A stretch of DNA of 64,000 bases from Clostridia bacterium (GTDB taxonomy: Bacteria; Bacillota; Clostridia; Christensenellales; CAG-1252). The DNA lies in contig JAIKVL010000025.1 in NCBI GenBank assembly GCA_024685775.1, positions 1-64,000 of the forward strand, in the 5' to 3' direction. Of this stretch, positions 1 to 64,000 are shown in pieces. Made by a program: the position numbers and the translations under genes. Under the pieces are notes generated by a model, which saw only the letters and a program-made list of their open reading frames with translations, did no database searches and had not been told where the DNA came from. Position 1 is the first letter of the stretch; each line of letters starts with the position of its first letter.

Positions 1-88
1 TTTTCCTCAAAAAAATTTTCCCCACCGTAGGTGAAGGAAAAAAGGGCGGAAGCGAAAGCGTTTAAATTTGGAAGGAGTGGTTTTTTCA

Positions 89-3000
89 ATGTCTGTTCAC
101 AAGGTAAAGTACGGCAACGTGGAAAGAATGAGTTTCTCCAAAACGAAGGAGGTCCTGGATCTCCCGTATCTTATCGAGCTGCAAAAGGGTTCGTATAAGA
201 AGTTTTTGGAAGAAGGTCTTCGCGAAATTTTCGACGAGTTCTCCCCGATCGTTCAAAGGGCGACGAACGGCGCCGAGCGTTTCATTTTGGAGTTCGGCGA
301 GTACAAAGTGGAAGAGCCGCATTTCTCCGCAAGAGCCTGTAAGAGCGAGAACCTCGTTACTTACAACGCGCCTCTTCGCGTCAAAGTGCGTCTTACGATC
401 CGCGAGAAAGGCGATCTCATCAAAGAGGACGAGATCTTCATGGGCGACATCCCCCTTATGACGGAGACGGGTTCTTTCGTCATTAACGGCGCGGAGCGCG
501 TCATCGTCTCGCAGCTCGTCAGAAGCCCGGGCGTCTACTTCGAGAAGGAAGTGGATAAAGACGGCGAAATCACCTATAAATGCACGGTCATCCCGAAGAA
601 CGGCGCGTGGATGGAATTCGAGCAGGATTCCACCGGCGTTTTGTACGTCAAGGTCGACCGCAAAAAGAAAGTCACCGCGTCTTTGATGCTCCGCGCGCTC
701 GAACTGACCGAAGATCAGACCTTGATCGACCTCTTCGGCGAGGACGACAAGATCATGCGGACGACGATGGAAAAAGATAAAGAAGGCGAGCGCACCTTGG
801 ACGGAGCGAAGACCGAGCTTTACAAGACCATCAAAAACGGCGAGATCATCACCAAAGAAGGCGTCGAGGCGAATATCCCGGGCATCTTCTTCGACAAGAA
901 GCGTTACGATCTCTCCCGCGTCGGCAGAAATAAATACAACAAGAAACTTTCCCTCGCGAATCGTATCGCGGAGAGAGAGCTCGCGGACGACATCGTCGAT
1001 CAATACGGCGAAGTCCTCGCGGAAAAGGGAACCTCGGTCGATATCGAAAAGGCTTGGGAAATCCAAAACGCCGGCGTGAACGTCGCGTACGTCGTCGGAG
1101 CGGACGGATCGAAAGTCAAGGTCATCGGTAACAACACCGTCGATCTTTCCGCTTTCGTCAAGAAAGATCCGAAAGAGCTCGGCGTCTTGGAGCACGTCCA
1201 CTATCCGACCCTGATGGAGATCTGGGAAGGTCTCGAAAGCGACGAGGAGAAGGAAGAAGCCGTCAAAGCGAATGCGGACAGGCTCGTATCCCGTCAGATC
1301 CGTATGGACGATATCGTCGCGATCGTTAACTACAACCTCAACATTCCGCACGGCGTCGGTTCCTTCGATAACATCGACCACCTCGCGAACAGGCGCGTCC
1401 GCGCGGTCGGCGAACTTCTCCAACACGAGATGAGAAAAGGCTTCCAAAACATGGAGCGTCAGATCATCGAAAAGATGAACACGACGAACGCGGACGAAGC
1501 CGAAATCAAAAAGTTTATCAACGTTAAACCCGTTACCGCGAAGATCAAAGAGTTCTTCAACAGCGCGCAGCTTTCGCAGTTTATGGATCAGGAAAACCCG
1601 ATCGCCGAACTTACCCATAAGAGAAAGCTCTCCGCTCTCGGCCCCGGCGGTTTGAACCGCGAAAGAGCCGGCATGGAAGTCCGTGACGTTCACCACTCCC
1701 ACTACGGACGTTTGTGCCCGGTCGAGACCCCCGAAGGTCAGAACATCGGCTTGATCTCCTCTCTTTCGACCTATGCGAAAGTAAATGAATACGGCTTCAT
1801 CGAGACCCCGTACAGGAAGATCGACAAGGCGACGGGCATCGTCACCGACGAGATCGTCTATATGACGGCGGATGAAGAAGATAAGTACATCATCGGTCAG
1901 GCGACCGAACCGATCGGCGAGGACGGAAGGCTCAAAAACCCCATCGTTTCCTGCCGTATCTGCGAAGAGATCCGCAACGTGGAAGCGTCCAAGGTCGATT
2001 ACCTCGACACGTCGCCGAAGCAGCTCGTCTCCGTCGCGGCGTCCCTGATCCCCTTCCTTGAAAACGACGATACGAACCGCGCCTTGATGGGCTCGAACAT
2101 GCAGCGTCAGGCGGTTCCTCTTATTCGCCCCGAAGCTCCGATCGTCGGAACGGGTATCGAATATAAGATCGCGCACGACAGCGGGATCGTCGTCCTCTCC
2201 GAGTTCGACGGCGTCGTCACTTCCGTCACCGGCGATTCGATCACCGTCAAGGGAGACGACGAGATCAAGACCTACGAGCTCTTGAAGTTCCAACGCTCCA
2301 ACCACGAAACGTGTATCAACCAAAAACCCGTCGTCAAAATCGGTCAGTTCGTTAAGAAAGGCGAAGTCCTCGCGGACGGCCCCGCCACGCAAAACGGCGA
2401 GCTCGCGCTCGGAAGAAACATCCTGATCGGCTTTATGACTTGGGAAGGTTACAACTACGAAGACGCGGTCCTTATTTCCGACGAACTCGTTCGCGACGAC
2501 GTGTTTACGAGTATCCACATCGGAACCTACGACACCGAAGCGCGTTCGACCAAACTCGGCGACGAAGAGATTACGCGCGATATCCCGAACCGTAGCGAAG
2601 ATATGCTGAAAGACCTCGACGAGAACGGTATCATCCGCATCGGCGCAGAGGTCCACGCGGGCGACATCCTCGTCGGTAAAGTCGCGCCGAAAGGCGAGAC
2701 CGATCCCACGCCGGAAGAAAGGCTTCTCCGCTCGATCTTCGGCGAGAAGGCGAGAGAGGTCAGAGACGTGTCCCTCGTCGTTCCTCACGGCGAGTACGGC
2801 GTCGTCGTCGACGTTAAAGTCTTCACCAAACAAAACAAAGCGGACCTCTCCGCGGGTATCAATAAACTCGTGCGCGTGTATATCGCGCAAAAGAGAAAGA
2901 TCTCCGTCGGTGATAAGATGGCGGGACGCCACGGTAACAAAGGCGTCGTCTCCCGCGTCCTTCCGAAAGCGGATATGCCCTTTATGGCGGACGGCACTCC

Positions 3001-3799
3001 TTTGCAGATCGTGTTGAACCCCCTCGGCGTTCCGTCTCGTATGAATATCGGACAGGTCCTCGAAGTTCACCTCGGTCTCGTCTGTAAGATGCTCGATTGG
3101 AAGATCGCGACCCCCGTCTTCGACGGCGCGGACGAATCCGAAATCAAAGAGCTTATGGTCTCCAACGGGCTTCCCGCGGACGGCAAAGTCCAGCTCTTCG
3201 ACGGACGTACGGGCGAACCCTTCGAGAATAAAGTCACGATCGGTTATATGTACTACCTGAAACTCGCCCACCTTGTCGACGATAAGATCCACGCGCGTTC
3301 GACCGGTTCTTACTCCCTCGTCACGCAGCAACCGCTCGGCGGTAAAGCCAAGTTCGGCGGACAGCGTCTCGGCGAAATGGAAGTTTGGGCGATCGAAGCG
3401 TACGGCGCGGCGAACATCCTGCAAGAGATGTTGACCGTCAAGTCGGACGACGTGTCCGGTCGTGAAAAGGCGTACGCCTCCATCACGAAGGGACAAAACA
3501 TCAGCGAGCCGGGTATTCCGGAATCCTTCCGCGTTCTCGTTCGCGAAATGCGTTCCCTCGGGCTCGATATTCGCGCGCTCGGTGAAAACGATCAAGAGAT
3601 CCCCGACACGATCGAGGACGTCGCGACCATCGAACCGCAGCAAGAAGCTCCGACGAACAGCGAGATCGATCTCGGCGGCATCTTCGGAGAAGACACCGTC
3701 GGCGAGGACGATGCGGACAGCCCCTTCGAGACCGTTGCGGACGAAGCGGACATCAAGAATCTCTTCGGCGTGGAAGACGACGAAGACAGCATCTTTTAA
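89..3799 (+). CDS. rpoB: DNA-directed RNA polymerase subunit beta
   Basis: Beta subunit of RNA polymerase, which with beta-prime forms the catalytic core for all transcription in the cytoplasm. The translation (1236 aa) carries the rifampicin-region signature starting near residue 494 ([11 protein letters not shown], then [13 protein letters not shown]), the [18 protein letters not shown] block and the C-terminal [11 protein letters not shown] segment. The residues equivalent to E. coli D516, H526 and S531 are the usual ones, which fits a rifampicin-sensitive sequence. The frame stays open back to a TTG at 68, but that codon overlaps the ribosome site GGAAGGAG (70-77), so I chose the ATG at 89. 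The C-terminus is a very acidic tail. rpoC follows after 15 nt, the standard operon order. The 88 nt upstream show no gene. Confidence 0.98.
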
Positions 3800-3814
3800 T
3801 GGAGGGACGTAATT

Positions 3815-6800
3815 ATGTTTGAAATTAATAACTTCGATTCCATAAAAATCGGTCTTGCTTCTCCCGAAAAGATCAGAGAATGGTCTTGCGGCGAAGTCAC
3901 CAAGCCGGAAACGATCAATTACAGGACGCAAAAACCCGAGCCGGACGGCTTATTCTGCCAAAAGATCTTCGGGCCGACCAAAGACTGGGAGTGCGCCTGC
4001 GGAAAGTATAAGAGAATTCGCCATAAGGGCGTCGTTTGCGATCGCTGCGGCGTTAAAGTCGAGCAAAGCAAAGTCCGCCGCGAGCGCATGGGTCATATCG
4101 AGCTTGCCGCTCCGGTCGCGCACCTTTGGTATTTGAAAGGGACGCCGAGCCGTATCGCCACGATCCTCGATATGCCGCCGAAAGAGGTGGAGCACGTCGT
4201 CTATTACGCGAGCTACGTCGTCTTGGATCCGGGCACGACGGGTCTTCATAAGAAGCAAGTCTTGAACGACATCGAATATCGCGACGCGATCGACACCTAC
4301 GGAGAAGGCAGCTTCAAAGTCGGTATGGGCGCGGAAAGCATCAAGATCCTTCTCCAAGAGATCGACCTTGACAAAGAGATCGTCGAGATCCGCAAAGCGA
4401 TCGCCGAAGATCAAAAGTCCTCGAAGGATAACGCGCAAGCGCCGAAGAGAATGAAACTCGCGAAGAAGCTCGAAATCGTCGAAGCCTTTAAGGCGACGGG
4501 TTCCAAGCCCGAATGGATGATTATCGAAGCGCTTCCCGTCCTTCCCCCGGAGCTTCGCCCGATGGTTCCCCTCGACGGCGGCAGATACGCGACTTCCGAT
4601 CTGAACGATCTTTATCGTTTCGTCATTTCGCGTAACAGACGTTTGAAGCACTTCCTGCAAACCGGCGGCGTGGACGCGATGATTCGCAACGAAAAGCGTA
4701 TGCTTCAAGTCGCGGTCGATAACCTGATCGACAACAGCAAGAAAGCGAAATCCAATTCTTCCGGAAAGAGCCGCGAACTCAAATCCCTGACCGCGATGCT
4801 CAGAGGTAAGCAAGGTCGCTTCCGTCAGAACCTTCTCGGTAAGCGTGTCGACTATTCCGGTCGTTCCGTTATCGTCGTCGGCCCCGAACTCAAACTCTAT
4901 CAATGCGGTTTGCCGAAGGAAATGGCGCTCGAACTCTTCAAGCCTTTCATTATGAAAGAGCTCGTCGAGAGAAATATCTGCAACAATATCAAGAACGCGA
5001 AGCGTTACGTCGAAAGAGCGAGAAGCGAAGTTTGGGACGTTCTCGAAGATATCATCAAAGACCATCCCGTCCTTTTGAACCGCGCTCCGACGCTTCACCG
5101 CCTCGGTATCCAAGCGTTCGAACCCGTCCTCGTCGAAGGTAGGGCGATCAAACTGCACCCGCTCGTTTGCGGCGCGTTCAATGCGGACTTCGACGGCGAC
5201 CAAATGGCTGTCCACGTTCCTCTTTCCATCGAGGCGCAAGCGGAAGCGAGATTCCTTATGCTCTCGACGAACAACATCTTGAAGCTTTCGGACGGCAAAC
5301 CCGTTATGACCCCGACGCAGGATATGATCCTCGGAAGTTACTATCTGACGATCGAGAAAGAAGGCGCGAAGGGCGAAGGCAAGTACTTTATGAGCGTGGA
5401 CGAGGCGAAACTCGCCTATGCGAATAAGGATATCGAACTCCAAGCGAAGATCTACGTCCGCGTCAGCAAAGAGATCGACGGCAAAGTCGTTACGGGCAGA
5501 ATCCACACGACGCTCGGCCGCTTCATCTTCAACGAGGCGATCCCGCAGGATCTCCACTTCGTCGACCGCAGCGATCCCGCGAACGCGCTCGCTCTCGAAA
5601 TCGACTTCCTCGTCGGCAAGAAGCAGCTCGGACAGATCGTTGAAAAGTGCTTTAAGTACAAGGGCAGCACCGAGACCGCCGTCGTCCTCGACAAGATCAA
5701 GGCGCAGGGCTTTAAGTACTCTACCATCGGCGCATTGACGACCAGCGTCTTCGATATGCATATCCCCAAAGAGAAAGACCAGATCATCGCGGACGCGGAA
5801 AAGAAAGTCGCGGACGTCGAGAAGCTCTTCCGCCGCGGTCACATTACGGACGCGGAGAGAGCGAAGCAGGTCATCGCGATCTGGAACAAAGTTACGGACG
5901 ACGTTACCGACGCTTTGTCCAAGTGCTGGGATAAATTCAACCCGATCAAGATGATGGAGCAGAGCGGCGCTCGTGGTAATATGAGCCAGATCCGTCAGCT
6001 CGCCGGTATGCGTGGTCTTATGAAAGATCCTACCGGTAAAACCATCGAGCTTCCTGTCAAGAGCAACTTCCGCGAAGGTTTGTCCGCTCTCGAATACTTC
6101 ATTTCTTCCCACGGCGGTCGTAAAGGTCTCGCGGATACCGCGCTTAAAACGGCGGAATCCGGTTACCTCACCCGTAGGCTCGTCGACGTCTCGCAATCGG
6201 TCATCATCCGCGATATGGATTGCGGCGACAAGAAGGGTATCGTCGTCAGCGCGATCTACGGCGGCAGAGGCGATTTGATCGAGGTTTTGAAAGATCGTAT
6301 CATCGGAAGATACACGATCGACGCGATCGTCAATCCGAAGACGGGTGAAGAGATCGTCCCGGCGGACGCGATGATCAGCGAAGAAGCCGCGAAAGAGATC
6401 GAAAAGGCGGGCATCGAGAGCGTCAAGATCCGCAGCGTGTTTACCTGTAAGTGCGCGACGGGGCTTTGCTCCAAGTGTTACGGTAAGAATATGGCGAGCG
6501 GCAACCCCGTCAAGATCGGCGAAGCGGTCGGCGTCATCGCGGCGCAGTCCATCGGCGAGCCGGGTACCCAGCTTACGATGCGTACGTTCCACACCGGCGG
6601 TGTCGCGTCTTCCGAAGATATCACCCAAGGTTTGCCGCGCGTCGAAGAACTCTTCGAGTGCCGCAATCCGAAAGCGCAGGCGATCATTTCCGATATCGCA
6701 GGTACCGTGACGATCACCGAAAAGAACAAGAAGCGCACGATCGTCGTCGAGAACGAGCAAGACAGAAAGGAGTACGTCCCCGCTTTGAACGCGAAAGTCC

Positions 6801-7381
6801 TCGTGACGGACGGGCAGGAAGTCGATCCCGGAACGCAGCTTACCCAAGGCGCGATCAACTTGCAGGATCTCCTCCGTACCCGCGGCGTAAAGGGCGTTCA
6901 GGATTACTTGATCCGCGAAGTCAAAGACGCGTATCGTCTGTCCGGTGTCGATATTAACGACAAGCATATCGAGATCATTATCCGTCAGATGATGCGTAAG
7001 GTCAGGATCGAGAAGCAGGGCGACACCGATTTCCTCCCCGGCGAACTCGTGGATCTTTCGACCTACGAAGAGAGCAACCGCAAGGTCCTTTCCTTCGGCG
7101 GAGAACCCGCGACCGCGAAGCGTACTCTTCTCGGTATCACCAAGGCCTCCTTGGCTTCCGAGAGCTTCCTCGCTTCCGCTTCCTTCCAAGAGACGACGAG
7201 GGTCCTTACCGACGCGGCGATCAAAGGCAAAGTCGATCCGCTTCTCGGGCTCAAAGAGAACGTTATCCTCGGCAAGTTGATCCCTGCCGGAACGGGTCTC
7301 AAAATGTATCAGAACGTGAACGTTCAACCGAACGCTCTCGTGGACAGCAACGCACAGGACGAAAACTCCTATTTGGCTTAA
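3815..7381 (+). CDS. rpoC: DNA-directed RNA polymerase subunit beta-prime
   Basis: Beta-prime subunit of RNA polymerase, carrying the catalytic magnesium site. The 1188-aa product has the N-terminal zinc zipper (C60, C62, C75, C78), the absolutely conserved NADFDGDQM metal motif near residue 456, a second Cys cluster ([12 protein letters not shown]), and the bridge-helix/trigger-loop region with [19 protein letters not shown]. The start ATG has GGAGGG directly upstream (3801-3806). It is co-transcribed with rpoB. The stop codon TAA overlaps an ATG (TAATG, 7379-7383) that opens an 18-codon frame running into the metK start; nothing shows that this frame is a real gene. Confidence 0.98.
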
Positions 7382-7393
7382 TGGCGAATGAAT

Positions 7394-7412
7394 GGGGGCG
7401 GTTTCCGCCCCC
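7394..7412 (+). other. GC-rich hairpin between rpoC and metK
   Basis: A perfect 8-bp stem (GGGGGCGG / CCGCCCCC) with a TTT loop sits 13 nt downstream of the rpoC stop and 12 nt upstream of the metK ATG. The following bases (TACTTTACAC) are not a clean U-tract. It could be a weak terminator, an RNA-processing or stability element, or a block to translation initiation. No Shine-Dalgarno sequence is seen between it and metK. Confidence 0.6.
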
Positions 7413-7424
7413 TACTTTACACAA

Positions 7425-8600
7425 ATGCAAGACGTAAGATTGATAACGAGCGAAAGTATAACGGAAGGGCATCCCGACAAAGTGGCGGATCAGATCTCCG
7501 ACGCGGTTTTGGACGAGATCTTAAAGAGCGATCCCGCCGCGCGCGTCGCGGTCGAAACGGTCGTTACGACGGGCATCGCGATCCTCGTCGGCGAGATCAC
7601 CTCGTCCGCGACTCCGAACGTTCAAAAGATCGTTCGAGACGTGATCCGCGACATCGGCTACACGTCCAGCGATATGGGTTTCGACGCCGACACCTGTTCC
7701 GTTATGGTTTCTTTGGACGAGCAGTCGCCCGACATCGCGATGGGCGTGGATAAAAGCACGGACAGCGCGTCCGGCGATAAATACGATTTGATCGGCGCGG
7801 GCGATCAGGGAATGATGTACGGTTACGCGTGCCGCGAGACCGAGAGCTTAATGCCGCTCCCGATCACCCTCGCGCATAAGCTGACCCTTCGCTTGACCGA
7901 AGCGAGAAAGAAAGGGGAACTCTCCTATCTTCGCCCGGACGGAAAAGCGCAGGTCACGGTGGAGTACGTCGACGGGAAACCCAAGAGAGTCCATACCGTC
8001 GTCGTCTCGACGCAGCATTCTCCCGAAGTCGATATCAAAGTCCTTCGGAAAGACGTCGAAGAGAAGATCATCAAAAAGGCGATCCCTTCGTCTTTGCTGG
8101 ACGAGAACACGCTGATCTACGTCAACCCGACCGGTCGCTTCGTGACGGGCGGACCGCACGGCGACAGCGGACTCACGGGCAGAAAGATCATCGTGGATAC
8201 CTACGGCGGCTATTGCCCCCACGGCGGCGGCGCGTTCTCCGGAAAAGACCCGACGAAGGTCGACCGCAGCGCGGCGTATATGGCGCGTTACGTCTGCAAA
8301 AATATGGTTGCGGCGGGCGCGGCGGAAAGAATGCAGCTCGAAGTGTCCTACGCGATCGGCGTGGCGCACCCGATCTCTTTGCACGTCAATTCTTTCGGAA
8401 CGGGCGTCCTTCCGGACGGCGAACTCGAAAAGATCGTGGCGAAAGTCTTCGATCTTCGCCCCTCGGCGATCATCGACACGCTCGCGCTTCGCAGACCCAT
8501 CTACCGCGCGACTTCGAATTACGGTCACTTCGGAAGGGAAGGCTTCCCTTGGGAGCAAACGGACAAAGCGGAAGAAATCAAAGCGCTTTTGCGTAAATAA
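7425..8600 (+). CDS. metK: S-adenosylmethionine synthetase
   Basis: Methionine adenosyltransferase, which makes S-adenosylmethionine from methionine and ATP. The product (391 aa, the usual length) begins [19 protein letters not shown], matching the family N-terminus. It contains the ATP-binding [12 protein letters not shown] motif and the [20 protein letters not shown] block. An in-frame ATG at 7392 would add eleven residues unlike the family, so ATG 7425 is preferred. The start is odd because no Shine-Dalgarno is visible and a strong GC hairpin ends 12 nt before it. metK lies 43 nt after rpoC with no obvious promoter, so it is probably read through from rpoBC and ends at the terminator at 8633. 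Confidence 0.96.
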
Positions 8601-8632
8601 CGAAAAGAGATCCGGTCACGGATTTGTAAGAG

Positions 8633-8658
8633 CGGCGTAGATCATACGCCGTTTTTTT
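8633..8658 (+). terminator. intrinsic terminator after metK
   Basis: A 7-bp perfect stem (CGGCGTA / TACGCCG), a GATCA loop, then seven T residues. It ends the rpoB-rpoC-metK unit. Confidence 0.9.
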
Positions 8659-8691
8659 ATAAAACGGGGGAAACGGAAAAGGGAGAGCGTA

Positions 8692-8721
8692 TTGATTTTA
8701 CGGGGTTTTCCGTGTTACAAT
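8692..8721 (+). promoter_or_regulatory. promoter of the Cys-rich lipoprotein block
   Basis: TTGATT (8692-8697), an 18-nt spacer, then TACAAT (8716-8721). It lies just after the metK terminator and 72 nt before the chosen start of the large lipoprotein gene. No other promoter is seen before the genes that follow at 11-19 nt spacing. Confidence 0.6.
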
Positions 8722-8793
8722 AAAAAAAGCGTTTCGAAGAAACGCAGAGAAGATCGCCGTTTCGGCGAGCAAAGGTTTTCGGGGAGTTCGGCT

Positions 8794-11700
8794 ATGAAAA
8801 AATCATTCGCTTTATTGATTTTGATCGTCAGCGTCGTCGCGCTCCTTTTTTGCTTTGCTTCCTGCGATCTTTTGTCGAGCATTCTCGGAAATTCCGAGCC
8901 TCTCGAACCCGAACTTCCCGAAGGGGAGTACTCGGCGTGGAAATCCAACGAGAACGGGACGCATTCACGCTATTTTCTTTCCGATCCGACCGTAACCGAG
9001 ACGAAGGATTGCAAAATGAAGGAAAAAACCGCGGAAGCGACTTGCGTGTCCGGCGGTTACACGAAATATACCTGCCCCCTCTGCGCGTATTCTTACGTTT
9101 CGGACAGGACGGAGCCCGATCCCGATCGCCATCAGCTCGTCTTCCACGAGAAACGAAACGCAAGCTGCACGGAGGACGGCTGGAAAGCCTATTACACCTG
9201 CGCGCTTTGCGCATATTCGTCCTTTGAAGAACTTCCCGCCACGGGTCACGATTTTTCCGATTGGGAATATTTGAACGAAACGCAGCATATCCGCGTTTGC
9301 CGTAATTGCGACGTTCGAGGGTACGCGGATCACGACTTTACGGAGGACGCCGCGGTAGAGGAGACCTGTTCTTCCGCGGGGCGGACGGAAGGAATGCATT
9401 GCGCGGCTTGCGAAAAAGTCTTCAAAGCGCAGGTCGAGATCCCCGCCGATCCCGAAAAGCATCGACTCGTATCCGTCGCGGCGAAGCGCCCGGGTTGCGA
9501 GGAAGAAGGTTGGAATGCGTATCGGTATTGCGAGCTGTGCGATTATTCGGAGAAAACCTCGATCGATCCGTTGGGTCATAAAAAGTCTTATAATTTGTCG
9601 AGCGATTCAAGCGGGCATTTCCGCACCTGCCTGCGCTGTTCCGAGCGGCTCGGGGTCGAACCGCACGAAAACGAAATCGAGGAAGCGGTCGAGCCGAGTT
9701 GTTTCCGCGACGGGCGGACGGAAGGCGCGCATTGCAAGGTTTGCGGCTATCGGACCCGAACGCCCGAGATCGTCCCTCGGATCGGCAGTCACGATTTAAC
9801 GGAATATCCCGCCGCGGAGCCCGATTGCGTAACGCCCGGAAACGAAGCGTACGTCCGTTGCTCGCGATGCGATTATACCGATTACAAAGAGATCCCCGCG
9901 CTCGGACACAGTAAGACGGAGTACCCCGGGAAACCCGCGACTTGCACGGAGAGCGGCTTCGCGAATTATTTCGTTTGCTCGCGTTGCTCGTTCTCTTCTT
10001 ACGCGGAGCTTCCCGCGAAAGGGCATACGCTCGTCGAGGAAGAAAGCGAGCCCCCGACTTGCCTCACCGCGGGACACGACGCTTATTCCCATTGCTTGAA
10101 TTGCGATTTTACGACCTATCGAGAGATCCCCGCGCTCGGTCACGAGATCGAAAACCATCCCTACGCCGAGCCGACTTGCGTGAAAGACGGGTGCGCCGCG
10201 TATGAGACGTGTTCTCGCTGCTCGTATACCACCTTTGAGAGGATCCCCGCGCTCGGGCATCATCCGGGCGAACTTCAATCGAATGAAAGCGGGCATTTCC
10301 ATCTTTGCGTTCGTTGCTCGGCTCAGATGGATTCTACCGCGCATACGCCCGTCACCGATCCGAGGGTGGAAGCGACTTGCACCGAAACGGGCTTGACCGA
10401 AGGGGCGCATTGCTCGGTCTGCGCTTACGTCACCCTCGCGCAAGAGACGATCCCCGCGGCGGGGCATGCTTTGGAGCATTACGCCGCCGAAGCGCCTACT
10501 TGTCTTTCGGATGGTCACGCGGAATACGAAGCTTGCCGAATTTGCGACTACACGACCTATACCGTCATTCCCGCGCTCGGACACGACGAGATTCCGCACG
10601 AAGGTCTCGAACCGACCTGCACCGAAAGCGGCTATTCGGCGTACGTCACCTGCTCGCGTTGCGACTATTCGACCTATTGTGAATTGCCCGCAAACGGTCA
10701 CACGATCGTTTCTTACGATAGGAAGGAGGCGACCTGCACCGAAAGCGGGCATAACGCTTATGAAGAGTGTACTTGCTGTTCGTACACGACGATAGAGATG
10801 TTTGCGCCGCTTGGGCATTCGGAGGGGAGCGAATTGGGCAGAGACAGCTCGGGACATTACTATTATTGCGCTCGTTGCTCGATCCCGATGGATCTTCTTC
10901 CGCATACGCCCGCGATCGATCCGGGAGTGGAGGCGAATTGCTCCGAAACGGGCTTGACCGAAGGCTCGCATTGCTCGGTCTGCGCTTACGTCATCCTTGC
11001 GCAGGAAACGATCCCCGTAAACGAGGATCACGTGCTTATCGATCATCCCGCGCAAGCCGTAACTTGCACCGAGGAAGGCTGGGCGGCATACGTTACTTGC
11101 TCGCGCTGCTCCTATTCGACGTACGGGGCGATCCCCGCGCTCGGGCATTCGCCGAGCGGCTCGTATTACGATGATTCGGCACATTGGGCAAAGTGTTCGC
11201 GTTGCGAGTCGGCTTTGACGCGCTCGCCGCATTCGTTCTCCGTCCTCGCATCCGTGTCGCCCGACTGTGTGAATGCGGGCGAGGATACTTACGGGTGTTC
11301 GGCTTGCGCTTATACCTATTCCGAGGCGACTCCCGCGCTCGGTCACGATTACGTCGTCTACGATAATATCCCGCAAACCTGCGTTACCTACGCGCACTTT
11401 TACAGCGCTTGCTCGCGTTGCTCCGATTCTTACGAGTACACGGGGACCGAGTACGCGCCGCATCAATACGAAGCGGAAACCTGCAAGGTCTGCCGGCGCA
11501 ACGAGCTTATGGATTACTACGAGACGTTTACCTTACACGGAAATAATTCTTCCGACTTGATCAGTATCCGAGATGAGAAAGAATTGCGGTTGTTATACGA
11601 CTACTTGCTGTTCTATAAAGTGACGTATTACAAATACTTTTCTTATCCGAACCTGACGGTCTCGGAATTTGAAGATCTTGTGGATCAGCTCCTCAAAAAA

Positions 11701-12831
11701 ACCACCGCGCAAAATTGGGCGTTCCAATATTCGCACGGCGGCAGTCCCCTATATTTTAGGATGCGTTGCATGAGCGAGGATAATTTCCGCCTCGATAAAG
11801 TCGCTACCCTTTTGCCCGGGCAAGACTATGCGATCGAGGAACGCGCGCAGCAGGACTTCCTCGCGATAAACCGAATGGGCGAGGCGCGGGGCGATTCCTT
11901 CGAGGATTTCCCGTATTTGACGAGGATGAATTCCGTCTCCGTTACTTCCTCCGACCAACTCTTTTACGCTTTCTCTCACGGCTATAAACCCATCCCGACT
12001 TCGGGGTCCGCCGCGGAGCGGATGATGAATAAAGCGAAAACGATCTGTCGCGAATATATTTCGGACGATATGACGGACGTTCAAAAACTCTATGCGATCA
12101 TGCAATGGATGGTCGCGGAAGTGACCTACGATTACGGAGCGATCACCGCTTCGGATTCGGGTTCGATCCTTTGGCAGTATGCGACCGCTTGGTATGCGGA
12201 AGGTGTCTTCGACTATCATCTCGCGGTTTGCGACGGGATCGCGAAAGCGGTCTGCATTCTCGCGGGTATCGAGGATATCAAATGCGTTCGCGTGCACGGA
12301 AATTCGCACGCTTGGAATCGAGTCTGGGTCGACGACGGAAGCGGGGAAAAGAAATGGTTCGTCTACGACGCTACGCACGCGAACCTCGGCGTAAACGGTT
12401 CTTACGAAACGTTCGCGCTGAAAAACTTTTTGATCAGCGACCGACAAAAAAGCGAGTTCCACTACGTAGCCGTTAACTATACCGAGGAAAACTGCGCGGC
12501 GGTTACGGAAGGCAATCCCTATGCGTTCGTTCATTACGGAACGGCTGCGGAATCGCAATCGAACGATCTTGTGATCGTAAACGCCGGCGAGTTGGATGCG
12601 GTCGTTCAAACACTCGTGCCGGTGCGAAACGCGTCCGACACCGATTACGTTACGATCGAGATCTTTATCGACGCGGCGTACTGCCCGACGATGGATGATT
12701 GCTCGAATGCGGTTCGGCAGGCGTTAAACAGCGCGTTCTGTTATAAATCGTTCAGCTATATCGGTGGCGCGGCGACCTACGGGGAAAGGAGCGGATTCCG
12801 CTATATGATCCTCTTGGGAACGGCAAGCTAA
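8794..12831 (+). CDS. giant Cys-rich repeat lipoprotein with transglutaminase-like domain
   Basis: Predicted surface lipoprotein of 1345 aa. The ATG at 8794 follows GGGGAG (8781) and opens a lipoprotein signal peptide ending in a lipobox with FASC; the frame stays open upstream but has no signal there. About residues 80-905 hold some 17 degenerate repeats of about 39 aa with the pattern C-x10-C-x2-C followed by GH (typical ending IPALGH); some carry an extra CxRC insert after SGH. Three Cys and one His per unit suggest zinc binding or disulfides. The C-terminal third contains a transglutaminase-like/papain-fold triad: C1146 (AVCDGIAKA), H1172 (GNSHAWN) and D1192 (WFVYDATH). Substrate is unknown; cell-wall or protein cross-linking or proteolysis are possible. 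It leads a tight five-gene run. Confidence 0.85.
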   Translation: MKKSFALLILIVSVVALLFCFASCDLLSSILGNSEPLEPELPEGEYSAWKSNENGTHSRYFLSDPTVTETKDCKMKEKTAEATCVSGGYTKYTCPLCAYSYVSDRTEPDPDRHQLVFHEKRNASCTEDGWKAYYTCALCAYSSFEELPATGHDFSDWEYLNETQHIRVCRNCDVRGYADHDFTEDAAVEETCSSAGRTEGMHCAACEKVFKAQVEIPADPEKHRLVSVAAKRPGCEEEGWNAYRYCELCDYSEKTSIDPLGHKKSYNLSSDSSGHFRTCLRCSERLGVEPHENEIEEAVEPSCFRDGRTEGAHCKVCGYRTRTPEIVPRIGSHDLTEYPAAEPDCVTPGNEAYVRCSRCDYTDYKEIPALGHSKTEYPGKPATCTESGFANYFVCSRCSFSSYAELPAKGHTLVEEESEPPTCLTAGHDAYSHCLNCDFTTYREIPALGHEIENHPYAEPTCVKDGCAAYETCSRCSYTTFERIPALGHHPGELQSNESGHFHLCVRCSAQMDSTAHTPVTDPRVEATCTETGLTEGAHCSVCAYVTLAQETIPAAGHALEHYAAEAPTCLSDGHAEYEACRICDYTTYTVIPALGHDEIPHEGLEPTCTESGYSAYVTCSRCDYSTYCELPANGHTIVSYDRKEATCTESGHNAYEECTCCSYTTIEMFAPLGHSEGSELGRDSSGHYYYCARCSIPMDLLPHTPAIDPGVEANCSETGLTEGSHCSVCAYVILAQETIPVNEDHVLIDHPAQAVTCTEEGWAAYVTCSRCSYSTYGAIPALGHSPSGSYYDDSAHWAKCSRCESALTRSPHSFSVLASVSPDCVNAGEDTYGCSACAYTYSEATPALGHDYVVYDNIPQTCVTYAHFYSACSRCSDSYEYTGTEYAPHQYEAETCKVCRRNELMDYYETFTLHGNNSSDLISIRDEKELRLLYDYLLFYKVTYYKYFSYPNLTVSEFEDLVDQLLKKTTAQNWAFQYSHGGSPLYFRMRCMSEDNFRLDKVATLLPGQDYAIEERAQQDFLAINRMGEARGDSFEDFPYLTRMNSVSVTSSDQLFYAFSHGYKPIPTSGSAAERMMNKAKTICREYISDDMTDVQKLYAIMQWMVAEVTYDYGAITASDSGSILWQYATAWYAEGVFDYHLAVCDGIAKAVCILAGIEDIKCVRVHGNSHAWNRVWVDDGSGEKKWFVYDATHANLGVNGSYETFALKNFLISDRQKSEFHYVAVNYTEENCAAVTEGNPYAFVHYGTAAESQSNDLVIVNAGELDAVVQTLVPVRNASDTDYVTIEIFIDAAYCPTMDDCSNAVRQALNSAFCYKSFSYIGGAATYGERSGFRYMILLGTAS
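9037..11505 (+). repeat. tandem coding repeats, C-x10-CxxC-GH units
   Basis: About 17 degenerate repeats of roughly 115-120 bp within the lipoprotein gene, several extended to about 200 bp by an SGH-CxRC insert. Most are diverged, but a 144-bp segment at 10312-10455 recurs with high nucleotide similarity at 10873-11016, indicating a more recent internal duplication. Each unit encodes three Cys and a Gly-His pair. Confidence 0.85.
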
Positions 12832-12850
12832 TGCGGAGAGGGGTGAGGAA

Positions 12851-13882
12851 ATGAAAGCGGCGTTCGTCATTCTTCTTTCGATCCTGATCGCGGTTAGCGG
12901 CGGGCTTCTCGCGTACGGCGCGATCCTCGGACCCGCGAAAACGTTCGTTCCCGAATCGAGCGGCGTTCTCGAAGCGCCTCCGCCGAATATTTATATGGCG
13001 GGCGAGACGCCGAACGACGTTTCCGTGTCTCTCGTTCAAAACCTAACGCCCGAGCAGGCGGCGGATGCGCTCCTTGCGGTCACCTATAATTCGCTGATGG
13101 CGGAGCGGTATTACTTCTTCTGTCACGTCGACGCTCTTGCGGGCAATAAGTACTCCTGTTCGGATTATTTCAGGATCTTGCAAAGGGGCGCGGATTTCTT
13201 CTATCAGGCGCTGACCTACGGCGGCGGGTGGAACGTCGGCGTTTGTCACGCCGCGATCGGCTCGACCCGCCTCGACGCCACGACCTTGAATGTCTCCTAC
13301 GATCGCTCCGCGAAGACGTTCGACGCGGCTTTTCCCGATCGTCCGGACGTCAGGGAGGCGAATCCCGGCGCGTTCGCGCGGACCCCGTATCGCGTGTACG
13401 GGCTGTTCGGGCTGCCCCTCGGTTTGGACGCGAAGGATTGGCGCGGGACGGATTACTCCGTTATGACGGGCGCGACCGTTTCGGTCGAGTCTCCGTCTCC
13501 CGCCGCTCCGTATTACAGGCTTTTCCTTTCGCTCGACCCCGCCGCGGCGAACGCTTCCGCGGAAACGCTTCGTCGCTTGAACGAGGGCGCGGGCGGCAAG
13601 ATGAAGAACCTGACGGTCTCTTCCTTGACCTTTACCTTCGAGATTTGGGAGTGCGGGCTGTTCCGTTCGATCGAGGTCTCGTCCGATCTGACCGCGACGC
13701 TCGGCGGGAAGACGGGAAAAGCGATGTTGAAGCGATCCTATGAATTCAGCTATGATAAAAAAGCGGCAAGCATCCTTTCGCAACTCAAAGAGAAGGGATG
13801 GGAAAGGGCGTTGAAAGCGTCCGATCTCGAAAAACTGACGGAGAGGGAAGCGGCGGAAGCCGCGCCCGCTTCGAATCGATAA
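12851..13882 (+). CDS. membrane-anchored protein, tandem paralog 1
   Basis: I do not recognise this 343-aa protein. It starts with a short basic segment and a hydrophobic helix (residues 3-24) without a lipobox Cys, so it is probably anchored by an uncleaved signal with the rest outside. The start has GAGGGGTGAGG upstream. The body contains the sequence YFFCHVDALAGNKYSCSDYF and a conserved FEIWECGLFRSIEV stretch, both repeated in the next gene, of which it is clearly a tandem duplicate. It begins 19 nt after the Cys-rich lipoprotein stop and is likely co-transcribed. It has no nucleotide-binding or catalytic motif I can name; an all-beta ligand- or surface-binding domain is only a guess. Confidence 0.85.
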   Translation: MKAAFVILLSILIAVSGGLLAYGAILGPAKTFVPESSGVLEAPPPNIYMAGETPNDVSVSLVQNLTPEQAADALLAVTYNSLMAERYYFFCHVDALAGNKYSCSDYFRILQRGADFFYQALTYGGGWNVGVCHAAIGSTRLDATTLNVSYDRSAKTFDAAFPDRPDVREANPGAFARTPYRVYGLFGLPLGLDAKDWRGTDYSVMTGATVSVESPSPAAPYYRLFLSLDPAAANASAETLRRLNEGAGGKMKNLTVSSLTFTFEIWECGLFRSIEVSSDLTATLGGKTGKAMLKRSYEFSYDKKAASILSQLKEKGWERALKASDLEKLTEREAAEAAPASNR

Positions 13883-13894
13883 ACGGAGGAATCT

Positions 13895-14908
13895 ATGAAA
13901 AAAGTTATCGTCATCATTCTCGCGATCCTGATCGCCGCAAGCGGCGGACTTCTCGTCTACGGCGCGATCCTCGGACCCGCGAAAACGTTCGTTCCCGAAA
14001 AGGACGGCGTGCTCCTCGCTCCGCCCGCGAACATTTACTCGGAGGGAAAAGCGGCGTACGATCCGTCTTCCGCGCTCGTTCAAAACGCGTCGTCCGATCA
14101 GATCGCCGAAGCGCTCGTAAACGTTTGCTATAATCATCTCAGGGTAAAACGCTATAATTTCTTCTGTCACGTCGATTCCCTCTCGGGGAATAAATACGGC
14201 TGTTCGGATTATTTCAGGATCGTCCAAGACGGAACGGACTTCTTTTATCAGGCGTTGACCTATGCGAGCGGAACGAACACGGGCGTTCGCCACGCTTCGA
14301 TGGGAAACACGCGCTTCGACGTGACGACGTTCAACGTTTCGTACGATCGCTCGACCAAGACTTTCGACGCGGCTTTCCCCGATCCCACTCCGAAAGAAAC
14401 TCCGGGAACGCCCTATAATTATTATCCGGACAGACCCGAGGTTCTCTTTAATCTTCCCTTGGCGCTCGCAGACGAATCGGGGAAAACAGCCGACTATTCG
14501 GTTATGGCGAACTGCTCGTTCGATCTTGCGCTTCCTTCCGCGTCCGCGGGGTATTACACGCTGGAACTTACGCTCGATCCCGCCTCGGTCAACGCGTCTT
14601 CGGAAACGATCCGTTGTTTGAACGATTGTATGGGCGGTAAAATGAAAAATATCAACGTCAGCGCGTTGAGCTTCCGTTTCGAGATATGGGGAAGCGGCGT
14701 TTTCCGCAAGATCGACGTGAATTCGGAATTCACGGCGACCGTCAGCGGTAAAACGGGAAGCGGGAAAATGACTCGCGCCTACGAATTCAGTTACACGCCG
14801 GAAGCCGGCAGTATTCTGAAACAATTAAAGGACGCCGATTGGGAAAAATTCTGCCCGCAAAAGGATAAAGACATCCTTTCGGCGCGTGAAAATTCTTGGA
14901 TCGAATAG
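13895..14908 (+). CDS. membrane-anchored protein, tandem paralog 2
   Basis: A 337-aa homolog of the preceding gene along its whole length. The two share the N-terminal anchor followed by GAILGPAKTFVPE, the central FFCHVD-GNKY-CSDYFRI block, NVSYDRS-KTFDAAFPD, GGKMKN and the C-terminal YEFSY segment. The Cys residues in FFCHVD and CSDYF are kept in both copies, while others are not. The start has GGAGGAATCT upstream and the gap to its paralog is only 12 nt. Function is unknown. The pair may form a hetero-oligomer or reflect diversified substrate recognition at the cell surface, which is inference from the duplication only. Confidence 0.85.
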   Translation: MKKVIVIILAILIAASGGLLVYGAILGPAKTFVPEKDGVLLAPPANIYSEGKAAYDPSSALVQNASSDQIAEALVNVCYNHLRVKRYNFFCHVDSLSGNKYGCSDYFRIVQDGTDFFYQALTYASGTNTGVRHASMGNTRFDVTTFNVSYDRSTKTFDAAFPDPTPKETPGTPYNYYPDRPEVLFNLPLALADESGKTADYSVMANCSFDLALPSASAGYYTLELTLDPASVNASSETIRCLNDCMGGKMKNINVSALSFRFEIWGSGVFRKIDVNSEFTATVSGKTGSGKMTRAYEFSYTPEAGSILKQLKDADWEKFCPQKDKDILSARENSWIE

Positions 14909-14923
14909 CGGGGTAAGGAAAAA

Positions 14924-16489
14924 ATGAAAGCGGTTTGGCAAAAGATAAAAAGCGTAGCCTCTTCGCGCGCGTTTCTCGCGGTTTTTACTCTTCTCGCTTA
15001 CGCGGAGATCTACGTCTTCGTTTCGAGTTCCTTTTTCGAGAGAGATCGTTCGCTTTTCGGTCCCGCGTTCATAGGGATCTTACTTCTTTCGCTCTCGATC
15101 GCTTTGACTTTGTTTTTCGGCGTTTCGCTGTTTCTTGCCGTCTATCGTAAGGAAGGGGAGAGAAACGGCGTCTTTTGTTTGGTCGCGGAGATCGTCGCGC
15201 TTCTTTTCGGGGCGGCGCTTCCGATCTTGACGTATTACGGAAGAATGACGGAAAGCGTTACTTTTTTGAAAACGCTTCCGTATTTCGCGGCGGGGCTCGT
15301 CGCGATCGCGACTTTGTTTTTGATCCCTCTCGCGAAGAAGAAAGCGATCCTCGCGTTCGTCGCGGTCGCCGTCTTTGTCGGACTTTCCGCGGGCGTGACG
15401 GCGATCTCCGCGAACGGTGAAAAACTCGAATTCGAGGCGGCGCCCGTCGTCTTCGACACGGGGAAGGATTTCTCCGTCGTGTGGTGCACGAACGCCGTTT
15501 CCGTCGGCTATTTGGAATATACCTACGGCGATCAAAAGTACGTCGTTTACGACGCGTCGGACGGTAAATATCGCCTCGATCGCAGGGTGCATACCGTGCG
15601 CGTTCCGTACGAGCACCTTTACGGCAACACCTATACGGTGGCTTCCGCAAAAGTGCTGCGAAACGCGTCGCGGGATCCCAAACTCGGCACGTTTATCAAG
15701 TCGAAAGGTTACAAATTCGCCGACAAAGTCACCGGCGACGAATTGAAGATGCTTTCTCTGACCGATTGGCACGAGAAGACGGATCGCGCCGCAACGCTTG
15801 CGGAAATGCGCTCCGATTACGATCTCCTCTTGGTGATGGGGGACGAGATCAATTATGTAAACGAATTCGAAGATATCATAAACTTCGCGGTCATTCCCGC
15901 CGGAAAGATCACGGGCGGCGTTAAGCCCGCGCTCTTCGTGCGGGGCAATCACGAGATCCGCGGCAAGTATTCGGGCGAAATCAAATCCGTGATCGGCTTG
16001 GAGAATTATTATTTTACGACGAGTTACGGCGAAGTGAATTTCCTCATTTTCGACGGCGGGGATACCAAGCCGGATGAGGACGCGGAATTCGGCGTCGTGA
16101 ACGTGTGCGAGAGTTACCGTGAAAAGCAACTTGCGGAGATGGAAGCGCTCCCCGTGATCGCTACGGGCTATAACGTTTGCCTGTGCCATATCCCGCTCTT
16201 TTCCAGAGAGATCCTCGATGAGGAGCCCAAGGGGGAGAAAGCGGACGAACAGTACGAGCGCTTTGCCGCCATTCTCGCGCATCACGAGGTCAAGCTCGAA
16301 ATAGCGGGGCACGAGCATTTCCTCGACTATACGCAAGGCGGCGCGAGTGCCACCTTGATCGCGGGCGGCCCCACCGAAGCGAACGGATACGTCGCCTGCT
16401 TTATCACAGTTAAGGCGGGCGTGGCGAATATCGAGGCGTATAACGCGGAGGGTACCGTGGCGACGTACGGCCCCCTCGCGCTTCGTTAA
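14924..16489 (+). CDS. membrane metallophosphoesterase (calcineurin-like)
   Basis: A 521-aa protein with about five N-terminal transmembrane helices (roughly residues 17-37, 47-72, 82-104, 117-136, 139-161) followed by an extracytoplasmic-type beta region and a C-terminal calcineurin-like phosphoesterase domain. Metal ligands are visible: D281 and H283 (SLTDWHEK), D307 (VMGDEI), N342-H343 (RGNHEIRG), a CHIPLF histidine, and H463/H465 (GHEHF). Such enzymes hydrolyse phosphomonoesters or diesters; the substrate here cannot be told from sequence. It starts 15 nt after the second paralog and ends 11 nt before the GH27-rhodanese gene, so it belongs to the same transcription unit. Confidence 0.9.
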   Translation: MKAVWQKIKSVASSRAFLAVFTLLAYAEIYVFVSSSFFERDRSLFGPAFIGILLLSLSIALTLFFGVSLFLAVYRKEGERNGVFCLVAEIVALLFGAALPILTYYGRMTESVTFLKTLPYFAAGLVAIATLFLIPLAKKKAILAFVAVAVFVGLSAGVTAISANGEKLEFEAAPVVFDTGKDFSVVWCTNAVSVGYLEYTYGDQKYVVYDASDGKYRLDRRVHTVRVPYEHLYGNTYTVASAKVLRNASRDPKLGTFIKSKGYKFADKVTGDELKMLSLTDWHEKTDRAATLAEMRSDYDLLLVMGDEINYVNEFEDIINFAVIPAGKITGGVKPALFVRGNHEIRGKYSGEIKSVIGLENYYFTTSYGEVNFLIFDGGDTKPDEDAEFGVVNVCESYREKQLAEMEALPVIATGYNVCLCHIPLFSREILDEEPKGEKADEQYERFAAILAHHEVKLEIAGHEHFLDYTQGGASATLIAGGPTEANGYVACFITVKAGVANIEAYNAEGTVATYGPLALR

Positions 16490-16500
16490 AGGAGGGGCGT

Positions 16501-17997
16501 ATGACGGAGGATCTCAAAAGAAAGACCCCGATCATGGGGTGGGCGTCTTGGAACTGCTTCCGGACGAACATATCGGAAGAAAAACTCAAAGCGCAATTCG
16601 ACGCGCTCGTTTCGACGGGGCTCGCGGCGAGCGGCTACGTTTACGCGAACACGGACGACGGCTTTTTCGGCGGTCGCGATGCGGACGGGAAACTTTTGTT
16701 TCATAAAGAGCGTTTTCCGAACGGGATCAAGGTCCTTGCGGAATACGCGCACGCGCTCGGGCTGAAAGCGGGCATTTATTCGGAGGCGGGCAGGGCGTCT
16801 TGCGGGTATTATTACGACAACGAGGGGAAAAACGGCGCAGACGTCGGTTTGTTCGGTCACGAAAGAGAGGACCTCGAAACCTTCCTCGTCGATTGTGATT
16901 TTGATTTTCTCAAAGTCGATTGGTGCGGCGCGCTTCGCGAAGGCGTGGACGAAAAAGAAGAGTACGTCAAGATCGGAAAGATCCTGAACGAGATCCGCGG
17001 ACGCAAGGGAAAGAGCGTCGTCTATAATATCTGCCGCAAGTTTTTCCCCGGAGAATGGGCGGTCGAGATCGCGGATTCCTGGCGCACCGCCGCGGATATC
17101 CGACCGGATTTCGCCTCGATCCTGCGCCAGATCGACAATATCAAACCGCTTCGGAGATTCTGCTCTCCGGGTCACGTTAACGATCTCGATATGATGCAGA
17201 TCGGGAACGGGCTTTCGCCCGCGGAAGAAAGAACGCATTTTGCGATGTGGTGTATGATGTCCACGCCGCTGATGATCGGTTGCGACTTGACGAAGATCCC
17301 CGCGGAAACGCTTGCCGTTTTGAAAAACGAAGAACTGATCGCGCTCGATCAGGACGAAGCGTGTTTGCAGGCGTTCGTCGTGAAAGAGATCAAGGGCGAA
17401 AGCGGAGCCTTACTCGGCGAAGTTTGGGTAAAGGAACTCGGGAAGAAAAACTCCGCGGAAAAGGCGATCGCATTCCTGAACCGAAGCGACGAGCCTCTTT
17501 CGATGTCGATCGACCCAAAAGAAGCGGGGCTTCTCGGGCGTCTTCTTTCCGTTCGCGATCTTTGGAAGAAAAAAGATCTGCCGCTCGGCGAGCCGCTGTC
17601 GTTTTTCGTTCCGCCGCGCGAAACAGTCGTGATTCGCGTAAGAAGCGAGAAAGCGGGAGAATGCGCGGACGTAAACGAATCTTCCGCCTACGTCGAGCCC
17701 GCGCCGTTCATCCCGATCTCTCGGGAAAAGGCGCGCGAACTTGTCGAAAACGGGGCGCTCCTTCTCGACGCGCGAACGAGAGAAGAATATAGGGAAGGGC
17801 ATTTGAAAGGCGCGCTTTGCACGCCGTTTACCGAGATCTATTCTCACATCTCGGAAACCGTCCCAACCAAAGACACGGTCTGTGTCGTCTATTGCTCGAA
17901 AGGGCTTCGAAGCGCGCAGGTCAAGTACACGATGGACCACATGGGCTATACTCGCGTTTATTCGGTCGGCGGCATCGAATGCGAGGGAGAACTCTGA
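16501..17997 (+). CDS. GH27 alpha-galactosidase fused to a rhodanese domain
   Basis: A 498-aa two-domain protein without signal peptide, hence probably cytoplasmic. Residues 8-390 are a GH27 alpha-galactosidase-type domain: TPIMGWASWNCF at the start, NTDDGFF, GLKAGIYSEAG, the nucleophile D140 in FLKVDWCG, and the probable acid/base D199 in SWRTAADI, then a C-terminal beta domain. Residues 407-498 are a rhodanese: LLDARTREEY, the six-residue active loop C465-SKGL-R470, and VYSVGGIE. One uninterrupted frame joins both domains and a good ribosome site (AAAGGAGGGG) precedes the ATG. Expected activities are galactoside hydrolysis and sulfur (persulfide) transfer; why they are joined is unknown. 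It is the last gene of the block. Confidence 0.9.
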   Translation: MTEDLKRKTPIMGWASWNCFRTNISEEKLKAQFDALVSTGLAASGYVYANTDDGFFGGRDADGKLLFHKERFPNGIKVLAEYAHALGLKAGIYSEAGRASCGYYYDNEGKNGADVGLFGHEREDLETFLVDCDFDFLKVDWCGALREGVDEKEEYVKIGKILNEIRGRKGKSVVYNICRKFFPGEWAVEIADSWRTAADIRPDFASILRQIDNIKPLRRFCSPGHVNDLDMMQIGNGLSPAEERTHFAMWCMMSTPLMIGCDLTKIPAETLAVLKNEELIALDQDEACLQAFVVKEIKGESGALLGEVWVKELGKKNSAEKAIAFLNRSDEPLSMSIDPKEAGLLGRLLSVRDLWKKKDLPLGEPLSFFVPPRETVVIRVRSEKAGECADVNESSAYVEPAPFIPISREKARELVENGALLLDARTREEYREGHLKGALCTPFTEIYSHISETVPTKDTVCVVYCSKGLRSAQVKYTMDHMGYTRVYSVGGIECEGEL

Positions 17998-18044
17998 TCG
18001 TTTTACAAAATCTCCGTTTATTCCCTCGGAAATTTTCTACCGCC

Positions 18045-18074
18045 TTTACTAACTACCTATTTTTATGATATAAT
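18045..18074 (+). promoter_or_regulatory. extended -10 promoter of recD2
   Basis: TTTACT (18045-18050), an 18-nt spacer, then TGATATAAT (TATAAT at 18069-18074), an extended -10. Only seven nt separate the -10 from the recD2 ATG, so the transcript should begin at or next to the start codon. Confidence 0.75.
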
Positions 18075-18081
18075 ACTCTCT

Positions 18082-20268
18082 ATGGAACTCGTCGGAACCA
18101 TTGAGAGTATTATTTTCAGAAACGCGGAGAACGGCTATTCCGTCGTCGGCGTTTCCACGCCCAAGCGCGTGACCTGCGTGGGCGTCTTTCCCCCCGTTAC
18201 GGAAGGGGAAAGGGTCGTTATGTCCGGCGATTACGTCGTGAATCGAAATTTCGGCGAGCAGTTCAAGGTCGTCGCGGTCAAAGTCTCTCCGCCGACCAAT
18301 CGCGAAAGTATGATCAAGTATCTTTCGGGCGGTCTGTTTAAGGGGATCGGCGAAGTCACCGCGAAAAACATAGTGAGCCACTTCGGCGAAAAGACCTTCG
18401 AAGTCATCGAATTTACGCCGCTCGAACTCGTAAAGGTTCGCGGCGTCAGCCGTCAGAAAGCGGAAAGCATCGGGGAGCAGTTTTCGTCCTTCCGCGCGAT
18501 GCAAAACACGATCATCTTTTTGCAGGGGTACGAGATCTCTTTGAACCTTGCGCTGAAAATCTATCGCACCTACGAGGGCTTGACCGAGCAGATCATTCGA
18601 AATAATCCCTTTCGCCTGATCGAAGACGTGGACGGGGTGGGCTTTTCCACCGCCGATATGCTCGCGCTTCAAATGGGGATCGAGAAGGACAGCACTTTCC
18701 GCATAAGCGCGGCGATCGTCCACGTCCTCAAAACGTCGGCTTCCACCAAGGGGCATACCTATCTTCCGATCGGAATGCTCGTCCGCGAGACGATGAAACT
18801 TCTCGGTTTCGACGGAGAGAAGGAAAGCGCGGTCTTGACCGTCCTCGACGAAATGCAACTGGACGGAACGGTCGTCTACCTGAACGATCTTCATATGAAC
18901 GGCGTTATGCTGTCTTCCTATCACAACCTCGAAAAGAATATCGCGAAGACCCTTCTTCGCATTATGGAGTCGAGCAGCGACCTCGACCTCAATCTCGAAC
19001 GGGAGATCGAGCAATTCGAAAAGCGCGAGAACGTCAAGCTCCACCCCTCGCAAAAAGAGGCGGTGACGGCGGCGGTGAACAGCGGCTGCGTCGTCATTTC
19101 CGGCGGCCCCGGGACGGGCAAAACGACGATCATCAAATGCATTATCGAGATCCTGCGTCAAGAGGGCTATTCTTTCGCGTTGACCGCGCCGACGGGGCGG
19201 GCGGCGAAAAGGATGAGCGAGGCGACGGGATCGGAAGCGAAGACCATCCATCGCCTTCTCGACATTCATTCGAGCGATTATTATTCGGGGACGAAGATCG
19301 ACGCGGACGTCATCATCGTGGACGAGATCAGTATGGCGGACGAATATATTTTCAACGCCCTTCTTCGCGCCGTTCCGCAAGGAGGAAAGATCGTCCTCGT
19401 CGGCGATAAGGATCAGCTTCCGTCCGTCGGGGCGGGCAACGTCCTATCGGATATCATCGCCTCGCAGAAGATCCCCGTAAAATACCTGACGCATATCTAT
19501 CGCCAATCGGCGGACAGCAATATCGCGATCTACGCGCATATGATCAACGGAGGCAACGTCCCCGAGTTCGATAACGGGAGCCGCGACTTTTTCTTCGATA
19601 ACGTAAAAGAAGGCGAAAGCGTCGTAAAGGACGTGATCTCGCTTTGCACCGAGCGTTTGCCACGCTATTTCGGACTGGACGCGTCGGATGTGCAAGTCCT
19701 CGCGCCCCTGAAAAAAGGAGACGGCGGCGTCGAAGATCTGAACGCCGAGCTGCAAAAGGTTTTGAACGCGCCCTCGCAGGAGAAAAAGGAGATCGCGCAC
19801 GGCGATCGCGTCTTCCGCGAAGGGGATCGCGTGATCCACACCGTCAATAATTATCACCTCGGTTGGATCCTTCCCTCGGGCGGCGGCTACGAGGCGGGCG
19901 AAGGCGTCTTCAACGGCGATATCGGAAAGATCCTCGAAGTCGATAAAGCGGAAGCGCAGGTCAAAGTCCGTTTCGAGGACGGCAAGATCGCGACCTACAC
20001 CTCGGGCGATATCGATCAGCTTTCTCTCGCCTACGCGATCAGCGTCCATAAAAGCCAAGGCTCGGAATTCCCGATCGCGGTCGTCGCGTTTAACCGCTAT
20101 AACCCGATCGTGACGTCGCGCAATCTTCTTTACACGGCGATCACCCGCGCGCGCCGCGCCGTCGTCCTCGTCGGAAACAAAGGAGACGTCGTCCGAATGA
20201 TCAAGAATAACTACACGGAAAAGAGGCATACCGCCTTGTCCCGCTTCCTGACGCAAAATGAAATTTGA
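18082..20268 (+). CDS. recD2: ATP-dependent RecD2-type DNA helicase
   Basis: Superfamily 1B 5'-3' DNA helicase of the RecD2 type, which in organisms without RecBC works in replication-fork and mismatch-related repair. The 728-aa length is typical for the family with the extended N-terminal region. Visible motifs are the N-terminal OB-like segment, helix-hairpin-helix repeats around residues 85-210, Walker A GGPGTGKTT with K347, Walker B VDEISMAD, GDKDQLPSVGAG, and the C-terminal UvrD-like SVHKSQGSEF and YTAITRAR. The ATG lies seven nt after the TATAAT box and has no Shine-Dalgarno, suggesting leaderless translation. Its 3' end overlaps comF by 11 nt. Confidence 0.93.
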   Translation: MELVGTIESIIFRNAENGYSVVGVSTPKRVTCVGVFPPVTEGERVVMSGDYVVNRNFGEQFKVVAVKVSPPTNRESMIKYLSGGLFKGIGEVTAKNIVSHFGEKTFEVIEFTPLELVKVRGVSRQKAESIGEQFSSFRAMQNTIIFLQGYEISLNLALKIYRTYEGLTEQIIRNNPFRLIEDVDGVGFSTADMLALQMGIEKDSTFRISAAIVHVLKTSASTKGHTYLPIGMLVRETMKLLGFDGEKESAVLTVLDEMQLDGTVVYLNDLHMNGVMLSSYHNLEKNIAKTLLRIMESSSDLDLNLEREIEQFEKRENVKLHPSQKEAVTAAVNSGCVVISGGPGTGKTTIIKCIIEILRQEGYSFALTAPTGRAAKRMSEATGSEAKTIHRLLDIHSSDYYSGTKIDADVIIVDEISMADEYIFNALLRAVPQGGKIVLVGDKDQLPSVGAGNVLSDIIASQKIPVKYLTHIYRQSADSNIAIYAHMINGGNVPEFDNGSRDFFFDNVKEGESVVKDVISLCTERLPRYFGLDASDVQVLAPLKKGDGGVEDLNAELQKVLNAPSQEKKEIAHGDRVFREGDRVIHTVNNYHLGWILPSGGGYEAGEGVFNGDIGKILEVDKAEAQVKVRFEDGKIATYTSGDIDQLSLAYAISVHKSQGSEFPIAVVAFNRYNPIVTSRNLLYTAITRARRAVVLVGNKGDVVRMIKNNYTEKRHTALSRFLTQNEI

Positions 20269-21025
20269 CCCGAGAAAACTGCTTTCCGCGCTCTTCGTGT
20301 CGGAGTATAACTGCCTGTTCTGCGGAAGGGAACTCGCGGGCAAGACCCGTTACGCGGTTTGTTCGAATTGCTACCAAAAGCAAGAGGTTATCGAACGCGG
20401 TTGCTTGAAATGCGGAAAATTGCTCGTGACCGAAGCGGAGTATTGCTTGGATTGCCAAGAGAACGAAAAGGGATTCGACGTCGCCGTCGCGCCGTTTGCG
20501 TACTCCGCCGCGATCCCGAACCTCGTGATGGATCTGAAATTCAACAATAAGCGATATCTCGCGCCCTATATGGCGCGCTTTATGACGGATAAATTTCTCG
20601 ATCGGGGTTTGACGGCGTCCGTGGTCGTCCCCGTTCCGCTCCATAAGAATCGGGAGAAAAAGCGCGGCTACAACCAAAGCGCGCTTCTCGCTTCGGAGAT
20701 CGCGAAAGGGTTGAATATTCCTTATCTTCCGTCTGTTGCGTCTCGGGTGAAAGACACGCTGACTTCCTCCACGCTCGAAGGCGGCAGAAAAGCCCGCGAA
20801 GAAAATATGAAGGACGCGTTCGTAATAAACGATCCGTCCGCGGTGAAAAATAAGGTCGTCCTGATCGTGGACGACGTCCTGACGACGGGTTCGACTTCGG
20901 GCGAACTCGCCCGCGCGCTCAAAAAGGCGGGCGCGACCCGCGTCGTCGCGCTGACCTTCGCCACGACCAAGGAAAAACCGCCCGTCCAAAAAGAGGAAGC
21001 GCCGAGCATTATTGATCTAAAATAG
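20258..21025 (+). CDS. comF: ComF family phosphoribosyltransferase-like protein
   Basis: Homolog of the late competence protein ComF, a cytoplasmic protein needed for uptake of single-stranded DNA in naturally transformable bacteria. The 255-aa product has an N-terminal zinc region with four Cys pairs (CLFCG, CSNC, CLKCG, CLDC) and a C-terminal phosphoribosyltransferase fold with the PRPP loop VVLIVDDVLTTGST, preceded by the family motif PVPLHKNREKKRGYNQ. It overlaps recD2 by 11 nt and is translationally coupled to it. The link with a helicase fits DNA processing, but competence itself is not shown by this window. Confidence 0.92.
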   Translation: MKFDPRKLLSALFVSEYNCLFCGRELAGKTRYAVCSNCYQKQEVIERGCLKCGKLLVTEAEYCLDCQENEKGFDVAVAPFAYSAAIPNLVMDLKFNNKRYLAPYMARFMTDKFLDRGLTASVVVPVPLHKNREKKRGYNQSALLASEIAKGLNIPYLPSVASRVKDTLTSSTLEGGRKAREENMKDAFVINDPSAVKNKVVLIVDDVLTTGSTSGELARALKKAGATRVVALTFATTKEKPPVQKEEAPSIIDLK

Positions 21026-21041
21026 TTTTACTTATGATCTT

Positions 21042-21050
21042 TGGTATAGT
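21042..21050 (+). promoter_or_regulatory. extended -10 element upstream of secA
   Basis: TGGTATAGT matches the extended -10 form TGnTATAGT. No good -35 is seen at the right distance. It lies 21 nt upstream of the secA start, and the ribosome site GAGGTG falls in between. Confidence 0.5.
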
Positions 21051-21071
21051 AAAATAAAATCGAGGTGTATT

Positions 21072-23705
21072 ATGAGTTTATTTCCAAGCGTAAACGACAG
21101 ACAAGTCAAAAAGCTCCGCAAGATCGCGGATAAAATAGAACTTCTCGCCCCGCATTACGCGTCTCTTTCGGACGACGAATTGAAGGCGATGACCCCCGCG
21201 TTCAAAGAAAAACTCGCGCAGGGCGCCACGCTCGACGATATCCTTCCCGACGCGTTCGCCGTCGTCCGCGAAGCGGCGACCCGCGTCCTCGGGATGCGCC
21301 ATTTCTACGTCCAGCTTCTCGGCGGTATCGCGCTCCATCAAGGCAGGATCGCGGAAATGTGTACCGGTGAAGGTAAGACCCTCGTCAGTACCTTGCCCGC
21401 CTATTTGAACGCGCTTACCGGAAAGGGGATGCATATCGTCACGGTGAACGATTACCTCGCCAAACGTGACGCGGAATGGATGGGCAAAGTCCACCGCTTC
21501 CTCGGGCTTACCGTCGGCGTCTCGATCGAAGGAATGACCTCCGAAGAAAAGAAAAAAGCCTACGAATGCGATATCCTTTACGCGACGAATAACGCGCTCG
21601 GCTTCGATTACCTCCGCGACAATATGGCGGTTTCGAAAGCGCAGACCGTGCAGCGCGGAATGAACTTCGCGATCATCGACGAGGTGGATAGCATCTTGAT
21701 CGACGAAGCGAGGACCCCGCTTATCATCTCGGGCAGAGGAAATAAAAGCAGCGAAATCTATATAACGGTCAATCGTTTCGTCAAGACCCTTCACGAGGAA
21801 GATTACGAGAAGGACGAAAAGGAGAACAGCATTCGCCTGACCGAAGAGGGCGTCGCGAAAGCGGAGCGTTATTTCGCGATCGATAACCTCGGCGACATCG
21901 AAAACAACGATCTGAACCATCATATCAACATCGCCTTGAAAGCGCAATTTATGATGAAGCGCGACAGCGATTATATCGTCAACGATCACGAAGTCATCAT
22001 TATCGACGAATTCACGGGTCGATTGATGATCGGTCGCCGTTACAGCGACGGCTTGCATCAGGCGATCGAAGCGAAGGAAGGCGTCCGCGTTAAGGACGAG
22101 AACAAGACCCTCGCGACGATTACTTTCCAAAACTATTTCCGTATGTACAAAAAGCTCTCGGGTATGACGGGTACCGCCAAGACCGAGGAAACCGAGTTCA
22201 AGCAGATCTACGGTTTGGACGTCGTCCAGATCCCGACGAATCTTCCCGTTCAGCGCAAGGATATGAACGATCTTTTGTATAAAACGAAAGCCGGCAAGAT
22301 GCGCGCGATCGTCGCGGATATCCGCGATTGTTATGAGAGAAAGCAACCCGTCCTCGTCGGCACGATTACGGTCGAAAAGAGTGAAGAACTCTCCGCTCTT
22401 CTCAAAAAGGAGAAAATTCCCCATAACGTTTTGAACGCGAAGAATCACGAGCGCGAAGCGGAGATCGTCGCGCAGGCGGGTCGCCTCGGACAGGTCACGA
22501 TCGCGACGAATATGGCGGGCCGCGGAACGGATATCATGCTCGGCGGCAATCCTGAATATCTTGCGCGCGCCGCGCTCGAAAAGAACAATTATTCTCACGA
22601 AGCGATCGTCGAAGCGATGGGCTTTGCGAAAGAAGTCTCGGAAGAAGCGCTCCGCGCGAGAGAGGATTTCAAGCGTTTTTATAAAGAGTACAAAGAGCAG
22701 ACCGACGCGGAAAAGAAAGAAGTATTGGCGCAGGGCGGTCTCAGAGTCATCGGAACGGAGCGTCACGAAAGCCGCCGCATCGATAACCAGCTCCGCGGTC
22801 GTTCGGGAAGACAAGGCGACGTCGGTTCCTCGGTGTTCTACGTCTCGATGGAAGACGATCTCGCGAGAATCTTCGGCGGCGAAAGGATGTACTCCATCGC
22901 GAATACCTTTAATTTGGATGAAGATACGCCGATCGAGCTTAAAATCATCACCCGCGCGATCGAGCGCGCGCAACTCGCGGTCGAAAACCGCAATTACAGC
23001 GTCCGTAAGCACGTCCTTGCCTACGACGACGTTATGAACCGTCAGCGCGAGATCATCTACGCCGAAAGGAATAAGGTTTTGACCGGCGAAGACGTCCACG
23101 AGGAGATCGTCAAGATGATCCCGTCCGTCGTCGCGGAATTCGTCGCGGGCGTCGTCGATTACTCCAAAGATTACGTCCTTTGGGATTACGACAGGATCAA
23201 TAAAGAGATCAACGACAGGCTTCTCCCCGAAGGCTCCTACGTCGTCACGAAGGAACTCGCTTCGGGCTTGAATCTGCATAAGGTCATCAACGCGGTCGCG
23301 CTCGCCGCGGTCAACGCCTACGACGAGAAGGAAGCGTCCTACAAAGAGCAGGGCATCTCCTTCGGCGACTTCGAAAGAGCGATCATGCTGCGCGTCGTCG
23401 ACTCCAAATGGATCGACCATATCGACGCGATGGACGCGCTCCGCAAGGGCATCGGTCTCCGCGCAATCGGTCAACACGATCCCGTGATCAGCTACTCGAA
23501 CGAAGGTTTCGAAATGTTTGACGAGATGATCGCATCCATTCAGCGCGATATCGTCTTTATGGCGCTCAAAATGGAGATCCGCAAAGAGGAAGGTCCCAGA
23601 CAGCCGAAACCTCTCGTCCCCGAGAAAAAGCCCCAAAAAGTCGGGCGTAACGATCCCTGCCCCTGCGGTAGCGGAAAGAAATACAAGAATTGCTGCGGCA
23701 GGTAA
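21072..23705 (+). CDS. secA: protein translocase ATPase SecA
   Basis: Motor ATPase of the Sec pathway that pushes preproteins through SecYEG. The 877-aa product has Walker A in MCTGEGKT (K102), the DEVDSILIDEARTPLIISG motif, the GMTGTAKTE and TNMAGRGTDI helicase motifs, the GRQGD arginine finger region, and a C-terminal zinc-binding tail CPCGSGKKYKNCC. The ribosome site GAGGTG lies just upstream. prfB follows two nt after the stop, and secA-prfB is a common pair in Bacillota. The many predicted lipoproteins and signal peptides in this window would depend on this pathway. Confidence 0.98.
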   Translation: MSLFPSVNDRQVKKLRKIADKIELLAPHYASLSDDELKAMTPAFKEKLAQGATLDDILPDAFAVVREAATRVLGMRHFYVQLLGGIALHQGRIAEMCTGEGKTLVSTLPAYLNALTGKGMHIVTVNDYLAKRDAEWMGKVHRFLGLTVGVSIEGMTSEEKKKAYECDILYATNNALGFDYLRDNMAVSKAQTVQRGMNFAIIDEVDSILIDEARTPLIISGRGNKSSEIYITVNRFVKTLHEEDYEKDEKENSIRLTEEGVAKAERYFAIDNLGDIENNDLNHHINIALKAQFMMKRDSDYIVNDHEVIIIDEFTGRLMIGRRYSDGLHQAIEAKEGVRVKDENKTLATITFQNYFRMYKKLSGMTGTAKTEETEFKQIYGLDVVQIPTNLPVQRKDMNDLLYKTKAGKMRAIVADIRDCYERKQPVLVGTITVEKSEELSALLKKEKIPHNVLNAKNHEREAEIVAQAGRLGQVTIATNMAGRGTDIMLGGNPEYLARAALEKNNYSHEAIVEAMGFAKEVSEEALRAREDFKRFYKEYKEQTDAEKKEVLAQGGLRVIGTERHESRRIDNQLRGRSGRQGDVGSSVFYVSMEDDLARIFGGERMYSIANTFNLDEDTPIELKIITRAIERAQLAVENRNYSVRKHVLAYDDVMNRQREIIYAERNKVLTGEDVHEEIVKMIPSVVAEFVAGVVDYSKDYVLWDYDRINKEINDRLLPEGSYVVTKELASGLNLHKVINAVALAAVNAYDEKEASYKEQGISFGDFERAIMLRVVDSKWIDHIDAMDALRKGIGLRAIGQHDPVISYSNEGFEMFDEMIASIQRDIVFMALKMEIRKEEGPRQPKPLVPEKKPQKVGRNDPCPCGSGKKYKNCCGR

Positions 23706-23707
23706 TT

Positions 23708-24805
23708 ATGGTTGAATTCGACGAAAGTAAGCAAAGGGTCTCCGAACTCAATAAGACGATAGACGAAGTCGTGGACGCGCTCGGCGTTCCCGCTCTCGAA
23801 GCGCGCAAAAAAGAGCTCGAAGAGATTCAAAACGAAGAAGGCTTTTGGAGCGATCAAGCCAAAAGCCAAAAGGTCAATAAAGAGTTGAAGCAGGTCACGG
23901 ACAAACTCAAAAAAGTCGAGAAGCTCCGCGCCTCTTCCGACGATATTTCCGTTATGATCGAGCTTGGAGAAGAGGCGGAAGATCTTTCCGTCCTGCCCGA
24001 GATCGAAGAAGATCTCAAAAAACTTGCGGAGCAAGCGGAAGAGATCAAGATCGCCGCGCTTCTCAAAGGAAAACACGACGGGTGCGACGCGATTTTGACG
24101 CTCCACGCAGGTGCGGGCGGAACGGAAGCGCAGGATTGGTGCAGTATGCTCTTCCGTATGTACTCCCGTTACGCGGAAAAGCAAGGCTATTCGATGAAGG
24201 TTTTGGATTCCCTCCCGGGTGACGAAGCGGGGATCAAATCGGTCAGTTTCGAGATCGACGGCGACAACGCTTACGGGTATCTGAAAGCGGAAAAGGGCGT
24301 CCATCGCCTCGTCCGTATTTCTCCGTTTGACGCGAACAGCCGTCGCCATACCTCGTTCGCTTCCCTCGAAGTTATGCCCGTGATCCAAGACGACGGCGAG
24401 ATCCAGATCCGCCCCGAAGACTTGAAGGTGGATACCTATCGCAGCGGCGGCGCGGGCGGTCAGCACGTTAATAAGACCGAAAGCGCGATCCGCATCACGC
24501 ATATTCCGACGGGCATCATCGTCGCCTGTCAGAACGAGCGCAGCCAGATCCAAAACCGCGAAGTCGCGATGCAGATGCTTCGAAGCAAACTCGTCGAGCT
24601 CAAAGAGCGCGAGCAAATGGAGTACGAGCAATCCCTCAAAGGCGAACTCAAAAAGATCGAATGGGGCAGTCAGATCCGCTCCTACGTCTTCTGCCCGTAT
24701 ACCCTCGTTAAAGACCATCGCACGGGCTACGAGAATGCGAACGTGCAAGCCGTTATGGACGGCGATTTGCAAGATTTCATCGTCGAATATTTGAAAAAGG
24801 CGTAA
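23708..24805 (+). CDS. prfB: peptide chain release factor 2
   Basis: Release factor 2, which ends translation at UGA and UAA. The 365-aa product contains the RF2 codon-recognition tripeptide SPF (205-207, in ISPFDANSRRHTSF) and the catalytic GGQ (250-252, in GAGGQHVNKTES). The frame runs unbroken from the ATG, so this prfB has no in-frame UGA near its start and lacks the autoregulatory +1 programmed frameshift found in many bacteria. The frame also extends upstream inside secA to a TTG at 23690, but ATG 23708 fits the family. Its ribosome site is weak (GGCAGGT), so coupling to secA is likely. Confidence 0.97.
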   Translation: MVEFDESKQRVSELNKTIDEVVDALGVPALEARKKELEEIQNEEGFWSDQAKSQKVNKELKQVTDKLKKVEKLRASSDDISVMIELGEEAEDLSVLPEIEEDLKKLAEQAEEIKIAALLKGKHDGCDAILTLHAGAGGTEAQDWCSMLFRMYSRYAEKQGYSMKVLDSLPGDEAGIKSVSFEIDGDNAYGYLKAEKGVHRLVRISPFDANSRRHTSFASLEVMPVIQDDGEIQIRPEDLKVDTYRSGGAGGQHVNKTESAIRITHIPTGIIVACQNERSQIQNREVAMQMLRSKLVELKEREQMEYEQSLKGELKKIEWGSQIRSYVFCPYTLVKDHRTGYENANVQAVMDGDLQDFIVEYLKKA

Positions 24806-24806
24806 T

Positions 24807-25838
24807 ATGGAAAATCCTCTTTCCGAGAAAAAAGATCTGACGATCGTCGCGGTCGAAAGCTCCTGCGACGAAACGGCGTGCGCCGTCTTAAAGGACGGCG
24901 TTATTCTTTCTTCCGTCATCTCTTCTCAGATCGAGATCCATAAAAAGTTCGGCGGCGTCGTCCCCGAGATCGCGAGCCGAAATCACGTCCTCGATATCGA
25001 GAGCGTCGTCTCCGCCGCGCTCGACAAAGCGGGGATTCGCGCGGAGGACGCGGACGCGTTCGCCGTGACCTACGGGGCGGGGCTTCTCGGCGCGCTCCTC
25101 GTCGGCGTCAGCTATATGAAAGGGCTTGCCTGCGCCCTCGATAAACCCCTCGTCAAAGTCAATCACATCCGCGGTCATATCGCCGCGAATTATCTCGCCG
25201 ATCCGTCCTTGAAGCCTCCGTATATCGGGCTTATCGTTTCGGGCGGGCACACGGCGGTCGTCCGCGTTACGGATTATCTTTCCTTCGAGTATCTCGGCGG
25301 AACGATGGACGACGCGGTCGGCGAAGCCTTCGACAAAGTCGCGCGCGTCTTGTCGCTCCCGTATCCCGGCGGACCCGAGATCGAGAGGGCGGCGAAAGGC
25401 GGCGAAGCGACCGTCTATATCCCCGAGCCGAAAACGGGCGAATTCGATTTTTCGTTCAGCGGGATCAAGACGTCCGTCATCAATTACGTCCATAACGCGA
25501 CCGCAAGGGGCGAGGAGATCAAAAAGGCGGACGTCGCCTATTCCTTCCAAACGGCGGTCTCATCGATGCTCGTCAAAGCGGCGGTCAAAGCCGCGAAGAA
25601 ATTCGGCTTGAAGGATATCGCGATCGCGGGCGGCGTAGGCGCGAACGGCGCGCTTCGGGCGACTTTGACGGAAGAATGCGAAAAGCGCGGCTTGAAAGCG
25701 CATTTCCCGACCAAGGAGACTTGCACGGATAACGCGGCGATGATCGCGATGGAAGCCTATCTCCAAATCCGCTACGGGGACGGGTCGTGCTTTGCGGACG
25801 ACGCGCTGGACGCAAAGGCTTCTTTGCCGCTCGTTTGA
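24807..25838 (+). CDS. tsaD: tRNA N6-threonylcarbamoyladenosine transferase TsaD
   Basis: Catalytic subunit of the t6A37 tRNA modification enzyme, which transfers the threonylcarbamoyl group to ANN-decoding tRNAs together with TsaB and TsaE. The 343-aa product shows the ASKHA-fold start VAVESSCDETACAVL, the metal motif HIRGH (in VNHIRGHIAANYL), SGGHTAVV, the GGTMDDAVGEAFDKVAR segment and AGGVGANGALR. It begins one nt after the prfB stop. tsaB and tsaE are not in the window. The inverted-repeat element begins ten bases after its stop. Confidence 0.96.
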   Translation: MENPLSEKKDLTIVAVESSCDETACAVLKDGVILSSVISSQIEIHKKFGGVVPEIASRNHVLDIESVVSAALDKAGIRAEDADAFAVTYGAGLLGALLVGVSYMKGLACALDKPLVKVNHIRGHIAANYLADPSLKPPYIGLIVSGGHTAVVRVTDYLSFEYLGGTMDDAVGEAFDKVARVLSLPYPGGPEIERAAKGGEATVYIPEPKTGEFDFSFSGIKTSVINYVHNATARGEEIKKADVAYSFQTAVSSMLVKAAVKAAKKFGLKDIAIAGGVGANGALRATLTEECEKRGLKAHFPTKETCTDNAAMIAMEAYLQIRYGDGSCFADDALDAKASLPLV

Positions 25839-25847
25839 GCGCGAAGA

Positions 25848-25972
25848 AACGGCTTTGCATATCGCGCAACTGCTTTGTTTCTGACTTCAAAAGCGCACGG
25901 TTACGTACAAGGAGTACGCGCCCGTGTGCTTTTTCGTCGAGCCTCGCATTTGCATCGATCTCCAAAGCCGTT
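25848..25972. repeat. 125-bp imperfect palindromic intergenic element
   Basis: The ends are perfect 10-bp inverted repeats (AACGGCTTTG / CAAAGCCGTT). Inward, the arms keep pairing imperfectly: CATATCGCGCAACTGC with GCATTTGCATCGATCTC, a U/A-rich middle, and a terminal stem GCGCACGG..GTAC / GTAC..CCGTGTGC around the loop AAGGA. On either strand the RNA would fold into one long hairpin. It fills most of the non-coding gap 25839-26117; the rest of that gap holds the next gene's promoter and no recognisable gene. It may be a dispersed miniature repeat, a bidirectional attenuator or a structured RNA. Confidence 0.75.
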
Positions 25973-26055
25973 AAAGGAATTCTTTATGTGCCTGCTATTT
26001 TCAATGCTTTTCCGTCTTTGTTTCAGTCGATTCGATTGAATCGCTTCGGGTGTTA

Positions 26056-26084
26056 TTGACAAAGCGCGCGCGGTGATGTATAAT
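26056..26084 (+). promoter_or_regulatory. consensus vegetative promoter of alcohol dehydrogenase gene
   Basis: Exact TTGACA (26056-26061), a 17-nt spacer, and exact TATAAT (26079-26084). It is followed by a short leader with TAAGGAG as ribosome site before the ATG at 26118. Confidence 0.92.
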
Positions 26085-26117
26085 ACTTACTAACATATTT
26101 TAAGGAGATTTTTCGGT

Positions 26118-27329
26118 ATGGGTATCAACAAATGCAAACTGTATTGCAGAGTGTTTCAAAAGTTTATGTACGTCGGCTTGTCTTTAATGCCGTGGCGCGA
26201 ACCCGAACTCATCACGGGGGCGGGGTGCCTGAAAGACGTAGCCGCGAAGCTTCAAGAGCTCGGTTTGAAACATCCTTTGATCGTAACGGACGGATTCCTT
26301 CACAGCATTCGCATCTACGCGCCTTTGACGGACGAGATGGATAAGCTCGGAATGCCGTACTCGATTTACGGGGAAGCCGTTCCCAACCCGACCGTGCATA
26401 ACGTCGCCGCGGCGTACAAAATGTTCGTGGACGACGGCTGCGACTGCTTGATCGCCGTCGGCGGCGGTTCCTCGATGGACTGCGCCAAGGGCTGCGGCGC
26501 GCAAGCCGCTTGCCCGAACAGGACGCTTGCGGATATGAAAGGTCTTTTGAGAGTCGGAAAGAACATCCCGACGCTGTTCGCCGTCCCGACGACGGCGGGC
26601 ACGGGCAGCGAAGTAACGGTCACCGCCGTTATCTCCAACCCCGAGATGCGCGATAAGTACACGATGAACGATCTGCACTTGATCCCGCATTACGCCGTCC
26701 TCGATCCGACCTTGACCTATAACCTCCCGCCGCACGTCACTTCGACGACCGGTCTCGACACTTTGACCCACGCGGTTGAAGCCTATATCGGCAGCGCAAA
26801 CACCAAGCGCACCAAGGAGAACGCGAGGATCGCGGTCAAACTCGTCTTTGAAAATCTCTACACGGCGTACGCCGAGCCGCATAACGAACTTGCGCGTTTG
26901 AATATGCAAAACGCGTCTTACCGCGCGGGTCTCGCGTTTACGCGCGCTTACGTCGGAACCGTCCACTCCCTCGCGCATGCGATCGGCGGTTATTACGGCG
27001 TTCCGCACGGACTTGCGAACGCGGTCTTGCTCCCCGTCGTCCTCCGCGCGTACGGTTCTTCCGCGCATAAGAAACTTGCGGAGCTTGCGGATCTCGTCGG
27101 CATAACGGGCGCGACCGCTGCGGAAAAAGCGAATAAGTTCATCAAGGCGATCGAAGAACTCAACAAAAAGATGGCGATCCCCACCAAGATCGAAGGCAAA
27201 TGGGAGATCAAAGAAGAGGATCTGCCCGCGCTCGCGAAACACGCGTTCGACGAGACGAACCCCCTCTATCCCGTTCCGAAGATCTTCTCGGAAAAAGAAC
27301 TCATCGACATTTATAATCAGATCCGCTGA
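26118..27329 (+). CDS. iron-containing alcohol dehydrogenase
   Basis: Group III (Fe-dependent) alcohol dehydrogenase, NAD(P)-linked, cytoplasmic; 403 aa. The nucleotide-binding GGGSSMDCAKG motif and the metal ligands are visible: the Asp in VLDPTLTYN, His in GLDTLTHAVEAY, and two His in GTVHSLAHAIGGYYGVPHG. The exact substrate (aldehyde, butanol, propanediol or similar) cannot be read from sequence. The protein has about 25 residues before the usual WREPELITGAG beginning; an internal ATG exists there, but the ribosome site TAAGGAG favours the upstream start. It has its own consensus promoter and is followed after one nt by a Cys-motif redox protein, suggesting joint expression. Confidence 0.93.
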   Translation: MGINKCKLYCRVFQKFMYVGLSLMPWREPELITGAGCLKDVAAKLQELGLKHPLIVTDGFLHSIRIYAPLTDEMDKLGMPYSIYGEAVPNPTVHNVAAAYKMFVDDGCDCLIAVGGGSSMDCAKGCGAQAACPNRTLADMKGLLRVGKNIPTLFAVPTTAGTGSEVTVTAVISNPEMRDKYTMNDLHLIPHYAVLDPTLTYNLPPHVTSTTGLDTLTHAVEAYIGSANTKRTKENARIAVKLVFENLYTAYAEPHNELARLNMQNASYRAGLAFTRAYVGTVHSLAHAIGGYYGVPHGLANAVLLPVVLRAYGSSAHKKLAELADLVGITGATAAEKANKFIKAIEELNKKMAIPTKIEGKWEIKEEDLPALAKHAFDETNPLYPVPKIFSEKELIDIYNQIR

Positions 27330-27330
27330 A

Positions 27331-27786
27331 ATGTCGCATAGGGAAATCGCACAAGCAAACTTCAAAAAGGGCTATAACTGCGCGCAATCCGTGGTTATGG
27401 CCTTTTGCGATTATACGGGCTTAACGGAAAAAGAAAGCGCGCGGCTCGCTTCTTCCTTCGGGGGAGGGCTCGGGCGAATGCGCGAGGTCTGCGGCGCGGT
27501 CAGCGGAATGGCGATCGTGGCGGGGATTTTATACGGCTATGACGATCCGTCGGTTCTCGGCGCGTCGGCGAAGCATTACGCGCTCGTGCAGGAACTTGCG
27601 GGCGCATTTCGAGAGAAAAACGGTTCGATCGTTTGCAGGGAACTTCTCGGCGATCGCTCCGCCGTCCGATCCGTTCCCGAACCTCGAACCGAGGAATACT
27701 ATAAAAAGCGTCCTTGCGTCGATCTCGTCGGGCTTGCGGCGGATATTTTGGACGAATACGTTCGGAAAAACCCGTCGCGCGGATAA
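27331..27786 (+). CDS. C-GCAxxG-C-C family putative redox protein
   Basis: A 151-aa cytoplasmic protein of the C_GCAxxG_C_C family, thought to be redox-active or metal-binding and often found beside oxidoreductases. The conserved cysteines are seen in GYNCAQSV, VCGAVSGM (the GCAxxG-like site), SIVCRELLG and KRPCVDLV. Its start overlaps closely with the end of the alcohol dehydrogenase gene (one nt gap), so the two are probably one operon. Biochemical role is not established for the family. The gene ends 25 nt before a strong two-way terminator. Confidence 0.88.
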   Translation: MSHREIAQANFKKGYNCAQSVVMAFCDYTGLTEKESARLASSFGGGLGRMREVCGAVSGMAIVAGILYGYDDPSVLGASAKHYALVQELAGAFREKNGSIVCRELLGDRSAVRSVPEPRTEEYYKKRPCVDLVGLAADILDEYVRKNPSRG

Positions 27787-27810
27787 AGCGGCTGGCTGTC
27801 CGAAAAGAAG

Positions 27811-27852
27811 AAAAGAACAAGGCGCGGAAAAAGTTCCGCGCCTTGTTCTTTT
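27811..27852. terminator. bidirectional intrinsic terminator
   Basis: A perfect 19-bp inverted repeat (AAAAGAACAAGGCGCGGAA and its complement) with an AAAG loop. The A-rich outer left arm and T-rich outer right arm give U-tracts in both directions. It separates the convergent redox-protein gene (+) and XRE gene (-). Confidence 0.93.
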
Positions 27853-27880
27853 AAGGAGGAGGTGCTTTCGGGAAAAGAGT

Positions 27881-28255
27881 TTACTTACTCTCTTTCAAGT
27901 CCGCCACTTTGTGCAAACTCTTCGCGAGTTGCTCGATCAAAACGGCGTCCTTTTCCGAAAGCGTGTAATAGGTCTTCTCTCCGTTCTTGCCGATAATGAC
28001 GACGGTGTTCGGATCGAATTCCGTTTTGGGCTTCGGGATATATTCGATATCCGCGAGCAGTTTCTCCAAGCTGTACCCGGTCGCGTCGCAAATTTTACGG
28101 AGCGTGTCCAGTTGGATCTTGCGGCAGAAACCCGTGTCTTTGCTTTTCAGAAGTTCATAGATGTATTGACGGGAGTAGCCGACTTGACGGGAGAAAGCGG
28201 AAATCGAGAGTCCGCTTTCAACAAGAATTTGTTCAATTGCTTCACCAAGTTTCAT
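27881..28255 (-). CDS. XRE-family transcriptional regulator
   Basis: A 124-aa cytoplasmic DNA-binding protein. An N-terminal Cro/CI-type helix-turn-helix is visible at about residues 15-40 (ISAFSRQVGYSRQYIYELLK) with the following TLRKICDATGYSLEKLL helix. The C-terminal half (NTVVIIGKNGEKTYYTLSEKDAVLIEQL) has no known domain that I recognise; it may sense a ligand or dimerise. The ATG has GAGGTG upstream. The gene faces the redox-protein gene and its own upstream region is an AT-rich 300-bp stretch with inverted repeats, which suggests autoregulation. Target genes are unknown. Confidence 0.88.
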   Translation of the reverse strand: MKLGEAIEQILVESGLSISAFSRQVGYSRQYIYELLKSKDTGFCRKIQLDTLRKICDATGYSLEKLLADIEYIPKPKTEFDPNTVVIIGKNGEKTYYTLSEKDAVLIEQLAKSLHKVADLKESK

Positions 28256-28275
28256 ATGCTTTTCACCTCAATATT

Positions 28276-28306
28276 ATTTTATCACGGACGTAAAACATTC
28301 TGTCAA
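28276..28306 (-). promoter_or_regulatory. probable promoter of the XRE gene
   Basis: On the minus strand TTGACA (28306-28301) is followed, after 19 nt, by TAAAAT (28281-28276), or after 17 nt by GATAAA. The spacing is slightly off for the better hexamer. The ribosome site GAGGTG lies between it and the ATG. Confidence 0.5.
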
Positions 28307-28307
28307 C

Positions 28308-28357
28308 TGATTTTTGAAAAAAGTGTATACATATATATTACAATTTTTGAAAAATCA
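28308..28357. promoter_or_regulatory. candidate operator pair upstream of the XRE gene
   Basis: TGATTTTTGAAAAA (28308-28321) and TTTTTGAAAAATCA (28344-28357) form an inverted pair differing at one base, with centres about 36 bp apart. Each half is itself nearly palindromic. They lie just upstream of the XRE -35, as expected for self-regulation. The gap between the XRE gene and hpt (28256-28635) holds this, a small inverted repeat and the hpt promoter, and no gene that I can see. Confidence 0.45.
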
Positions 28358-28384
28358 ATGATATGTAACAATGACATCCCATTT

Positions 28385-28418
28385 TTTTCTCTCATTTATT
28401 AAGAAAAGTGAGAGAAAA
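28385..28418. repeat. 10-bp inverted repeat in AT-rich gap
   Basis: TTTTCTCTCA (28385-28394) and TGAGAGAAAA (28409-28418) are perfect complements with a 14-nt spacer. It could be a weak hairpin or a protein-binding site. The bases from 28420 to 28578 show nothing recognisable. Confidence 0.5.
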
Positions 28419-28578
28419 TTAAGAGTAAACGGTTGTTTTTAAAAATCTTGTAAAGGGCAAAAGACGGATTGAGAGGGGCTTGAATCACTTTTCCAAAAGG
28501 GTTTTCCTTGCTTGTTGTCATCTTCGGATCGCCGCCGTCGCGCGTTTTTGATAAGGGACGGCGCAATCGTTTATTTAT

Positions 28579-28608
28579 TTGACAAAATTCGCGCGCGTGT
28601 ACTATTAT
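28579..28608 (+). promoter_or_regulatory. promoter of hpt and the second phosphoribosyltransferase
   Basis: Exact TTGACA (28579-28584), 18-nt spacer, TATTAT (28603-28608). It is 28 nt upstream of the GTG start of hpt. It also shows why an apparent upstream start codon at 28579 is not used. Confidence 0.8.
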
Positions 28609-28635
28609 AAACAAGGTAATCGCAGGAGGTGCCTT

Positions 28636-29166
28636 GTGGAAAGGATCACGAAAACGCTGATTGAAGAAAAAGATCTGAAAAAGAGAGTCAAAGAGCTTGC
28701 CGAGCGCATTTCGAAAGACTATGCGGGCGAGGAAGTCACGCTGATCTGTATTTTGAGCGGTGCGTCGATTTTCTTTGCCGATCTCGTAAGGGAGCTCGAT
28801 CTCACCGTTAAATTCGAGTTTATGTCCGTTTCGAGCTACGGCAGCGGAACGGTTTCGAGCGGGGAAGTCAAAATTTTGAAAGACGTCAATCACCCGATTG
28901 CCGGAAAGAACGTCATCATCGTCGAAGATATCATCGACAGCGGTTGCACGCTTTCCTTCTTAAAAAGAGTGCTCGAACAAAGGCAACCGAAATCCATTCG
29001 GGTTTGCACGATCCTCGATAAGCCGAGCCGCCGCAAGCTCGAATTCAAGGGAGATTACGTCGGCTTCGAGATCCCGGATGAGTTCGTCGTCGGCTATGGG
29101 CTGGATTTCGACGGTCGCTATCGCAATTTGAAAGACGTTTGCGTTTTGGAATTAACGGAGGAATGA
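28636..29166 (+). CDS. hpt: hypoxanthine phosphoribosyltransferase
   Basis: Purine-salvage enzyme that converts hypoxanthine or guanine and PRPP to IMP or GMP; 176 aa, the normal length. It has the PRPP-binding motif VIIVEDIIDSGCTL, the upstream CILSGASIFFADL loop, and the C-terminal VGYGLDFDGRYRNL segment that binds the purine. The start is GTG at 28636, six nt after AGGAGG; the frame is open to 28579 but that part contains the promoter. The second phosphoribosyltransferase starts one nt after its stop, so both form a nucleobase-salvage operon. In many Bacillota hpt sits next to tilS; here tilS is about 5.5 kb further on. Confidence 0.95.
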   Translation: MERITKTLIEEKDLKKRVKELAERISKDYAGEEVTLICILSGASIFFADLVRELDLTVKFEFMSVSSYGSGTVSSGEVKILKDVNHPIAGKNVIIVEDIIDSGCTLSFLKRVLEQRQPKSIRVCTILDKPSRRKLEFKGDYVGFEIPDEFVVGYGLDFDGRYRNLKDVCVLELTEE

Positions 29167-29167
29167 T

Positions 29168-29707
29168 ATGAAAGAGTTTTATGAGATCGAGATCGCGGGT
29201 TTGAAGAGAAATCTTCCGATCTGCAAAGCGGGCGAGAATTTGTATATCGGCGCGTTCGTTATGTTTTCGGACGTCGAATTAACCGTAAAAGCCGCGACGG
29301 CGCTTCTTGAAAAATGCCCCGCGTTCGACGTGATCCTGACGGCGGAATCCAAGGGAATCCCCCTCGCGTACGAAATGGCGAAGCAGGCGGGGACGAGTTA
29401 CCTCGTCGCGAGAAAGGGTCCGAAACTCTATATGAAAGATCCCGTGCGCGTGGAAGTCAAATCCATAACGACGGCGAAAATGCAGGAGCTCTATCTCGAT
29501 AAGACCGAATTGAGCAGCCTTAAAGGAAAGCGCGTCTTGATCGTGGACGACGTCGTCTCGACCGGCGAATCCCTGAACGCTTTGGAGCAGCTTCTTTCCC
29601 ACGCGGAAGGAAAGACGGTCGGGAAAGCCTTCGTCCTCGCGGAAGGCGACGCGGCGAAGAGAAAGGACGTCATTTTCCTGCAATACCTGCCGCTGTTCTT
29701 CGAATAA
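29168..29707 (+). CDS. adenine phosphoribosyltransferase-family protein
   Basis: A 179-aa type I phosphoribosyltransferase. The PRPP motif VLIVDDVVSTGESL, the pyrophosphate-binding AESKGIPLA loop and the flexible hood segment (LVARKGPKLYMK) resemble Apt/Xpt enzymes that make nucleotides from free purine bases. It directly follows hpt with a GGAGGAATG ribosome site overlapping the hpt end. The exact base (adenine or xanthine) cannot be decided from the sequence, so no gene symbol is given. It ends at a two-way terminator shared with glnN. Confidence 0.88.
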   Translation: MKEFYEIEIAGLKRNLPICKAGENLYIGAFVMFSDVELTVKAATALLEKCPAFDVILTAESKGIPLAYEMAKQAGTSYLVARKGPKLYMKDPVRVEVKSITTAKMQELYLDKTELSSLKGKRVLIVDDVVSTGESLNALEQLLSHAEGKTVGKAFVLAEGDAAKRKDVIFLQYLPLFFE

Positions 29708-29720
29708 AATAACAGAAAGA

Positions 29721-29758
29721 AAAAGAGCGTTTTGCGAAAAGGCAAAACGCTCTTTTTT
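29721..29758. terminator. bidirectional intrinsic terminator
   Basis: A 15-bp stem (AAAAGAGCGTTTTGC and its complement), GAAAAG loop, and T-tract at the right with A-tract at the left. It terminates the salvage operon (+) and the asnA-glnN operon (-). Confidence 0.93.
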
Positions 29759-29775
29759 CGTAGTCCGATAAACGC

Positions 29776-31869
29776 TCAGTTCACCGAGTATAACAGATCG
29801 TTATAAGTCGGGAAGCGCCAGAAGGATGCGTCCACGATGATTTCGAGCGCGTCGATGATCTCGCGGGTCTTTTCCATCTCGGGAAGGACGTTGTCTTTCG
29901 AGTAGGTCGCTTTTTCAAGAGAAGAAAGTTTTTTCGCTTTGTCGGTCTCGTCGGTCAGTTTGTCGATGAGGTCGGCAAGTTTTTCATTCAGATCGGAAAC
30001 CTTTTGCAAGGTCTTCTTTTCGAGCGCGGCGGATTGTTCGCCGAGGATCGCGGTCTTTTTCATGATGACGTCGCAAAGTTCGTTCTCGTAGGCTTCCGCG
30101 GCGGGGACGACGTTATGGCGCGCCATTTCAAGCAGCGTCAAGGATTCGATCAAAACGGAGGTCGAATAGTTTTCGAGCAGGATCTCGTAGCGGGAGCGAA
30201 GCTCGGCTTCGGTAAAGACTTTGTGTTTTTCAAACAGCGCGATGTTCTCTTCGTGAACGAAATAGGGCAGAGCGTCCGCCGTCGTCCTGAGATTCAAAAG
30301 ACCGCGGCGTTCCGCTTCTTCTTCCCATTCTTTGCTGTACCCGTCGCCGTTGAAGACGACGCGTTTATGCTTTACGATCTCGCGACGGATCAGATTATTG
30401 AGGTCGGCTTTGAAGTTCTCGCTGCCTTCGAGTTCGGTCGCGAATTCGTCCAGCGCGTCCGCGACGATCGTGTTCAGGACGATGTTCGGACCCGAGACCG
30501 AAAGGCTGCTGCCCGGCATACGAAATTCGAATTTATTGCCCGTAAACGCAAAAGGACTCGTGCGGTTGCGATCGGTCGTCGCTTTCGGAATGCGCGGGAG
30601 GACGTCCGCGCCGATTTCGAGCTGCACTTTTTTGCGCCCTTTATAGGTGACGCCTTGCTCGACCGCGCGCAAAACGTCGGTCAGTTCTTCGCCGAGGGAG
30701 ACGCTGACGATGGCGGGCGGTGCTTCGTTTGCGCCGAGACGGTGATCGTTACTCGCGCTCGCTACGCTGATGCGGAGAAGATCTTGATGCTCGTCGACCG
30801 CTTTGATGACGGCGGTCAGGAAGAGCAGGAACTGCGCGTTTTCCGAGGGGGTCTCGCCCGGTTCGAAGAGGTTTACGCCCGTGTCGGACGAAAGGGACCA
30901 GTTATTGTGTTTTCCGCTTCCATTGACCCCTTTGAAGGGCTTTTCGTGGAGCAGGCAGACGAGCCCGTGTTTTTCCGCGATCGCGCGCATAACGGACATC
31001 GTCAGTTGGTTATGATCGGTCGCGCGGTTCGCGCCCGTAAAGAGCGGAGCGAGTTCGTGCTGCGAGGGCGCGGCTTCGTTATGCTTGGTCTTGGCGAGGA
31101 CGCCGAGTTTCCAAAGTTCTTTATCGAGATCGGACATAAAGCTCATCACGCGCGGTTTGATCGCTCCGAAATAGTGATCGTGAAGCTCTTGCCCCTTGGT
31201 CGGCGGCGCGCCGAAAAGCGTCCTGCCGCAGGTGATGAGATCGGGGCGTTTCAGATAAAGATTTTTATCGATCAGGAAGTATTCCTGCTCCGCGCCTACG
31301 GTCGGAGTCGCGGAACTGCCGCTTGCGTTTCCGAAAAGGGAGAGGATCCTCGCCGCTTGCTTGCCGATGGCTTGGATCGAGCGGAGAAGGGGGGTCTTTT
31401 TGTCCAAGGCCTCGCCCGAATAGGAGCAGAAGACGCTCGGGATATAAAGAGTCCCGTCCTTGACGAACGCATAGGAAGAGGGATCCCACGCCGTGTAGCC
31501 GCGCGCCTCGAAGGTGCTGCGAAGACCGCCGTTCGGGAGACTGCTCGCGTCCGGTTCGCCGTAAGAAAGCTCTTTGCCGGAGAATTCCATAATGACTTCT
31601 TCGCCGCCTTTGACGGGAGAAATGAAGCTGTCGTGCTTCTCGGCGGTAATGTTCGTCATAGGTTGGAACCAATGCGTGTAGTGGGTCGCGCCGTGCTCGG
31701 TCGCCCAATCTTTCATTTTTTCCGCCACCACGCTCGCCACGTCGCCTTGGAGCCTCGCGCCGCTTGCGGCGGTCGCTTTCAGAGAATCGTAGACGTCTTT
31801 GGGGAGGCGGGCGCGCATTTCGTCGTCGCCGAACACCGCGTTTCCGAAAATCTCGGGGATCTTTTCCAT
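29776..31869 (-). CDS. glnN: glutamine synthetase type III
   Basis: Type III glutamine synthetase, which joins ammonia to glutamate using ATP. The 697-aa length is far longer than GlnA (about 450) and fits the GSIII family. Motifs seen are TVGAEQEYFLID, the KTKHNEAAPSQHELAP segment, GVNGSGKHNNWSL with the ATP/glutamate-binding residues, and NRTSPFAFTGNKFEFRMPGSS. The ATG at 31869 is chosen because AGGAGGAAG lies just upstream; the frame continues 27 codons further without a ribosome site. It is the second gene of an operon with asnA (26-nt gap), giving two ammonia-fixing enzymes under one promoter. Confidence 0.96.
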   Translation of the reverse strand: MEKIPEIFGNAVFGDDEMRARLPKDVYDSLKATAASGARLQGDVASVVAEKMKDWATEHGATHYTHWFQPMTNITAEKHDSFISPVKGGEEVIMEFSGKELSYGEPDASSLPNGGLRSTFEARGYTAWDPSSYAFVKDGTLYIPSVFCSYSGEALDKKTPLLRSIQAIGKQAARILSLFGNASGSSATPTVGAEQEYFLIDKNLYLKRPDLITCGRTLFGAPPTKGQELHDHYFGAIKPRVMSFMSDLDKELWKLGVLAKTKHNEAAPSQHELAPLFTGANRATDHNQLTMSVMRAIAEKHGLVCLLHEKPFKGVNGSGKHNNWSLSSDTGVNLFEPGETPSENAQFLLFLTAVIKAVDEHQDLLRISVASASNDHRLGANEAPPAIVSVSLGEELTDVLRAVEQGVTYKGRKKVQLEIGADVLPRIPKATTDRNRTSPFAFTGNKFEFRMPGSSLSVSGPNIVLNTIVADALDEFATELEGSENFKADLNNLIRREIVKHKRVVFNGDGYSKEWEEEAERRGLLNLRTTADALPYFVHEENIALFEKHKVFTEAELRSRYEILLENYSTSVLIESLTLLEMARHNVVPAAEAYENELCDVIMKKTAILGEQSAALEKKTLQKVSDLNEKLADLIDKLTDETDKAKKLSSLEKATYSKDNVLPEMEKTREIIDALEIIVDASFWRFPTYNDLLYSVN

Positions 31870-31895
31870 ACTTCCTCCTTGGGTTGAAGAAATTC

Positions 31896-32903
31896 TTATA
31901 AGATAACTATGCCGTTCTTCTTCGCCTGCGTTAACGTGTCGTCGTCCCACAGGGAAACCTGAACTTCGCCGATATGCGCTTTTTCGAGAAGGAGCATCGA
32001 AAGGCGCGATTGTCCGATCCCGCCGCCCATCGTCAGCGGAAGTTCGCCCGACAGCACGGCTTTATGGAAGGGAAGGTTGCGGCGATTATCCGCGCCCGCC
32101 TTTCTGAGCTGTTCGTCCATGCTCTTTTCGTCCACGCGAATGCCCATCGAAGAGACTTCGAAGGCTTTTCCGAGGACTTCGTTGTAAAAGAGGATATCGC
32201 CGTTCAGCGCCCAATCGTCGTAATCCGGGGCGCGACCGTCGTGTTTCTCGCCGCTCTTCAATTTGTCGCCGATCTGCATGACGAACGCCGTCTTGTATTC
32301 GGCGAGGAAGGCGTCCTCTCTCTCTTTCGGCGAAAAGTCGGGATAAAGGTCTTCGAGTTGCTGGGTCGTAACGAAAGCGACTTCGCGGCAGAGCTTGGTT
32401 TTGAGCGAAGGATATTTCGCGTTCATGATCTCTTTCGTGTCCGCAATGGCGGCGACGATCTTGCGGACTTCGTTTTTCAGGAAGGTCTCGTTGCGATCTT
32501 CGCGGGAGATGACCTTTTCCCAGTCCCATTGATCGACGTAGATCGAGTGAAGGTTATCCATTTCCTCGTCGCGACGGATTGCGTTCATATCGGTGTAAAG
32601 TCCCTGTCCGACGGGGAATCCGTATTTTTTCAAAGCTTGGCGCTTCCATTTCGCGAGGGAATGGACGATATGCGCTTCGTTTCCCGTCTCCTTGATATCG
32701 AAATTGACGGCGCGCTCGACGCCGTTCAGATCGTCGTTCAATCCCGTTTTCGGATCGACGAAGAGGGGCGCGGAAACGCGGATCAGGTTCAGGCTTGCGG
32801 AAAGCTTGTCTTCGAACGCGCGCTTTAAGACGCCGATCGCGACCTGCGTGTCGTACACGCCGAGAATGCTTTTGTAGTTTTCGGGAAGATAGAATTTGCT
32901 CAT
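31896..32903 (-). CDS. asnA: aspartate--ammonia ligase
   Basis: Ammonia-dependent asparagine synthetase A, which converts aspartate, ammonia and ATP to asparagine with AMP release. The 335-aa product matches the family along its length: start FYLPENYKSILGV, SASLNLIRVSAPLFVD, the VHSLAKWKRQALKKYGF segment, LHSIYVDQWDWEKVI and the C-terminal GGGIGQSRLSMLLL class II synthetase motif. The ATG has GAGGT upstream and a TATAAT promoter 22 nt before the start. It heads the asnA-glnN operon and is divergent from nadE, also an ammonia-using ligase. Confidence 0.97.
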   Translation of the reverse strand: MSKFYLPENYKSILGVYDTQVAIGVLKRAFEDKLSASLNLIRVSAPLFVDPKTGLNDDLNGVERAVNFDIKETGNEAHIVHSLAKWKRQALKKYGFPVGQGLYTDMNAIRRDEEMDNLHSIYVDQWDWEKVISREDRNETFLKNEVRKIVAAIADTKEIMNAKYPSLKTKLCREVAFVTTQQLEDLYPDFSPKEREDAFLAEYKTAFVMQIGDKLKSGEKHDGRAPDYDDWALNGDILFYNEVLGKAFEVSSMGIRVDEKSMDEQLRKAGADNRRNLPFHKAVLSGELPLTMGGGIGQSRLSMLLLEKAHIGEVQVSLWDDDTLTQAKKNGIVIL

Positions 32904-32924
32904 AAATCAAGTACCTCGTTTTCT

Positions 32925-32954
32925 ATTATAATAAATTTTATTGAGCAATTACAA
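32925..32954 (-). promoter_or_regulatory. promoter of asnA-glnN
   Basis: Minus strand TTGTAA (32954-32949), 18-nt spacer, exact TATAAT (32930-32925). It leaves a leader of about 15 nt containing the ribosome site GAGGT. Confidence 0.75.
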
Positions 32955-32974
32955 CAAAATCGAGTCGTTTTGGT

Positions 32975-33003
32975 TTTTATCGTCGTTTTAATCGTGTTAT
33001 ACT
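32975..33003 (+). promoter_or_regulatory. promoter of nadE-trmL
   Basis: Extended -10 TGTTATACT (TATACT at 32998-33003) with only a poor T-rich -35 near 32975. It is divergent from the asnA promoter, with about 20 bp between the two elements. Confidence 0.55.
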
Positions 33004-33035
33004 ATCCTTAAACCGATTTTAACGGAGGAAAAAAG

Positions 33036-33767
33036 ATGAGAAACTGGCAAGAAGAAAAGGAAAAAAGAGTCGAATTCATTCGTGAAATGCTGAAAAAGAG
33101 CGGCGCGAAAGGCGTGATTTTCGGAAACAGCGGCGGGAAGGACAGCGCGCTCGTTGCCGCCCTTTGTTCGTCCGCCACGGAGAACGTCCTCGGCGTGATG
33201 ATGCCCTGCTCGTCCAAACGCAATTTCGGAGAGGACCTCGAAGACGCGAAGAAGGTCGCGGAGAAGTACGGCGTCCCTTGCCTGACGGTCGATCTGACGA
33301 AAGTCAGAGAAACCTTGATCGCATCCCTCGGCATTCCTCTCGAAAAGAATGCGGCGCTCGCGAATATCGCGCCTCGCCTTCGCATGACGACCTTGTACGC
33401 CATCGGCGCGGAGAAAGGCTACCTCGTGGCGGGAACGGGCAACGCGAGCGAACGTTATATGGGCTATTTCACCAAGTACGGCGACGGCGCTTGCGATTTC
33501 AATCCGATTGCCGATCTGACCGCGAGCGAGATCTTCGAATTCCTCGCTTTCCTCGGCGCGCCCGAACACGTCGTCAAGAAAGCGCCCTCCGCGGGGCTTT
33601 TCGAAGGGCAGACGGATGAAAAAGAAATGGGCGTCACCTATAAGGAGATCGACGCATATCTCGCGGGAGAACCCGTTTCGGCGGAAGCGGAAGCGATCAT
33701 CAAACGCTATCACGCCGCGTCGCTTCACAAGATGACGATGCCCGCCGTTTTCGAGGATAAAAAATAA
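33036..33767 (+). CDS. nadE: NH3-dependent NAD(+) synthetase
   Basis: Last enzyme of NAD synthesis, amidating deamido-NAD with ammonia and ATP. The 243-aa product lacks the glutaminase domain of long NadE proteins. It has the PP-loop SGGKDS (32-37), the VAGTGNASERYMGYFTKYGD block that binds the substrate, and the C-terminal PSAGLFEGQTDEKEMGVTY segment. A strong GGAGG ribosome site precedes the ATG. It is divergent from asnA-glnN and two nt ahead of trmL. Depending on free ammonia, it fits the nitrogen theme of its neighbours. Confidence 0.95.
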   Translation: MRNWQEEKEKRVEFIREMLKKSGAKGVIFGNSGGKDSALVAALCSSATENVLGVMMPCSSKRNFGEDLEDAKKVAEKYGVPCLTVDLTKVRETLIASLGIPLEKNAALANIAPRLRMTTLYAIGAEKGYLVAGTGNASERYMGYFTKYGDGACDFNPIADLTASEIFEFLAFLGAPEHVVKKAPSAGLFEGQTDEKEMGVTYKEIDAYLAGEPVSAEAEAIIKRYHAASLHKMTMPAVFEDKK

Positions 33768-33768
33768 T

Positions 33769-34266
33769 ATGTTCAACGTCGTCTTGATCGAACCCGAAAT
33801 CCCCCAAAACACGGGCAATATCGCCAGAACCTGCGCCGCCACGAACAGCGTCCTTCACTTGATTGAGCCGCTCGGCTTTTCGATCGACGAAAAGTCCGTT
33901 CGGCGCGCGGGGCTTGACTATTGGGACAAAGTCACCGTCAAGGTCTATCCCTCGCTCGCAGATTTTTACGAGAAGAACGAAAGCGCGGTTAAGGCGGGCG
34001 CGGAAATGTACTACGCGTCCACCAAGGCGGCGAAGGTCTATTCGGACGTTTCCTATAAGGACGGCGATTTCATCCTGTTCGGCAAAGAAACGAAAGGGAT
34101 CGACGAAGCGATTCTTAAAAAGAATTACGACAAAACCGTCCGCATCCCGATGTGGGGAGAGCTTCGCTCTCTGAACCTCTCGAACAGCGTCGCGATCGTC
34201 CTTTACGAGGCGCTTCGCCAAAACGGATTCGAAGACTTTACTTTGAAAGGAAAACTGCGCTCGTAA
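33769..34266 (+). CDS. trmL: tRNA (cytidine/uridine-34-2'-O)-methyltransferase
   Basis: SPOUT-class methyltransferase that methylates the ribose of wobble position 34 in certain tRNA(Leu). The 165-aa size and the motifs VLIEPEIPQNTGNIARTCAA at the N-terminus, LFGKETKGI in the middle and LNLSNSVAIVLYEALRQ forming the trefoil-knot SAM site are typical. It starts one nt after the nadE stop codon, so the two are one transcript. No strong terminator is seen downstream before the ferredoxin promoter at 34312. Confidence 0.95.
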   Translation: MFNVVLIEPEIPQNTGNIARTCAATNSVLHLIEPLGFSIDEKSVRRAGLDYWDKVTVKVYPSLADFYEKNESAVKAGAEMYYASTKAAKVYSDVSYKDGDFILFGKETKGIDEAILKKNYDKTVRIPMWGELRSLNLSNSVAIVLYEALRQNGFEDFTLKGKLRS

Positions 34267-34311
34267 CGCTCGCGTTTTGCGTCGAAAAGACAAAATATTT
34301 TCGTTAACTTA

Positions 34312-34340
34312 TTGAAAACGCAACGCGGTTATGCTATAAT
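34312..34340 (+). promoter_or_regulatory. promoter of the ferredoxin gene
   Basis: TTGAAA (34312-34317), 17-nt spacer, TGCTATAAT (TATAAT at 34335-34340), an extended -10. It lies about 50 nt upstream of the ATG, with AAAAGGAG as ribosome site in between. Confidence 0.88.
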
Positions 34341-34392
34341 AAACGGAGAACCCGATAAGGGTGCGATTATTTGTAAAAAGGAGAATAAAACT

Positions 34393-34563
34393 ATGCCCAG
34401 ACTTATCAGTGACGAATGTATTATGTGCGGTGCTTGCAGCGCGACCTGCCCGGTCGGCGCGATTTCGGAAGGAGACGGAAAGTACGCCGTCGATAAAGAT
34501 CAATGCATCGATTGCGGCGCTTGCGAAGGCGGTTGCCCGGTCGGCGCGATCTCGGAGGAATAA
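34393..34563 (+). CDS. 2[4Fe-4S] ferredoxin
   Basis: Small clostridial-type ferredoxin of 56 aa, a cytoplasmic electron carrier. Two CxxCxxCxxxCP motifs are complete: C9, C12, C15, C19 and C38, C41, C44, C48, one per cubane cluster. The ATG at 34393 follows AAAAGGAG; the open frame continues upstream only because it runs through the promoter. It is monocistronic, with its own extended -10 promoter and a GC-rich terminator. The presence of such a gene fits an anaerobic metabolism with low-potential electron transfer. Confidence 0.96.
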   Translation: MPRLISDECIMCGACSATCPVGAISEGDGKYAVDKDQCIDCGACEGGCPVGAISEE

Positions 34564-34573
34564 AAGCGTTTTG

Positions 34574-34599
34574 CCACCGGCGTTCGCGCCGGTGGTTTT
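34574..34599 (+). terminator. intrinsic terminator of the ferredoxin gene
   Basis: A perfect 9-bp stem (CCACCGGCG / CGCCGGTGG) with a TTCG tetraloop followed by TTTT. Confidence 0.88.
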
Positions 34600-34707
34600 C
34601 CCGCGAGGGGGTCTTGCGGGATCGTTTCGAAATCCGTATTTTTGCGCCTGCGTTTTTCGTCGCGGGCGTTTTATTCGATAAAAGCGCGTTCGCTTGAAGG
34701 AGAATTT

Positions 34708-36006
34708 ATGCAGATCAACACAGCGTTATTCGAGAGAGGAGACACGATCGGCGTGGCGGTTTCCGGCGGAAGGGACAGTATGAGCCTTCTGCATTATTTG
34801 AACGACGCCAAAAACAGCTTGATGATCAACGTCGTCGCGATCCACGTCGAGCACGGAATCCGCGGCAAAGAAAGCGCGGACGATCAAGCCTTCGTCCTCG
34901 ATTTCTGCGAAAAGCACGATATCCCCGTCTGTTCCACGCAGGTGGACGTCCCTTCTTATGCGAAAGAGCATTTGATCGGCTTGGAGCAAGCCGCGCGCGA
35001 ACTCAGATATCAATATTTCGACGAGCTTTTGAAAAAAGGCGTCGTCACCAAAATCGCGACCGCCCACCAGTTGGACGATCAATGCGAAACCGTCCTTATG
35101 CGTATCTTCCGCGGAACGGGCATCAAGGGTCTCGAAGGGATCCCGAGCGCGAGAAGCGGGAAGTATATCCGCCCGATGCTCTCTTTGAGCCGCGCGGAAA
35201 TCAGCGAGTACGCCGAGGCAAACGCCGTCCCCCACGTCGAGGACAGCACGAACTATAACTTGGAATACACTCGGAACTTTATCCGTCACGAGGTTTTCCC
35301 CGTCGTCGAAAAAATGTTTCCGCAATACAGAAAGAGCATCGAGAGATTGACCGGAGCGGCGAAGGAAGCCGTCTCGTTTATGGACAGCGTCGCCGTGCCG
35401 TACGAGGTGGACGACAAATCGAGGATCGTCTTCTCGATCGACGCTTTGAATTCGGCGCATCCCGCGCTCGTCCGCCACAGCATCCGAAAGGCGATGATCG
35501 AGCAGGGCTTCGCTTTGGATTTCGAGCAATGTAACCTTTTGGACGTCCTGTCTCTCCTCAATAAAGAGACCGGAAAAGAAGTCAGCCTGTCGCAGGGGCT
35601 CATCGCTTTGAAAGCGCCCGGGCATCTCGTCATTATGCGCGCGGTCGAGTCGGAGCCGTACGAGATCCCCTTTGAGAAAGGCGAGACCCTTCTTCCCGAC
35701 GGGCGCAAACTCGTGATCGACGATTATCGCGGCGTCGGTTTGCGCTTCGATCCGAAAAAGATCCCCGCCGGCGCGGTCATCCGCAATCGCCGCGAGGGCG
35801 ACGTCTTTACGACGTTCGGCGGCTTCACCAAGACGCTCGGCAATTATCTTACGAATATCAAATATCCGAACCGCGACCGCGCCGATCTGCCTTTGATCGC
35901 CTGCGGAAAAGAGGTCTACGTGATCTGCGGCGTGGAGATTTCCCAAAAAGTCAAGGTAGACGAAAACACTGAGGACGTTTATACCGTTAAAATCATCGGG
36001 GGGTGA
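34708..36006 (+). CDS. tilS: tRNA(Ile)-lysidine synthetase
   Basis: Enzyme that converts the wobble C34 of tRNA(Ile2) to lysidine so that it reads AUA. The 432-aa product has the PP-loop SGGRDS (19-24), the IHVEHGIRGKES segment, TAHQLDDQCETVLMR, and PHVEDSTNYNLEYTRNFIRH, plus the C-terminal TilS domain (GGFTKTLGNYLTNIKYPNRDR). ATG 34708 is preceded by GAAGGAG. The frame remains open 22 codons further upstream without a ribosome site. cca follows nine nt after the stop, so two tRNA-maturation genes and rmuC form a likely operon. Confidence 0.95.
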   Translation: MQINTALFERGDTIGVAVSGGRDSMSLLHYLNDAKNSLMINVVAIHVEHGIRGKESADDQAFVLDFCEKHDIPVCSTQVDVPSYAKEHLIGLEQAARELRYQYFDELLKKGVVTKIATAHQLDDQCETVLMRIFRGTGIKGLEGIPSARSGKYIRPMLSLSRAEISEYAEANAVPHVEDSTNYNLEYTRNFIRHEVFPVVEKMFPQYRKSIERLTGAAKEAVSFMDSVAVPYEVDDKSRIVFSIDALNSAHPALVRHSIRKAMIEQGFALDFEQCNLLDVLSLLNKETGKEVSLSQGLIALKAPGHLVIMRAVESEPYEIPFEKGETLLPDGRKLVIDDYRGVGLRFDPKKIPAGAVIRNRREGDVFTTFGGFTKTLGNYLTNIKYPNRDRADLPLIACGKEVYVICGVEISQKVKVDENTEDVYTVKIIGG

Positions 36007-36015
36007 TTTTCCCCG

Positions 36016-37347
36016 ATGGCGATCCTTTCCCTGCTGAAAGATAAAGCTCCGCTGTACTTGGTCGGTGGCGCCGTTCGGGACGAACTTCTGTCCTATCCCG
36101 TGTCCGACGTCGATCTTTGCGGTCCCCTCGCACCCGAAGAGCTGGAAAAAAAGCTCTGCGGGCTTTTTGCGTTTAAGGACGTAAATCCGAGGATCGGAAC
36201 GGTCAAGATCTCGATGGGGAATGAGTTCTGCGAGTACACGCGCTTCCGCAGAGACAGCTATCCGATCTCTTCCGGGCGGCACACTCCTTCGGAAGTTACC
36301 TTCGTGGAGACCCTCGAAGAGGACGCGTTTCGCCGCGATTTTACGGTGAACGCCTTGTATAAAAGGCTTTCGGACGGCGCGCTTTTCGATCCGACGGGCG
36401 GGATGGACGATCTGAAAAACAAAGTAATCCGAACGACGCGCGAACCCGAAAAAGTGTTTTCGGAAGACGGGCTGCGACTGCTTCGCCTCGTCCGTTTCGC
36501 CGCTTCTTTGGGATTCGAGATCGAAGAAAAAACCTTCGCGGCGGCGAAAAAATTCGCGCCTCTTCTCGCGGATATTTCCCCCGAAAGGATCCGCGAAGAA
36601 TTTATGAAGATCCTCGTCGCGGACGAGCGTTACGGCGTCCGCGGGGCGGTTTATCGCGCGCTCGAACTTATGCGCGAGCTCGGATTGTACGAATATTTTC
36701 TGCCCGAGTTGACCGAAGGAATCGGCGTTACGCAGAATTCGAAATACCATAAGTACGACGTCTATTATCACACTCTTCACACCGTCGCCGCCGCGCCGCC
36801 TCGGCTGCGTCTCGCCGCGCTTTTGCACGATATCGGGAAACCGCTTTGCGCTTGCAGGGACGGGAATATGTATCTGCACGCCGTGGAGAGCGCGGCGATC
36901 ACGGAAAACGTGATGAAACGCCTGCGCTTTTCCAAAAAGGAGATCGCGTTCGTCAAAGAGATCGTCCGCTGGCATATGTTCGATTTCAACGGCGAGGCGG
37001 GAGAAAACAAGAAAAGACTGTACGTTCTTCGGGAATGGAACTACCTCGAAGATCTCGTCGCGATCAAAAACGCGGACAGCGTGGGGACTGGCTGTTTCAC
37101 CGAAAACGTCTTCGCGAATCGTCTCATCGAAATCAAAAATCAAATGAAAGAAGAAGGGGTCTTCCTGAGCGTAAAACAGCTTCCCGTTCGAGGGGGCGAT
37201 CTCGCTCGGATCGGCGTGGAGGAAAACCTTCGCGCCGCCGTCCTCGGCGAGCTGTTGGAAAGGCAGGCGATCCTCGGCGCGAAGCGGGATAAAGAGAGCC
37301 TGATGAAGCAGATCCCCGAGATCTTGAAAGAACTGAAAAGGAGATAA
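36016..37347 (+). CDS. cca: CCA tRNA nucleotidyltransferase with HD domain
   Basis: Class II nucleotidyltransferase that adds or repairs the CCA 3' end of tRNAs. The 443-aa product has LVGGAVRD at the start, the metal-binding SDVDL pair, the RRDFTVNAL motif, and EDGLRLLRLVRFAA, followed by an HD domain (ALLHDIGKP, near residue 270), the common arrangement in Bacillota. The protein may alternatively be a poly(A) polymerase, but the motifs favour CCA addition. It starts shortly after tilS and ends two nt before rmuC. No single strong ribosome site is seen; coupling is likely. Confidence 0.9.
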   Translation: MAILSLLKDKAPLYLVGGAVRDELLSYPVSDVDLCGPLAPEELEKKLCGLFAFKDVNPRIGTVKISMGNEFCEYTRFRRDSYPISSGRHTPSEVTFVETLEEDAFRRDFTVNALYKRLSDGALFDPTGGMDDLKNKVIRTTREPEKVFSEDGLRLLRLVRFAASLGFEIEEKTFAAAKKFAPLLADISPERIREEFMKILVADERYGVRGAVYRALELMRELGLYEYFLPELTEGIGVTQNSKYHKYDVYYHTLHTVAAAPPRLRLAALLHDIGKPLCACRDGNMYLHAVESAAITENVMKRLRFSKKEIAFVKEIVRWHMFDFNGEAGENKKRLYVLREWNYLEDLVAIKNADSVGTGCFTENVFANRLIEIKNQMKEEGVFLSVKQLPVRGGDLARIGVEENLRAAVLGELLERQAILGAKRDKESLMKQIPEILKELKRR

Positions 37348-37349
37348 AA

Positions 37350-38597
37350 ATGGAACTTGCGATCATTATTCTTTTATCGATCAACGTGATTCTGACCGGC
37401 GTTCTTTTGTTTGTCCTCGCGAGGAAAAAGGAAAGCGGCGTCGGCGAAAGGGAGATCGAGGAGATCGTCCGACGCGAAAGCGATTATCAAATCAAGACTC
37501 TGAACGGCGCGATCAACGGCATAAATAACGCGACGCTGAACGCCGTCAAAATGGTCGCGGATACCCAAGGCGCGAGCAGCGAAAAATTTATGAATCATAT
37601 CGCGCAAAACGCGGAACGGCAGGACAAACGCCAGCAGGAATTTATGAATAACGTCGAGACGCATCTCGAAAATATGCGGACGACCATCGTTCGCACTCTT
37701 GCGGACGTTCGGCAGGAGAACGCGGCGGAGCTTGAAAAGATGCGTCAAGTCGTCGAAGAAAAGATGCAGTCCACGCTGACCGAGCGACTGAACGCATCGT
37801 TCGCTTTGATCGGAGAGCAGCTTGACAAAGTCAAAGAAGGGCTCGGAGAGATGCGCAATTTGACCGAGGGCGTCACCGATCTCAAAAAAGTCCTCGGCGG
37901 CGTCAAGACCCGCGGCGTTTGGGGCGAGATCTCCCTCGGAAGCTTGATCGAAGAGGTTTTGTACTCCGAGCAATACGTCGTCAACGCGCAGATCGGAAGG
38001 AAGCGCGAAGCGGTCGAATTCGCCGTCGTCCTTCCCGGTAAAAACGAGGAAAAAGTTCTGCTTCCGATCGACGCGAAGTTCCCGCTCGAAGATTATCAGC
38101 GCCTCGTGGACGCGAGCGAAAACGGCGATAAGGAATTGATCACCGCCATGGGCGCCGCGCTCGAAAGACGCATTCGCGACGAGGCGAAGACGATCGCGGA
38201 AAAGTACGTCAAGCCGCCCGAGACCACCGATTTCGCGGTGATGTATCTTCCGATCGAAGGGCTGTTCGCGGAAGTTACGAAGCGGCAGGGACTGCTCGAA
38301 TCCATTCACGCAAAGTATCACGTCCTGATCGCGGGACCGACGACGCTCGCCGCTCTGCTGAACAGCTTGCAAGTCGGGTTCAAGACTCTCGCGATCCAAA
38401 AGCGCAGTCGCGAGATCTGGACGCTTTTAGCTTCTTTCCGCACCGAATTTACCCGCTTCGCGGATCTCCTCGAAGCGACGCAGAAGCATATGGACAAGGC
38501 GGCGGAAGGCATTCATTCCGCTTCGGATAAGACCTTCCAGATCCAAAAGAAACTCTCCAAGGTCGAGCTCATCGAGGAGCCGGGCGAAGAAAGCTGA
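37350..38597 (+). CDS. rmuC: RmuC-family DNA recombination/limiting protein
   Basis: A 415-aa RmuC homolog. E. coli RmuC limits inversions at short repeats; a nuclease-like fold has been proposed for the family. Residues 3-24 form one transmembrane helix, followed by a long coiled-coil of about 150 residues, then the conserved core (GVWGEISLGSLIEEVL, LLPIDAKFPLEDYQRL, DFAVMYLPIEGLFAEV, LIAGPTTLAALLNSLQVGFK). An AAAGGAG ribosome site overlaps the cca end. It closes the tilS-cca-rmuC run; a promoter for the kinase gene lies just after it. Confidence 0.92.
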   Translation: MELAIIILLSINVILTGVLLFVLARKKESGVGEREIEEIVRRESDYQIKTLNGAINGINNATLNAVKMVADTQGASSEKFMNHIAQNAERQDKRQQEFMNNVETHLENMRTTIVRTLADVRQENAAELEKMRQVVEEKMQSTLTERLNASFALIGEQLDKVKEGLGEMRNLTEGVTDLKKVLGGVKTRGVWGEISLGSLIEEVLYSEQYVVNAQIGRKREAVEFAVVLPGKNEEKVLLPIDAKFPLEDYQRLVDASENGDKELITAMGAALERRIRDEAKTIAEKYVKPPETTDFAVMYLPIEGLFAEVTKRQGLLESIHAKYHVLIAGPTTLAALLNSLQVGFKTLAIQKRSREIWTLLASFRTEFTRFADLLEATQKHMDKAAEGIHSASDKTFQIQKKLSKVELIEEPGEES

Positions 38598-38606
38598 AAG
38601 ACTGTC

Positions 38607-38636
38607 TTGCGCTCTGTACGCGCGATGTGATATAAT
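38607..38636 (+). promoter_or_regulatory. extended -10 promoter of the two-component system
   Basis: TTGCGC (38607-38612), 18-nt spacer, TGATATAAT (TATAAT at 38631-38636). The kinase ATG is only nine nt downstream and has no Shine-Dalgarno, so the mRNA is nearly or fully leaderless. Confidence 0.75.
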
Positions 38637-38645
38637 AGTAAAACA

Positions 38646-40001
38646 ATGAGTATAAAAAGAAAGCTGCTTTTAACGAATATTTTGATTTTCGCCGTGATGG
38701 TGCTTCTCGCTCTCGGCTATAATCTTTTCGCGAATGCGTTAAAAAACAAGTTTTCGATTATGGACACGACGCGGGAAGCGCTCGAACAGGCGTCCGTCGT
38801 TTTGACCGATTCTTCTTTGACGGAAAAGGAAAAAGCGGATAATCTCGACCAACTCGGTTACAGTTTTTCGATCTACGATCTGAACGGGAATCTTTTGAAA
38901 AAATTCGGCGGCTACGAGCTGAAAGGCTACACGTTTACGAGTACTTCGATGACTCCGAAGATCGTCATCTTTTCAAGCAAAGTCGTCCTCGAATCGAGGT
39001 CGGGGAGTAAATTCTACGCGGCGGTCAAGATCTCGTCGAGAGAAGCGAAGTTCAATTACCTCAACAGTCTCGCGATCACGATCATGATCTTCGTCTGCGG
39101 ATTGGCGGTGTTTTTCGCCTGCTATTATCAATACCACACGATCTTCCCCCCGCTGACCGTCCTTCGCGGCGGTTTGAAGCAAGTCGCGGCGGGCAATTAC
39201 TCCTATCAGCTTCGCGGCGGCAAGCGAGACGAGATCGGCGCGGTCATCGGCGAATTCGAGATGATGCGGCAAAAGCTCGCGGATCTCGATCATCAGAAGT
39301 CCGAATTCGACCGCCAGAGAGGGGAGATCATCGCGGGTATTTCCCACGACCTCAAAACCCCGCTGACGACGATTCAAGGCTACACGAAAGGCTTGATGGA
39401 CGGCGTCGCGAACACGCCCGCGAAAACCGAGCGTTACCTGAAAACGATCTACGAGACGACCTTGACGATGAATACCCTCGTCAACCAACTGAACGATTTC
39501 TCGAAAATGGATATCGACACGATCGAGTACAGCTTCCGCGAGCGCGATCTCGTAAAGCTCATTCAGGACTTCGCGGCGATCAACGTCCCGATCTACGCGA
39601 CCAAGGGTCTCCGTGTCGTTACCGATTTTCCGTCCTATCCCGTGGAAGCGGATATCGATAAAGACCAGTTTCTCCGCGTCGTTCGAAACATTCTCGATAA
39701 CAGCGTGAAGTACAAGACCAAGCCCGAGGGAGAAGCGCGGATCACGATCTATTCCGAAGACGGTCAAGCCGTCCTCGAAATTTCGGACGACGGCCCCGGC
39801 GTCTCTCCGCACGAGATCAAATATATCTTCGAGAGTTATTACAGGGGCGATCCCTCCCGAACCAACCCGACGACGGGCAGCGGGCTCGGGCTTTCGATCG
39901 TAAAGACGATCATCACGGCGCACGAAGGAACGGTTTCCGCCGAAAACGACGGCGGTTTGAAAATCATCATCAAAATCCCCCAAAGGAGGAAAAGAAATTG
40001 A
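38646..40001 (+). CDS. sensor histidine kinase
   Basis: Membrane sensor kinase of 451 aa. Two transmembrane helices (about residues 10-30 and 140-162) flank a short extracytoplasmic sensor domain, then come a HAMP-like region, the HisKA dimerisation helix with phospho-acceptor H234 (GISHDLKTPLTTIQGY), and the HATPase domain with N-box, DDGPGVSPHEI and GSGLGLSIV. The signal sensed is unknown. The ATG is nine nt downstream of the -10 and lacks a ribosome site. The kinase comes before its regulator, the reverse of the common OmpR-type order, and overlaps it by four nt. Confidence 0.94.
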   Translation: MSIKRKLLLTNILIFAVMVLLALGYNLFANALKNKFSIMDTTREALEQASVVLTDSSLTEKEKADNLDQLGYSFSIYDLNGNLLKKFGGYELKGYTFTSTSMTPKIVIFSSKVVLESRSGSKFYAAVKISSREAKFNYLNSLAITIMIFVCGLAVFFACYYQYHTIFPPLTVLRGGLKQVAAGNYSYQLRGGKRDEIGAVIGEFEMMRQKLADLDHQKSEFDRQRGEIIAGISHDLKTPLTTIQGYTKGLMDGVANTPAKTERYLKTIYETTLTMNTLVNQLNDFSKMDIDTIEYSFRERDLVKLIQDFAAINVPIYATKGLRVVTDFPSYPVEADIDKDQFLRVVRNILDNSVKYKTKPEGEARITIYSEDGQAVLEISDDGPGVSPHEIKYIFESYYRGDPSRTNPTTGSGLGLSIVKTIITAHEGTVSAENDGGLKIIIKIPQRRKRN

Positions 40002-40681
40002 GAAGGATCTTAATTGTTGAGGACGAAAAGAACATCGCGGAAATCGAGCGCGACTACTTGGAGCTCGACGGCTTCGAGGTCGTGATCGAAAACAACGGCG
40101 CCGCGGGCAAAGAACGCGCGATCAAAGAGGACTTCGATCTCGTCATTCTGGACATTATGCTCCCGGATACGGACGGCTTCGAGATCTGCCGCGCGCTCCG
40201 CAAGGAGAAAGACGTCCCGATCCTAATGGTAACGGCGAAAGTCGCCAGCATCGATAAGGTTCGTGGGCTCGGCATCGGCGCGGACGATTATATCGTAAAG
40301 CCTTTCGATCCCGCCGAACTCGTCGCGCGCGTAAAAGCCCATATTTCCCGCTACGAGCGGATCAAAGGGAACGTGCAGGAGAAGGGCGTGGATATCGAGT
40401 ACAGAGACCTCGTCATCAAACCCCTTTCGAGAAGAGTCTTCTATAAGAAAGAAGAAGTCTTCCTGACCGCGAAGGAATTCGATCTCCTCTATTTCCTCGC
40501 GAGCAATCCGAACGTCGTCTTCCGCAAGGAAACGATCTTCGATAAGGTTTGGGGCGTGGATAGCTTCGGCGACGCGGGCACCGTCGTCGTCCACCTGACG
40601 CACATCCGCGATAAGATCCCGATGGATTATATCGAGACGGTCAGAGGCGTCGGCTATCGTTTCAGCATGCAAGCGGAATAA
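39998..40681 (+). CDS. OmpR/PhoB-family response regulator
   Basis: A 227-aa cytoplasmic regulator, partner of the upstream kinase. The receiver domain shows the acidic pocket (VEDE), the phospho-acceptor D52 (VILDIMLPD), and K near MVTAKVASIDKV, followed by a C-terminal winged helix (LTAKEFDLLYFLASNPNVV, THIRDKI, VRGVGYRF). The start is TTG within an ATTGA overlap with the kinase stop, eight nt after AGGAGG. Its targets may include the surface-protein genes downstream, since they follow with gaps of two to fourteen nt or overlaps, but no operator is visible. Confidence 0.93.
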   Translation: MRRILIVEDEKNIAEIERDYLELDGFEVVIENNGAAGKERAIKEDFDLVILDIMLPDTDGFEICRALRKEKDVPILMVTAKVASIDKVRGLGIGADDYIVKPFDPAELVARVKAHISRYERIKGNVQEKGVDIEYRDLVIKPLSRRVFYKKEEVFLTAKEFDLLYFLASNPNVVFRKETIFDKVWGVDSFGDAGTVVVHLTHIRDKIPMDYIETVRGVGYRFSMQAE

Positions 40682-40683
40682 AA

Positions 40684-41403
40684 ATGTTTCTCGGCGATTA
40701 TCATATCCACACAAAGTTCAGCGACGGAAGAGATTCCGTCCTCGAAGTCGCCTTCGAAGCGCAGCGAAAAGGGCTTTCGGAGATCGCGATCACCGATCAC
40801 GGGTTTCATATCCCGACGATGAGTTACGAAAAATTTCTGAAAGCGAAAAAGGCCTGCCGCGAAGCCGAAGAAAAGACCGGGATCAAGGTCTATGCGGGTG
40901 TGGAAGCGAATATTATTTCGACCGACGGAGATCTGGACGTTCCGTTCGAGAAGCTCCCCGAGATCGAATATCTGATCGCCGGATTTCATAAGTTTGCGAT
41001 CCCGAAGAACGTAAGGTCCTTTTTCGAGGCTTACGCCGTAACGTATTTCAACGGGATGTTTAAGACGAGCGAAAAAGCGATCCGTAGAAACACGCGGGCG
41101 CTTATGAACGTCATAGAGAGATACCCCGTCCGCGCGCTCGCTCATATCAACCATTCTTTGAAGGTGGACGTGTACCAAGTCGCGTCGGCTTGCCGCGAGA
41201 AGGGCGTCCTCGTCGAACTCAACGCGAAACACCTTTCCGATTTGGACGGTGAATGGGAAGCGCTGATCGACAGCGGCGCGGATTTCGTCTTGAATTCGGA
41301 CGCGCATCGTTTGTCCGCCGTGGGAGATCTCTCCGCGGCGCTTGAAAAAGTCTTGGCGCAAGGGATCGAAAAGGAAAGGATCGTCAATTATATCGGAGAA
41401 TAG
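40684..41403 (+). CDS. PHP-domain metal-dependent phosphatase
   Basis: A 239-aa PHP-superfamily hydrolase. The metal ligands of the family are visible: DYHIHTKFSDG, ITDHGF, the Glu in AGVEANI, the His in AHINHSL and the terminal NSDAHRL. The fold matches YcdX-like phosphatases and histidinol-phosphatase HisK; no other his genes are nearby, so a general phosphoesterase is the safer reading. It starts two nt after the response regulator and ends two nt before the PLC-like gene, inside a tight run of genes. Confidence 0.85.
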   Translation: MFLGDYHIHTKFSDGRDSVLEVAFEAQRKGLSEIAITDHGFHIPTMSYEKFLKAKKACREAEEKTGIKVYAGVEANIISTDGDLDVPFEKLPEIEYLIAGFHKFAIPKNVRSFFEAYAVTYFNGMFKTSEKAIRRNTRALMNVIERYPVRALAHINHSLKVDVYQVASACREKGVLVELNAKHLSDLDGEWEALIDSGADFVLNSDAHRLSAVGDLSAALEKVLAQGIEKERIVNYIGE

Positions 41404-41405
41404 TT

Positions 41406-42242
41406 ATGCCGCGACATTTCACTCACTATTATTTTTCCCAAAACCTCGTCGAAGACGCGTCCTACGCGATCTCCGCCATCGTGGGCTTATACCCCGACGC
41501 CTTTTTGCTCGGTTCGCTCGGCGCCGATCTTTTTTCGGAAAAGGCGCATAAGGAGCGCTTGAAGGACGCGGACCCCATCCAGCTTTTCGGCGTTACGGCG
41601 CATCATATTTTCAAAAACGGTTCCAAGTGTCAGCTTTCCTATATGCTCGGTTTTACCGCGCATTTCGCGCTCGAACGGGCGGCGGATCCTTTCGTCTCCT
41701 ACTTCGAGAAGAACGGCGTGAACGGGTATTTCGGCGGCGCGAATGAGAAAAAGAGCGCGAAAGAGATCGAGATCGGGATCGACCGCCATATCGTCCGCGA
41801 CTATCTCGGAATGAAAAAAGCTTTGACCCTCGTGGACGATTTCAAAGTCCGTAAAGAGGTCTTCGAGGAGGTCGCGGATCTGTACGTCGACGTGATCAAC
41901 GACGTGGCGGATCTTTATCTGAATCGCCGCAAGACTCTTTTGATCCTCGAAAGCGTAAAAGCCGATATCCCCTTGGCGGAAGGGCTCGGACGCATCGACT
42001 ACATGAACCGCGAGAATCGCGAGTGGGTCGCCTACACGGGCGAAAAAACCGCGCTTTCTTTCGACGAACTGATGAAAGAGCAGACCCCCGTCGCTTACGA
42101 GCTTTTGGTCGAATACATGAAAATGGCGAGGAGTAATCAGCAGCCGAACGAAGCGTTGTTCGCGCTTCGCGAAGAAGAAAAGGAGAGCGAAGAGGCTCAC
42201 CCGATCGAAGAAACGCCGATCTCGGGCGTCGAGGAGAATTGA
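41406..42242 (+). CDS. zinc-dependent phospholipase C family protein
   Basis: A 278-aa protein of the zinc-dependent phospholipase C-like family. Typical parts are the MPRHFTHYYFSQNL start, GLYPDAFLLGSLGADLF, and the helix with GFTAHFALERAADPFVSYF, which carry the His and Asp residues expected to bind zinc. There is no signal peptide, so it is probably cytoplasmic, and its substrate is unknown. The C-terminus is an acidic tail. Four nt overlap exist with the open frame of the next gene, which I start at the ATG beyond the stop. Annotation by family resemblance only. Confidence 0.78.
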   Translation: MPRHFTHYYFSQNLVEDASYAISAIVGLYPDAFLLGSLGADLFSEKAHKERLKDADPIQLFGVTAHHIFKNGSKCQLSYMLGFTAHFALERAADPFVSYFEKNGVNGYFGGANEKKSAKEIEIGIDRHIVRDYLGMKKALTLVDDFKVRKEVFEEVADLYVDVINDVADLYLNRRKTLLILESVKADIPLAEGLGRIDYMNRENREWVAYTGEKTALSFDELMKEQTPVAYELLVEYMKMARSNQQPNEALFALREEEKESEEAHPIEETPISGVEEN

Positions 42243-42244
42243 GT

Positions 42245-43870
42245 ATGAAAAAAATTGTGATTCTGTTGATTGCCGTCGCGGCGCTTATTTGCCTGTTTGC
42301 GGCGTGTGAGGAGGGCGGCGGCGCGAAAGTCGAGATAACGACGTCGAAGTCGGGAACGATCAACGTTTCCGTTTTTGCGCAGGACGTTCCCGCGGATAAA
42401 CAAGACAAAGCGAACACGCTGACACCGACCGTCACTTTGAATGAAAAGCAGATCACGGACGACGGCAAAGGGTTGTATCGCATAAACTTTGACACAAGCG
42501 GCGAAGGCACGGTGTCCGTTGATTCAACTACCGTGCAGACAGGAGCTTTCGTGACCGCGCAAGCGGGCACAACCGTGACCGTCAACGTGGCTCCCGCAAA
42601 CGAATGGAAACTTAATGTATGTATGTTGGATTGGGAAGTCGTTGAGTCTTCGACTTTCGTTATGCCGGATCACGACGTCACTTTCTTAGTCTCGTTTGTT
42701 TCAAAACGCCACTCGGTTTCGCTTGGCGGAAGCGGAGGTAGATATATAATCACCGAAAGATCGGATGCGGTTGAAGGAACGACTGTTGAGTTTTCAATAA
42801 ACGAAGCGGATCTCTCAACCGACGGGTGGTATTATGAAGACGAAGACGTCTTTGTTGAATCATCGGTAGAAGACGAGATGGGCAACCGTGAACGCGTCAA
42901 CGTTCAAAAGGTTGGTGAAAACAGATTCCGTTTCGTTATGCCTACTTTCGATTGCAATATCGTAATGAACAGACGTGACTTCGGAAAAGTGGCAGGCGTT
43001 TATTTCTCAAAGCGCAATGCCAATGACCAACTGGATCAAATATACGAAAACGAAATCGCAAACTATATCACTTATACGCTCACGATGGACAATGAGACGA
43101 TTGAATTGAACACCCGTATAAAACGACACGTTGCGACGCTCAACATAACCTATCTCAATCCACTCTATGAAGTCGAAGACGTACGCTGGGACAGCAGAAC
43201 AAATTCGACGACAAAGGTTGACGACAGACATTATACCTTTACTGTCGGCTACTCACATTTGCTTGTCATCTTAAAAGACAAAGAAGTGCCGAGTGGCTCG
43301 CACGCGATCACCGTAAATAATCCCGAACACGGAACGATCGCGGCTGATAAAGCGTATGCGGAAGCGGGGGAAACGGTGACCGTGACCGTCACGCCCGACG
43401 AAAACTATCATCTTGCCACGCTGCAATATTCCTATGAAACCGACGTTTGGAACGATATCGCAGAGCAAAACGGCGCGTACGTTTTCACGATGCCCGACGC
43501 GGACGTGACGCTGCGAGCGACTTTTGATAATACTCCCGTGACATCGGGGAATTTGCATATATACGTTCAAGGTTTGGTCGGTGATGAAAACGAGTATTCT
43601 CTGTCGGGAGTTTTCAGCGAGATCAGATGGGTCGATTCAAAGGAAAACCAAGAGATTATCCGCGAAATACCCGATTCTATGACGGTGCCCGTTGAGATCG
43701 GAACTCTGAATTTTTGGTATTGGATCAACGAAGAATATCAGTGTTTGGGCGTCTATTTCCGCAACAACAACGTTTTAACCGCAGATTACGGAGATTACGG
43801 TCGAGCGGAATTTGATGTGCAGGAAGGCGATTTGAACGGGAATCTCGTTTTCGTCGTTGCGCTTAAATAA
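42245..43870 (+). CDS. surface lipoprotein with InlB-type beta repeats
   Basis: A 541-aa predicted lipoprotein. The ATG at 42245 is preceded by GAGGAGAATT; the signal peptide ends in the lipobox LFAAC, with C23-24 as lipid anchor. The mature part shows repeated beta-strand units ending in sequences such as FVMPDHDVTF, FVMPTFDCNI and FTMPDADVTLRATF, the signature of divergent InlB/Flg_new-like B-repeats found on cell-surface proteins. No catalytic motif is seen. The middle (about 42600-43300) is visibly richer in A/T and in codons such as TTA, TCA and ATA than its neighbours, which hints at different ancestry or fast evolution. Confidence 0.82.
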   Translation: MKKIVILLIAVAALICLFAACEEGGGAKVEITTSKSGTINVSVFAQDVPADKQDKANTLTPTVTLNEKQITDDGKGLYRINFDTSGEGTVSVDSTTVQTGAFVTAQAGTTVTVNVAPANEWKLNVCMLDWEVVESSTFVMPDHDVTFLVSFVSKRHSVSLGGSGGRYIITERSDAVEGTTVEFSINEADLSTDGWYYEDEDVFVESSVEDEMGNRERVNVQKVGENRFRFVMPTFDCNIVMNRRDFGKVAGVYFSKRNANDQLDQIYENEIANYITYTLTMDNETIELNTRIKRHVATLNITYLNPLYEVEDVRWDSRTNSTTKVDDRHYTFTVGYSHLLVILKDKEVPSGSHAITVNNPEHGTIAADKAYAEAGETVTVTVTPDENYHLATLQYSYETDVWNDIAEQNGAYVFTMPDADVTLRATFDNTPVTSGNLHIYVQGLVGDENEYSLSGVFSEIRWVDSKENQEIIREIPDSMTVPVEIGTLNFWYWINEEYQCLGVYFRNNNVLTADYGDYGRAEFDVQEGDLNGNLVFVVALK

Positions 43871-43884
43871 TTGAGAGGTGAGTT

Positions 43885-45396
43885 ATGAAAACCATTGGAA
43901 AAAAATCTTTATTTATCATTCCGATCGCAGCGGTGCTGATGCTGTCCGTGCTTTGCGTTTGGCTGGCTCCGTCGATCGCTTTCGCCGCGACCAAGACGAC
44001 GATGACGCGGCAGGGCGATTCCGTTTGGTTCGGCTATTATCCGCAGACCAAAGCGACGGACGATGAACTCTCGAAAATGAGCGCAACGCCGGACGAAAAC
44101 GGCTACTATACCTCGGGCAAAAATAAGTTCGTCAAAGTGACGAGCGCAAATCCGCAGTTCCACACGGAAACGGCGGATACGGATTATATCCCCTTTGACG
44201 ACGAAACGCAGCCCGTTCCCGGCGCGACCTACTATTTCAAGCTCGAACCCATCGAATGGAACGTTATGGTGGACGATGAGGGGAATAACACCGTCAAGCT
44301 CGTTTCCAAGTATTATCTCGACACGCACGCTTGGCTGACGCAGTACGAAAACGCCGGCTATTGGTCGACCTTTCATAACACGATGGAGGGCGTCCCCGAA
44401 AACACCCCCGCGAACGGCTGGCGTTACAGTGAGATCCGCGCTTGGCTGAACGGAGATTTCCTGAACACCGCTTTTACCGAGGCGGAGCAAAAGAGCATTT
44501 ACGTCTTTGCGAATAAAAACACGATCGACTATCGCTCGGATGACGAATCGACGATCGTAAACGACTATATCGCCGTCGGCAACCGCGAGGATTACGACGC
44601 GGCGGGAAATAACGGCAGACCCACCGATTACGCGATCGTCAAGGGCGCGACTTGGTGCTATAATAAAGACCATATTTATTATTGGGTCAACAGTTCTTTC
44701 CAGAACTTCGGGCAGGATACCGTAAGGCTGTATCGCCACGACGAGCACGAAAAGTGCGCGAGAGTGGAATCCGTCGAAGCCGTTCGCCCGATCATGTACG
44801 TCAAGCGCGGCGACGCGAAGATCCTTGCGACAGCTACGCAAAAAGAAGAAAAACAAGCGAACTTGCTTTTGATCTTCGGGATCATTATCACCGTGATCGG
44901 CGCGGCAGCGGCGGTGCCGATTATGGTCATCACGAGCGCAAGATACAAAAAACTCCCCGCCGAACAGCAAAAGGGCAAATTCCCCTATAAAAAGCACGAA
45001 GTACCTATGATCGCCATCGGTCTCGTCCTTTTGATCGGCGGACTTTTGATGATCTTCCTTCCGATCGCGATCAACGGCGGAGGGATCGGCGTCAGTAAGC
45101 TGAAACCCGGGATCTACGTTCAGGACTATACGGTAGCGCAGAGCGGAAACGTCGCTTTTCTCGGGAAAAACGCTTATAAGGTCAATGCCGACGGAACGTA
45201 TCAATTCGCCGCAGTTTATGACGGCGCAGGCTCGGTTTGGGACGTCGGCGGCACTTGGTCGCAAAGCGGCTCGAAAGTAACCTTTAAAGGAAAAGCGAAT
45301 CCGATGTATCCGAATGGATACACGGTCAACGCGACCGTTATGGACGGCGGAACCTCGTTCGGAAATTCGGGACAAAAATTTAAGTTGATCTCTTAG
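43885..45396 (+). CDS. membrane protein with DUF6273-like extracellular domain
   Basis: A 503-aa protein. It has an N-terminal signal sequence (hydrophobic to about residue 35, AFA cleavage-like site), then an extracellular domain with VWFGYYPQTKATD, LEPIEWNVM, LVSKYYLDTHAW, and YSEIRAWLNGDFLNTAFTEAEQKSI, which resembles the DUF6273/formylglycine-type surface domains common in gut Clostridia. Two transmembrane helices follow at about residues 327-350 and 373-396, and a C-terminal lipocalin-like beta domain (about 410-503). Function is unknown. GAGAGGTGAG is the ribosome site. It is the last gene of the run that starts with the two-component system and ends at a terminator. Confidence 0.8.
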   Translation: MKTIGKKSLFIIPIAAVLMLSVLCVWLAPSIAFAATKTTMTRQGDSVWFGYYPQTKATDDELSKMSATPDENGYYTSGKNKFVKVTSANPQFHTETADTDYIPFDDETQPVPGATYYFKLEPIEWNVMVDDEGNNTVKLVSKYYLDTHAWLTQYENAGYWSTFHNTMEGVPENTPANGWRYSEIRAWLNGDFLNTAFTEAEQKSIYVFANKNTIDYRSDDESTIVNDYIAVGNREDYDAAGNNGRPTDYAIVKGATWCYNKDHIYYWVNSSFQNFGQDTVRLYRHDEHEKCARVESVEAVRPIMYVKRGDAKILATATQKEEKQANLLLIFGIIITVIGAAAAVPIMVITSARYKKLPAEQQKGKFPYKKHEVPMIAIGLVLLIGGLLMIFLPIAINGGGIGVSKLKPGIYVQDYTVAQSGNVAFLGKNAYKVNADGTYQFAAVYDGAGSVWDVGGTWSQSGSKVTFKGKANPMYPNGYTVNATVMDGGTSFGNSGQKFKLIS

Positions 45397-45446
45397 CGAG
45401 CGCGACGAGCGCGGATAGCGGCGCTTATGCTTTCGGAAAACAAAAC

Positions 45447-45474
45447 CGCACGGACGACCGTCCGTGCGATTTTT
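45447..45474 (+). terminator. intrinsic terminator
   Basis: A 9-bp stem (CGCACGGAC / GTCCGTGCG), GACC loop, followed by ATTTTTC. It ends the gene run that starts at 38646. Confidence 0.85.
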
Positions 45475-45551
45475 CGTAAATCGGAATAATCGATCGTTTT
45501 TTTTCGATCGTCATTCCGAACGCACTGAGGAATTCCCTAAGGCGAAGCGGT

Positions 45552-45620
45552 AAGAAATCGGACGAGATCCTTCACTTCGTTCAGGATGACGAAATGATAA
45601 AAGCGGGGCGTTGCGGGTAA
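45552..45620 (+). repeat. direct repeat A, copy 1
   Basis: A 69-bp unit (starts AAGAAATCGGACGAGATCC, ends GTTGCGGGTAA) that recurs at 45926-45994 with two mismatches. Confidence 0.9.
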
Positions 45621-45701
45621 GATATATGGCGATCCTTTGACTTCGCTCGCTATGAGGCTTTGCCTCTACGCGGACCTTCGGTGCAGGATGACGAATTTGG
45701 A

Positions 45702-45799
45702 AAAAAGCACGTCATTCCGAGCAGGCGCGAAGGCGCCGTCGTCGAGGAATCCCCGAATGCGAAGCAGTGGGAAGCGGATGAGATCCTTCGACACGCTCG
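45702..45799 (+). repeat. direct repeat B, copy 1
   Basis: A 98-bp unit (starts AAAAAGCACGTCATTCCGAG, ends GACACGCTCG) that recurs at 46104-46201 with one or very few mismatches, implying a recent duplication or conversion. Confidence 0.9.
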
Positions 45800-45925
45800 C
45801 CGGTTGCTCGCGGCTCAGGATGACGATTCGGAAAACGATCTGCGCAGGCAGCCTTCTCTGTCATTTCGACCGAAGCGAAGCGGAGTGGAAAAATCGCCGA
45901 ATCCTTGCCGATTACTCGGGATAGA

Positions 45926-45994
45926 AAGAAATCGGATGAGATCCTTCACTTTGTTCAGGATGACGAAATGATAAAAGCGGGGCGTTGCGGGTAA
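45926..45994 (+). repeat. direct repeat A, copy 2
   Basis: Second copy of the 69-bp unit at 45552-45620. Confidence 0.9.
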
Positions 45995-46103
45995 CTGTAC
46001 AAGGCGATCCCTCGGGTGCCTCGGGATGACGAATTTGGAAAAAGCGTTGCTTCGGAGGTGGGAGTACAAGGCGATCCTTCACTTCGTTCAGGATGACGAA
46101 TGG

Positions 46104-46201
46104 AAAAAGCACGTCATTCCGAGCAGGCGCGAGGGCGCCGTCGTCGAGGAATCCCCGAATGCGAAGCAGTGGGAAGCGGATGAGATCCTTCGACACGCTC
46201 G
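46104..46201 (+). repeat. direct repeat B, copy 2
   Basis: Second copy of the 98-bp unit at 45702-45799. Confidence 0.9.
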
Positions 46202-46286
46202 GGATGATCGATTATAAAGTCATTTCGAGCTTGCCGAGAAATCGCCGATTACGCGCCTTGAAATAACGGCATCGGAAAGATTCCTC

Positions 46287-46832
46287 TTATTCGCTGAAAT
46301 TCAAAGCGAAGAGGCGGACGATGATCTCCGCCATTTCTTTCGGGCTTTCTCTTTCGTCCTTATTCAGCCAGCTTTTGACGAGTTCGTACGCACCGAACAG
46401 GACGAATCGGTTGATGTATTCGTTTTCGTTTTTCGAGGTTTTCGGCGTTCGCTTTTTCAATGAATTTTTGATGACCGTTAAAGAAAAGAGTTTTTGCGGG
46501 AATTCGGGGTCTACGTTGGAATTGATCAAAAGCCGAACGAATTCGATGTCCTTTTCGAAAAAGGCGAGGATCTTTTCCACGCTGCTTCCGCTGTTTTCCG
46601 TGTCTTCCGCGATCATCTTTGCGGTCAGATCCAAAAGATCCGTTTCCATATCGTCCAAAAGTTCGAATTGGCTTCCGTAATGCTTGTAAAAGGTCGTGCG
46701 GTTTACGTCCGCGCGTTCGCAAAGTTCGCGAATGGAAACGTGATAAATATCCCGTTCTTTCAGCATTTCGGTCAAAGCGTTTTTCAGCATTCGCTTGGTC
46801 ATCGCGATCCTGCGATCTTCTTTCTTCTCCAT
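46287..46832 (-). CDS. TetR/AcrR-family transcriptional regulator
   Basis: A 181-aa regulator with an N-terminal TetR helix-turn-helix (about residues 10-55; SIRELCERADVNRTTFYKHYGS) and a helical C-terminal ligand/dimerisation region. It is divergent from the MMPL-family transporter gene, the usual layout for a repressor that controls an exporter, and a perfect 10-bp inverted repeat lies in the space between them. GGAGGACGT precedes the ATG. The inducer is unknown. Confidence 0.92.
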   Translation of the reverse strand: MEKKEDRRIAMTKRMLKNALTEMLKERDIYHVSIRELCERADVNRTTFYKHYGSQFELLDDMETDLLDLTAKMIAEDTENSGSSVEKILAFFEKDIEFVRLLINSNVDPEFPQKLFSLTVIKNSLKKRTPKTSKNENEYINRFVLFGAYELVKSWLNKDERESPKEMAEIIVRLFALNFSE

Positions 46833-46856
46833 ACGTCCTCCGAAATTTTTTTATGA

Positions 46857-46888
46857 AACGCAACACTTCGCGGGAAGGGTGTTGCGTT
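46857..46888. promoter_or_regulatory. candidate TetR operator
   Basis: A perfect 10-bp inverted repeat, AACGCAACAC (46857-46866) and GTGTTGCGTT (46879-46888), with a 12-bp spacer, 25 bp upstream of the TetR start. The same core words recur as two direct GTTGCAT copies near 46913-46930. It could instead act as a hairpin in the TetR leader. Confidence 0.55.
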
Positions 46889-46924
46889 ATGTTCCGTTCC
46901 GTAAAATCTGTCGGTTGCATTTGG

Positions 46925-46953
46925 TTGCATAATCGACACGTGTATATTATGAT
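46925..46953 (+). promoter_or_regulatory. probable promoter of the MMPL transporter gene
   Basis: TTGCAT (46925-46930), 17-nt spacer, TATGAT (46948-46953). The -35 overlaps the second GTTGCAT direct repeat, so binding there would block transcription. Confidence 0.5.
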
Positions 46954-47023
46954 AAAAATCGGAAGGTTTGTCAACCTACGGGATTTTTTTGCGGGCGAAA
47001 GGATCGCCCGAAGGAACAGGGTC

Positions 47024-49327
47024 ATGAAAGGAAAACTATCGATGGATGCAATAACGCGCAAGATCGGGCGATTCAACGTGCGCTTTCGTTACGTTTTGAT
47101 CGCGGTCTTTTCCGCTTTATGCGTCCTCGCGGCGATCGCGATCCCGACGACGAAGGTTTTATACGACGTGGCGGAGTTTCTGCCGGATGAGAGCACGGCG
47201 GCGACCGGGCTCGCCGTCTTGAAAAAGGAATTCGACGATAAAGGAAACGCATACGCCGTCGTCAAAGAGATCACCGAAGAAAGAGCGACGCTTCTTGCGA
47301 AAGAATTGCAGTCGGTAAAGGGCGTGGCGACCACCGTCTTCGATCCTTCGTCTTCCTATAAGTCCGAGACCTCTTCCGCGATGATCACGATCCTTTTTAC
47401 CGATCACGATTCCACCAAAGAAGCGTTTGCGACGATGGATCGGCTGATCGACGCGACGAAAGGGTATGACGTCGCGTTTATCGGGCAATCGGCGAGTTCG
47501 TACTACACGAAAATTTCCACCGAAGTCAGCATTTTCAAAATCGGCGTCGCGATCGTTATCGTCATCCTCGTTATGCTCGTCGTCACTTCGAAGTCTTTCT
47601 TCGAGCTCGTCCCGATGCTTTTGACGCTCGGCGTTTCCGCGCTCCTCAATATGGGGACGAATTTTCTGTTCGGCGGGATCTCTTATATCTCGAACCTCGT
47701 TTCTCTCGTCCTGCAACTTGCGCTGTCCATCGACTATTCGGTCATCTTGCTTCACCGTTACGTCGAAGAACGCGACGGCGGGCTGAGCGCCCAAGACGCC
47801 GCCGTCGAAGCGCAAAGAAAGGGTTTTCCCGAGATCCTCGCGAGTTCGCTGACGACGATCGCGGGTATGTGCGCGCTGATCTTAATGAAGCTCGATATCG
47901 GCGTCGAGATCGGGCTTGCTCTGACCAAGGGCATTTTGTTGAGCTTGATCTCCGTTCTCTTTTTGATGCCCGCGCTTCTCGTTTTGTTGGCGAAACCCCT
48001 CGAAAAAGGGCGGCACCGTTCGTTCATCCCGTCCGTCGTCAAACCGACGAGGAAGATCGTCCACGCGCGAAAGATCATCGTTCCCGTCTTCCTTGCGATC
48101 GTCATTTTCGCGGGGGTCGGGCAATCTTTTAATACCTATGCGTTCGATATGAATAACACGGAGTATTTGATCAAAGGTCGGAAGGCGACCGAAGAAGCGG
48201 GATTCGGCAAAGTCAATCCCCTCGTTCTCGTCGTCCCGAACGACGGCGACGATCAAAGACAGCGCGAAGTCGCGTCTTACGTCGAGTCGTTCGCGGTCGT
48301 CGATTCCGCGACGGCAATCGCCGCGATCGAGATCGCGGACGGAGTCTATCTCTCCGATCGCGTGAGCAAAGAGAGTATGTCGGGCTTTATCGGCGCGCTT
48401 TCCGGCGGGGAAGACGCGTCGACCTACGCTTCGTTCGGTCCGATGATCTTTAACGGTTATTGTTCCTCTCACGGTCTCGATCCCGCTGTCGCCGAGGTCC
48501 CGATCTATGAGCTCCTCGCCTACCTTTACGAGAGTCCGAACTTCTCGAAAATCTTACCGTCGGAGTATAAAGAGCAGCTCGGGCAGCTCGTCTACGCGAA
48601 GAATAATCTCGTCGGGGAGAATTACGTCCGAATGACGTTCAATATCAATGCCGGCGTGGAGGACGAGGCGGCGCTCGCTTTGATCAAGGCTTTGAAATCG
48701 GGGCTGAAAGAGTACTACGACGAATTCTATATGACGGGCGAAACGGTCGTCTGCTACGATATGGCGGGGTATTTCCCGATGGATAATCTGCGCGTAAACC
48801 TTTTTACCCTCGCGTTCATTTTGCTCATTTTGCTCTTTACTTTCCGCAATTTGCTTTTACCCGTGATCCTGACTTTGACGATCGAGGGCGGGATCTGGCT
48901 GAATTGCGTCCTTCCGTTTTTGACGGGCAGCTCGGTCTGCTTCATCGGGTATTTGATTATCTGCGCGATCCAAATGGGCGCGACGATCGACTATGCGATC
49001 GTCCTGACCAACCGCTACCGCTCGATCCGAGAGAAGTATATCGATCGCTTTGACGCGATGGCGGAAGCCCTGAACGCCGTTTTCCCGACGGTCATTACTT
49101 CCGGGATCATTCTGACGCTGACGGGATTCATCCTGTCGATCGCGTCTTCCGGCGTCGTCGCCGCGATGGGGACGCAGCTCGGATTCGGCGCGCTGTTCGC
49201 CGTCTTGATCGTCCTTTTCATCCTTCCGTCTTTCCTTTTGGTTACCGAAAAGGTAACGGATAAATGCGGGTTCAAGAATATTAAAAACGCAATCAAAAAA
49301 CGCAAATCCGAAAGCGGTAAAGAATAA
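47024..49327 (+). CDS. MMPL/RND-family transporter
   Basis: A large inner-membrane exporter of about 767 aa. It has one N-terminal helix, a first extracytoplasmic loop (residues about 45-175), a block of five helices, a second loop (about 385-590) and a second block of five helices, the duplicated MMPL/SSD plan with SIDYSVILLHRY in the first block and ATIDYAIVLTNRYR in the second as the conserved proton-relay motifs. Substrates of this family include lipids and drugs; here unknown. The start may be ATG 47024 (AGGAA upstream) or ATG 47042; the frame is open far upstream over the divergent TetR gene, which is not coding on this strand. Probably controlled by TetR. Confidence 0.9.
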   Translation: MKGKLSMDAITRKIGRFNVRFRYVLIAVFSALCVLAAIAIPTTKVLYDVAEFLPDESTAATGLAVLKKEFDDKGNAYAVVKEITEERATLLAKELQSVKGVATTVFDPSSSYKSETSSAMITILFTDHDSTKEAFATMDRLIDATKGYDVAFIGQSASSYYTKISTEVSIFKIGVAIVIVILVMLVVTSKSFFELVPMLLTLGVSALLNMGTNFLFGGISYISNLVSLVLQLALSIDYSVILLHRYVEERDGGLSAQDAAVEAQRKGFPEILASSLTTIAGMCALILMKLDIGVEIGLALTKGILLSLISVLFLMPALLVLLAKPLEKGRHRSFIPSVVKPTRKIVHARKIIVPVFLAIVIFAGVGQSFNTYAFDMNNTEYLIKGRKATEEAGFGKVNPLVLVVPNDGDDQRQREVASYVESFAVVDSATAIAAIEIADGVYLSDRVSKESMSGFIGALSGGEDASTYASFGPMIFNGYCSSHGLDPAVAEVPIYELLAYLYESPNFSKILPSEYKEQLGQLVYAKNNLVGENYVRMTFNINAGVEDEAALALIKALKSGLKEYYDEFYMTGETVVCYDMAGYFPMDNLRVNLFTLAFILLILLFTFRNLLLPVILTLTIEGGIWLNCVLPFLTGSSVCFIGYLIICAIQMGATIDYAIVLTNRYRSIREKYIDRFDAMAEALNAVFPTVITSGIILTLTGFILSIASSGVVAAMGTQLGFGALFAVLIVLFILPSFLLVTEKVTDKCGFKNIKNAIKKRKSESGKE

Positions 49328-49369
49328 AACGAACCCTCAAATAAATATCCGTTCCCGCTCGAAGTTTCC

Positions 49370-50074
49370 TTATGCGGCGTTCAGATACGCTTCGATCCCT
49401 TTTTCGATCTCGATCGCGAGGCGCAGTCGGTAGTTCGCGTCCGAGATCAGGGCTTCGTCCAAGGGGCTTGAAAGGAAAGCGCATTCGATGATGACGGAAG
49501 GGCAGTTTCCGCATTTTGCGATGTAGTAGTCGCCGCGGATCGGGTCGAACCCGCGCCCGAGCGTCGGGACGTTCATCGCGTTGTTCAGGTGCGTTTGCAT
49601 TCGCTCGGCGAAGGCGGCGGACGCTTCGGTCGAATAAAAGACTTGTACGCCGCGCCTTTTCGGGTCTTCGGGGTAGTTATTCATATGAATGCTGACGACG
49701 GCTTGCGGTTTCGCTCGCTCGATCGTCTTTTTTCTTTCTTCCATATCCTTCGATTTACTGTATTTCCCCGAGACGAGCGATCCTTCCGATACCCGCGTTT
49801 GTACGGCTTTGAAGCCCGCGGAAGAAAGGAGATCGCCGAGGGTCAGCGCCGTTTTGAGATTCAGGTCGCTTTCTTTGACTCCCGTTTTTGCGCCCGCCAC
49901 GCCGGGGTCTTCTCCGCCGTGACCCGCGTCCACGACGACCCGCCTTTTTTCCGCTTGCGAAAAAGCGTTTTCGGAGGCTCTCCGCGACAGAAAAAAGGCG
50001 GGCGTGACCGCCGCCGCGAGAACGATCGCCGCGACGGAAAGGAGAAGGGTGTGGAACCGAATGACTTTGAACAT
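49370..50074 (-). CDS. cwlD: N-acetylmuramoyl-L-alanine amidase, CwlD-like
   Basis: Zinc amidase (Amidase_3) of 234 aa with an N-terminal signal anchor (residues 7-29). Zinc and catalytic residues are visible in VVDAGHGGEDPG, KESDLNLK, VSIHMNNYP and VIIECAFLS. The size and single-domain form fit CwlD, which removes peptide side chains from muramic acid for spore-cortex lactam synthesis. GGCGGAGG is the ribosome site, and a CATAAAAT box 24-31 nt upstream of the start resembles the -10 of sporulation sigma factors, without a convincing -35. A vegetative amidase is the alternative, but the gerA operon nearby supports the sporulation role. Confidence 0.8.
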   Translation of the reverse strand: MFKVIRFHTLLLSVAAIVLAAAVTPAFFLSRRASENAFSQAEKRRVVVDAGHGGEDPGVAGAKTGVKESDLNLKTALTLGDLLSSAGFKAVQTRVSEGSLVSGKYSKSKDMEERKKTIERAKPQAVVSIHMNNYPEDPKRRGVQVFYSTEASAAFAERMQTHLNNAMNVPTLGRGFDPIRGDYYIAKCGNCPSVIIECAFLSSPLDEALISDANYRLRLAIEIEKGIEAYLNAA

Positions 50075-50140
50075 AGTTTGCCTCCGCCGAAAAACGACAT
50101 TTTATGCGAAAAAGAATGCAAAAATGAATAAGCAATCCAC

Positions 50141-50182
50141 TTATCCACAAAGTTATCCACAATCAAGGACGCTTTATGCACC
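50141..50182 (+). promoter_or_regulatory. cluster of three DnaA boxes
   Basis: Two exact TTATCCACA consensus DnaA boxes at 50141-50149 and 50153-50161, 12 bp apart, and a third near-match TTATGCACC at 50174-50182, all in the same orientation. They lie in the 208-bp gap between divergent cwlD and mrnC, next to an AT-rich stretch (50190-50230). They may be a DnaA-titration or reactivation site, or a DnaA-regulated promoter; oriC is less likely because dnaA, dnaN and rpmH are not visible. Confidence 0.7.
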
Positions 50183-50244
50183 TTTGCACACGGAAAATAT
50201 ATGATCGAAAAAGGGATTCTATGAAGAATCGCCGCTCTTTTCTT

Positions 50245-50273
50245 TTGCTTTTTGAACGCGCGTATATTATAAT
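50245..50273 (+). promoter_or_regulatory. promoter of mrnC
   Basis: TTGCTT (50245-50250), 17-nt spacer, TATAAT (50268-50273). The mrnC ATG is nine nt further on and has no Shine-Dalgarno. Confidence 0.7.
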
Positions 50274-50282
50274 AAATACGGT

Positions 50283-50672
50283 ATGATTAAACTTCCGTTG
50301 GAGAAAAATAAGGTCAGGCAAATGAATCCTCTCGTTCTCGCGTTCGTCGGCGACGGGGTGGACACGCTTTTCGTCCGAACGAAACTCGCTTCGGAGTCCA
50401 CCGCGAAAGCCGGCGCGCTTCACGTCGAAGCCGCGAAAGAGGTAAACGCGCGTGCGCAGTCCGAGCAAGTGGAGCGGGTCATCGAAAGCCTGACGGAAGA
50501 AGAAAAAGAGATCTACCTTCGCGCGCGAAACAGCAAAAACCGTCACCACGCGAAAAACTATTCGGTTGCGGATTATCGCCGCGCGAGCGGGCTCGAAGCC
50601 GTGATCGGATATTTATATTTGACGGGGGAGAACGAAAGACTCGAAGAATTATTCGAGATGATGGAGAAATAA
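50283..50672 (+). CDS. mrnC: Mini-ribonuclease III
   Basis: Mini-III, an RNase III-like enzyme without double-strand RNA-binding domain, which matures the ends of 23S rRNA in Bacillota. The 129-aa product has the family motifs LAFVGDGVDTLFVR, NRHHAKNYSVADYR and the catalytic EAVIGYLYL segment. Initiation is probably leaderless, nine nt after TATAAT. The next gene rlmB also acts on 23S rRNA and begins one nt after the stop, a pairing usual in Bacillota. Confidence 0.92.
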   Translation: MIKLPLEKNKVRQMNPLVLAFVGDGVDTLFVRTKLASESTAKAGALHVEAAKEVNARAQSEQVERVIESLTEEEKEIYLRARNSKNRHHAKNYSVADYRRASGLEAVIGYLYLTGENERLEELFEMMEK

Positions 50673-50673
50673 A

Positions 50674-51390
50674 ATGATCGTATTCGGGAAAAACGCGGTA
50701 AAAGAACTTTTGAAGTCGGGCAAGACGATCGATAAGATCTGCGCGCAAAAAGGCGACAAAATGGCGGAAGCCCTCGCGATGCAAGCGAAGGAATTCGGCG
50801 CGAAAGCCGTGTTTTGCACGCGCGAGAATTTGGATAAACTTTCGTCGACGAAGAAGCATCAGGGCGTCCTCGCTTACACGACGGATTACTCTTATAGCTC
50901 GCTTTCCGAGATCGTCGAAGGCAAAAAAGAGGGCGAGAGGCTCGTCATCGTCTTGGACGGGGTCGAAGATCCGCATAATCTCGGCAGTATCATTCGAAGC
51001 GCGGAGTGTCTCGGCGCGGCGGGCATCGTCATCGGCAAGCATCGCTCGGTCTCGGTCAACGAGACGGTCATCAAGACGGCGTGCGGCGCGGCAGAGTACG
51101 TCAAAGTCGCGAGAGTAACGAATATCAACGACGCGATCCGTTCCTTAAAAGACCTTTTCTTTAAGGTCTACGCGATGGATATGGACGGGACGGAAGCCGC
51201 GGCTTGCGACCTCAAAGGGGACGTCTGCCTGATCCTCGGCAGCGAAGGCGCGGGCGTTTCCGCGCTCTCGAAAAAGCTTGCGGACGGCGTCGTAAAGATC
51301 CCGATGCAAGGAAAGATCGACTCGATGAACGTCTCCGTCGCGGCGGGGATCGGAATGTATGAATACGTTCGACAGAACGGCGGAAAGTAA
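50674..51390 (+). CDS. rlmB: 23S rRNA 2'-O-ribose methyltransferase, TrmH/RlmB family
   Basis: SpoU-type methyltransferase of 238 aa, probably RlmB acting on G2251 of 23S rRNA. The N-terminal substrate-binding part is followed by the SPOUT knot: VLDGVEDPHNLGSIIRSAE, CLILGSEGAGVSALSKK and the SAM-binding IPMQGKIDSMNVSVAAGIG. It sits between mrnC and a P-type ATPase gene, each separated by one nt, so all three are one transcript. A tRNA target (TrmH) cannot be ruled out. Confidence 0.92.
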   Translation: MIVFGKNAVKELLKSGKTIDKICAQKGDKMAEALAMQAKEFGAKAVFCTRENLDKLSSTKKHQGVLAYTTDYSYSSLSEIVEGKKEGERLVIVLDGVEDPHNLGSIIRSAECLGAAGIVIGKHRSVSVNETVIKTACGAAEYVKVARVTNINDAIRSLKDLFFKVYAMDMDGTEAAACDLKGDVCLILGSEGAGVSALSKKLADGVVKIPMQGKIDSMNVSVAAGIGMYEYVRQNGGK

Positions 51391-51391
51391 A

Positions 51392-53773
51392 ATGGAAGAG
51401 AAAGAGCAAGCGGAACAAACCTCTTTGTGGCTGACGAAGGAAGAAGTCGAGCAGCGCGTAAGAGAGGGCAAAGTAAACGGAAAGCAGGATCTTCAAACCA
51501 AAAGCGTTTGGAAGATCGTCTATTCCAACACCTTTACGCTGTTTAATATTCTGAACGTCATCCTTGCCGTCTTGATCCTTGCGATGAGCGGCGGCAAAAA
51601 GTGGAACGATACCTTGTTTATGGGCATCGTTTTCTTTAATTTATTCGTCGGGATCTTTCAAGAGATCAAAGCGAAGAAGACCATCGAAAAGCTTTCTCTG
51701 ATCTCCGCGCCCAAAGTCGCCGTTTTGCGCGACGCGGAGGAGAAAATCATTCCCGTCGAAGAGCTCGTCTTGGACGACGTCATGATCCTTGACGCGGGCA
51801 GGCAAATTTGCGCGGACTCGGTCGTCGTCAGCGGAAGCGTCGAAGTCAACGAAAGTATGATCACGGGCGAATCCGATCCGATCTTGAAAAAAGAAGGGGA
51901 AGAGCTTAAAAGCGGCAGTTTCGTCGTCAGCGGCAAATGCTCGGCGCGCGTGATCCACGTCGGCGCGGATAATTACGCAAGCAAGATCGCCGCGGGCGCG
52001 CGCTATATCAAAAAAAGCAATTCCGAGATCTTGCGCTCCTTGCGCGCGATCATTCGATTGATGAGCATCATCGTCGTCCCGCTCGGCGTCGCTCTTTTGC
52101 TGAAACAGCATCTCATCGTTAAAAACTCCATCGAGGACGCCGTCCTCAAAATGGCGGGCAGCGTCGTCTCGATGATCCCGCAAGGGCTGATCGCGCTTTC
52201 CACGACGGTGTTTGCGGTCGGCGTCGTCCGTCTTTCCACCCATAAGACTCTTTCGCAGGATCTTTACAGCATCGAGACCTTGGCGCGCGTGGACGTCCTT
52301 TGCTTGGATAAGACGGGGACGATCACCGAAGGTTCGATGATCGTGACGGGGTTGAAAGCGGAAGCCGCTTCCGAAGAAGAGATCAAAAAAGCCCTCGCGT
52401 TCATAACGCGTTCCGTCGAGGATAACAACCCGACCTACGAAGCCGTCAAGGCGTTCTCCGAAAAGGAAGAGGAGAGCGCGGCGGCGGAAGAGATCTTCCC
52501 CTTTTCGTCCGATCGCAAATGGAGCGGCGCGAAAGAGGCGGGAGGCGCGTTCTATTTGATGGGCGCGATCGAATTTCTCGCGCCGAGTCTCGCGCCTTCT
52601 TTCAAAGCGGAGTGCGCGGAGTTTCAAAAGGAAGGGAAAAGAGTTCTGACCGTCGTCAAGACTCTTTCGCTCGAAGAGGGCAAAGCCGTCGATCCCGTCG
52701 TCATGGGGTTCGTCTTGATCGAAGATAAGATCCGCGACGAAGCTCCCGACACCTTGCGCTATTTTGCGGAGCAGGGCGTCGATATCCGCGTGATCTCGGG
52801 CGATAATCCCGTCACCGTTTCCGCGATCGCGAAGAAAGCGGGGCTTGCGGGCGCGGAAAAGTACACGGACGCGGCGAGTTGGGGCGAAAACCCCGATTAC
52901 GAGGATCTGATCCGCCGCTATAAGATTTTCGGCAGGGTCACCCCCGAGCAAAAACTCAATATCATCAAAGCCTTCAAGAAGCGCAGACACACCGTCGCGA
53001 TGACGGGTGACGGCGTAAACGACGTCCTCGCGTTGAAGGAAGCGGATTGCAGCGTCGCGATGGCTTCGGGAAGCGACGTCGCGAAGAGCGTCGCCTCTTT
53101 GGTCCTTCTCGATTCCAATTTCGCCTCGATGCCGAAAGTCGTCATGGAAGGTCGCCGCTCGATCAATAACCTGCAACGTTCCGCCTCTTTGTACCTCGTA
53201 AAGACGATCTACGCGACCCTTCTCGCGATCATTTTCCTCTTTATCGGAAGCTATCCCTTCGAACCTTCTCACCTGACCCTCGTCGGCGCGACCGCCACGG
53301 GGCTTCCCTCGTTCCTGCTTGCGCTCGAACCGAATAAAGAGAGAGCGGAAGGCAGCTTTATCTATAACGCGCTTCGAAAAGCGCTGCCCGGCGCGCTGAC
53401 GATCGTCGTCGGGATCGTCGCGATACAGGTCATCAAAAAAGCGATGCCCCTCTCGATCGAGGAGGCGGATATGCTTTCGGTCTTGATGGTCGCGGTCGCG
53501 AACTTTATGGTCTTGTTCCGCGTTTGCCTGCCGATGGACGTAAAACACGCCGTGATTTTCTTTACGATGCTGGCTCTGTATCTCGGCGGGTGGCTGATCC
53601 TGCCCGGCGTCTTCAATATGATGAAGATCAGCGAGATCTCCCTCAAAATGTTCTATATTCTGCTTGCTTTGACGGGGTGCGGCGCGGCGATCTTCGTTCT
53701 GTTCATCTTCCTCGAAAAGCAGCTTGCCAAGCGCGGCAAACCCAAGATCCTCGAACTGTTGAATCTGGAATGA
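51392..53773 (+). CDS. cation-transporting P-type ATPase
   Basis: A 793-aa P-type ATPase. It has the actuator motif TGES (158-161), the phosphorylated D306 in LCLDKTGTITEG, the ATP-binding core, and the hinge MTGDGVNDVLALKEADCSVAMASG, with about ten transmembrane helices. No heavy-metal CxxC domain is present. It resembles the CtpE-like group (possible calcium or other cation transport); the ion cannot be settled from sequence. ATG 51392 is one nt after rlmB. It lies end-to-end with the convergent gerAC gene, with no base between, and its terminator is inside gerAC. Confidence 0.9.
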   Translation: MEEKEQAEQTSLWLTKEEVEQRVREGKVNGKQDLQTKSVWKIVYSNTFTLFNILNVILAVLILAMSGGKKWNDTLFMGIVFFNLFVGIFQEIKAKKTIEKLSLISAPKVAVLRDAEEKIIPVEELVLDDVMILDAGRQICADSVVVSGSVEVNESMITGESDPILKKEGEELKSGSFVVSGKCSARVIHVGADNYASKIAAGARYIKKSNSEILRSLRAIIRLMSIIVVPLGVALLLKQHLIVKNSIEDAVLKMAGSVVSMIPQGLIALSTTVFAVGVVRLSTHKTLSQDLYSIETLARVDVLCLDKTGTITEGSMIVTGLKAEAASEEEIKKALAFITRSVEDNNPTYEAVKAFSEKEEESAAAEEIFPFSSDRKWSGAKEAGGAFYLMGAIEFLAPSLAPSFKAECAEFQKEGKRVLTVVKTLSLEEGKAVDPVVMGFVLIEDKIRDEAPDTLRYFAEQGVDIRVISGDNPVTVSAIAKKAGLAGAEKYTDAASWGENPDYEDLIRRYKIFGRVTPEQKLNIIKAFKKRRHTVAMTGDGVNDVLALKEADCSVAMASGSDVAKSVASLVLLDSNFASMPKVVMEGRRSINNLQRSASLYLVKTIYATLLAIIFLFIGSYPFEPSHLTLVGATATGLPSFLLALEPNKERAEGSFIYNALRKALPGALTIVVGIVAIQVIKKAMPLSIEEADMLSVLMVAVANFMVLFRVCLPMDVKHAVIFFTMLALYLGGWLILPGVFNMMKISEISLKMFYILLALTGCGAAIFVLFIFLEKQLAKRGKPKILELLNLE

Positions 53774-54880
53774 TTATGCGTCGCCGAGGCGGACGGTCAA
53801 TTTCAAATCGAGAGAGAGCCTTTGCGGCTCTCTTTTTTCGCCGAACTTTTTATGATATTTTCCCGCAAGCGAATAGATGTCCAACCCCTTTTCCGCTTCT
53901 TCGAAATAGGCGTTTTCCATTACGCCGCGAATATACTTTTTCGTGTGTTCGATCACGAAGGCGTCGGGGATCTCTTTCGCGCTTTTTTTTACGGATTGCG
54001 TGACGACGTTTACGAAGTACAGGCAGCAAAGCGAGATCTTCCCGCTTCTTTCGATCTTCCACCAAGTAAGCGACCGCTTTACGTTGACGTCCATAAATCC
54101 TTCGTCCGTCTTGATCGGCAGGAGCATTCCTTCCGCTTGCGCCGAAAGCCCGATCGCGGCGGTCACGTTCTCTCCCGTAATTACGCCTTTCCCGTCTTTG
54201 TAAAACAAGACGGTTTTCGAGCAATCGAACGCGTAATTCCGTTCGTCGCCGCCCGTGTCCGCGCCGCCGATCGCTTTCGGGACGGGGATCGCCTCGACCC
54301 AAGGAAGATAGGGCGTGACGCCTTTCGTCTCGAAATTCGTGACGAAACTTTTTAAGGTCGCCGTCGGGTGTCCGCCCGTCGAACAGTTGATCTTGTTCAG
54401 CTGTTGCAGATAGACCGAAGACGCGCCTTGCACCGAGACGCTTCTTTCGAGCGTTTCTTTCGCCGTCCCTTTGACCGCCATGACCGCGACGTCGTCCATA
54501 ACGGAGTCTTCGTTGAAAAGTTCGGTCGCGATCCCTTTTACGCCGTTTTTCGTGAGTCTTTCTCCGAATATCACCATGTGGCAATGGAAGTAAGCGGGTT
54601 TATAGGCGGTCGTTCGCGCGATCCGATCCATCGCGCCGATCAGCGTGGACGCCTTTCCCGACATGATCGCATAGCGATTCGGCGCGCCGGGAGCCGAGCT
54701 TTCGCCCGCCACCGCGATCTGGACGGTGACTTCGACTTCCCCGTCTTCCGTCTCGTCGATCCCCATTCCGATGACGATCGCTTTATTCAAAATGGGTTGG
54801 GAGACGATCAGGTTCCCGACGATCGCCACGGCGACCACGAGCAAAGCGATCTTCATGATTCGTTTCGTGCGCGTCTTCAT
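53774..54880 (-). CDS. gerAC: spore germination protein GerAC (Ger(x)C family)
   Basis: C subunit of the nutrient germinant receptor; 368 aa. After an N-terminal hydrophobic helix (residues 10-27) come the typical KAIVIGMGIDETEDGEVEVTVQI and the Ger(x)C C-terminal domain. In the family this subunit is normally a lipoprotein, but here no Cys is found in the first 60 residues, so the protein must be anchored by the helix instead. AAAGGAG precedes the ATG, which overlaps the gerAB stop by four nt. The 3' end carries an intrinsic terminator for the opposite gene. Confidence 0.93.
   Translation of the reverse strand: MKTRTKRIMKIALLVVAVAIVGNLIVSQPILNKAIVIGMGIDETEDGEVEVTVQIAVAGESSAPGAPNRYAIMSGKASTLIGAMDRIARTTAYKPAYFHCHMVIFGERLTKNGVKGIATELFNEDSVMDDVAVMAVKGTAKETLERSVSVQGASSVYLQQLNKINCSTGGHPTATLKSFVTNFETKGVTPYLPWVEAIPVPKAIGGADTGGDERNYAFDCSKTVLFYKDGKGVITGENVTAAIGLSAQAEGMLLPIKTDEGFMDVNVKRSLTWWKIERSGKISLCCLYFVNVVTQSVKKSAKEIPDAFVIEHTKKYIRGVMENAYFEEAEKGLDIYSLAGKYHKKFGEKREPQRLSLDLKLTVRLGDA
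53813..53838 (+). terminator. terminator of the P-type ATPase gene, inside gerAC
   Basis: A perfect 8-bp stem (AGAGAGCC / GGCTCTCT), TTTGC loop, then TTTTT, correctly oriented for the plus strand but lying within the last codons of gerAC on the minus strand. Confidence 0.85.
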
Positions 54881-56076
54881 TTCGCGTTCTCCTTTCTTTC
54901 AGGGGTCGCGAAGATCCCGAGCGCGACGGTCAAAAGGGTGATCGCGATCGACGCGACGTTTGCGATCTTCGTCATAAAGGAGACGTAATCGCCTTCTTCA
55001 TCCAAAAACACGGTCGAAAGAAAGAGCGCGGCGATCCCGAGGAAGGCGAAGCAGGAAAAATCCTTTTTTACTTGCATTCCCGCGCTTTCCCGCAAATGGC
55101 ACAAACATTCCCTTCCCGACAGAAAGACGAGGGAAAGATAGATCACGCCGACGATCGCCCAAAGAAAGATCACGGGCCAGTCCGCCGAGCCGAGTTCGTC
55201 CGCATTCGCTTTGAAGGTGCTGAGTTTGATGAAAGCGAAGTCGGTCATCTTCGCCGCGTCGCCGTAGACCGAGGTGAAGATCGCGTAAAAGACGAGGACG
55301 AGCGCGAGCGAAAAGAACAGCGCGGCGAAGGCGATCTTCTTTTTATGCGAGGTTCCTTGGCTTGCGCCCGACGGCTCCTTTTCGGGATTTTCATCGAGCG
55401 ACGGATCGGGCGCGACCTCGCGCTTTTCGAGACCGTTTTTCTTTATGCCCGACAGGTCGAGAAAACAGACGACCGCCGCGTCGCCGAACCAAGCGAACGA
55501 AAAGAAGACGCCTTTCGAGAATCCGTCGAAATCGGCGTTGAAGATTGCGAGGAAATTGAAAAAGTCGCCTTTGGTCGTCGTAAAGATCAGAATAAAAAGA
55601 AAGACGAAGACTGCCAGCCACAGAAAGACTTCGAGGACGCGCCCGATGCCCGCGAATCCTTTAGACGCAAGCAGGACGCAGGCGAGGAGATAGACGGCGG
55701 CGATCGGAAGGACGGGGATTCCTTCGAAAAGCGACAGCGCGTAGTACGAGGAGATCTCTCTCGTAAAGGCGGCGATCTTGATCAAAAAGAACGCGAGATA
55801 AAGGCTCGCGAAGGCGATGCGGACGGGCTTTTTGAGAGCAAGGCGAAACAGTCCTCCCGCTTTCGCGATCTCGGCTGCGAAAAACAGCGTCGCGCTTTCG
55901 AAAAGGACGAGCAGAGCGGCGACCCAGATCGCTTTGCTCCCCGCCGCGCCCGCGAGGACGGACGGCAGCGTGCAAAACTTCGTCGCGGTGAGAAGGACGA
56001 TCGCAATCAGGGCGAATTCGGCGTAGGAGACCTTTCGCGTCTCGGAAAGTTGAACGTTACTGACGTCCGGTTTCAT
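54877..56076 (-). CDS. gerAB: spore germination protein GerAB
   Basis: B subunit of the germinant receptor, an integral membrane protein of the APC (amino-acid permease) superfamily, thought to bind the nutrient signal; 399 aa with about ten transmembrane helices. The N-terminal VSYAEFALIAIVLLTATKF segment fits the family. A polar insertion of about 35 residues rich in Glu, Pro and Lys lies between helices near residues 215-250, longer than I expect for the family. The ribosome site GGAGGATCCTA precedes the ATG, which is inside the end of gerAA (20-nt overlap). Confidence 0.92.
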   Translation of the reverse strand: MKPDVSNVQLSETRKVSYAEFALIAIVLLTATKFCTLPSVLAGAAGSKAIWVAALLVLFESATLFFAAEIAKAGGLFRLALKKPVRIAFASLYLAFFLIKIAAFTREISSYYALSLFEGIPVLPIAAVYLLACVLLASKGFAGIGRVLEVFLWLAVFVFLFILIFTTTKGDFFNFLAIFNADFDGFSKGVFFSFAWFGDAAVVCFLDLSGIKKNGLEKREVAPDPSLDENPEKEPSGASQGTSHKKKIAFAALFFSLALVLVFYAIFTSVYGDAAKMTDFAFIKLSTFKANADELGSADWPVIFLWAIVGVIYLSLVFLSGRECLCHLRESAGMQVKKDFSCFAFLGIAALFLSTVFLDEEGDYVSFMTKIANVASIAITLLTVALGIFATPERKENAK

Positions 56077-57541
56077 TAGGATCCTCCGTTTCGCCGAGTT
56101 TTTCGAGTAAAAAGTCGTCTTTCTTTATCCGTTTCGGGTTTTGATTGTCGATCGAAAACGGGCGGTCGTCCATATCGTAAAGCTCGCGTTTTACGAATCC
56201 GTCCTTCAAGTCGCCGCCGACGAAAGGCGCGTAGGGGCTGAGATAGTTCGCGCCGAAACTTTGCAGGGTGACGAGGTGTCCGACCAAAAGGACGAGGGCG
56301 AGGATGATCCCGAGAAGACCGAGAAGCGCGGCGGTCGCCACGAACAAAAGGCGCAGAATGCTGTACGTTCCGACGTCGTCCGGGACGAGGTACAGCCCGA
56401 TCGAAGAAAGCGCGGTCACGAGGACGGCGGGCGAACTCAAAAGCCCCGCGCTGACCGCCGTCTCTCCGAGTACGATCGCGCCGACGACGGACAAAGCCAT
56501 TCCGACGTACTTCGGCATGCGGACGCTCGCCTCGTTCAGAATATCGAAGATCAAGAGGACGAGGATCATTTCGAGGGTCGGGGAAAGCGGAGTCCCGTTC
56601 GTGCTGTTGATGATCGTGATCAGAAATTTCAAAGGCAGGACTTGATATTGAAATTCCTGAACGGCGACGAACGCCGCGGGTAAAAACAGGGCGAAGATCG
56701 CCGCGAAAAGTCTTAAAAAGCGCGTGACCGTTACGCGCGCGTTCCTTTTAAAATAATCCTGACTGTCTTGAAAGCTTTCGATCAGGATATGCGGGACGGT
56801 CAGCGCGATCGGGCTTCCGTCCGAGAGGACGGCGACTCTTCCTTCGAGGAGCTTCGCCGCGACGACGTCCGGTTTCTCGATCGACCCGACTTGCGGGAAA
56901 AGCGAGGTCGGCGCATCCTCGATGAATTTTGTCAGATAGGAGCTGTCGATGACGCCGTCGATCTCGATATGCGATAACCGCTCGTTGACGAGGTCGACCG
57001 TCTTTTTCGCCGCGACGTCCGATAGATAGCAGACGAAGACTTTCGTCCCGCTGTACTTCCCGATGATTTGTTCCTTTATGACGAGGCGCTTGTTTTTCAG
57101 GCGGCGGCGAAGAAGCGACGCATTGATCGAGATATCTTCGGTAAACCCTTCGCGCGGACCTTTGAGGACGCTGCTTGTCGGCGGTTCCGAAACGCTCCTG
57201 CGTTCGTACTTTTTGACCGAGAAGACGTAAAGATTTTCGTCGCCTTCGATCAAAAGAGCGGTCGCACCTTCCGCGATCATGCTTTCCGCTTCTTCGAGGT
57301 TTTGCGTGATCCGAACGGGCGCGGTCGTAAAAACTTTTTCGTGGATGTTCTCTTTCGTTAACTCTCCTTTTAATAAGGATAGCGGGCGCATAACGTTGTT
57401 TTCGAGGAGTTCTTTATCGCAAAGCGTATCGAACGTGACGTACATCGCGGGGCGACCGCCCGCTTCGGAGGGGCAGAAGGTCAGGTCCGAGCTTTCGCCG
57501 AAATCCGCTTTGATCCGTTCTTTTGATTCTTTCAGCAGCAT
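56057..57541 (-). CDS. gerAA: spore germination protein GerAA
   Basis: A subunit of the germinant receptor, 494 aa: a large soluble N-terminal domain (to about residue 285) followed by a membrane domain with about five helices. Family sequences are YLSDVAAKKTVDLVNERL, IDSSYLTKFIEDAPTSLFPQVG, EKPDVVAAKLLEGRVAVLSDGSP and the membrane part with LPLKFLITIINSTNGTPLSP. The frame extends 47 codons further upstream, but the ATG at 57541 matches the family and lies five nt after a sigma-G-like -10, without Shine-Dalgarno. It heads the gerAA-AB-AC operon. Confidence 0.94.
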   Translation of the reverse strand: MLLKESKERIKADFGESSDLTFCPSEAGGRPAMYVTFDTLCDKELLENNVMRPLSLLKGELTKENIHEKVFTTAPVRITQNLEEAESMIAEGATALLIEGDENLYVFSVKKYERRSVSEPPTSSVLKGPREGFTEDISINASLLRRRLKNKRLVIKEQIIGKYSGTKVFVCYLSDVAAKKTVDLVNERLSHIEIDGVIDSSYLTKFIEDAPTSLFPQVGSIEKPDVVAAKLLEGRVAVLSDGSPIALTVPHILIESFQDSQDYFKRNARVTVTRFLRLFAAIFALFLPAAFVAVQEFQYQVLPLKFLITIINSTNGTPLSPTLEMILVLLIFDILNEASVRMPKYVGMALSVVGAIVLGETAVSAGLLSSPAVLVTALSSIGLYLVPDDVGTYSILRLLFVATAALLGLLGIILALVLLVGHLVTLQSFGANYLSPYAPFVGGDLKDGFVKRELYDMDDRPFSIDNQNPKRIKKDDFLLEKLGETEDPNETGRQ

Positions 57542-57546
57542 AGGCG

Positions 57547-57575
57547 TAGTATGGGAAAGAAAGGAAAAAATATGA
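57547..57575 (-). promoter_or_regulatory. sigma-G-like promoter of the gerA operon
   Basis: On the minus strand TCATA (57575-57571), a 17-nt pyrimidine-rich spacer, then CATACTA (57553-57547), which matches the -10 consensus of forespore sigma-G. Established knowledge: gerA operons of Bacillus are sigma-G dependent. Transcription would start about at the gerAA ATG. Confidence 0.6.
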
Positions 57576-57722
57576 GATCGCGCCGAAAAAAGAGCGGGTG
57601 ATCGCGTTTCCGATCCGAAAAACGGAAGACCGCGTCGGATTTCCTTAAAAAGGTCGGAGCGCGCGGAAGTTTGGGGCGACACGTTCTTACAAAAAATGAC
57701 AGCTCGGAATTACGAGCACGTA

Positions 57723-57751
57723 TTGACAAACCCGCGTCCGTGTGGTAATAT
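57723..57751 (+). promoter_or_regulatory. consensus promoter of the large lipoprotein gene
   Basis: Exact TTGACA (57723-57728), 17-nt spacer, TAATAT (57746-57751). A TGGAGG ribosome site precedes the start. Confidence 0.85.
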
Positions 57752-57785
57752 GGATATACAAAAATCTTTTTTTGGAGGTTTAACT

Positions 57786-60377
57786 ATGAAGAAAAAGTTT
57801 GGCATAATTTTAGCCATCCTGCTCTGTGTGGTTCTGGTTTTGACCTTCGTTGCTTGCGGCGGCAAGAAACCCAGCGAAAACAAACCCGATCCCACGCCGT
57901 CTAACAACGAGACCATCAAGGGCGTAACGGCGGAGCAAGTGGCGGATATGGAAGCTTCCATCGGCGCTTACCTCGACAAATGGCTTCTTGCGAACGCGCA
58001 AGACAAAGTCGTCGATCAAACCGCGCTTTTGCAAGCTGCTATGGAAAAGGTAAAAGAGGATCAGTTCTCGTTTACCGACAGCGATTTGAACGAAGTCACT
58101 CCGACGATCCAAGTCAGCTTCTCCGAATCGACGGGCAAATATAAGGTCGTCCTTTCTTGGAAGAAGGGCGCGGTCAAAAAGACCTTTGAGAAAGAGGCGA
58201 AGACCGTTACCTACACCAACTGGGCGGGCAAGATGAATAAGACGGACGGCTACGAGGCTCTTACCGAAGAAGGCGCGACCGTCGGCGCGATCGATAAGAT
58301 CGTCAACGCGGCTCTCTCCACCGTCAACAAAGTCGGCACCAACGCGCAAACCGCGAAGTTCGGCGTGGACGGCAAGATCGGTCTCGAAGTCATGGGTGAA
58401 AACTATGGACTTCATATTAAGGGCAACGTCGATCTCGCGAACGCGGCGAACACCGAAATCGCGCTTATGCTCGAAGATGAAGACGGCGTGCTCGGCGGCT
58501 TGTACTATCAAGGCGCGGCGGAAGAGAAAGATTGCAAGATCATTCTCCAATACGGTGAGACTTATAAATACATTGATTATGCCATTTTAAATAAGCTTCT
58601 CGGCGAGATCATCACGCCGAAAGCGCAACCGGGCGAGGATTTCCTCCCGACCGGAACTTTGAAAGAGGTTCTCGATGCGTATGAAGTCGACGGCGCCGTC
58701 TCCGGCATCGTCGCGAGCGTCATCGATATGCTTGCGCAAGGCTATGTCAAAGAAGATGCGGCGGCGAAGACTTCGACCTACCTCGTCGACCTCAACCTCA
58801 ACACCGTCCTTTCCCAAGTTGCGGAGCTCGCGGGCGACCTGATTACCCCCGATATGTTCGAAGGAATCCCCTACCTTGAGGACCTCAACATCTCGACGAT
58901 GCACGGACTCCTCGGTCACGTCACGATCGCGGCGACCGTCGCGGGTGAGGACAGAGACGAACTCACCGATTTCGAACTTGCGGTAAACCTCCCCGAATGC
59001 ACCTTCTACTTCAATGAGGATGAAGGCAAGGACGCGACCAAGCTCGATATCCCGTCTATCAGCTTCGCGCTGTATCTCAGCGACTTCAACTTCATCACCA
59101 CCGGTAAGATCGAGAACGTCATCCCGGCGGCTGCGGCGCAAGCCGAATATTTCAGCCCGACGAACTTCGATATCGGCGGCGATATCTACATCAAAGATAC
59201 CAACCTCGAACTCGACGACACCTTCCGCTTCCACTTCGTTTCGAGCGTGAACCCCTTCAAGCCCAGTCAGGCGAAAGGCTCCCTCACGATCACGAAGAAT
59301 CCGGGCGAAGCTTACGATGCGGAAACCGCGAAGAACTTCTTCACCGTTACCTATGAGCAAGCGAGCAAAGTGCTTTGCATCAGCGGCACCGTCCTCGGCA
59401 TGGAAGATAACGGCGAAGGCATCTACACCTATGACTTCGACGCAGGAATGGCGGCGATCGAGACTTGGCTCGGCCTCGACAATTGGCAGGGCATCAAGAA
59501 GGACGAGAACGGCGTCATCACCCTCAAAACGGACGAAGAAGCAAAGCCCGCGATGAAGGCTCTTCTCGATAACAAACTCGCGAAAGCGATCCTCAGCTAC
59601 TACGGCTCCGTCAAGAATGCGGGCAAGACCGCTAAGGCGGAAGATGAGAGCGCCGGCGAACAAGGCGGATTCAGCATCAACAAGATCGGCGATTACTTCA
59701 ACGCGATCAAGGGCATCTACGAAGACCTCGTTAAGGACGGCGTCATCGCCATCGGTGAAGATTCCGCTTCCATCGAAGTGACCCCCGCGGTCATCAACAA
59801 GGTCACCGATGCGATCAACAAGCTCAAGATGCTCCCGATGCAACTCCCGACCGACATCAAAGAGCCCAAGTCCGTCAAGGTGTACTTCAACACCGCGGAA
59901 TACAAAGATCAGCTCTACGTCTACGTTGAGGTTGACGACGTCAAAGTCGTAGTCCTCTTCGACGGCTCGAAAGAAAATGAGTTTGACATCAACGTGACCG
60001 TCACCACCGACAACAGGATCTACACCTGCAACGTCATCGCGGAAGACGAAGGCGCGGCGAGCTTCACCGTCAAGTTCAAGGTCACCGACCTTGCGGGCGC
60101 TGTGAAGAGCGACACCCAAGTTACCTTCTCCAAGTTCTTCTTCAACTGGGGCGATCGTAACGACGACAAGCTCAAGAGCTTCACCGCCGAACAAATCGAA
60201 GGTGCGGAAGCGATCTTTGCGGATGACGGCGTCGCGACCAACCTCGTGAAAGAAATCGTCAAATTCCTGAATAAGGATTCCGTCGAGCCCACCGTTGAAG
60301 AGATCGCGAAGATGTTCATCGACGTGGTCTTCGGTGACACGAGCATCAAAAGTTTGGTCAACTCCCAAATGAAATAA
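57786..60377 (+). CDS. large lipoprotein of unknown function
   Basis: An 863-aa predicted lipoprotein with the signal peptide MKKKFGIILAILLCVVLVLT and lipobox FVAC, then a Pro/Asn-rich linker and a long acidic beta-rich body. I recognise no catalytic domain. The body contains alternating stretches such as FGVDGKIGLEVMGENYGLHI and YVYVEVDDVKVVVLFDG that look like amphipathic strands of a lipid-binding or adhesin-like fold, which is only a guess. Codons are strongly biased to C-ending and AAG forms and the promoter is near consensus, suggesting high expression. Single-gene unit with its own terminator. Confidence 0.85.
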   Translation: MKKKFGIILAILLCVVLVLTFVACGGKKPSENKPDPTPSNNETIKGVTAEQVADMEASIGAYLDKWLLANAQDKVVDQTALLQAAMEKVKEDQFSFTDSDLNEVTPTIQVSFSESTGKYKVVLSWKKGAVKKTFEKEAKTVTYTNWAGKMNKTDGYEALTEEGATVGAIDKIVNAALSTVNKVGTNAQTAKFGVDGKIGLEVMGENYGLHIKGNVDLANAANTEIALMLEDEDGVLGGLYYQGAAEEKDCKIILQYGETYKYIDYAILNKLLGEIITPKAQPGEDFLPTGTLKEVLDAYEVDGAVSGIVASVIDMLAQGYVKEDAAAKTSTYLVDLNLNTVLSQVAELAGDLITPDMFEGIPYLEDLNISTMHGLLGHVTIAATVAGEDRDELTDFELAVNLPECTFYFNEDEGKDATKLDIPSISFALYLSDFNFITTGKIENVIPAAAAQAEYFSPTNFDIGGDIYIKDTNLELDDTFRFHFVSSVNPFKPSQAKGSLTITKNPGEAYDAETAKNFFTVTYEQASKVLCISGTVLGMEDNGEGIYTYDFDAGMAAIETWLGLDNWQGIKKDENGVITLKTDEEAKPAMKALLDNKLAKAILSYYGSVKNAGKTAKAEDESAGEQGGFSINKIGDYFNAIKGIYEDLVKDGVIAIGEDSASIEVTPAVINKVTDAINKLKMLPMQLPTDIKEPKSVKVYFNTAEYKDQLYVYVEVDDVKVVVLFDGSKENEFDINVTVTTDNRIYTCNVIAEDEGAASFTVKFKVTDLAGAVKSDTQVTFSKFFFNWGDRNDDKLKSFTAEQIEGAEAIFADDGVATNLVKEIVKFLNKDSVEPTVEEIAKMFIDVVFGDTSIKSLVNSQMK

Positions 60378-60403
60378 GGGATTTGATCTGACCGAAACAA
60401 ACC

Positions 60404-60440
60404 AAGCGCGCTGCCGGAAGGCGGCGCGCTTCTTTGTTTG
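60404..60440 (+). terminator. intrinsic terminator after the large lipoprotein
   Basis: A 12-bp stem (AAGCGCGCTGCC / GGCGGCGCGCTT, one T-G pair), GGAA loop, followed by a T-rich run broken by C and G. Confidence 0.85.
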
Positions 60441-60445
60441 TTGCC

Positions 60446-60474
60446 TTGACTTTTTCGTTGTTTTCGGTTAATGT
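60446..60474 (+). promoter_or_regulatory. promoter of mscS
   Basis: TTGACT (60446-60451), 17-nt spacer, TAATGT (60469-60474). The -10 covers an apparent ATG at 60471, which shows that the later ATG at 60498 is the start. Confidence 0.7.
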
Positions 60475-60497
60475 GTAATAAGAAAAAGGAGTTTTCT

Positions 60498-61496
60498 ATG
60501 GATTGGAGCGCATTTTGGAATAAGGTCAAAAGCTTTTTCGTCGGGAACGTTTGGAATATCGTTCGCTTTTTTGCCGTCCTCTTGATCGGCATTATTCTGA
60601 TCAAAGTATTGATGGCTGCGTTTCGGAAGATCTTTTCGAAGACGAAGATGGAATCCGTCGCTCAAAACTTCCTGCTTGCGATCATCAAATTCCTGCTTGC
60701 GCTCGTCCTCGTGCTTGCGCTTCTGGCGATCGTCGGGGTCGAACTGACGGGCGTTATTACCGCGCTCAGCGCCGCGATCCTCGCGGTCGGGATGGCTCTG
60801 CAATCCAATATAGCGAACGTGGCGAACGGGATCGTCATCGTCGCGAATAAGATGTTCAAGAAGGGCGACTATATCATCGTGGACGGAAAGGAAGGTTCGA
60901 TCATCGAGATCAATTTTCTTTTTACGACGCTTTTTACGCCCGATAATAAAAAGATCACCGTTCCCAATTCGATGATCGTGAACAGCTCGGTCGTGAATGC
61001 GGGCGCGAATCCCCGTCGCAGGGTGAATTTCGATATTCCCGTCGCTTATGAGTCGGACGTCGAACTCGTTAAAAAGACCGTTACGGACGTTATGCGCTCT
61101 TACGGCAAGATCTATCTCGATCCCGAACCGTTCTGCAAGCTCAAAACCTTCGACGCGAGCAGTCTCGGATTCTTTGCGTACTGCTGGTGCGACTCTTCGG
61201 ATTATTGGGACGTCTATTATTACGTCGTCGAGCACGTCTACAACGAGTTTAAGAAAAACGGCATTTCGATCCCGTTCCAGCAGGTCGAAGTTCGCGAGCG
61301 AAAGGACGCCGTCGTTCCTCCGTTCGACCCCGCGCCTCTTCCGGAGCGCATCGAAAAGGATCGCCCCGTCGAGACGGATCGGCTTTCCGAGATCAAAAAG
61401 CATTACGAAGAAAGGATCGAAAGGCTGGAAGCCGCGCGCAGGGAAAAAGCGGAAAAGAGGACGAAAAAGAAAGCCGAGAAGCAGGCGAAAGACTGA
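60498..61496 (+). CDS. small-conductance mechanosensitive channel (MscS family)
   Basis: A 332-aa MscS-type channel that opens on membrane tension to release solutes under hypo-osmotic shock. There are about three transmembrane helices (residues 18-38, 52-80, 84-110); the pore helix holds ALSAAILAVGMALQSNIANVANGIVI, shown here only in part as AAILAVGMALQSNIAN, followed by the beta domain (KKGDYIIVDGKEGSIIEI) and the C-terminal portal domain. The last 50 residues are a long Lys/Glu/Arg-rich helix. ATG 60498 follows AAAAAGGAG. Own promoter and terminator. Confidence 0.93.
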   Translation: MDWSAFWNKVKSFFVGNVWNIVRFFAVLLIGIILIKVLMAAFRKIFSKTKMESVAQNFLLAIIKFLLALVLVLALLAIVGVELTGVITALSAAILAVGMALQSNIANVANGIVIVANKMFKKGDYIIVDGKEGSIIEINFLFTTLFTPDNKKITVPNSMIVNSSVVNAGANPRRRVNFDIPVAYESDVELVKKTVTDVMRSYGKIYLDPEPFCKLKTFDASSLGFFAYCWCDSSDYWDVYYYVVEHVYNEFKKNGISIPFQQVEVRERKDAVVPPFDPAPLPERIEKDRPVETDRLSEIKKHYEERIERLEAARREKAEKRTKKKAEKQAKD

Positions 61497-61499
61497 AAT

Positions 61500-61540
61500 A
61501 AAAAAGGATCTTACCGAAAGTGGGCGAGATCCTTTTTTTT
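61500..61540. terminator. bidirectional intrinsic terminator
   Basis: A 12-bp stem (AAAAAAGGATCT / AGATCCTTTTTT) with a 15-nt loop and T-tract. It serves mscS and the convergent gene at 61556. Confidence 0.85.
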
Positions 61541-61555
61541 CGGGTTCGAGCAAGA

Positions 61556-62293
61556 TCAAACTTCTTTTATGAACCAGCCGATCTCTTCGTCCTCGGGCGA
61601 GGGGAAGAAGGCGGCGTTTTCGAGCGCGGGCGCCGTTCGAATCCCGTCGATCGCATAGAGGACTTTTTCGCCGTCGCAGCTCTCCGCGATCCCGAGATAA
61701 AAGCGTTCGCCGTCTTCTTCGAGGACTGCCCATTTGCTTTTCGGGATCGCGTCTTCGAGGAAGGGAAAAGGCGCGCCGTGTTCGACGCGTTCCCGCGCGA
61801 TCTCTTCTTTCGATAGGACCTTCTCGGGCGCGGCGATTTCTGCAATCTCCGTCTCAGCGGAGAGCGCGCTTTCGTCAGCCGTCGGCAGGGCTTTCGCGAT
61901 CTCGGTCGTCGGCTTTTCTCGGTCGGATTCGTCGCAGTTTCCCCGCTCGTTTGCGTCGGGTGACTTCGGCTCGTCGGGAGCGCCGTTTCCTTGCCTATCT
62001 TCGATAAAACGCAGAAGCCGCCATCTTGCCGAGGCTTCGTCCGAGACCCCGAGCGATCCGAATAACAGCGCTCCGTTCCGTTCCGCGAGAAGGGCGACGG
62101 CGTCGCATTTTTTCAAAGAGATCGGCAAACGAAAAGCCTCGTTTTCTTCGGAAAACGCAAGAATCTTTCCGTTAATCTCCGCCGCTTTGAGGCGCGCGCC
62201 CGCCGCAAGAAAGATCGCGGTCGTCTCCTTCGCGCGCAGGGTCGCCGCACACGCGACGTTTTTGCCTTTCAAAATCATTTTTCCGATAAACAT
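61556..62293 (-). CDS. uncharacterised protein with acidic linker
   Basis: I do not recognise this 245-aa protein. The N-terminal 90 residues (start MFIGKMILKGKNVACAATLRA) and the C-terminal 80 residues look folded, with beta-rich sequences such as KWAVLEEDGERFYLGIAE near the end, and are joined by about 65 residues rich in Glu, Ala, Ser and Thr. There is no signal peptide or transmembrane helix, so it is likely cytoplasmic. The ribosome site GGAGGAAAGT precedes the ATG. Both ends look like related small beta modules, but that is only an impression. It is divergent from the lipoprotein at 62460. Confidence 0.75.
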   Translation of the reverse strand: MFIGKMILKGKNVACAATLRAKETTAIFLAAGARLKAAEINGKILAFSEENEAFRLPISLKKCDAVALLAERNGALLFGSLGVSDEASARWRLLRFIEDRQGNGAPDEPKSPDANERGNCDESDREKPTTEIAKALPTADESALSAETEIAEIAAPEKVLSKEEIARERVEHGAPFPFLEDAIPKSKWAVLEEDGERFYLGIAESCDGEKVLYAIDGIRTAPALENAAFFPSPEDEEIGWFIKEV

Positions 62294-62378
62294 ACTTTCC
62301 TCCGGATCGGTCGATACTCAAACGGGGCGCATTCGCTTCGGCGAAAGGTCGCTCGTTTGATTTTGTGTCAGAAAATAA

Positions 62379-62407
62379 TTGCAATATTTGCTTTTATATA
62401 CTATAAT
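62379..62407 (+). promoter_or_regulatory. promoter of the lipoprotein gene at 62460
   Basis: TTGCAA (62379-62384), 17-nt spacer, TATAAT (62402-62407) in an AT-rich stretch. Confidence 0.8.
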
Positions 62408-62459
62408 TATTTATCGGGGATATAATTTATTCCTCTGTAACTCATCGGGAGATAGGAAT

Positions 62460-63902
62460 ATGCGTAAAAAGTTTGTATTGGTTTTAGTCGTGGCGCTCGT
62501 TTTGATTACGGTCTTAACGGTGCTTTGCGCTTGCGAAAGCTATAAGGCTTCCGCGATCAAGCCCGCGGGCGATAAGAACGCGGCTGTCGAAAGCAACGGC
62601 GGGCTCGTCGTCAAGCAAGGCGGTTACCTCTATTTCGTTAACGGCTACACGGGTTATTTGAAAGAAAAGGGCAAGGATAACTGGTTCGGTAATGTCAAAA
62701 AGGGCGCGATCGTCCGCGTAAGTTACGCGCAGGACGGGACGCTCGGCACCGATTACGTCGTCGTCGTCCCGAAGAGCATTATGGCGGATTCCGAGAACGT
62801 CGGTTTCTCGATCTTCGGCAATTATATCTACTATGTCAGCCCGAGCGCGGAAGAAGACCGCTCCGGCGCCGTCCAAACGGACACGATCCAATTTATGCGC
62901 ACCAAGCTCGACGGCACGGGCACCCAAGTCATTTTGAACGTTAAGGACACTTCGGTGAAGTATTCCTACACGCCCTCCGCTCTCGTTTGGTACGATAGCT
63001 CGAATAATAAGCTTTACAGCAAGAGCCTGAACGCGAAGAAGTTCAAGAAAAAGGATAAAGGTAAGTGCATCGACGACGAGATTTCGAGCGTGTACTTCCC
63101 GAAATGCGATTCCTACGATCCCGCGCAAAAGGGCAAAAACGCGAACGAGTTCGTTTTCTATACCAAAGCGTCCAAAGATTCTTTCGAGTACGGCAACACG
63201 CTGTACGTCGTCCATGCCTCCGGCTCGGATAAAAAAGCCGTCATCGGCCCCGAAAGCTATCAAGGCGGGAAGTACGCCGTCAGCGTCGTCGCGTCTTCCG
63301 TGACGGGCGGCAAACTCGCGATCTACTACACCAAGACTTCGTTCGTCGGGACGTCTTCCACCGGCACCGCCCTCGGAACGTTCGCCTATGAGTTCCAAGA
63401 CACGTCCTTCACCTTCGGCGAAGGCGCGGAAGTCAAGCTTTCTTCCGAAAGCCTTTCGAGCCTGTATCCGATCTCCTATGCGAGCGGCATCGTGGCTGCG
63501 GGCAGCGGCAAAGCCGTCGTCTACTACACGAACGGCGCGGAACCCAAAACCTTCGGCGATCTTACGCTGAATACCCTCGTCGCCGTCGCGGAAGGAAAGT
63601 TCTACTATGTAAACGGCGATAATTTCCTCTGCTACTATGCGATGGATAACACCGAGAACGCCCATTACGCGTTGAACGAGAAGGACAAGGTCATGACCTC
63701 TTTCACGGGCGCGGAGTACTTCGGCGGATATCTCTATTTCATCAAGGATGACGACTACGATTACGTTTATCGCGTAAAACTCGCAGGCGTCACCGTGTAC
63801 GATGCTTCCGCGTATTCTTACGAGCGCATCGGTATCGTCACCGCTTCCGATCAAGCGAAGATGGATAAAGAGGCGGAAGACGGCGAATCGAGCGATAAAT
63901 AA
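62460..63902 (+). CDS. lipoprotein with propeller-like YLYFV repeats
   Basis: A 480-aa predicted lipoprotein. The signal peptide starts MRKKFVLVLVVALVLITVL and ends in the lipobox LCAC. The body repeats short strands of the form Y-[LIF]-Y-[FY]-[VI] (YLYFVNGY, YIYYVSP, KFYYVNGD, YLYFIKDD) at spaced intervals, as seen in DUF5050-like beta-propeller surface proteins; a sensing or binding role is possible. GGGAGATAGGA is the ribosome site. The frame upstream to 62379 covers the promoter and is not coding. Two terminators follow. Confidence 0.82.
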   Translation: MRKKFVLVLVVALVLITVLTVLCACESYKASAIKPAGDKNAAVESNGGLVVKQGGYLYFVNGYTGYLKEKGKDNWFGNVKKGAIVRVSYAQDGTLGTDYVVVVPKSIMADSENVGFSIFGNYIYYVSPSAEEDRSGAVQTDTIQFMRTKLDGTGTQVILNVKDTSVKYSYTPSALVWYDSSNNKLYSKSLNAKKFKKKDKGKCIDDEISSVYFPKCDSYDPAQKGKNANEFVFYTKASKDSFEYGNTLYVVHASGSDKKAVIGPESYQGGKYAVSVVASSVTGGKLAIYYTKTSFVGTSSTGTALGTFAYEFQDTSFTFGEGAEVKLSSESLSSLYPISYASGIVAAGSGKAVVYYTNGAEPKTFGDLTLNTLVAVAEGKFYYVNGDNFLCYYAMDNTENAHYALNEKDKVMTSFTGAEYFGGYLYFIKDDDYDYVYRVKLAGVTVYDASAYSYERIGIVTASDQAKMDKEAEDGESSDK

Positions 63903-63916
63903 AAACGGATCGCAAG

Positions 63917-63947
63917 GCGCCCGACGGTTTCGTCGGGCGCTTTTATT
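63917..63947 (+). terminator. intrinsic terminator, first of two
   Basis: A perfect 10-bp stem (GCGCCCGACG / CGTCGGGCGC), GTTT loop, followed by TTTTATT. Confidence 0.92.
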
Positions 63948-63949
63948 AT

Positions 63950-63978
63950 AAAAACTTCGGAAAATTCCGAAGTTTTTT
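63950..63978. terminator. intrinsic terminator, second of two
   Basis: AAAAACTTCGGAA and TTCCGAAGTTTTT, a 13-bp near-continuous palindrome with T-tract to the right and A-tract to the left. It directly follows the first terminator. Confidence 0.85.
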
Positions 63979-63980
63979 CG

Positions 63981-63986
63981 TATAAT
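63981..63986 (+). promoter_or_regulatory. -10 box at the window end
   Basis: Exact TATAAT, six nt before an ATG at 63993. No good -35 is seen at 17-19 nt because that place is taken by the terminator stem. Confidence 0.5.
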
Positions 63987-63992
63987 ATAAGA

Positions 63993-64000
63993 ATGCCCAT
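63993..64000 (+). CDS. possible start of a leaderless gene, cut by the window edge
   Basis: Only ATG CCC AT is visible. It is called because the ATG has the same -10-to-ATG distance as other apparently leaderless genes in the window; nothing can be said about the product. Confidence 0.3.

Follow-up and report, generated by a model that had tools for sequence, protein, structure and literature searches.

A conserved fusion of a GH27 glycosidase with an active-looking rhodanese domain in gut Clostridia

Here we report that a gene in the window, the whole 64,000-nucleotide stretch of clostridial DNA that was analysed, joins a GH27 glycosidase to a rhodanese domain that looks active, and that this fusion is old, has been kept under selection and occurs in several families of gut Clostridia. 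It is a conserved domain architecture built of two known families and apparently undescribed, no paper on a GH27-rhodanese fusion having been found in the CC-licensed literature, a scope outside which most subscription journals lie. As to what the rhodanese may do for the glycosidase, we rank slightly ahead of other readings a weakly held one, in which sulfur would be transferred in cis from the rhodanese to thiols of the GH27 part and so tune the glycosidase.

Results

Three domains in one reading frame

The fusion gene occupies positions 16501-17997 of the forward strand as a single uninterrupted frame of 498 amino acids, beginning with ATG, ending with a TGA at 17995-17997 and preceded by a Shine-Dalgarno-like AGGAGG at 16490-16495 (+). 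Its product is matched by three Pfam families, each above its own curated gathering cut-off. Melibiase_2, the GH27 catalytic barrel, spans residues 9-285 (16525-17355, +) and is covered end to end (profile positions 1-284 of 284, E 3.9e-38), which places the protein in GH27, and the fold of the barrel matches 3A21 and 1UAS. The catalytic aspartate pair is present and invariant, with the predicted nucleophile D140 in a KxDxC motif (FLKVDWCG; 16918-16920, +) and the predicted acid/base D199 in a WRxxxD motif (SWRTAADI; 17095-17097, +). The barrel is followed by the GH27 C-terminal beta-sandwich (Melibiase_C, residues 307-380, 17419-17640, +; Pfam 9.4e-10), whose strands are also present in an AF2 model of the protein, by a linker of 27 residues (381-407, 17641-17721, +), and by a single rhodanese domain (residues 408-491, 17722-17973, +; Pfam 5.9e-14) that scores 52.8 bits against a cut-off of 22.2. 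That barrel, beta-sandwich and rhodanese lie together in one 498-residue protein is close to certain.

An earlier, sequence-only reading of this DNA had claimed a complete GH27 domain with D140 and D199, continuing in the same frame into a catalytic-looking rhodanese, and had proposed a search with both profiles; that search bears out both claims. The Melibiase_C domain was not in that reading, nor were a second, secreted architecture and a changed pocket residue, R179, described below. The reading was also right that the protein has no signal peptide, since residue 9 is already part of the GH27 domain.

The AF2 model, made with 44 sequences, has a pLDDT of 92 and a pTM of 0.90, and most of the linker is modelled with high confidence. 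The model suggests that the rhodanese is probably held in a fixed position against the GH27 part, although the larger domain contributes most to the pTM. Of 44 relatives, 35 have a linker of 26-27 residues.

The rhodanese keeps its catalytic residues

The active loop of the rhodanese, C465-S-K-G-L-R470, lies at 17893-17910 (+). C465 is invariant in all 55 aligned rhodanese copies, which have 28-80% identity to the window copy, as are D423, R425, H434 and A438, and the loop arginine is kept in more than 90% of copies. Active rhodanese domains are recognised by a Cx4R/T loop that contains the cysteine; domains lacking it are regarded as interaction modules (PMC10135228). The loop found here is of the former, single-domain type, and by its residues the domain looks catalytically competent; a degenerate rhodanese was rejected on the same residues. 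The routine lack of the C465/R470 loop among homologues, which the sequence-only reading had named as fatal to its case, is thus not observed. Between close pairs, NG86 dN/dS is about 0.05-0.25 for the rhodanese and 0.02-0.20 for GH27 (values with dS above 1 being unreliable), and the rhodanese is under purifying selection. The PspE NCBIfam cut-offs (126.3 and 102 bits) are not reached, the scores being 51.4 and 51.3 bits.

Two architectures among gut bacteria

A scan of genome contigs returned 77 loci. Of the 64 GH27 relatives in which the sequence 3' of the GH27 part could be read, 60 have the fused rhodanese; three further relatives, cut by contig ends, lie outside this count. The survey of genomes proposed earlier thus finds the fusion to be widely kept. 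A short form of about 500 residues accounts for 48 loci, including the window, and a long form of about 1040 residues for 12; four close relatives (L078, L080, L082 and L090) have no rhodanese. Both domains were matched in 12 of 391 genomes, from five families, in a class-wide sample whose genome collection overlaps that of the scan, so the counts are not independent, and some of the assemblies surveyed are near-duplicates. Among 297 genomes sampled across the order, the top five rhodanese matches all belong to fusions from the window's genus, and their scores stand well clear of the rest. Assemblies with a named source come, among others, from goat, buffalo, roe deer, water deer and sheep; a Treponema assembly also holds a copy, and a third, divergent fusion of 36% identity was found in one genome (G394, locus L180). 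Two loci hold what appear to be truncated remnants, with no run of N in either: in L106 (Eisenbergiella porci, 5001-5174) the GH27 gene can be recognised only over its first 63 residues, and in L099 (2868-3404) only over about the first 180.

In the long form (L083, L084, L087-L089, L091-L097) GH27 is followed by about 300 residues, the rhodanese and an NPCBM domain, as found by domain scans of L083 and L091, with the other loci placed by alignment. The N-terminus is signal-peptide-like, as judged by eye, in 11 of the 12; the leader of L097 differs, being rich in Thr, Pro and Asp. We take the short form to be cytosolic and the long form secreted, as their N-termini predict. The earlier statement that the protein acts inside the cell consequently stands for the 498-residue protein and fails for the family. 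The middle segment of about 300 residues is conserved and beta-rich and has no Pfam match, and directly upstream of eight of the twelve long-form genes lies a homologous small lipoprotein-like gene. A model of a 1030-residue long form was poor (pLDDT 69, pTM 0.36) and was left out of the analysis.

Origin of the fusion

In a tree with 42 other rhodaneses of the order, the short, long and divergent forms make one clade (support 92, not starred), and the GH27 domains of the fused forms group together against other GH27s with support 99. The simplest reading, which both trees fit, is one fusion event followed by joint descent and at least one loss. L078 and L080, nested in the short clade, would be a clear loss of the rhodanese, and L082 and L090 may represent either a loss or the state before fusion. 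That the short and the long form each captured a rhodanese separately is not favoured, their rhodaneses falling in that one clade. Among free-standing rhodaneses, the highest scores against the fused domains go to short proteins of lipoprotein type; such single-domain lipoprotein-type rhodaneses occur in related Clostridia at L143-L148, L152, L153, L110, L159 and L167.

An altered sugar-binding pocket

Residue R179 (17035-17037, +) stands at what we take, from alignment plus family knowledge, to be the position of Glu203 in human alpha-galactosidase A (alpha-Gal A), and the two invariant pocket cysteines C101 (16801-16803, +) and C142 (16924-16926, +) presumably correspond to human C142 and C172, the human numbering being carried over by sequence alignment through the rice enzyme. 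Otherwise the pocket is kept: Asp52-Asp53, K138, D140, R195, D199 and the cysteines C101, C142 and C178 are all present. At the Glu203 position classical enzymes have Glu, all 48 short forms have Arg, and the long form has Cys, with one Ser. Glu is not universal elsewhere either, since the GH27 protein of L181 also has Cys. L078 and L080, which lost R179 together with the rhodanese, have Cys as well. R179 tracks the rhodanese only in part: L082 and L090 carry the arginine but no rhodanese, and in the long and divergent forms, which do have a rhodanese, the residue is Cys (one Ser).

In human alpha-galactosidase A, Glu203 and Leu206 exclude N-acetylgalactosamine (PMC8791529). Because an arginine invariant in the short form replaces this Glu, membership of GH27 does not fix the exact sugar. 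The GH27 part is probably an exo-glycosidase of alpha-galactosidase type, predicted to trim imported plant oligosaccharides; since a residue for sugar recognition is altered in this branch of GH27, the substrate may be new. A filter for GH27 residues specific to the fused forms, which could mark a sulfur acceptor or an interface, passed none; C101, C142 and C178 are invariant in all fused forms and equally so in GH27s without a rhodanese.

Genome and locus context

No Rhodanese match other than the fused domain was found in the window's genome or in four fusion-bearing congeners, and several further congeners lack such a match altogether, all of these genomes being drafts of 71-97% completeness. 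The genome has a galactokinase-type domain, and no match to the GalT family (GalP_UDP_transf) was found in it.

The fusion gene is flanked by recD2 and by an upstream gene for a membrane-type metallophosphoesterase (14924-16489, +; Metallophos 2.4e-9), which ends 11 bases before it. A homologue of the latter (cluster c11) lies upstream in L033, L034, L063 and L085 too, making it a possible operon partner. The neighbourhood varies among relatives, with no universal neighbour; in other lineages it includes GH78, GH2, GH43, GH51 and GH88 genes, AraC regulators and ABC sugar transporters. No sulfur-metabolism partner recurs among the 25 commonest neighbour families listed.

Further upstream on the same strand, 8692-12831 encodes an exported protein of about 1340 residues with many repeated Cys-x-x-Cys units and, after them, a weak transglutaminase-like match (translated residues 1081-1191); the Cys-rich repeats match no Pfam family to any meaningful degree. 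Beyond it, 12851-13882 and 13895-14908 (+) encode adjacent, similar exported proteins of 343 and 337 residues, an apparent tandem duplication with no Pfam family above cut-off.

Discussion

According to the mechanism that we tentatively put first, C465 would pick up sulfane sulfur from thiosulfate, polysulfide or a persulfide and pass it in cis to GH27 thiols, for which C101 and C142, with C178, are the best candidates. The state of these cysteines, persulfide or disulfide, would then set or maintain glycosidase activity according to the supply of sulfane sulfur. The sequence-only reading had offered, as one option, that the rhodanese could be a redox or sulfur sensor of the glycosidase, and it is in the form of this cis transfer that we rank that option. 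We count in favour of such a transfer the intact Cx4R loop, whose Cys persists in 55 of 55 copies though identity falls to 28%, a rhodanese dN/dS close to that of GH27, the near-constant linker, the AF2 scores (pLDDT 92, pTM 0.90), the two trees that indicate a single fusion (92 and 99), and the invariance of C101, C142 and C178 in fused forms. Furthermore, as the rhodanese is the sole one found in the genome, its sulfur function, if any, would be tied to the glycosidase. There is an engineered precedent, in which the rhodanese-fold protein Tum1 persulfidates a fused dithiol partner that then forms a disulfide (PMC10060159). However, that fusion had no advantage over the free proteins (PMC10060159), which weakens the analogy. 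The three cysteines give no evidence of coupling, being equally invariant in GH27s that lack the rhodanese, and about 300 residues separate the two domains in the secreted form. Nor is the rhodanese essential to the GH27 fold, given that L078 and L080 lost it and keep an intact GH27. The proposal in its full form, in which the built-in rhodanese would persulfidate the pocket cysteines of the glycosidase, or bring them into disulfides, and sulfane sulfur would thereby set the enzyme's activity in cytosolic and secreted versions alike, we hold to be quite improbable.

The ordered linker and high pTM would also fit a structural role, and the rhodanese may instead be a docking, dimerisation or stability module whose sulfur chemistry is vestigial or unimportant. 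In other fusions rhodanese folds serve to mediate interactions (PMC10135228), and the secreted form keeps its rhodanese away from the cytosolic supply of sulfur. Nevertheless, purely structural rhodanese domains are defined by the absence of the cysteine (PMC10135228), and here it is present in every one of the 55 copies and the loop arginine in above 90%, so that we regard this explanation as doubtful.

That the fused rhodanese is the only one found in the window's genome and in four fusion-bearing congeners could also mean that two independent activities are simply co-expressed, with a general sulfurtransferase or cyanide-detoxifying enzyme riding on the glycosidase. Yet the two domains have stayed joined by a linker of almost constant length while the sequences diverged widely, which suggests that the joining itself matters, and genus members without any rhodanese match argue that the activity is not a required household function. 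We consider this rather unlikely.

The sequence-only reading had suggested a sulfur-bearing glycoside or glycolipid as the target, an idea that can be broadened to cyanide detoxification: the GH27 part would act on a plant glycoside to release the sugar, leaving a sulfur- or cyanide-bearing aglycone for the rhodanese to handle. Many of the bacteria that carry the gene live in herbivore guts, some relatives sit in plant-glycan loci, and R179, standing where the human enzyme has Glu203, suggests that the sugar or a substituent on it is non-standard. However, the known cyanogenic glycosides and glucosinolates are beta-glucosides, which are not GH27 substrates. Where relatives lie in operons, glycoside hydrolases (GH78, GH2, GH43, GH51, GH88) and sugar transporters are among the neighbours, with no recurrent sulfur gene among the 25 commonest families listed; a sulfur-bearing target is so far unsupported, and such a bifunctional enzyme is unlikely. 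Finally, an error of assembly or gene calling can be dismissed. The earlier reading had named confinement of the fusion to this contig through assembly error as a refutation; the same junction recurs in dozens of independent assemblies from many hosts and studies.

The fusion protein offers a concrete case in which to ask whether reactive sulfur species of the gut control carbohydrate breakdown. Were control by sulfane sulfur true, it would directly link such species to the breakdown of plant glycans by gut bacteria.

The GH27 part resembles the alpha-galactosidases of rice (1UAS) and human (GLA) and the beta-L-arabinopyranosidase of Streptomyces avermitilis (3A21) in its barrel, beta-sandwich and catalytic Asp pair, with 32-33% identity to 3A21 and 1UAS in structural alignment. 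It keeps the DD pair of alpha-galactosidases (D52-D53) where 3A21 has DE, but differs from GH27 alpha-galactosidases in having Arg179 in place of the Glu at the site that recognises the 2-position. The fold matches listed are GH27 or related glycosidases, and among the PDB matches listed by sequence none spans both GH27 and rhodanese. Like the single-domain rhodaneses, such as E. coli PspE and the standalone lipoprotein-type proteins of related Clostridia, the fused rhodanese is one domain with a six-residue loop of Cx4R type, and in NCBIfam it scores best against PspE and the rhodanese portion of a MoeB model, in every case far short of the cut-off. Unlike them, it is fused C-terminally to a cytosolic glycosidase, and the fused copies form a clade of their own. 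The engineered Tum1-roGFP2 fusion likewise joins a rhodanese-fold protein to one with a reactive cysteine pair, but it is artificial and of the two-domain MPST type, and so an analogy of mechanism only (PMC10060159). There are also other enzyme-rhodanese fusions, seen among the PDB matches or in neighbouring genomes, where a single rhodanese is likewise attached to an unrelated catalytic domain, namely CoA-disulfide reductase, metallo-beta-lactamase or a TtcA-like protein. The sampled CoA-disulfide-reductase-type and TtcA-like rhodaneses fall outside the fused-GH27 clade, and in all these fusions the partner carries out sulfur or redox chemistry, which a glycosidase does not.
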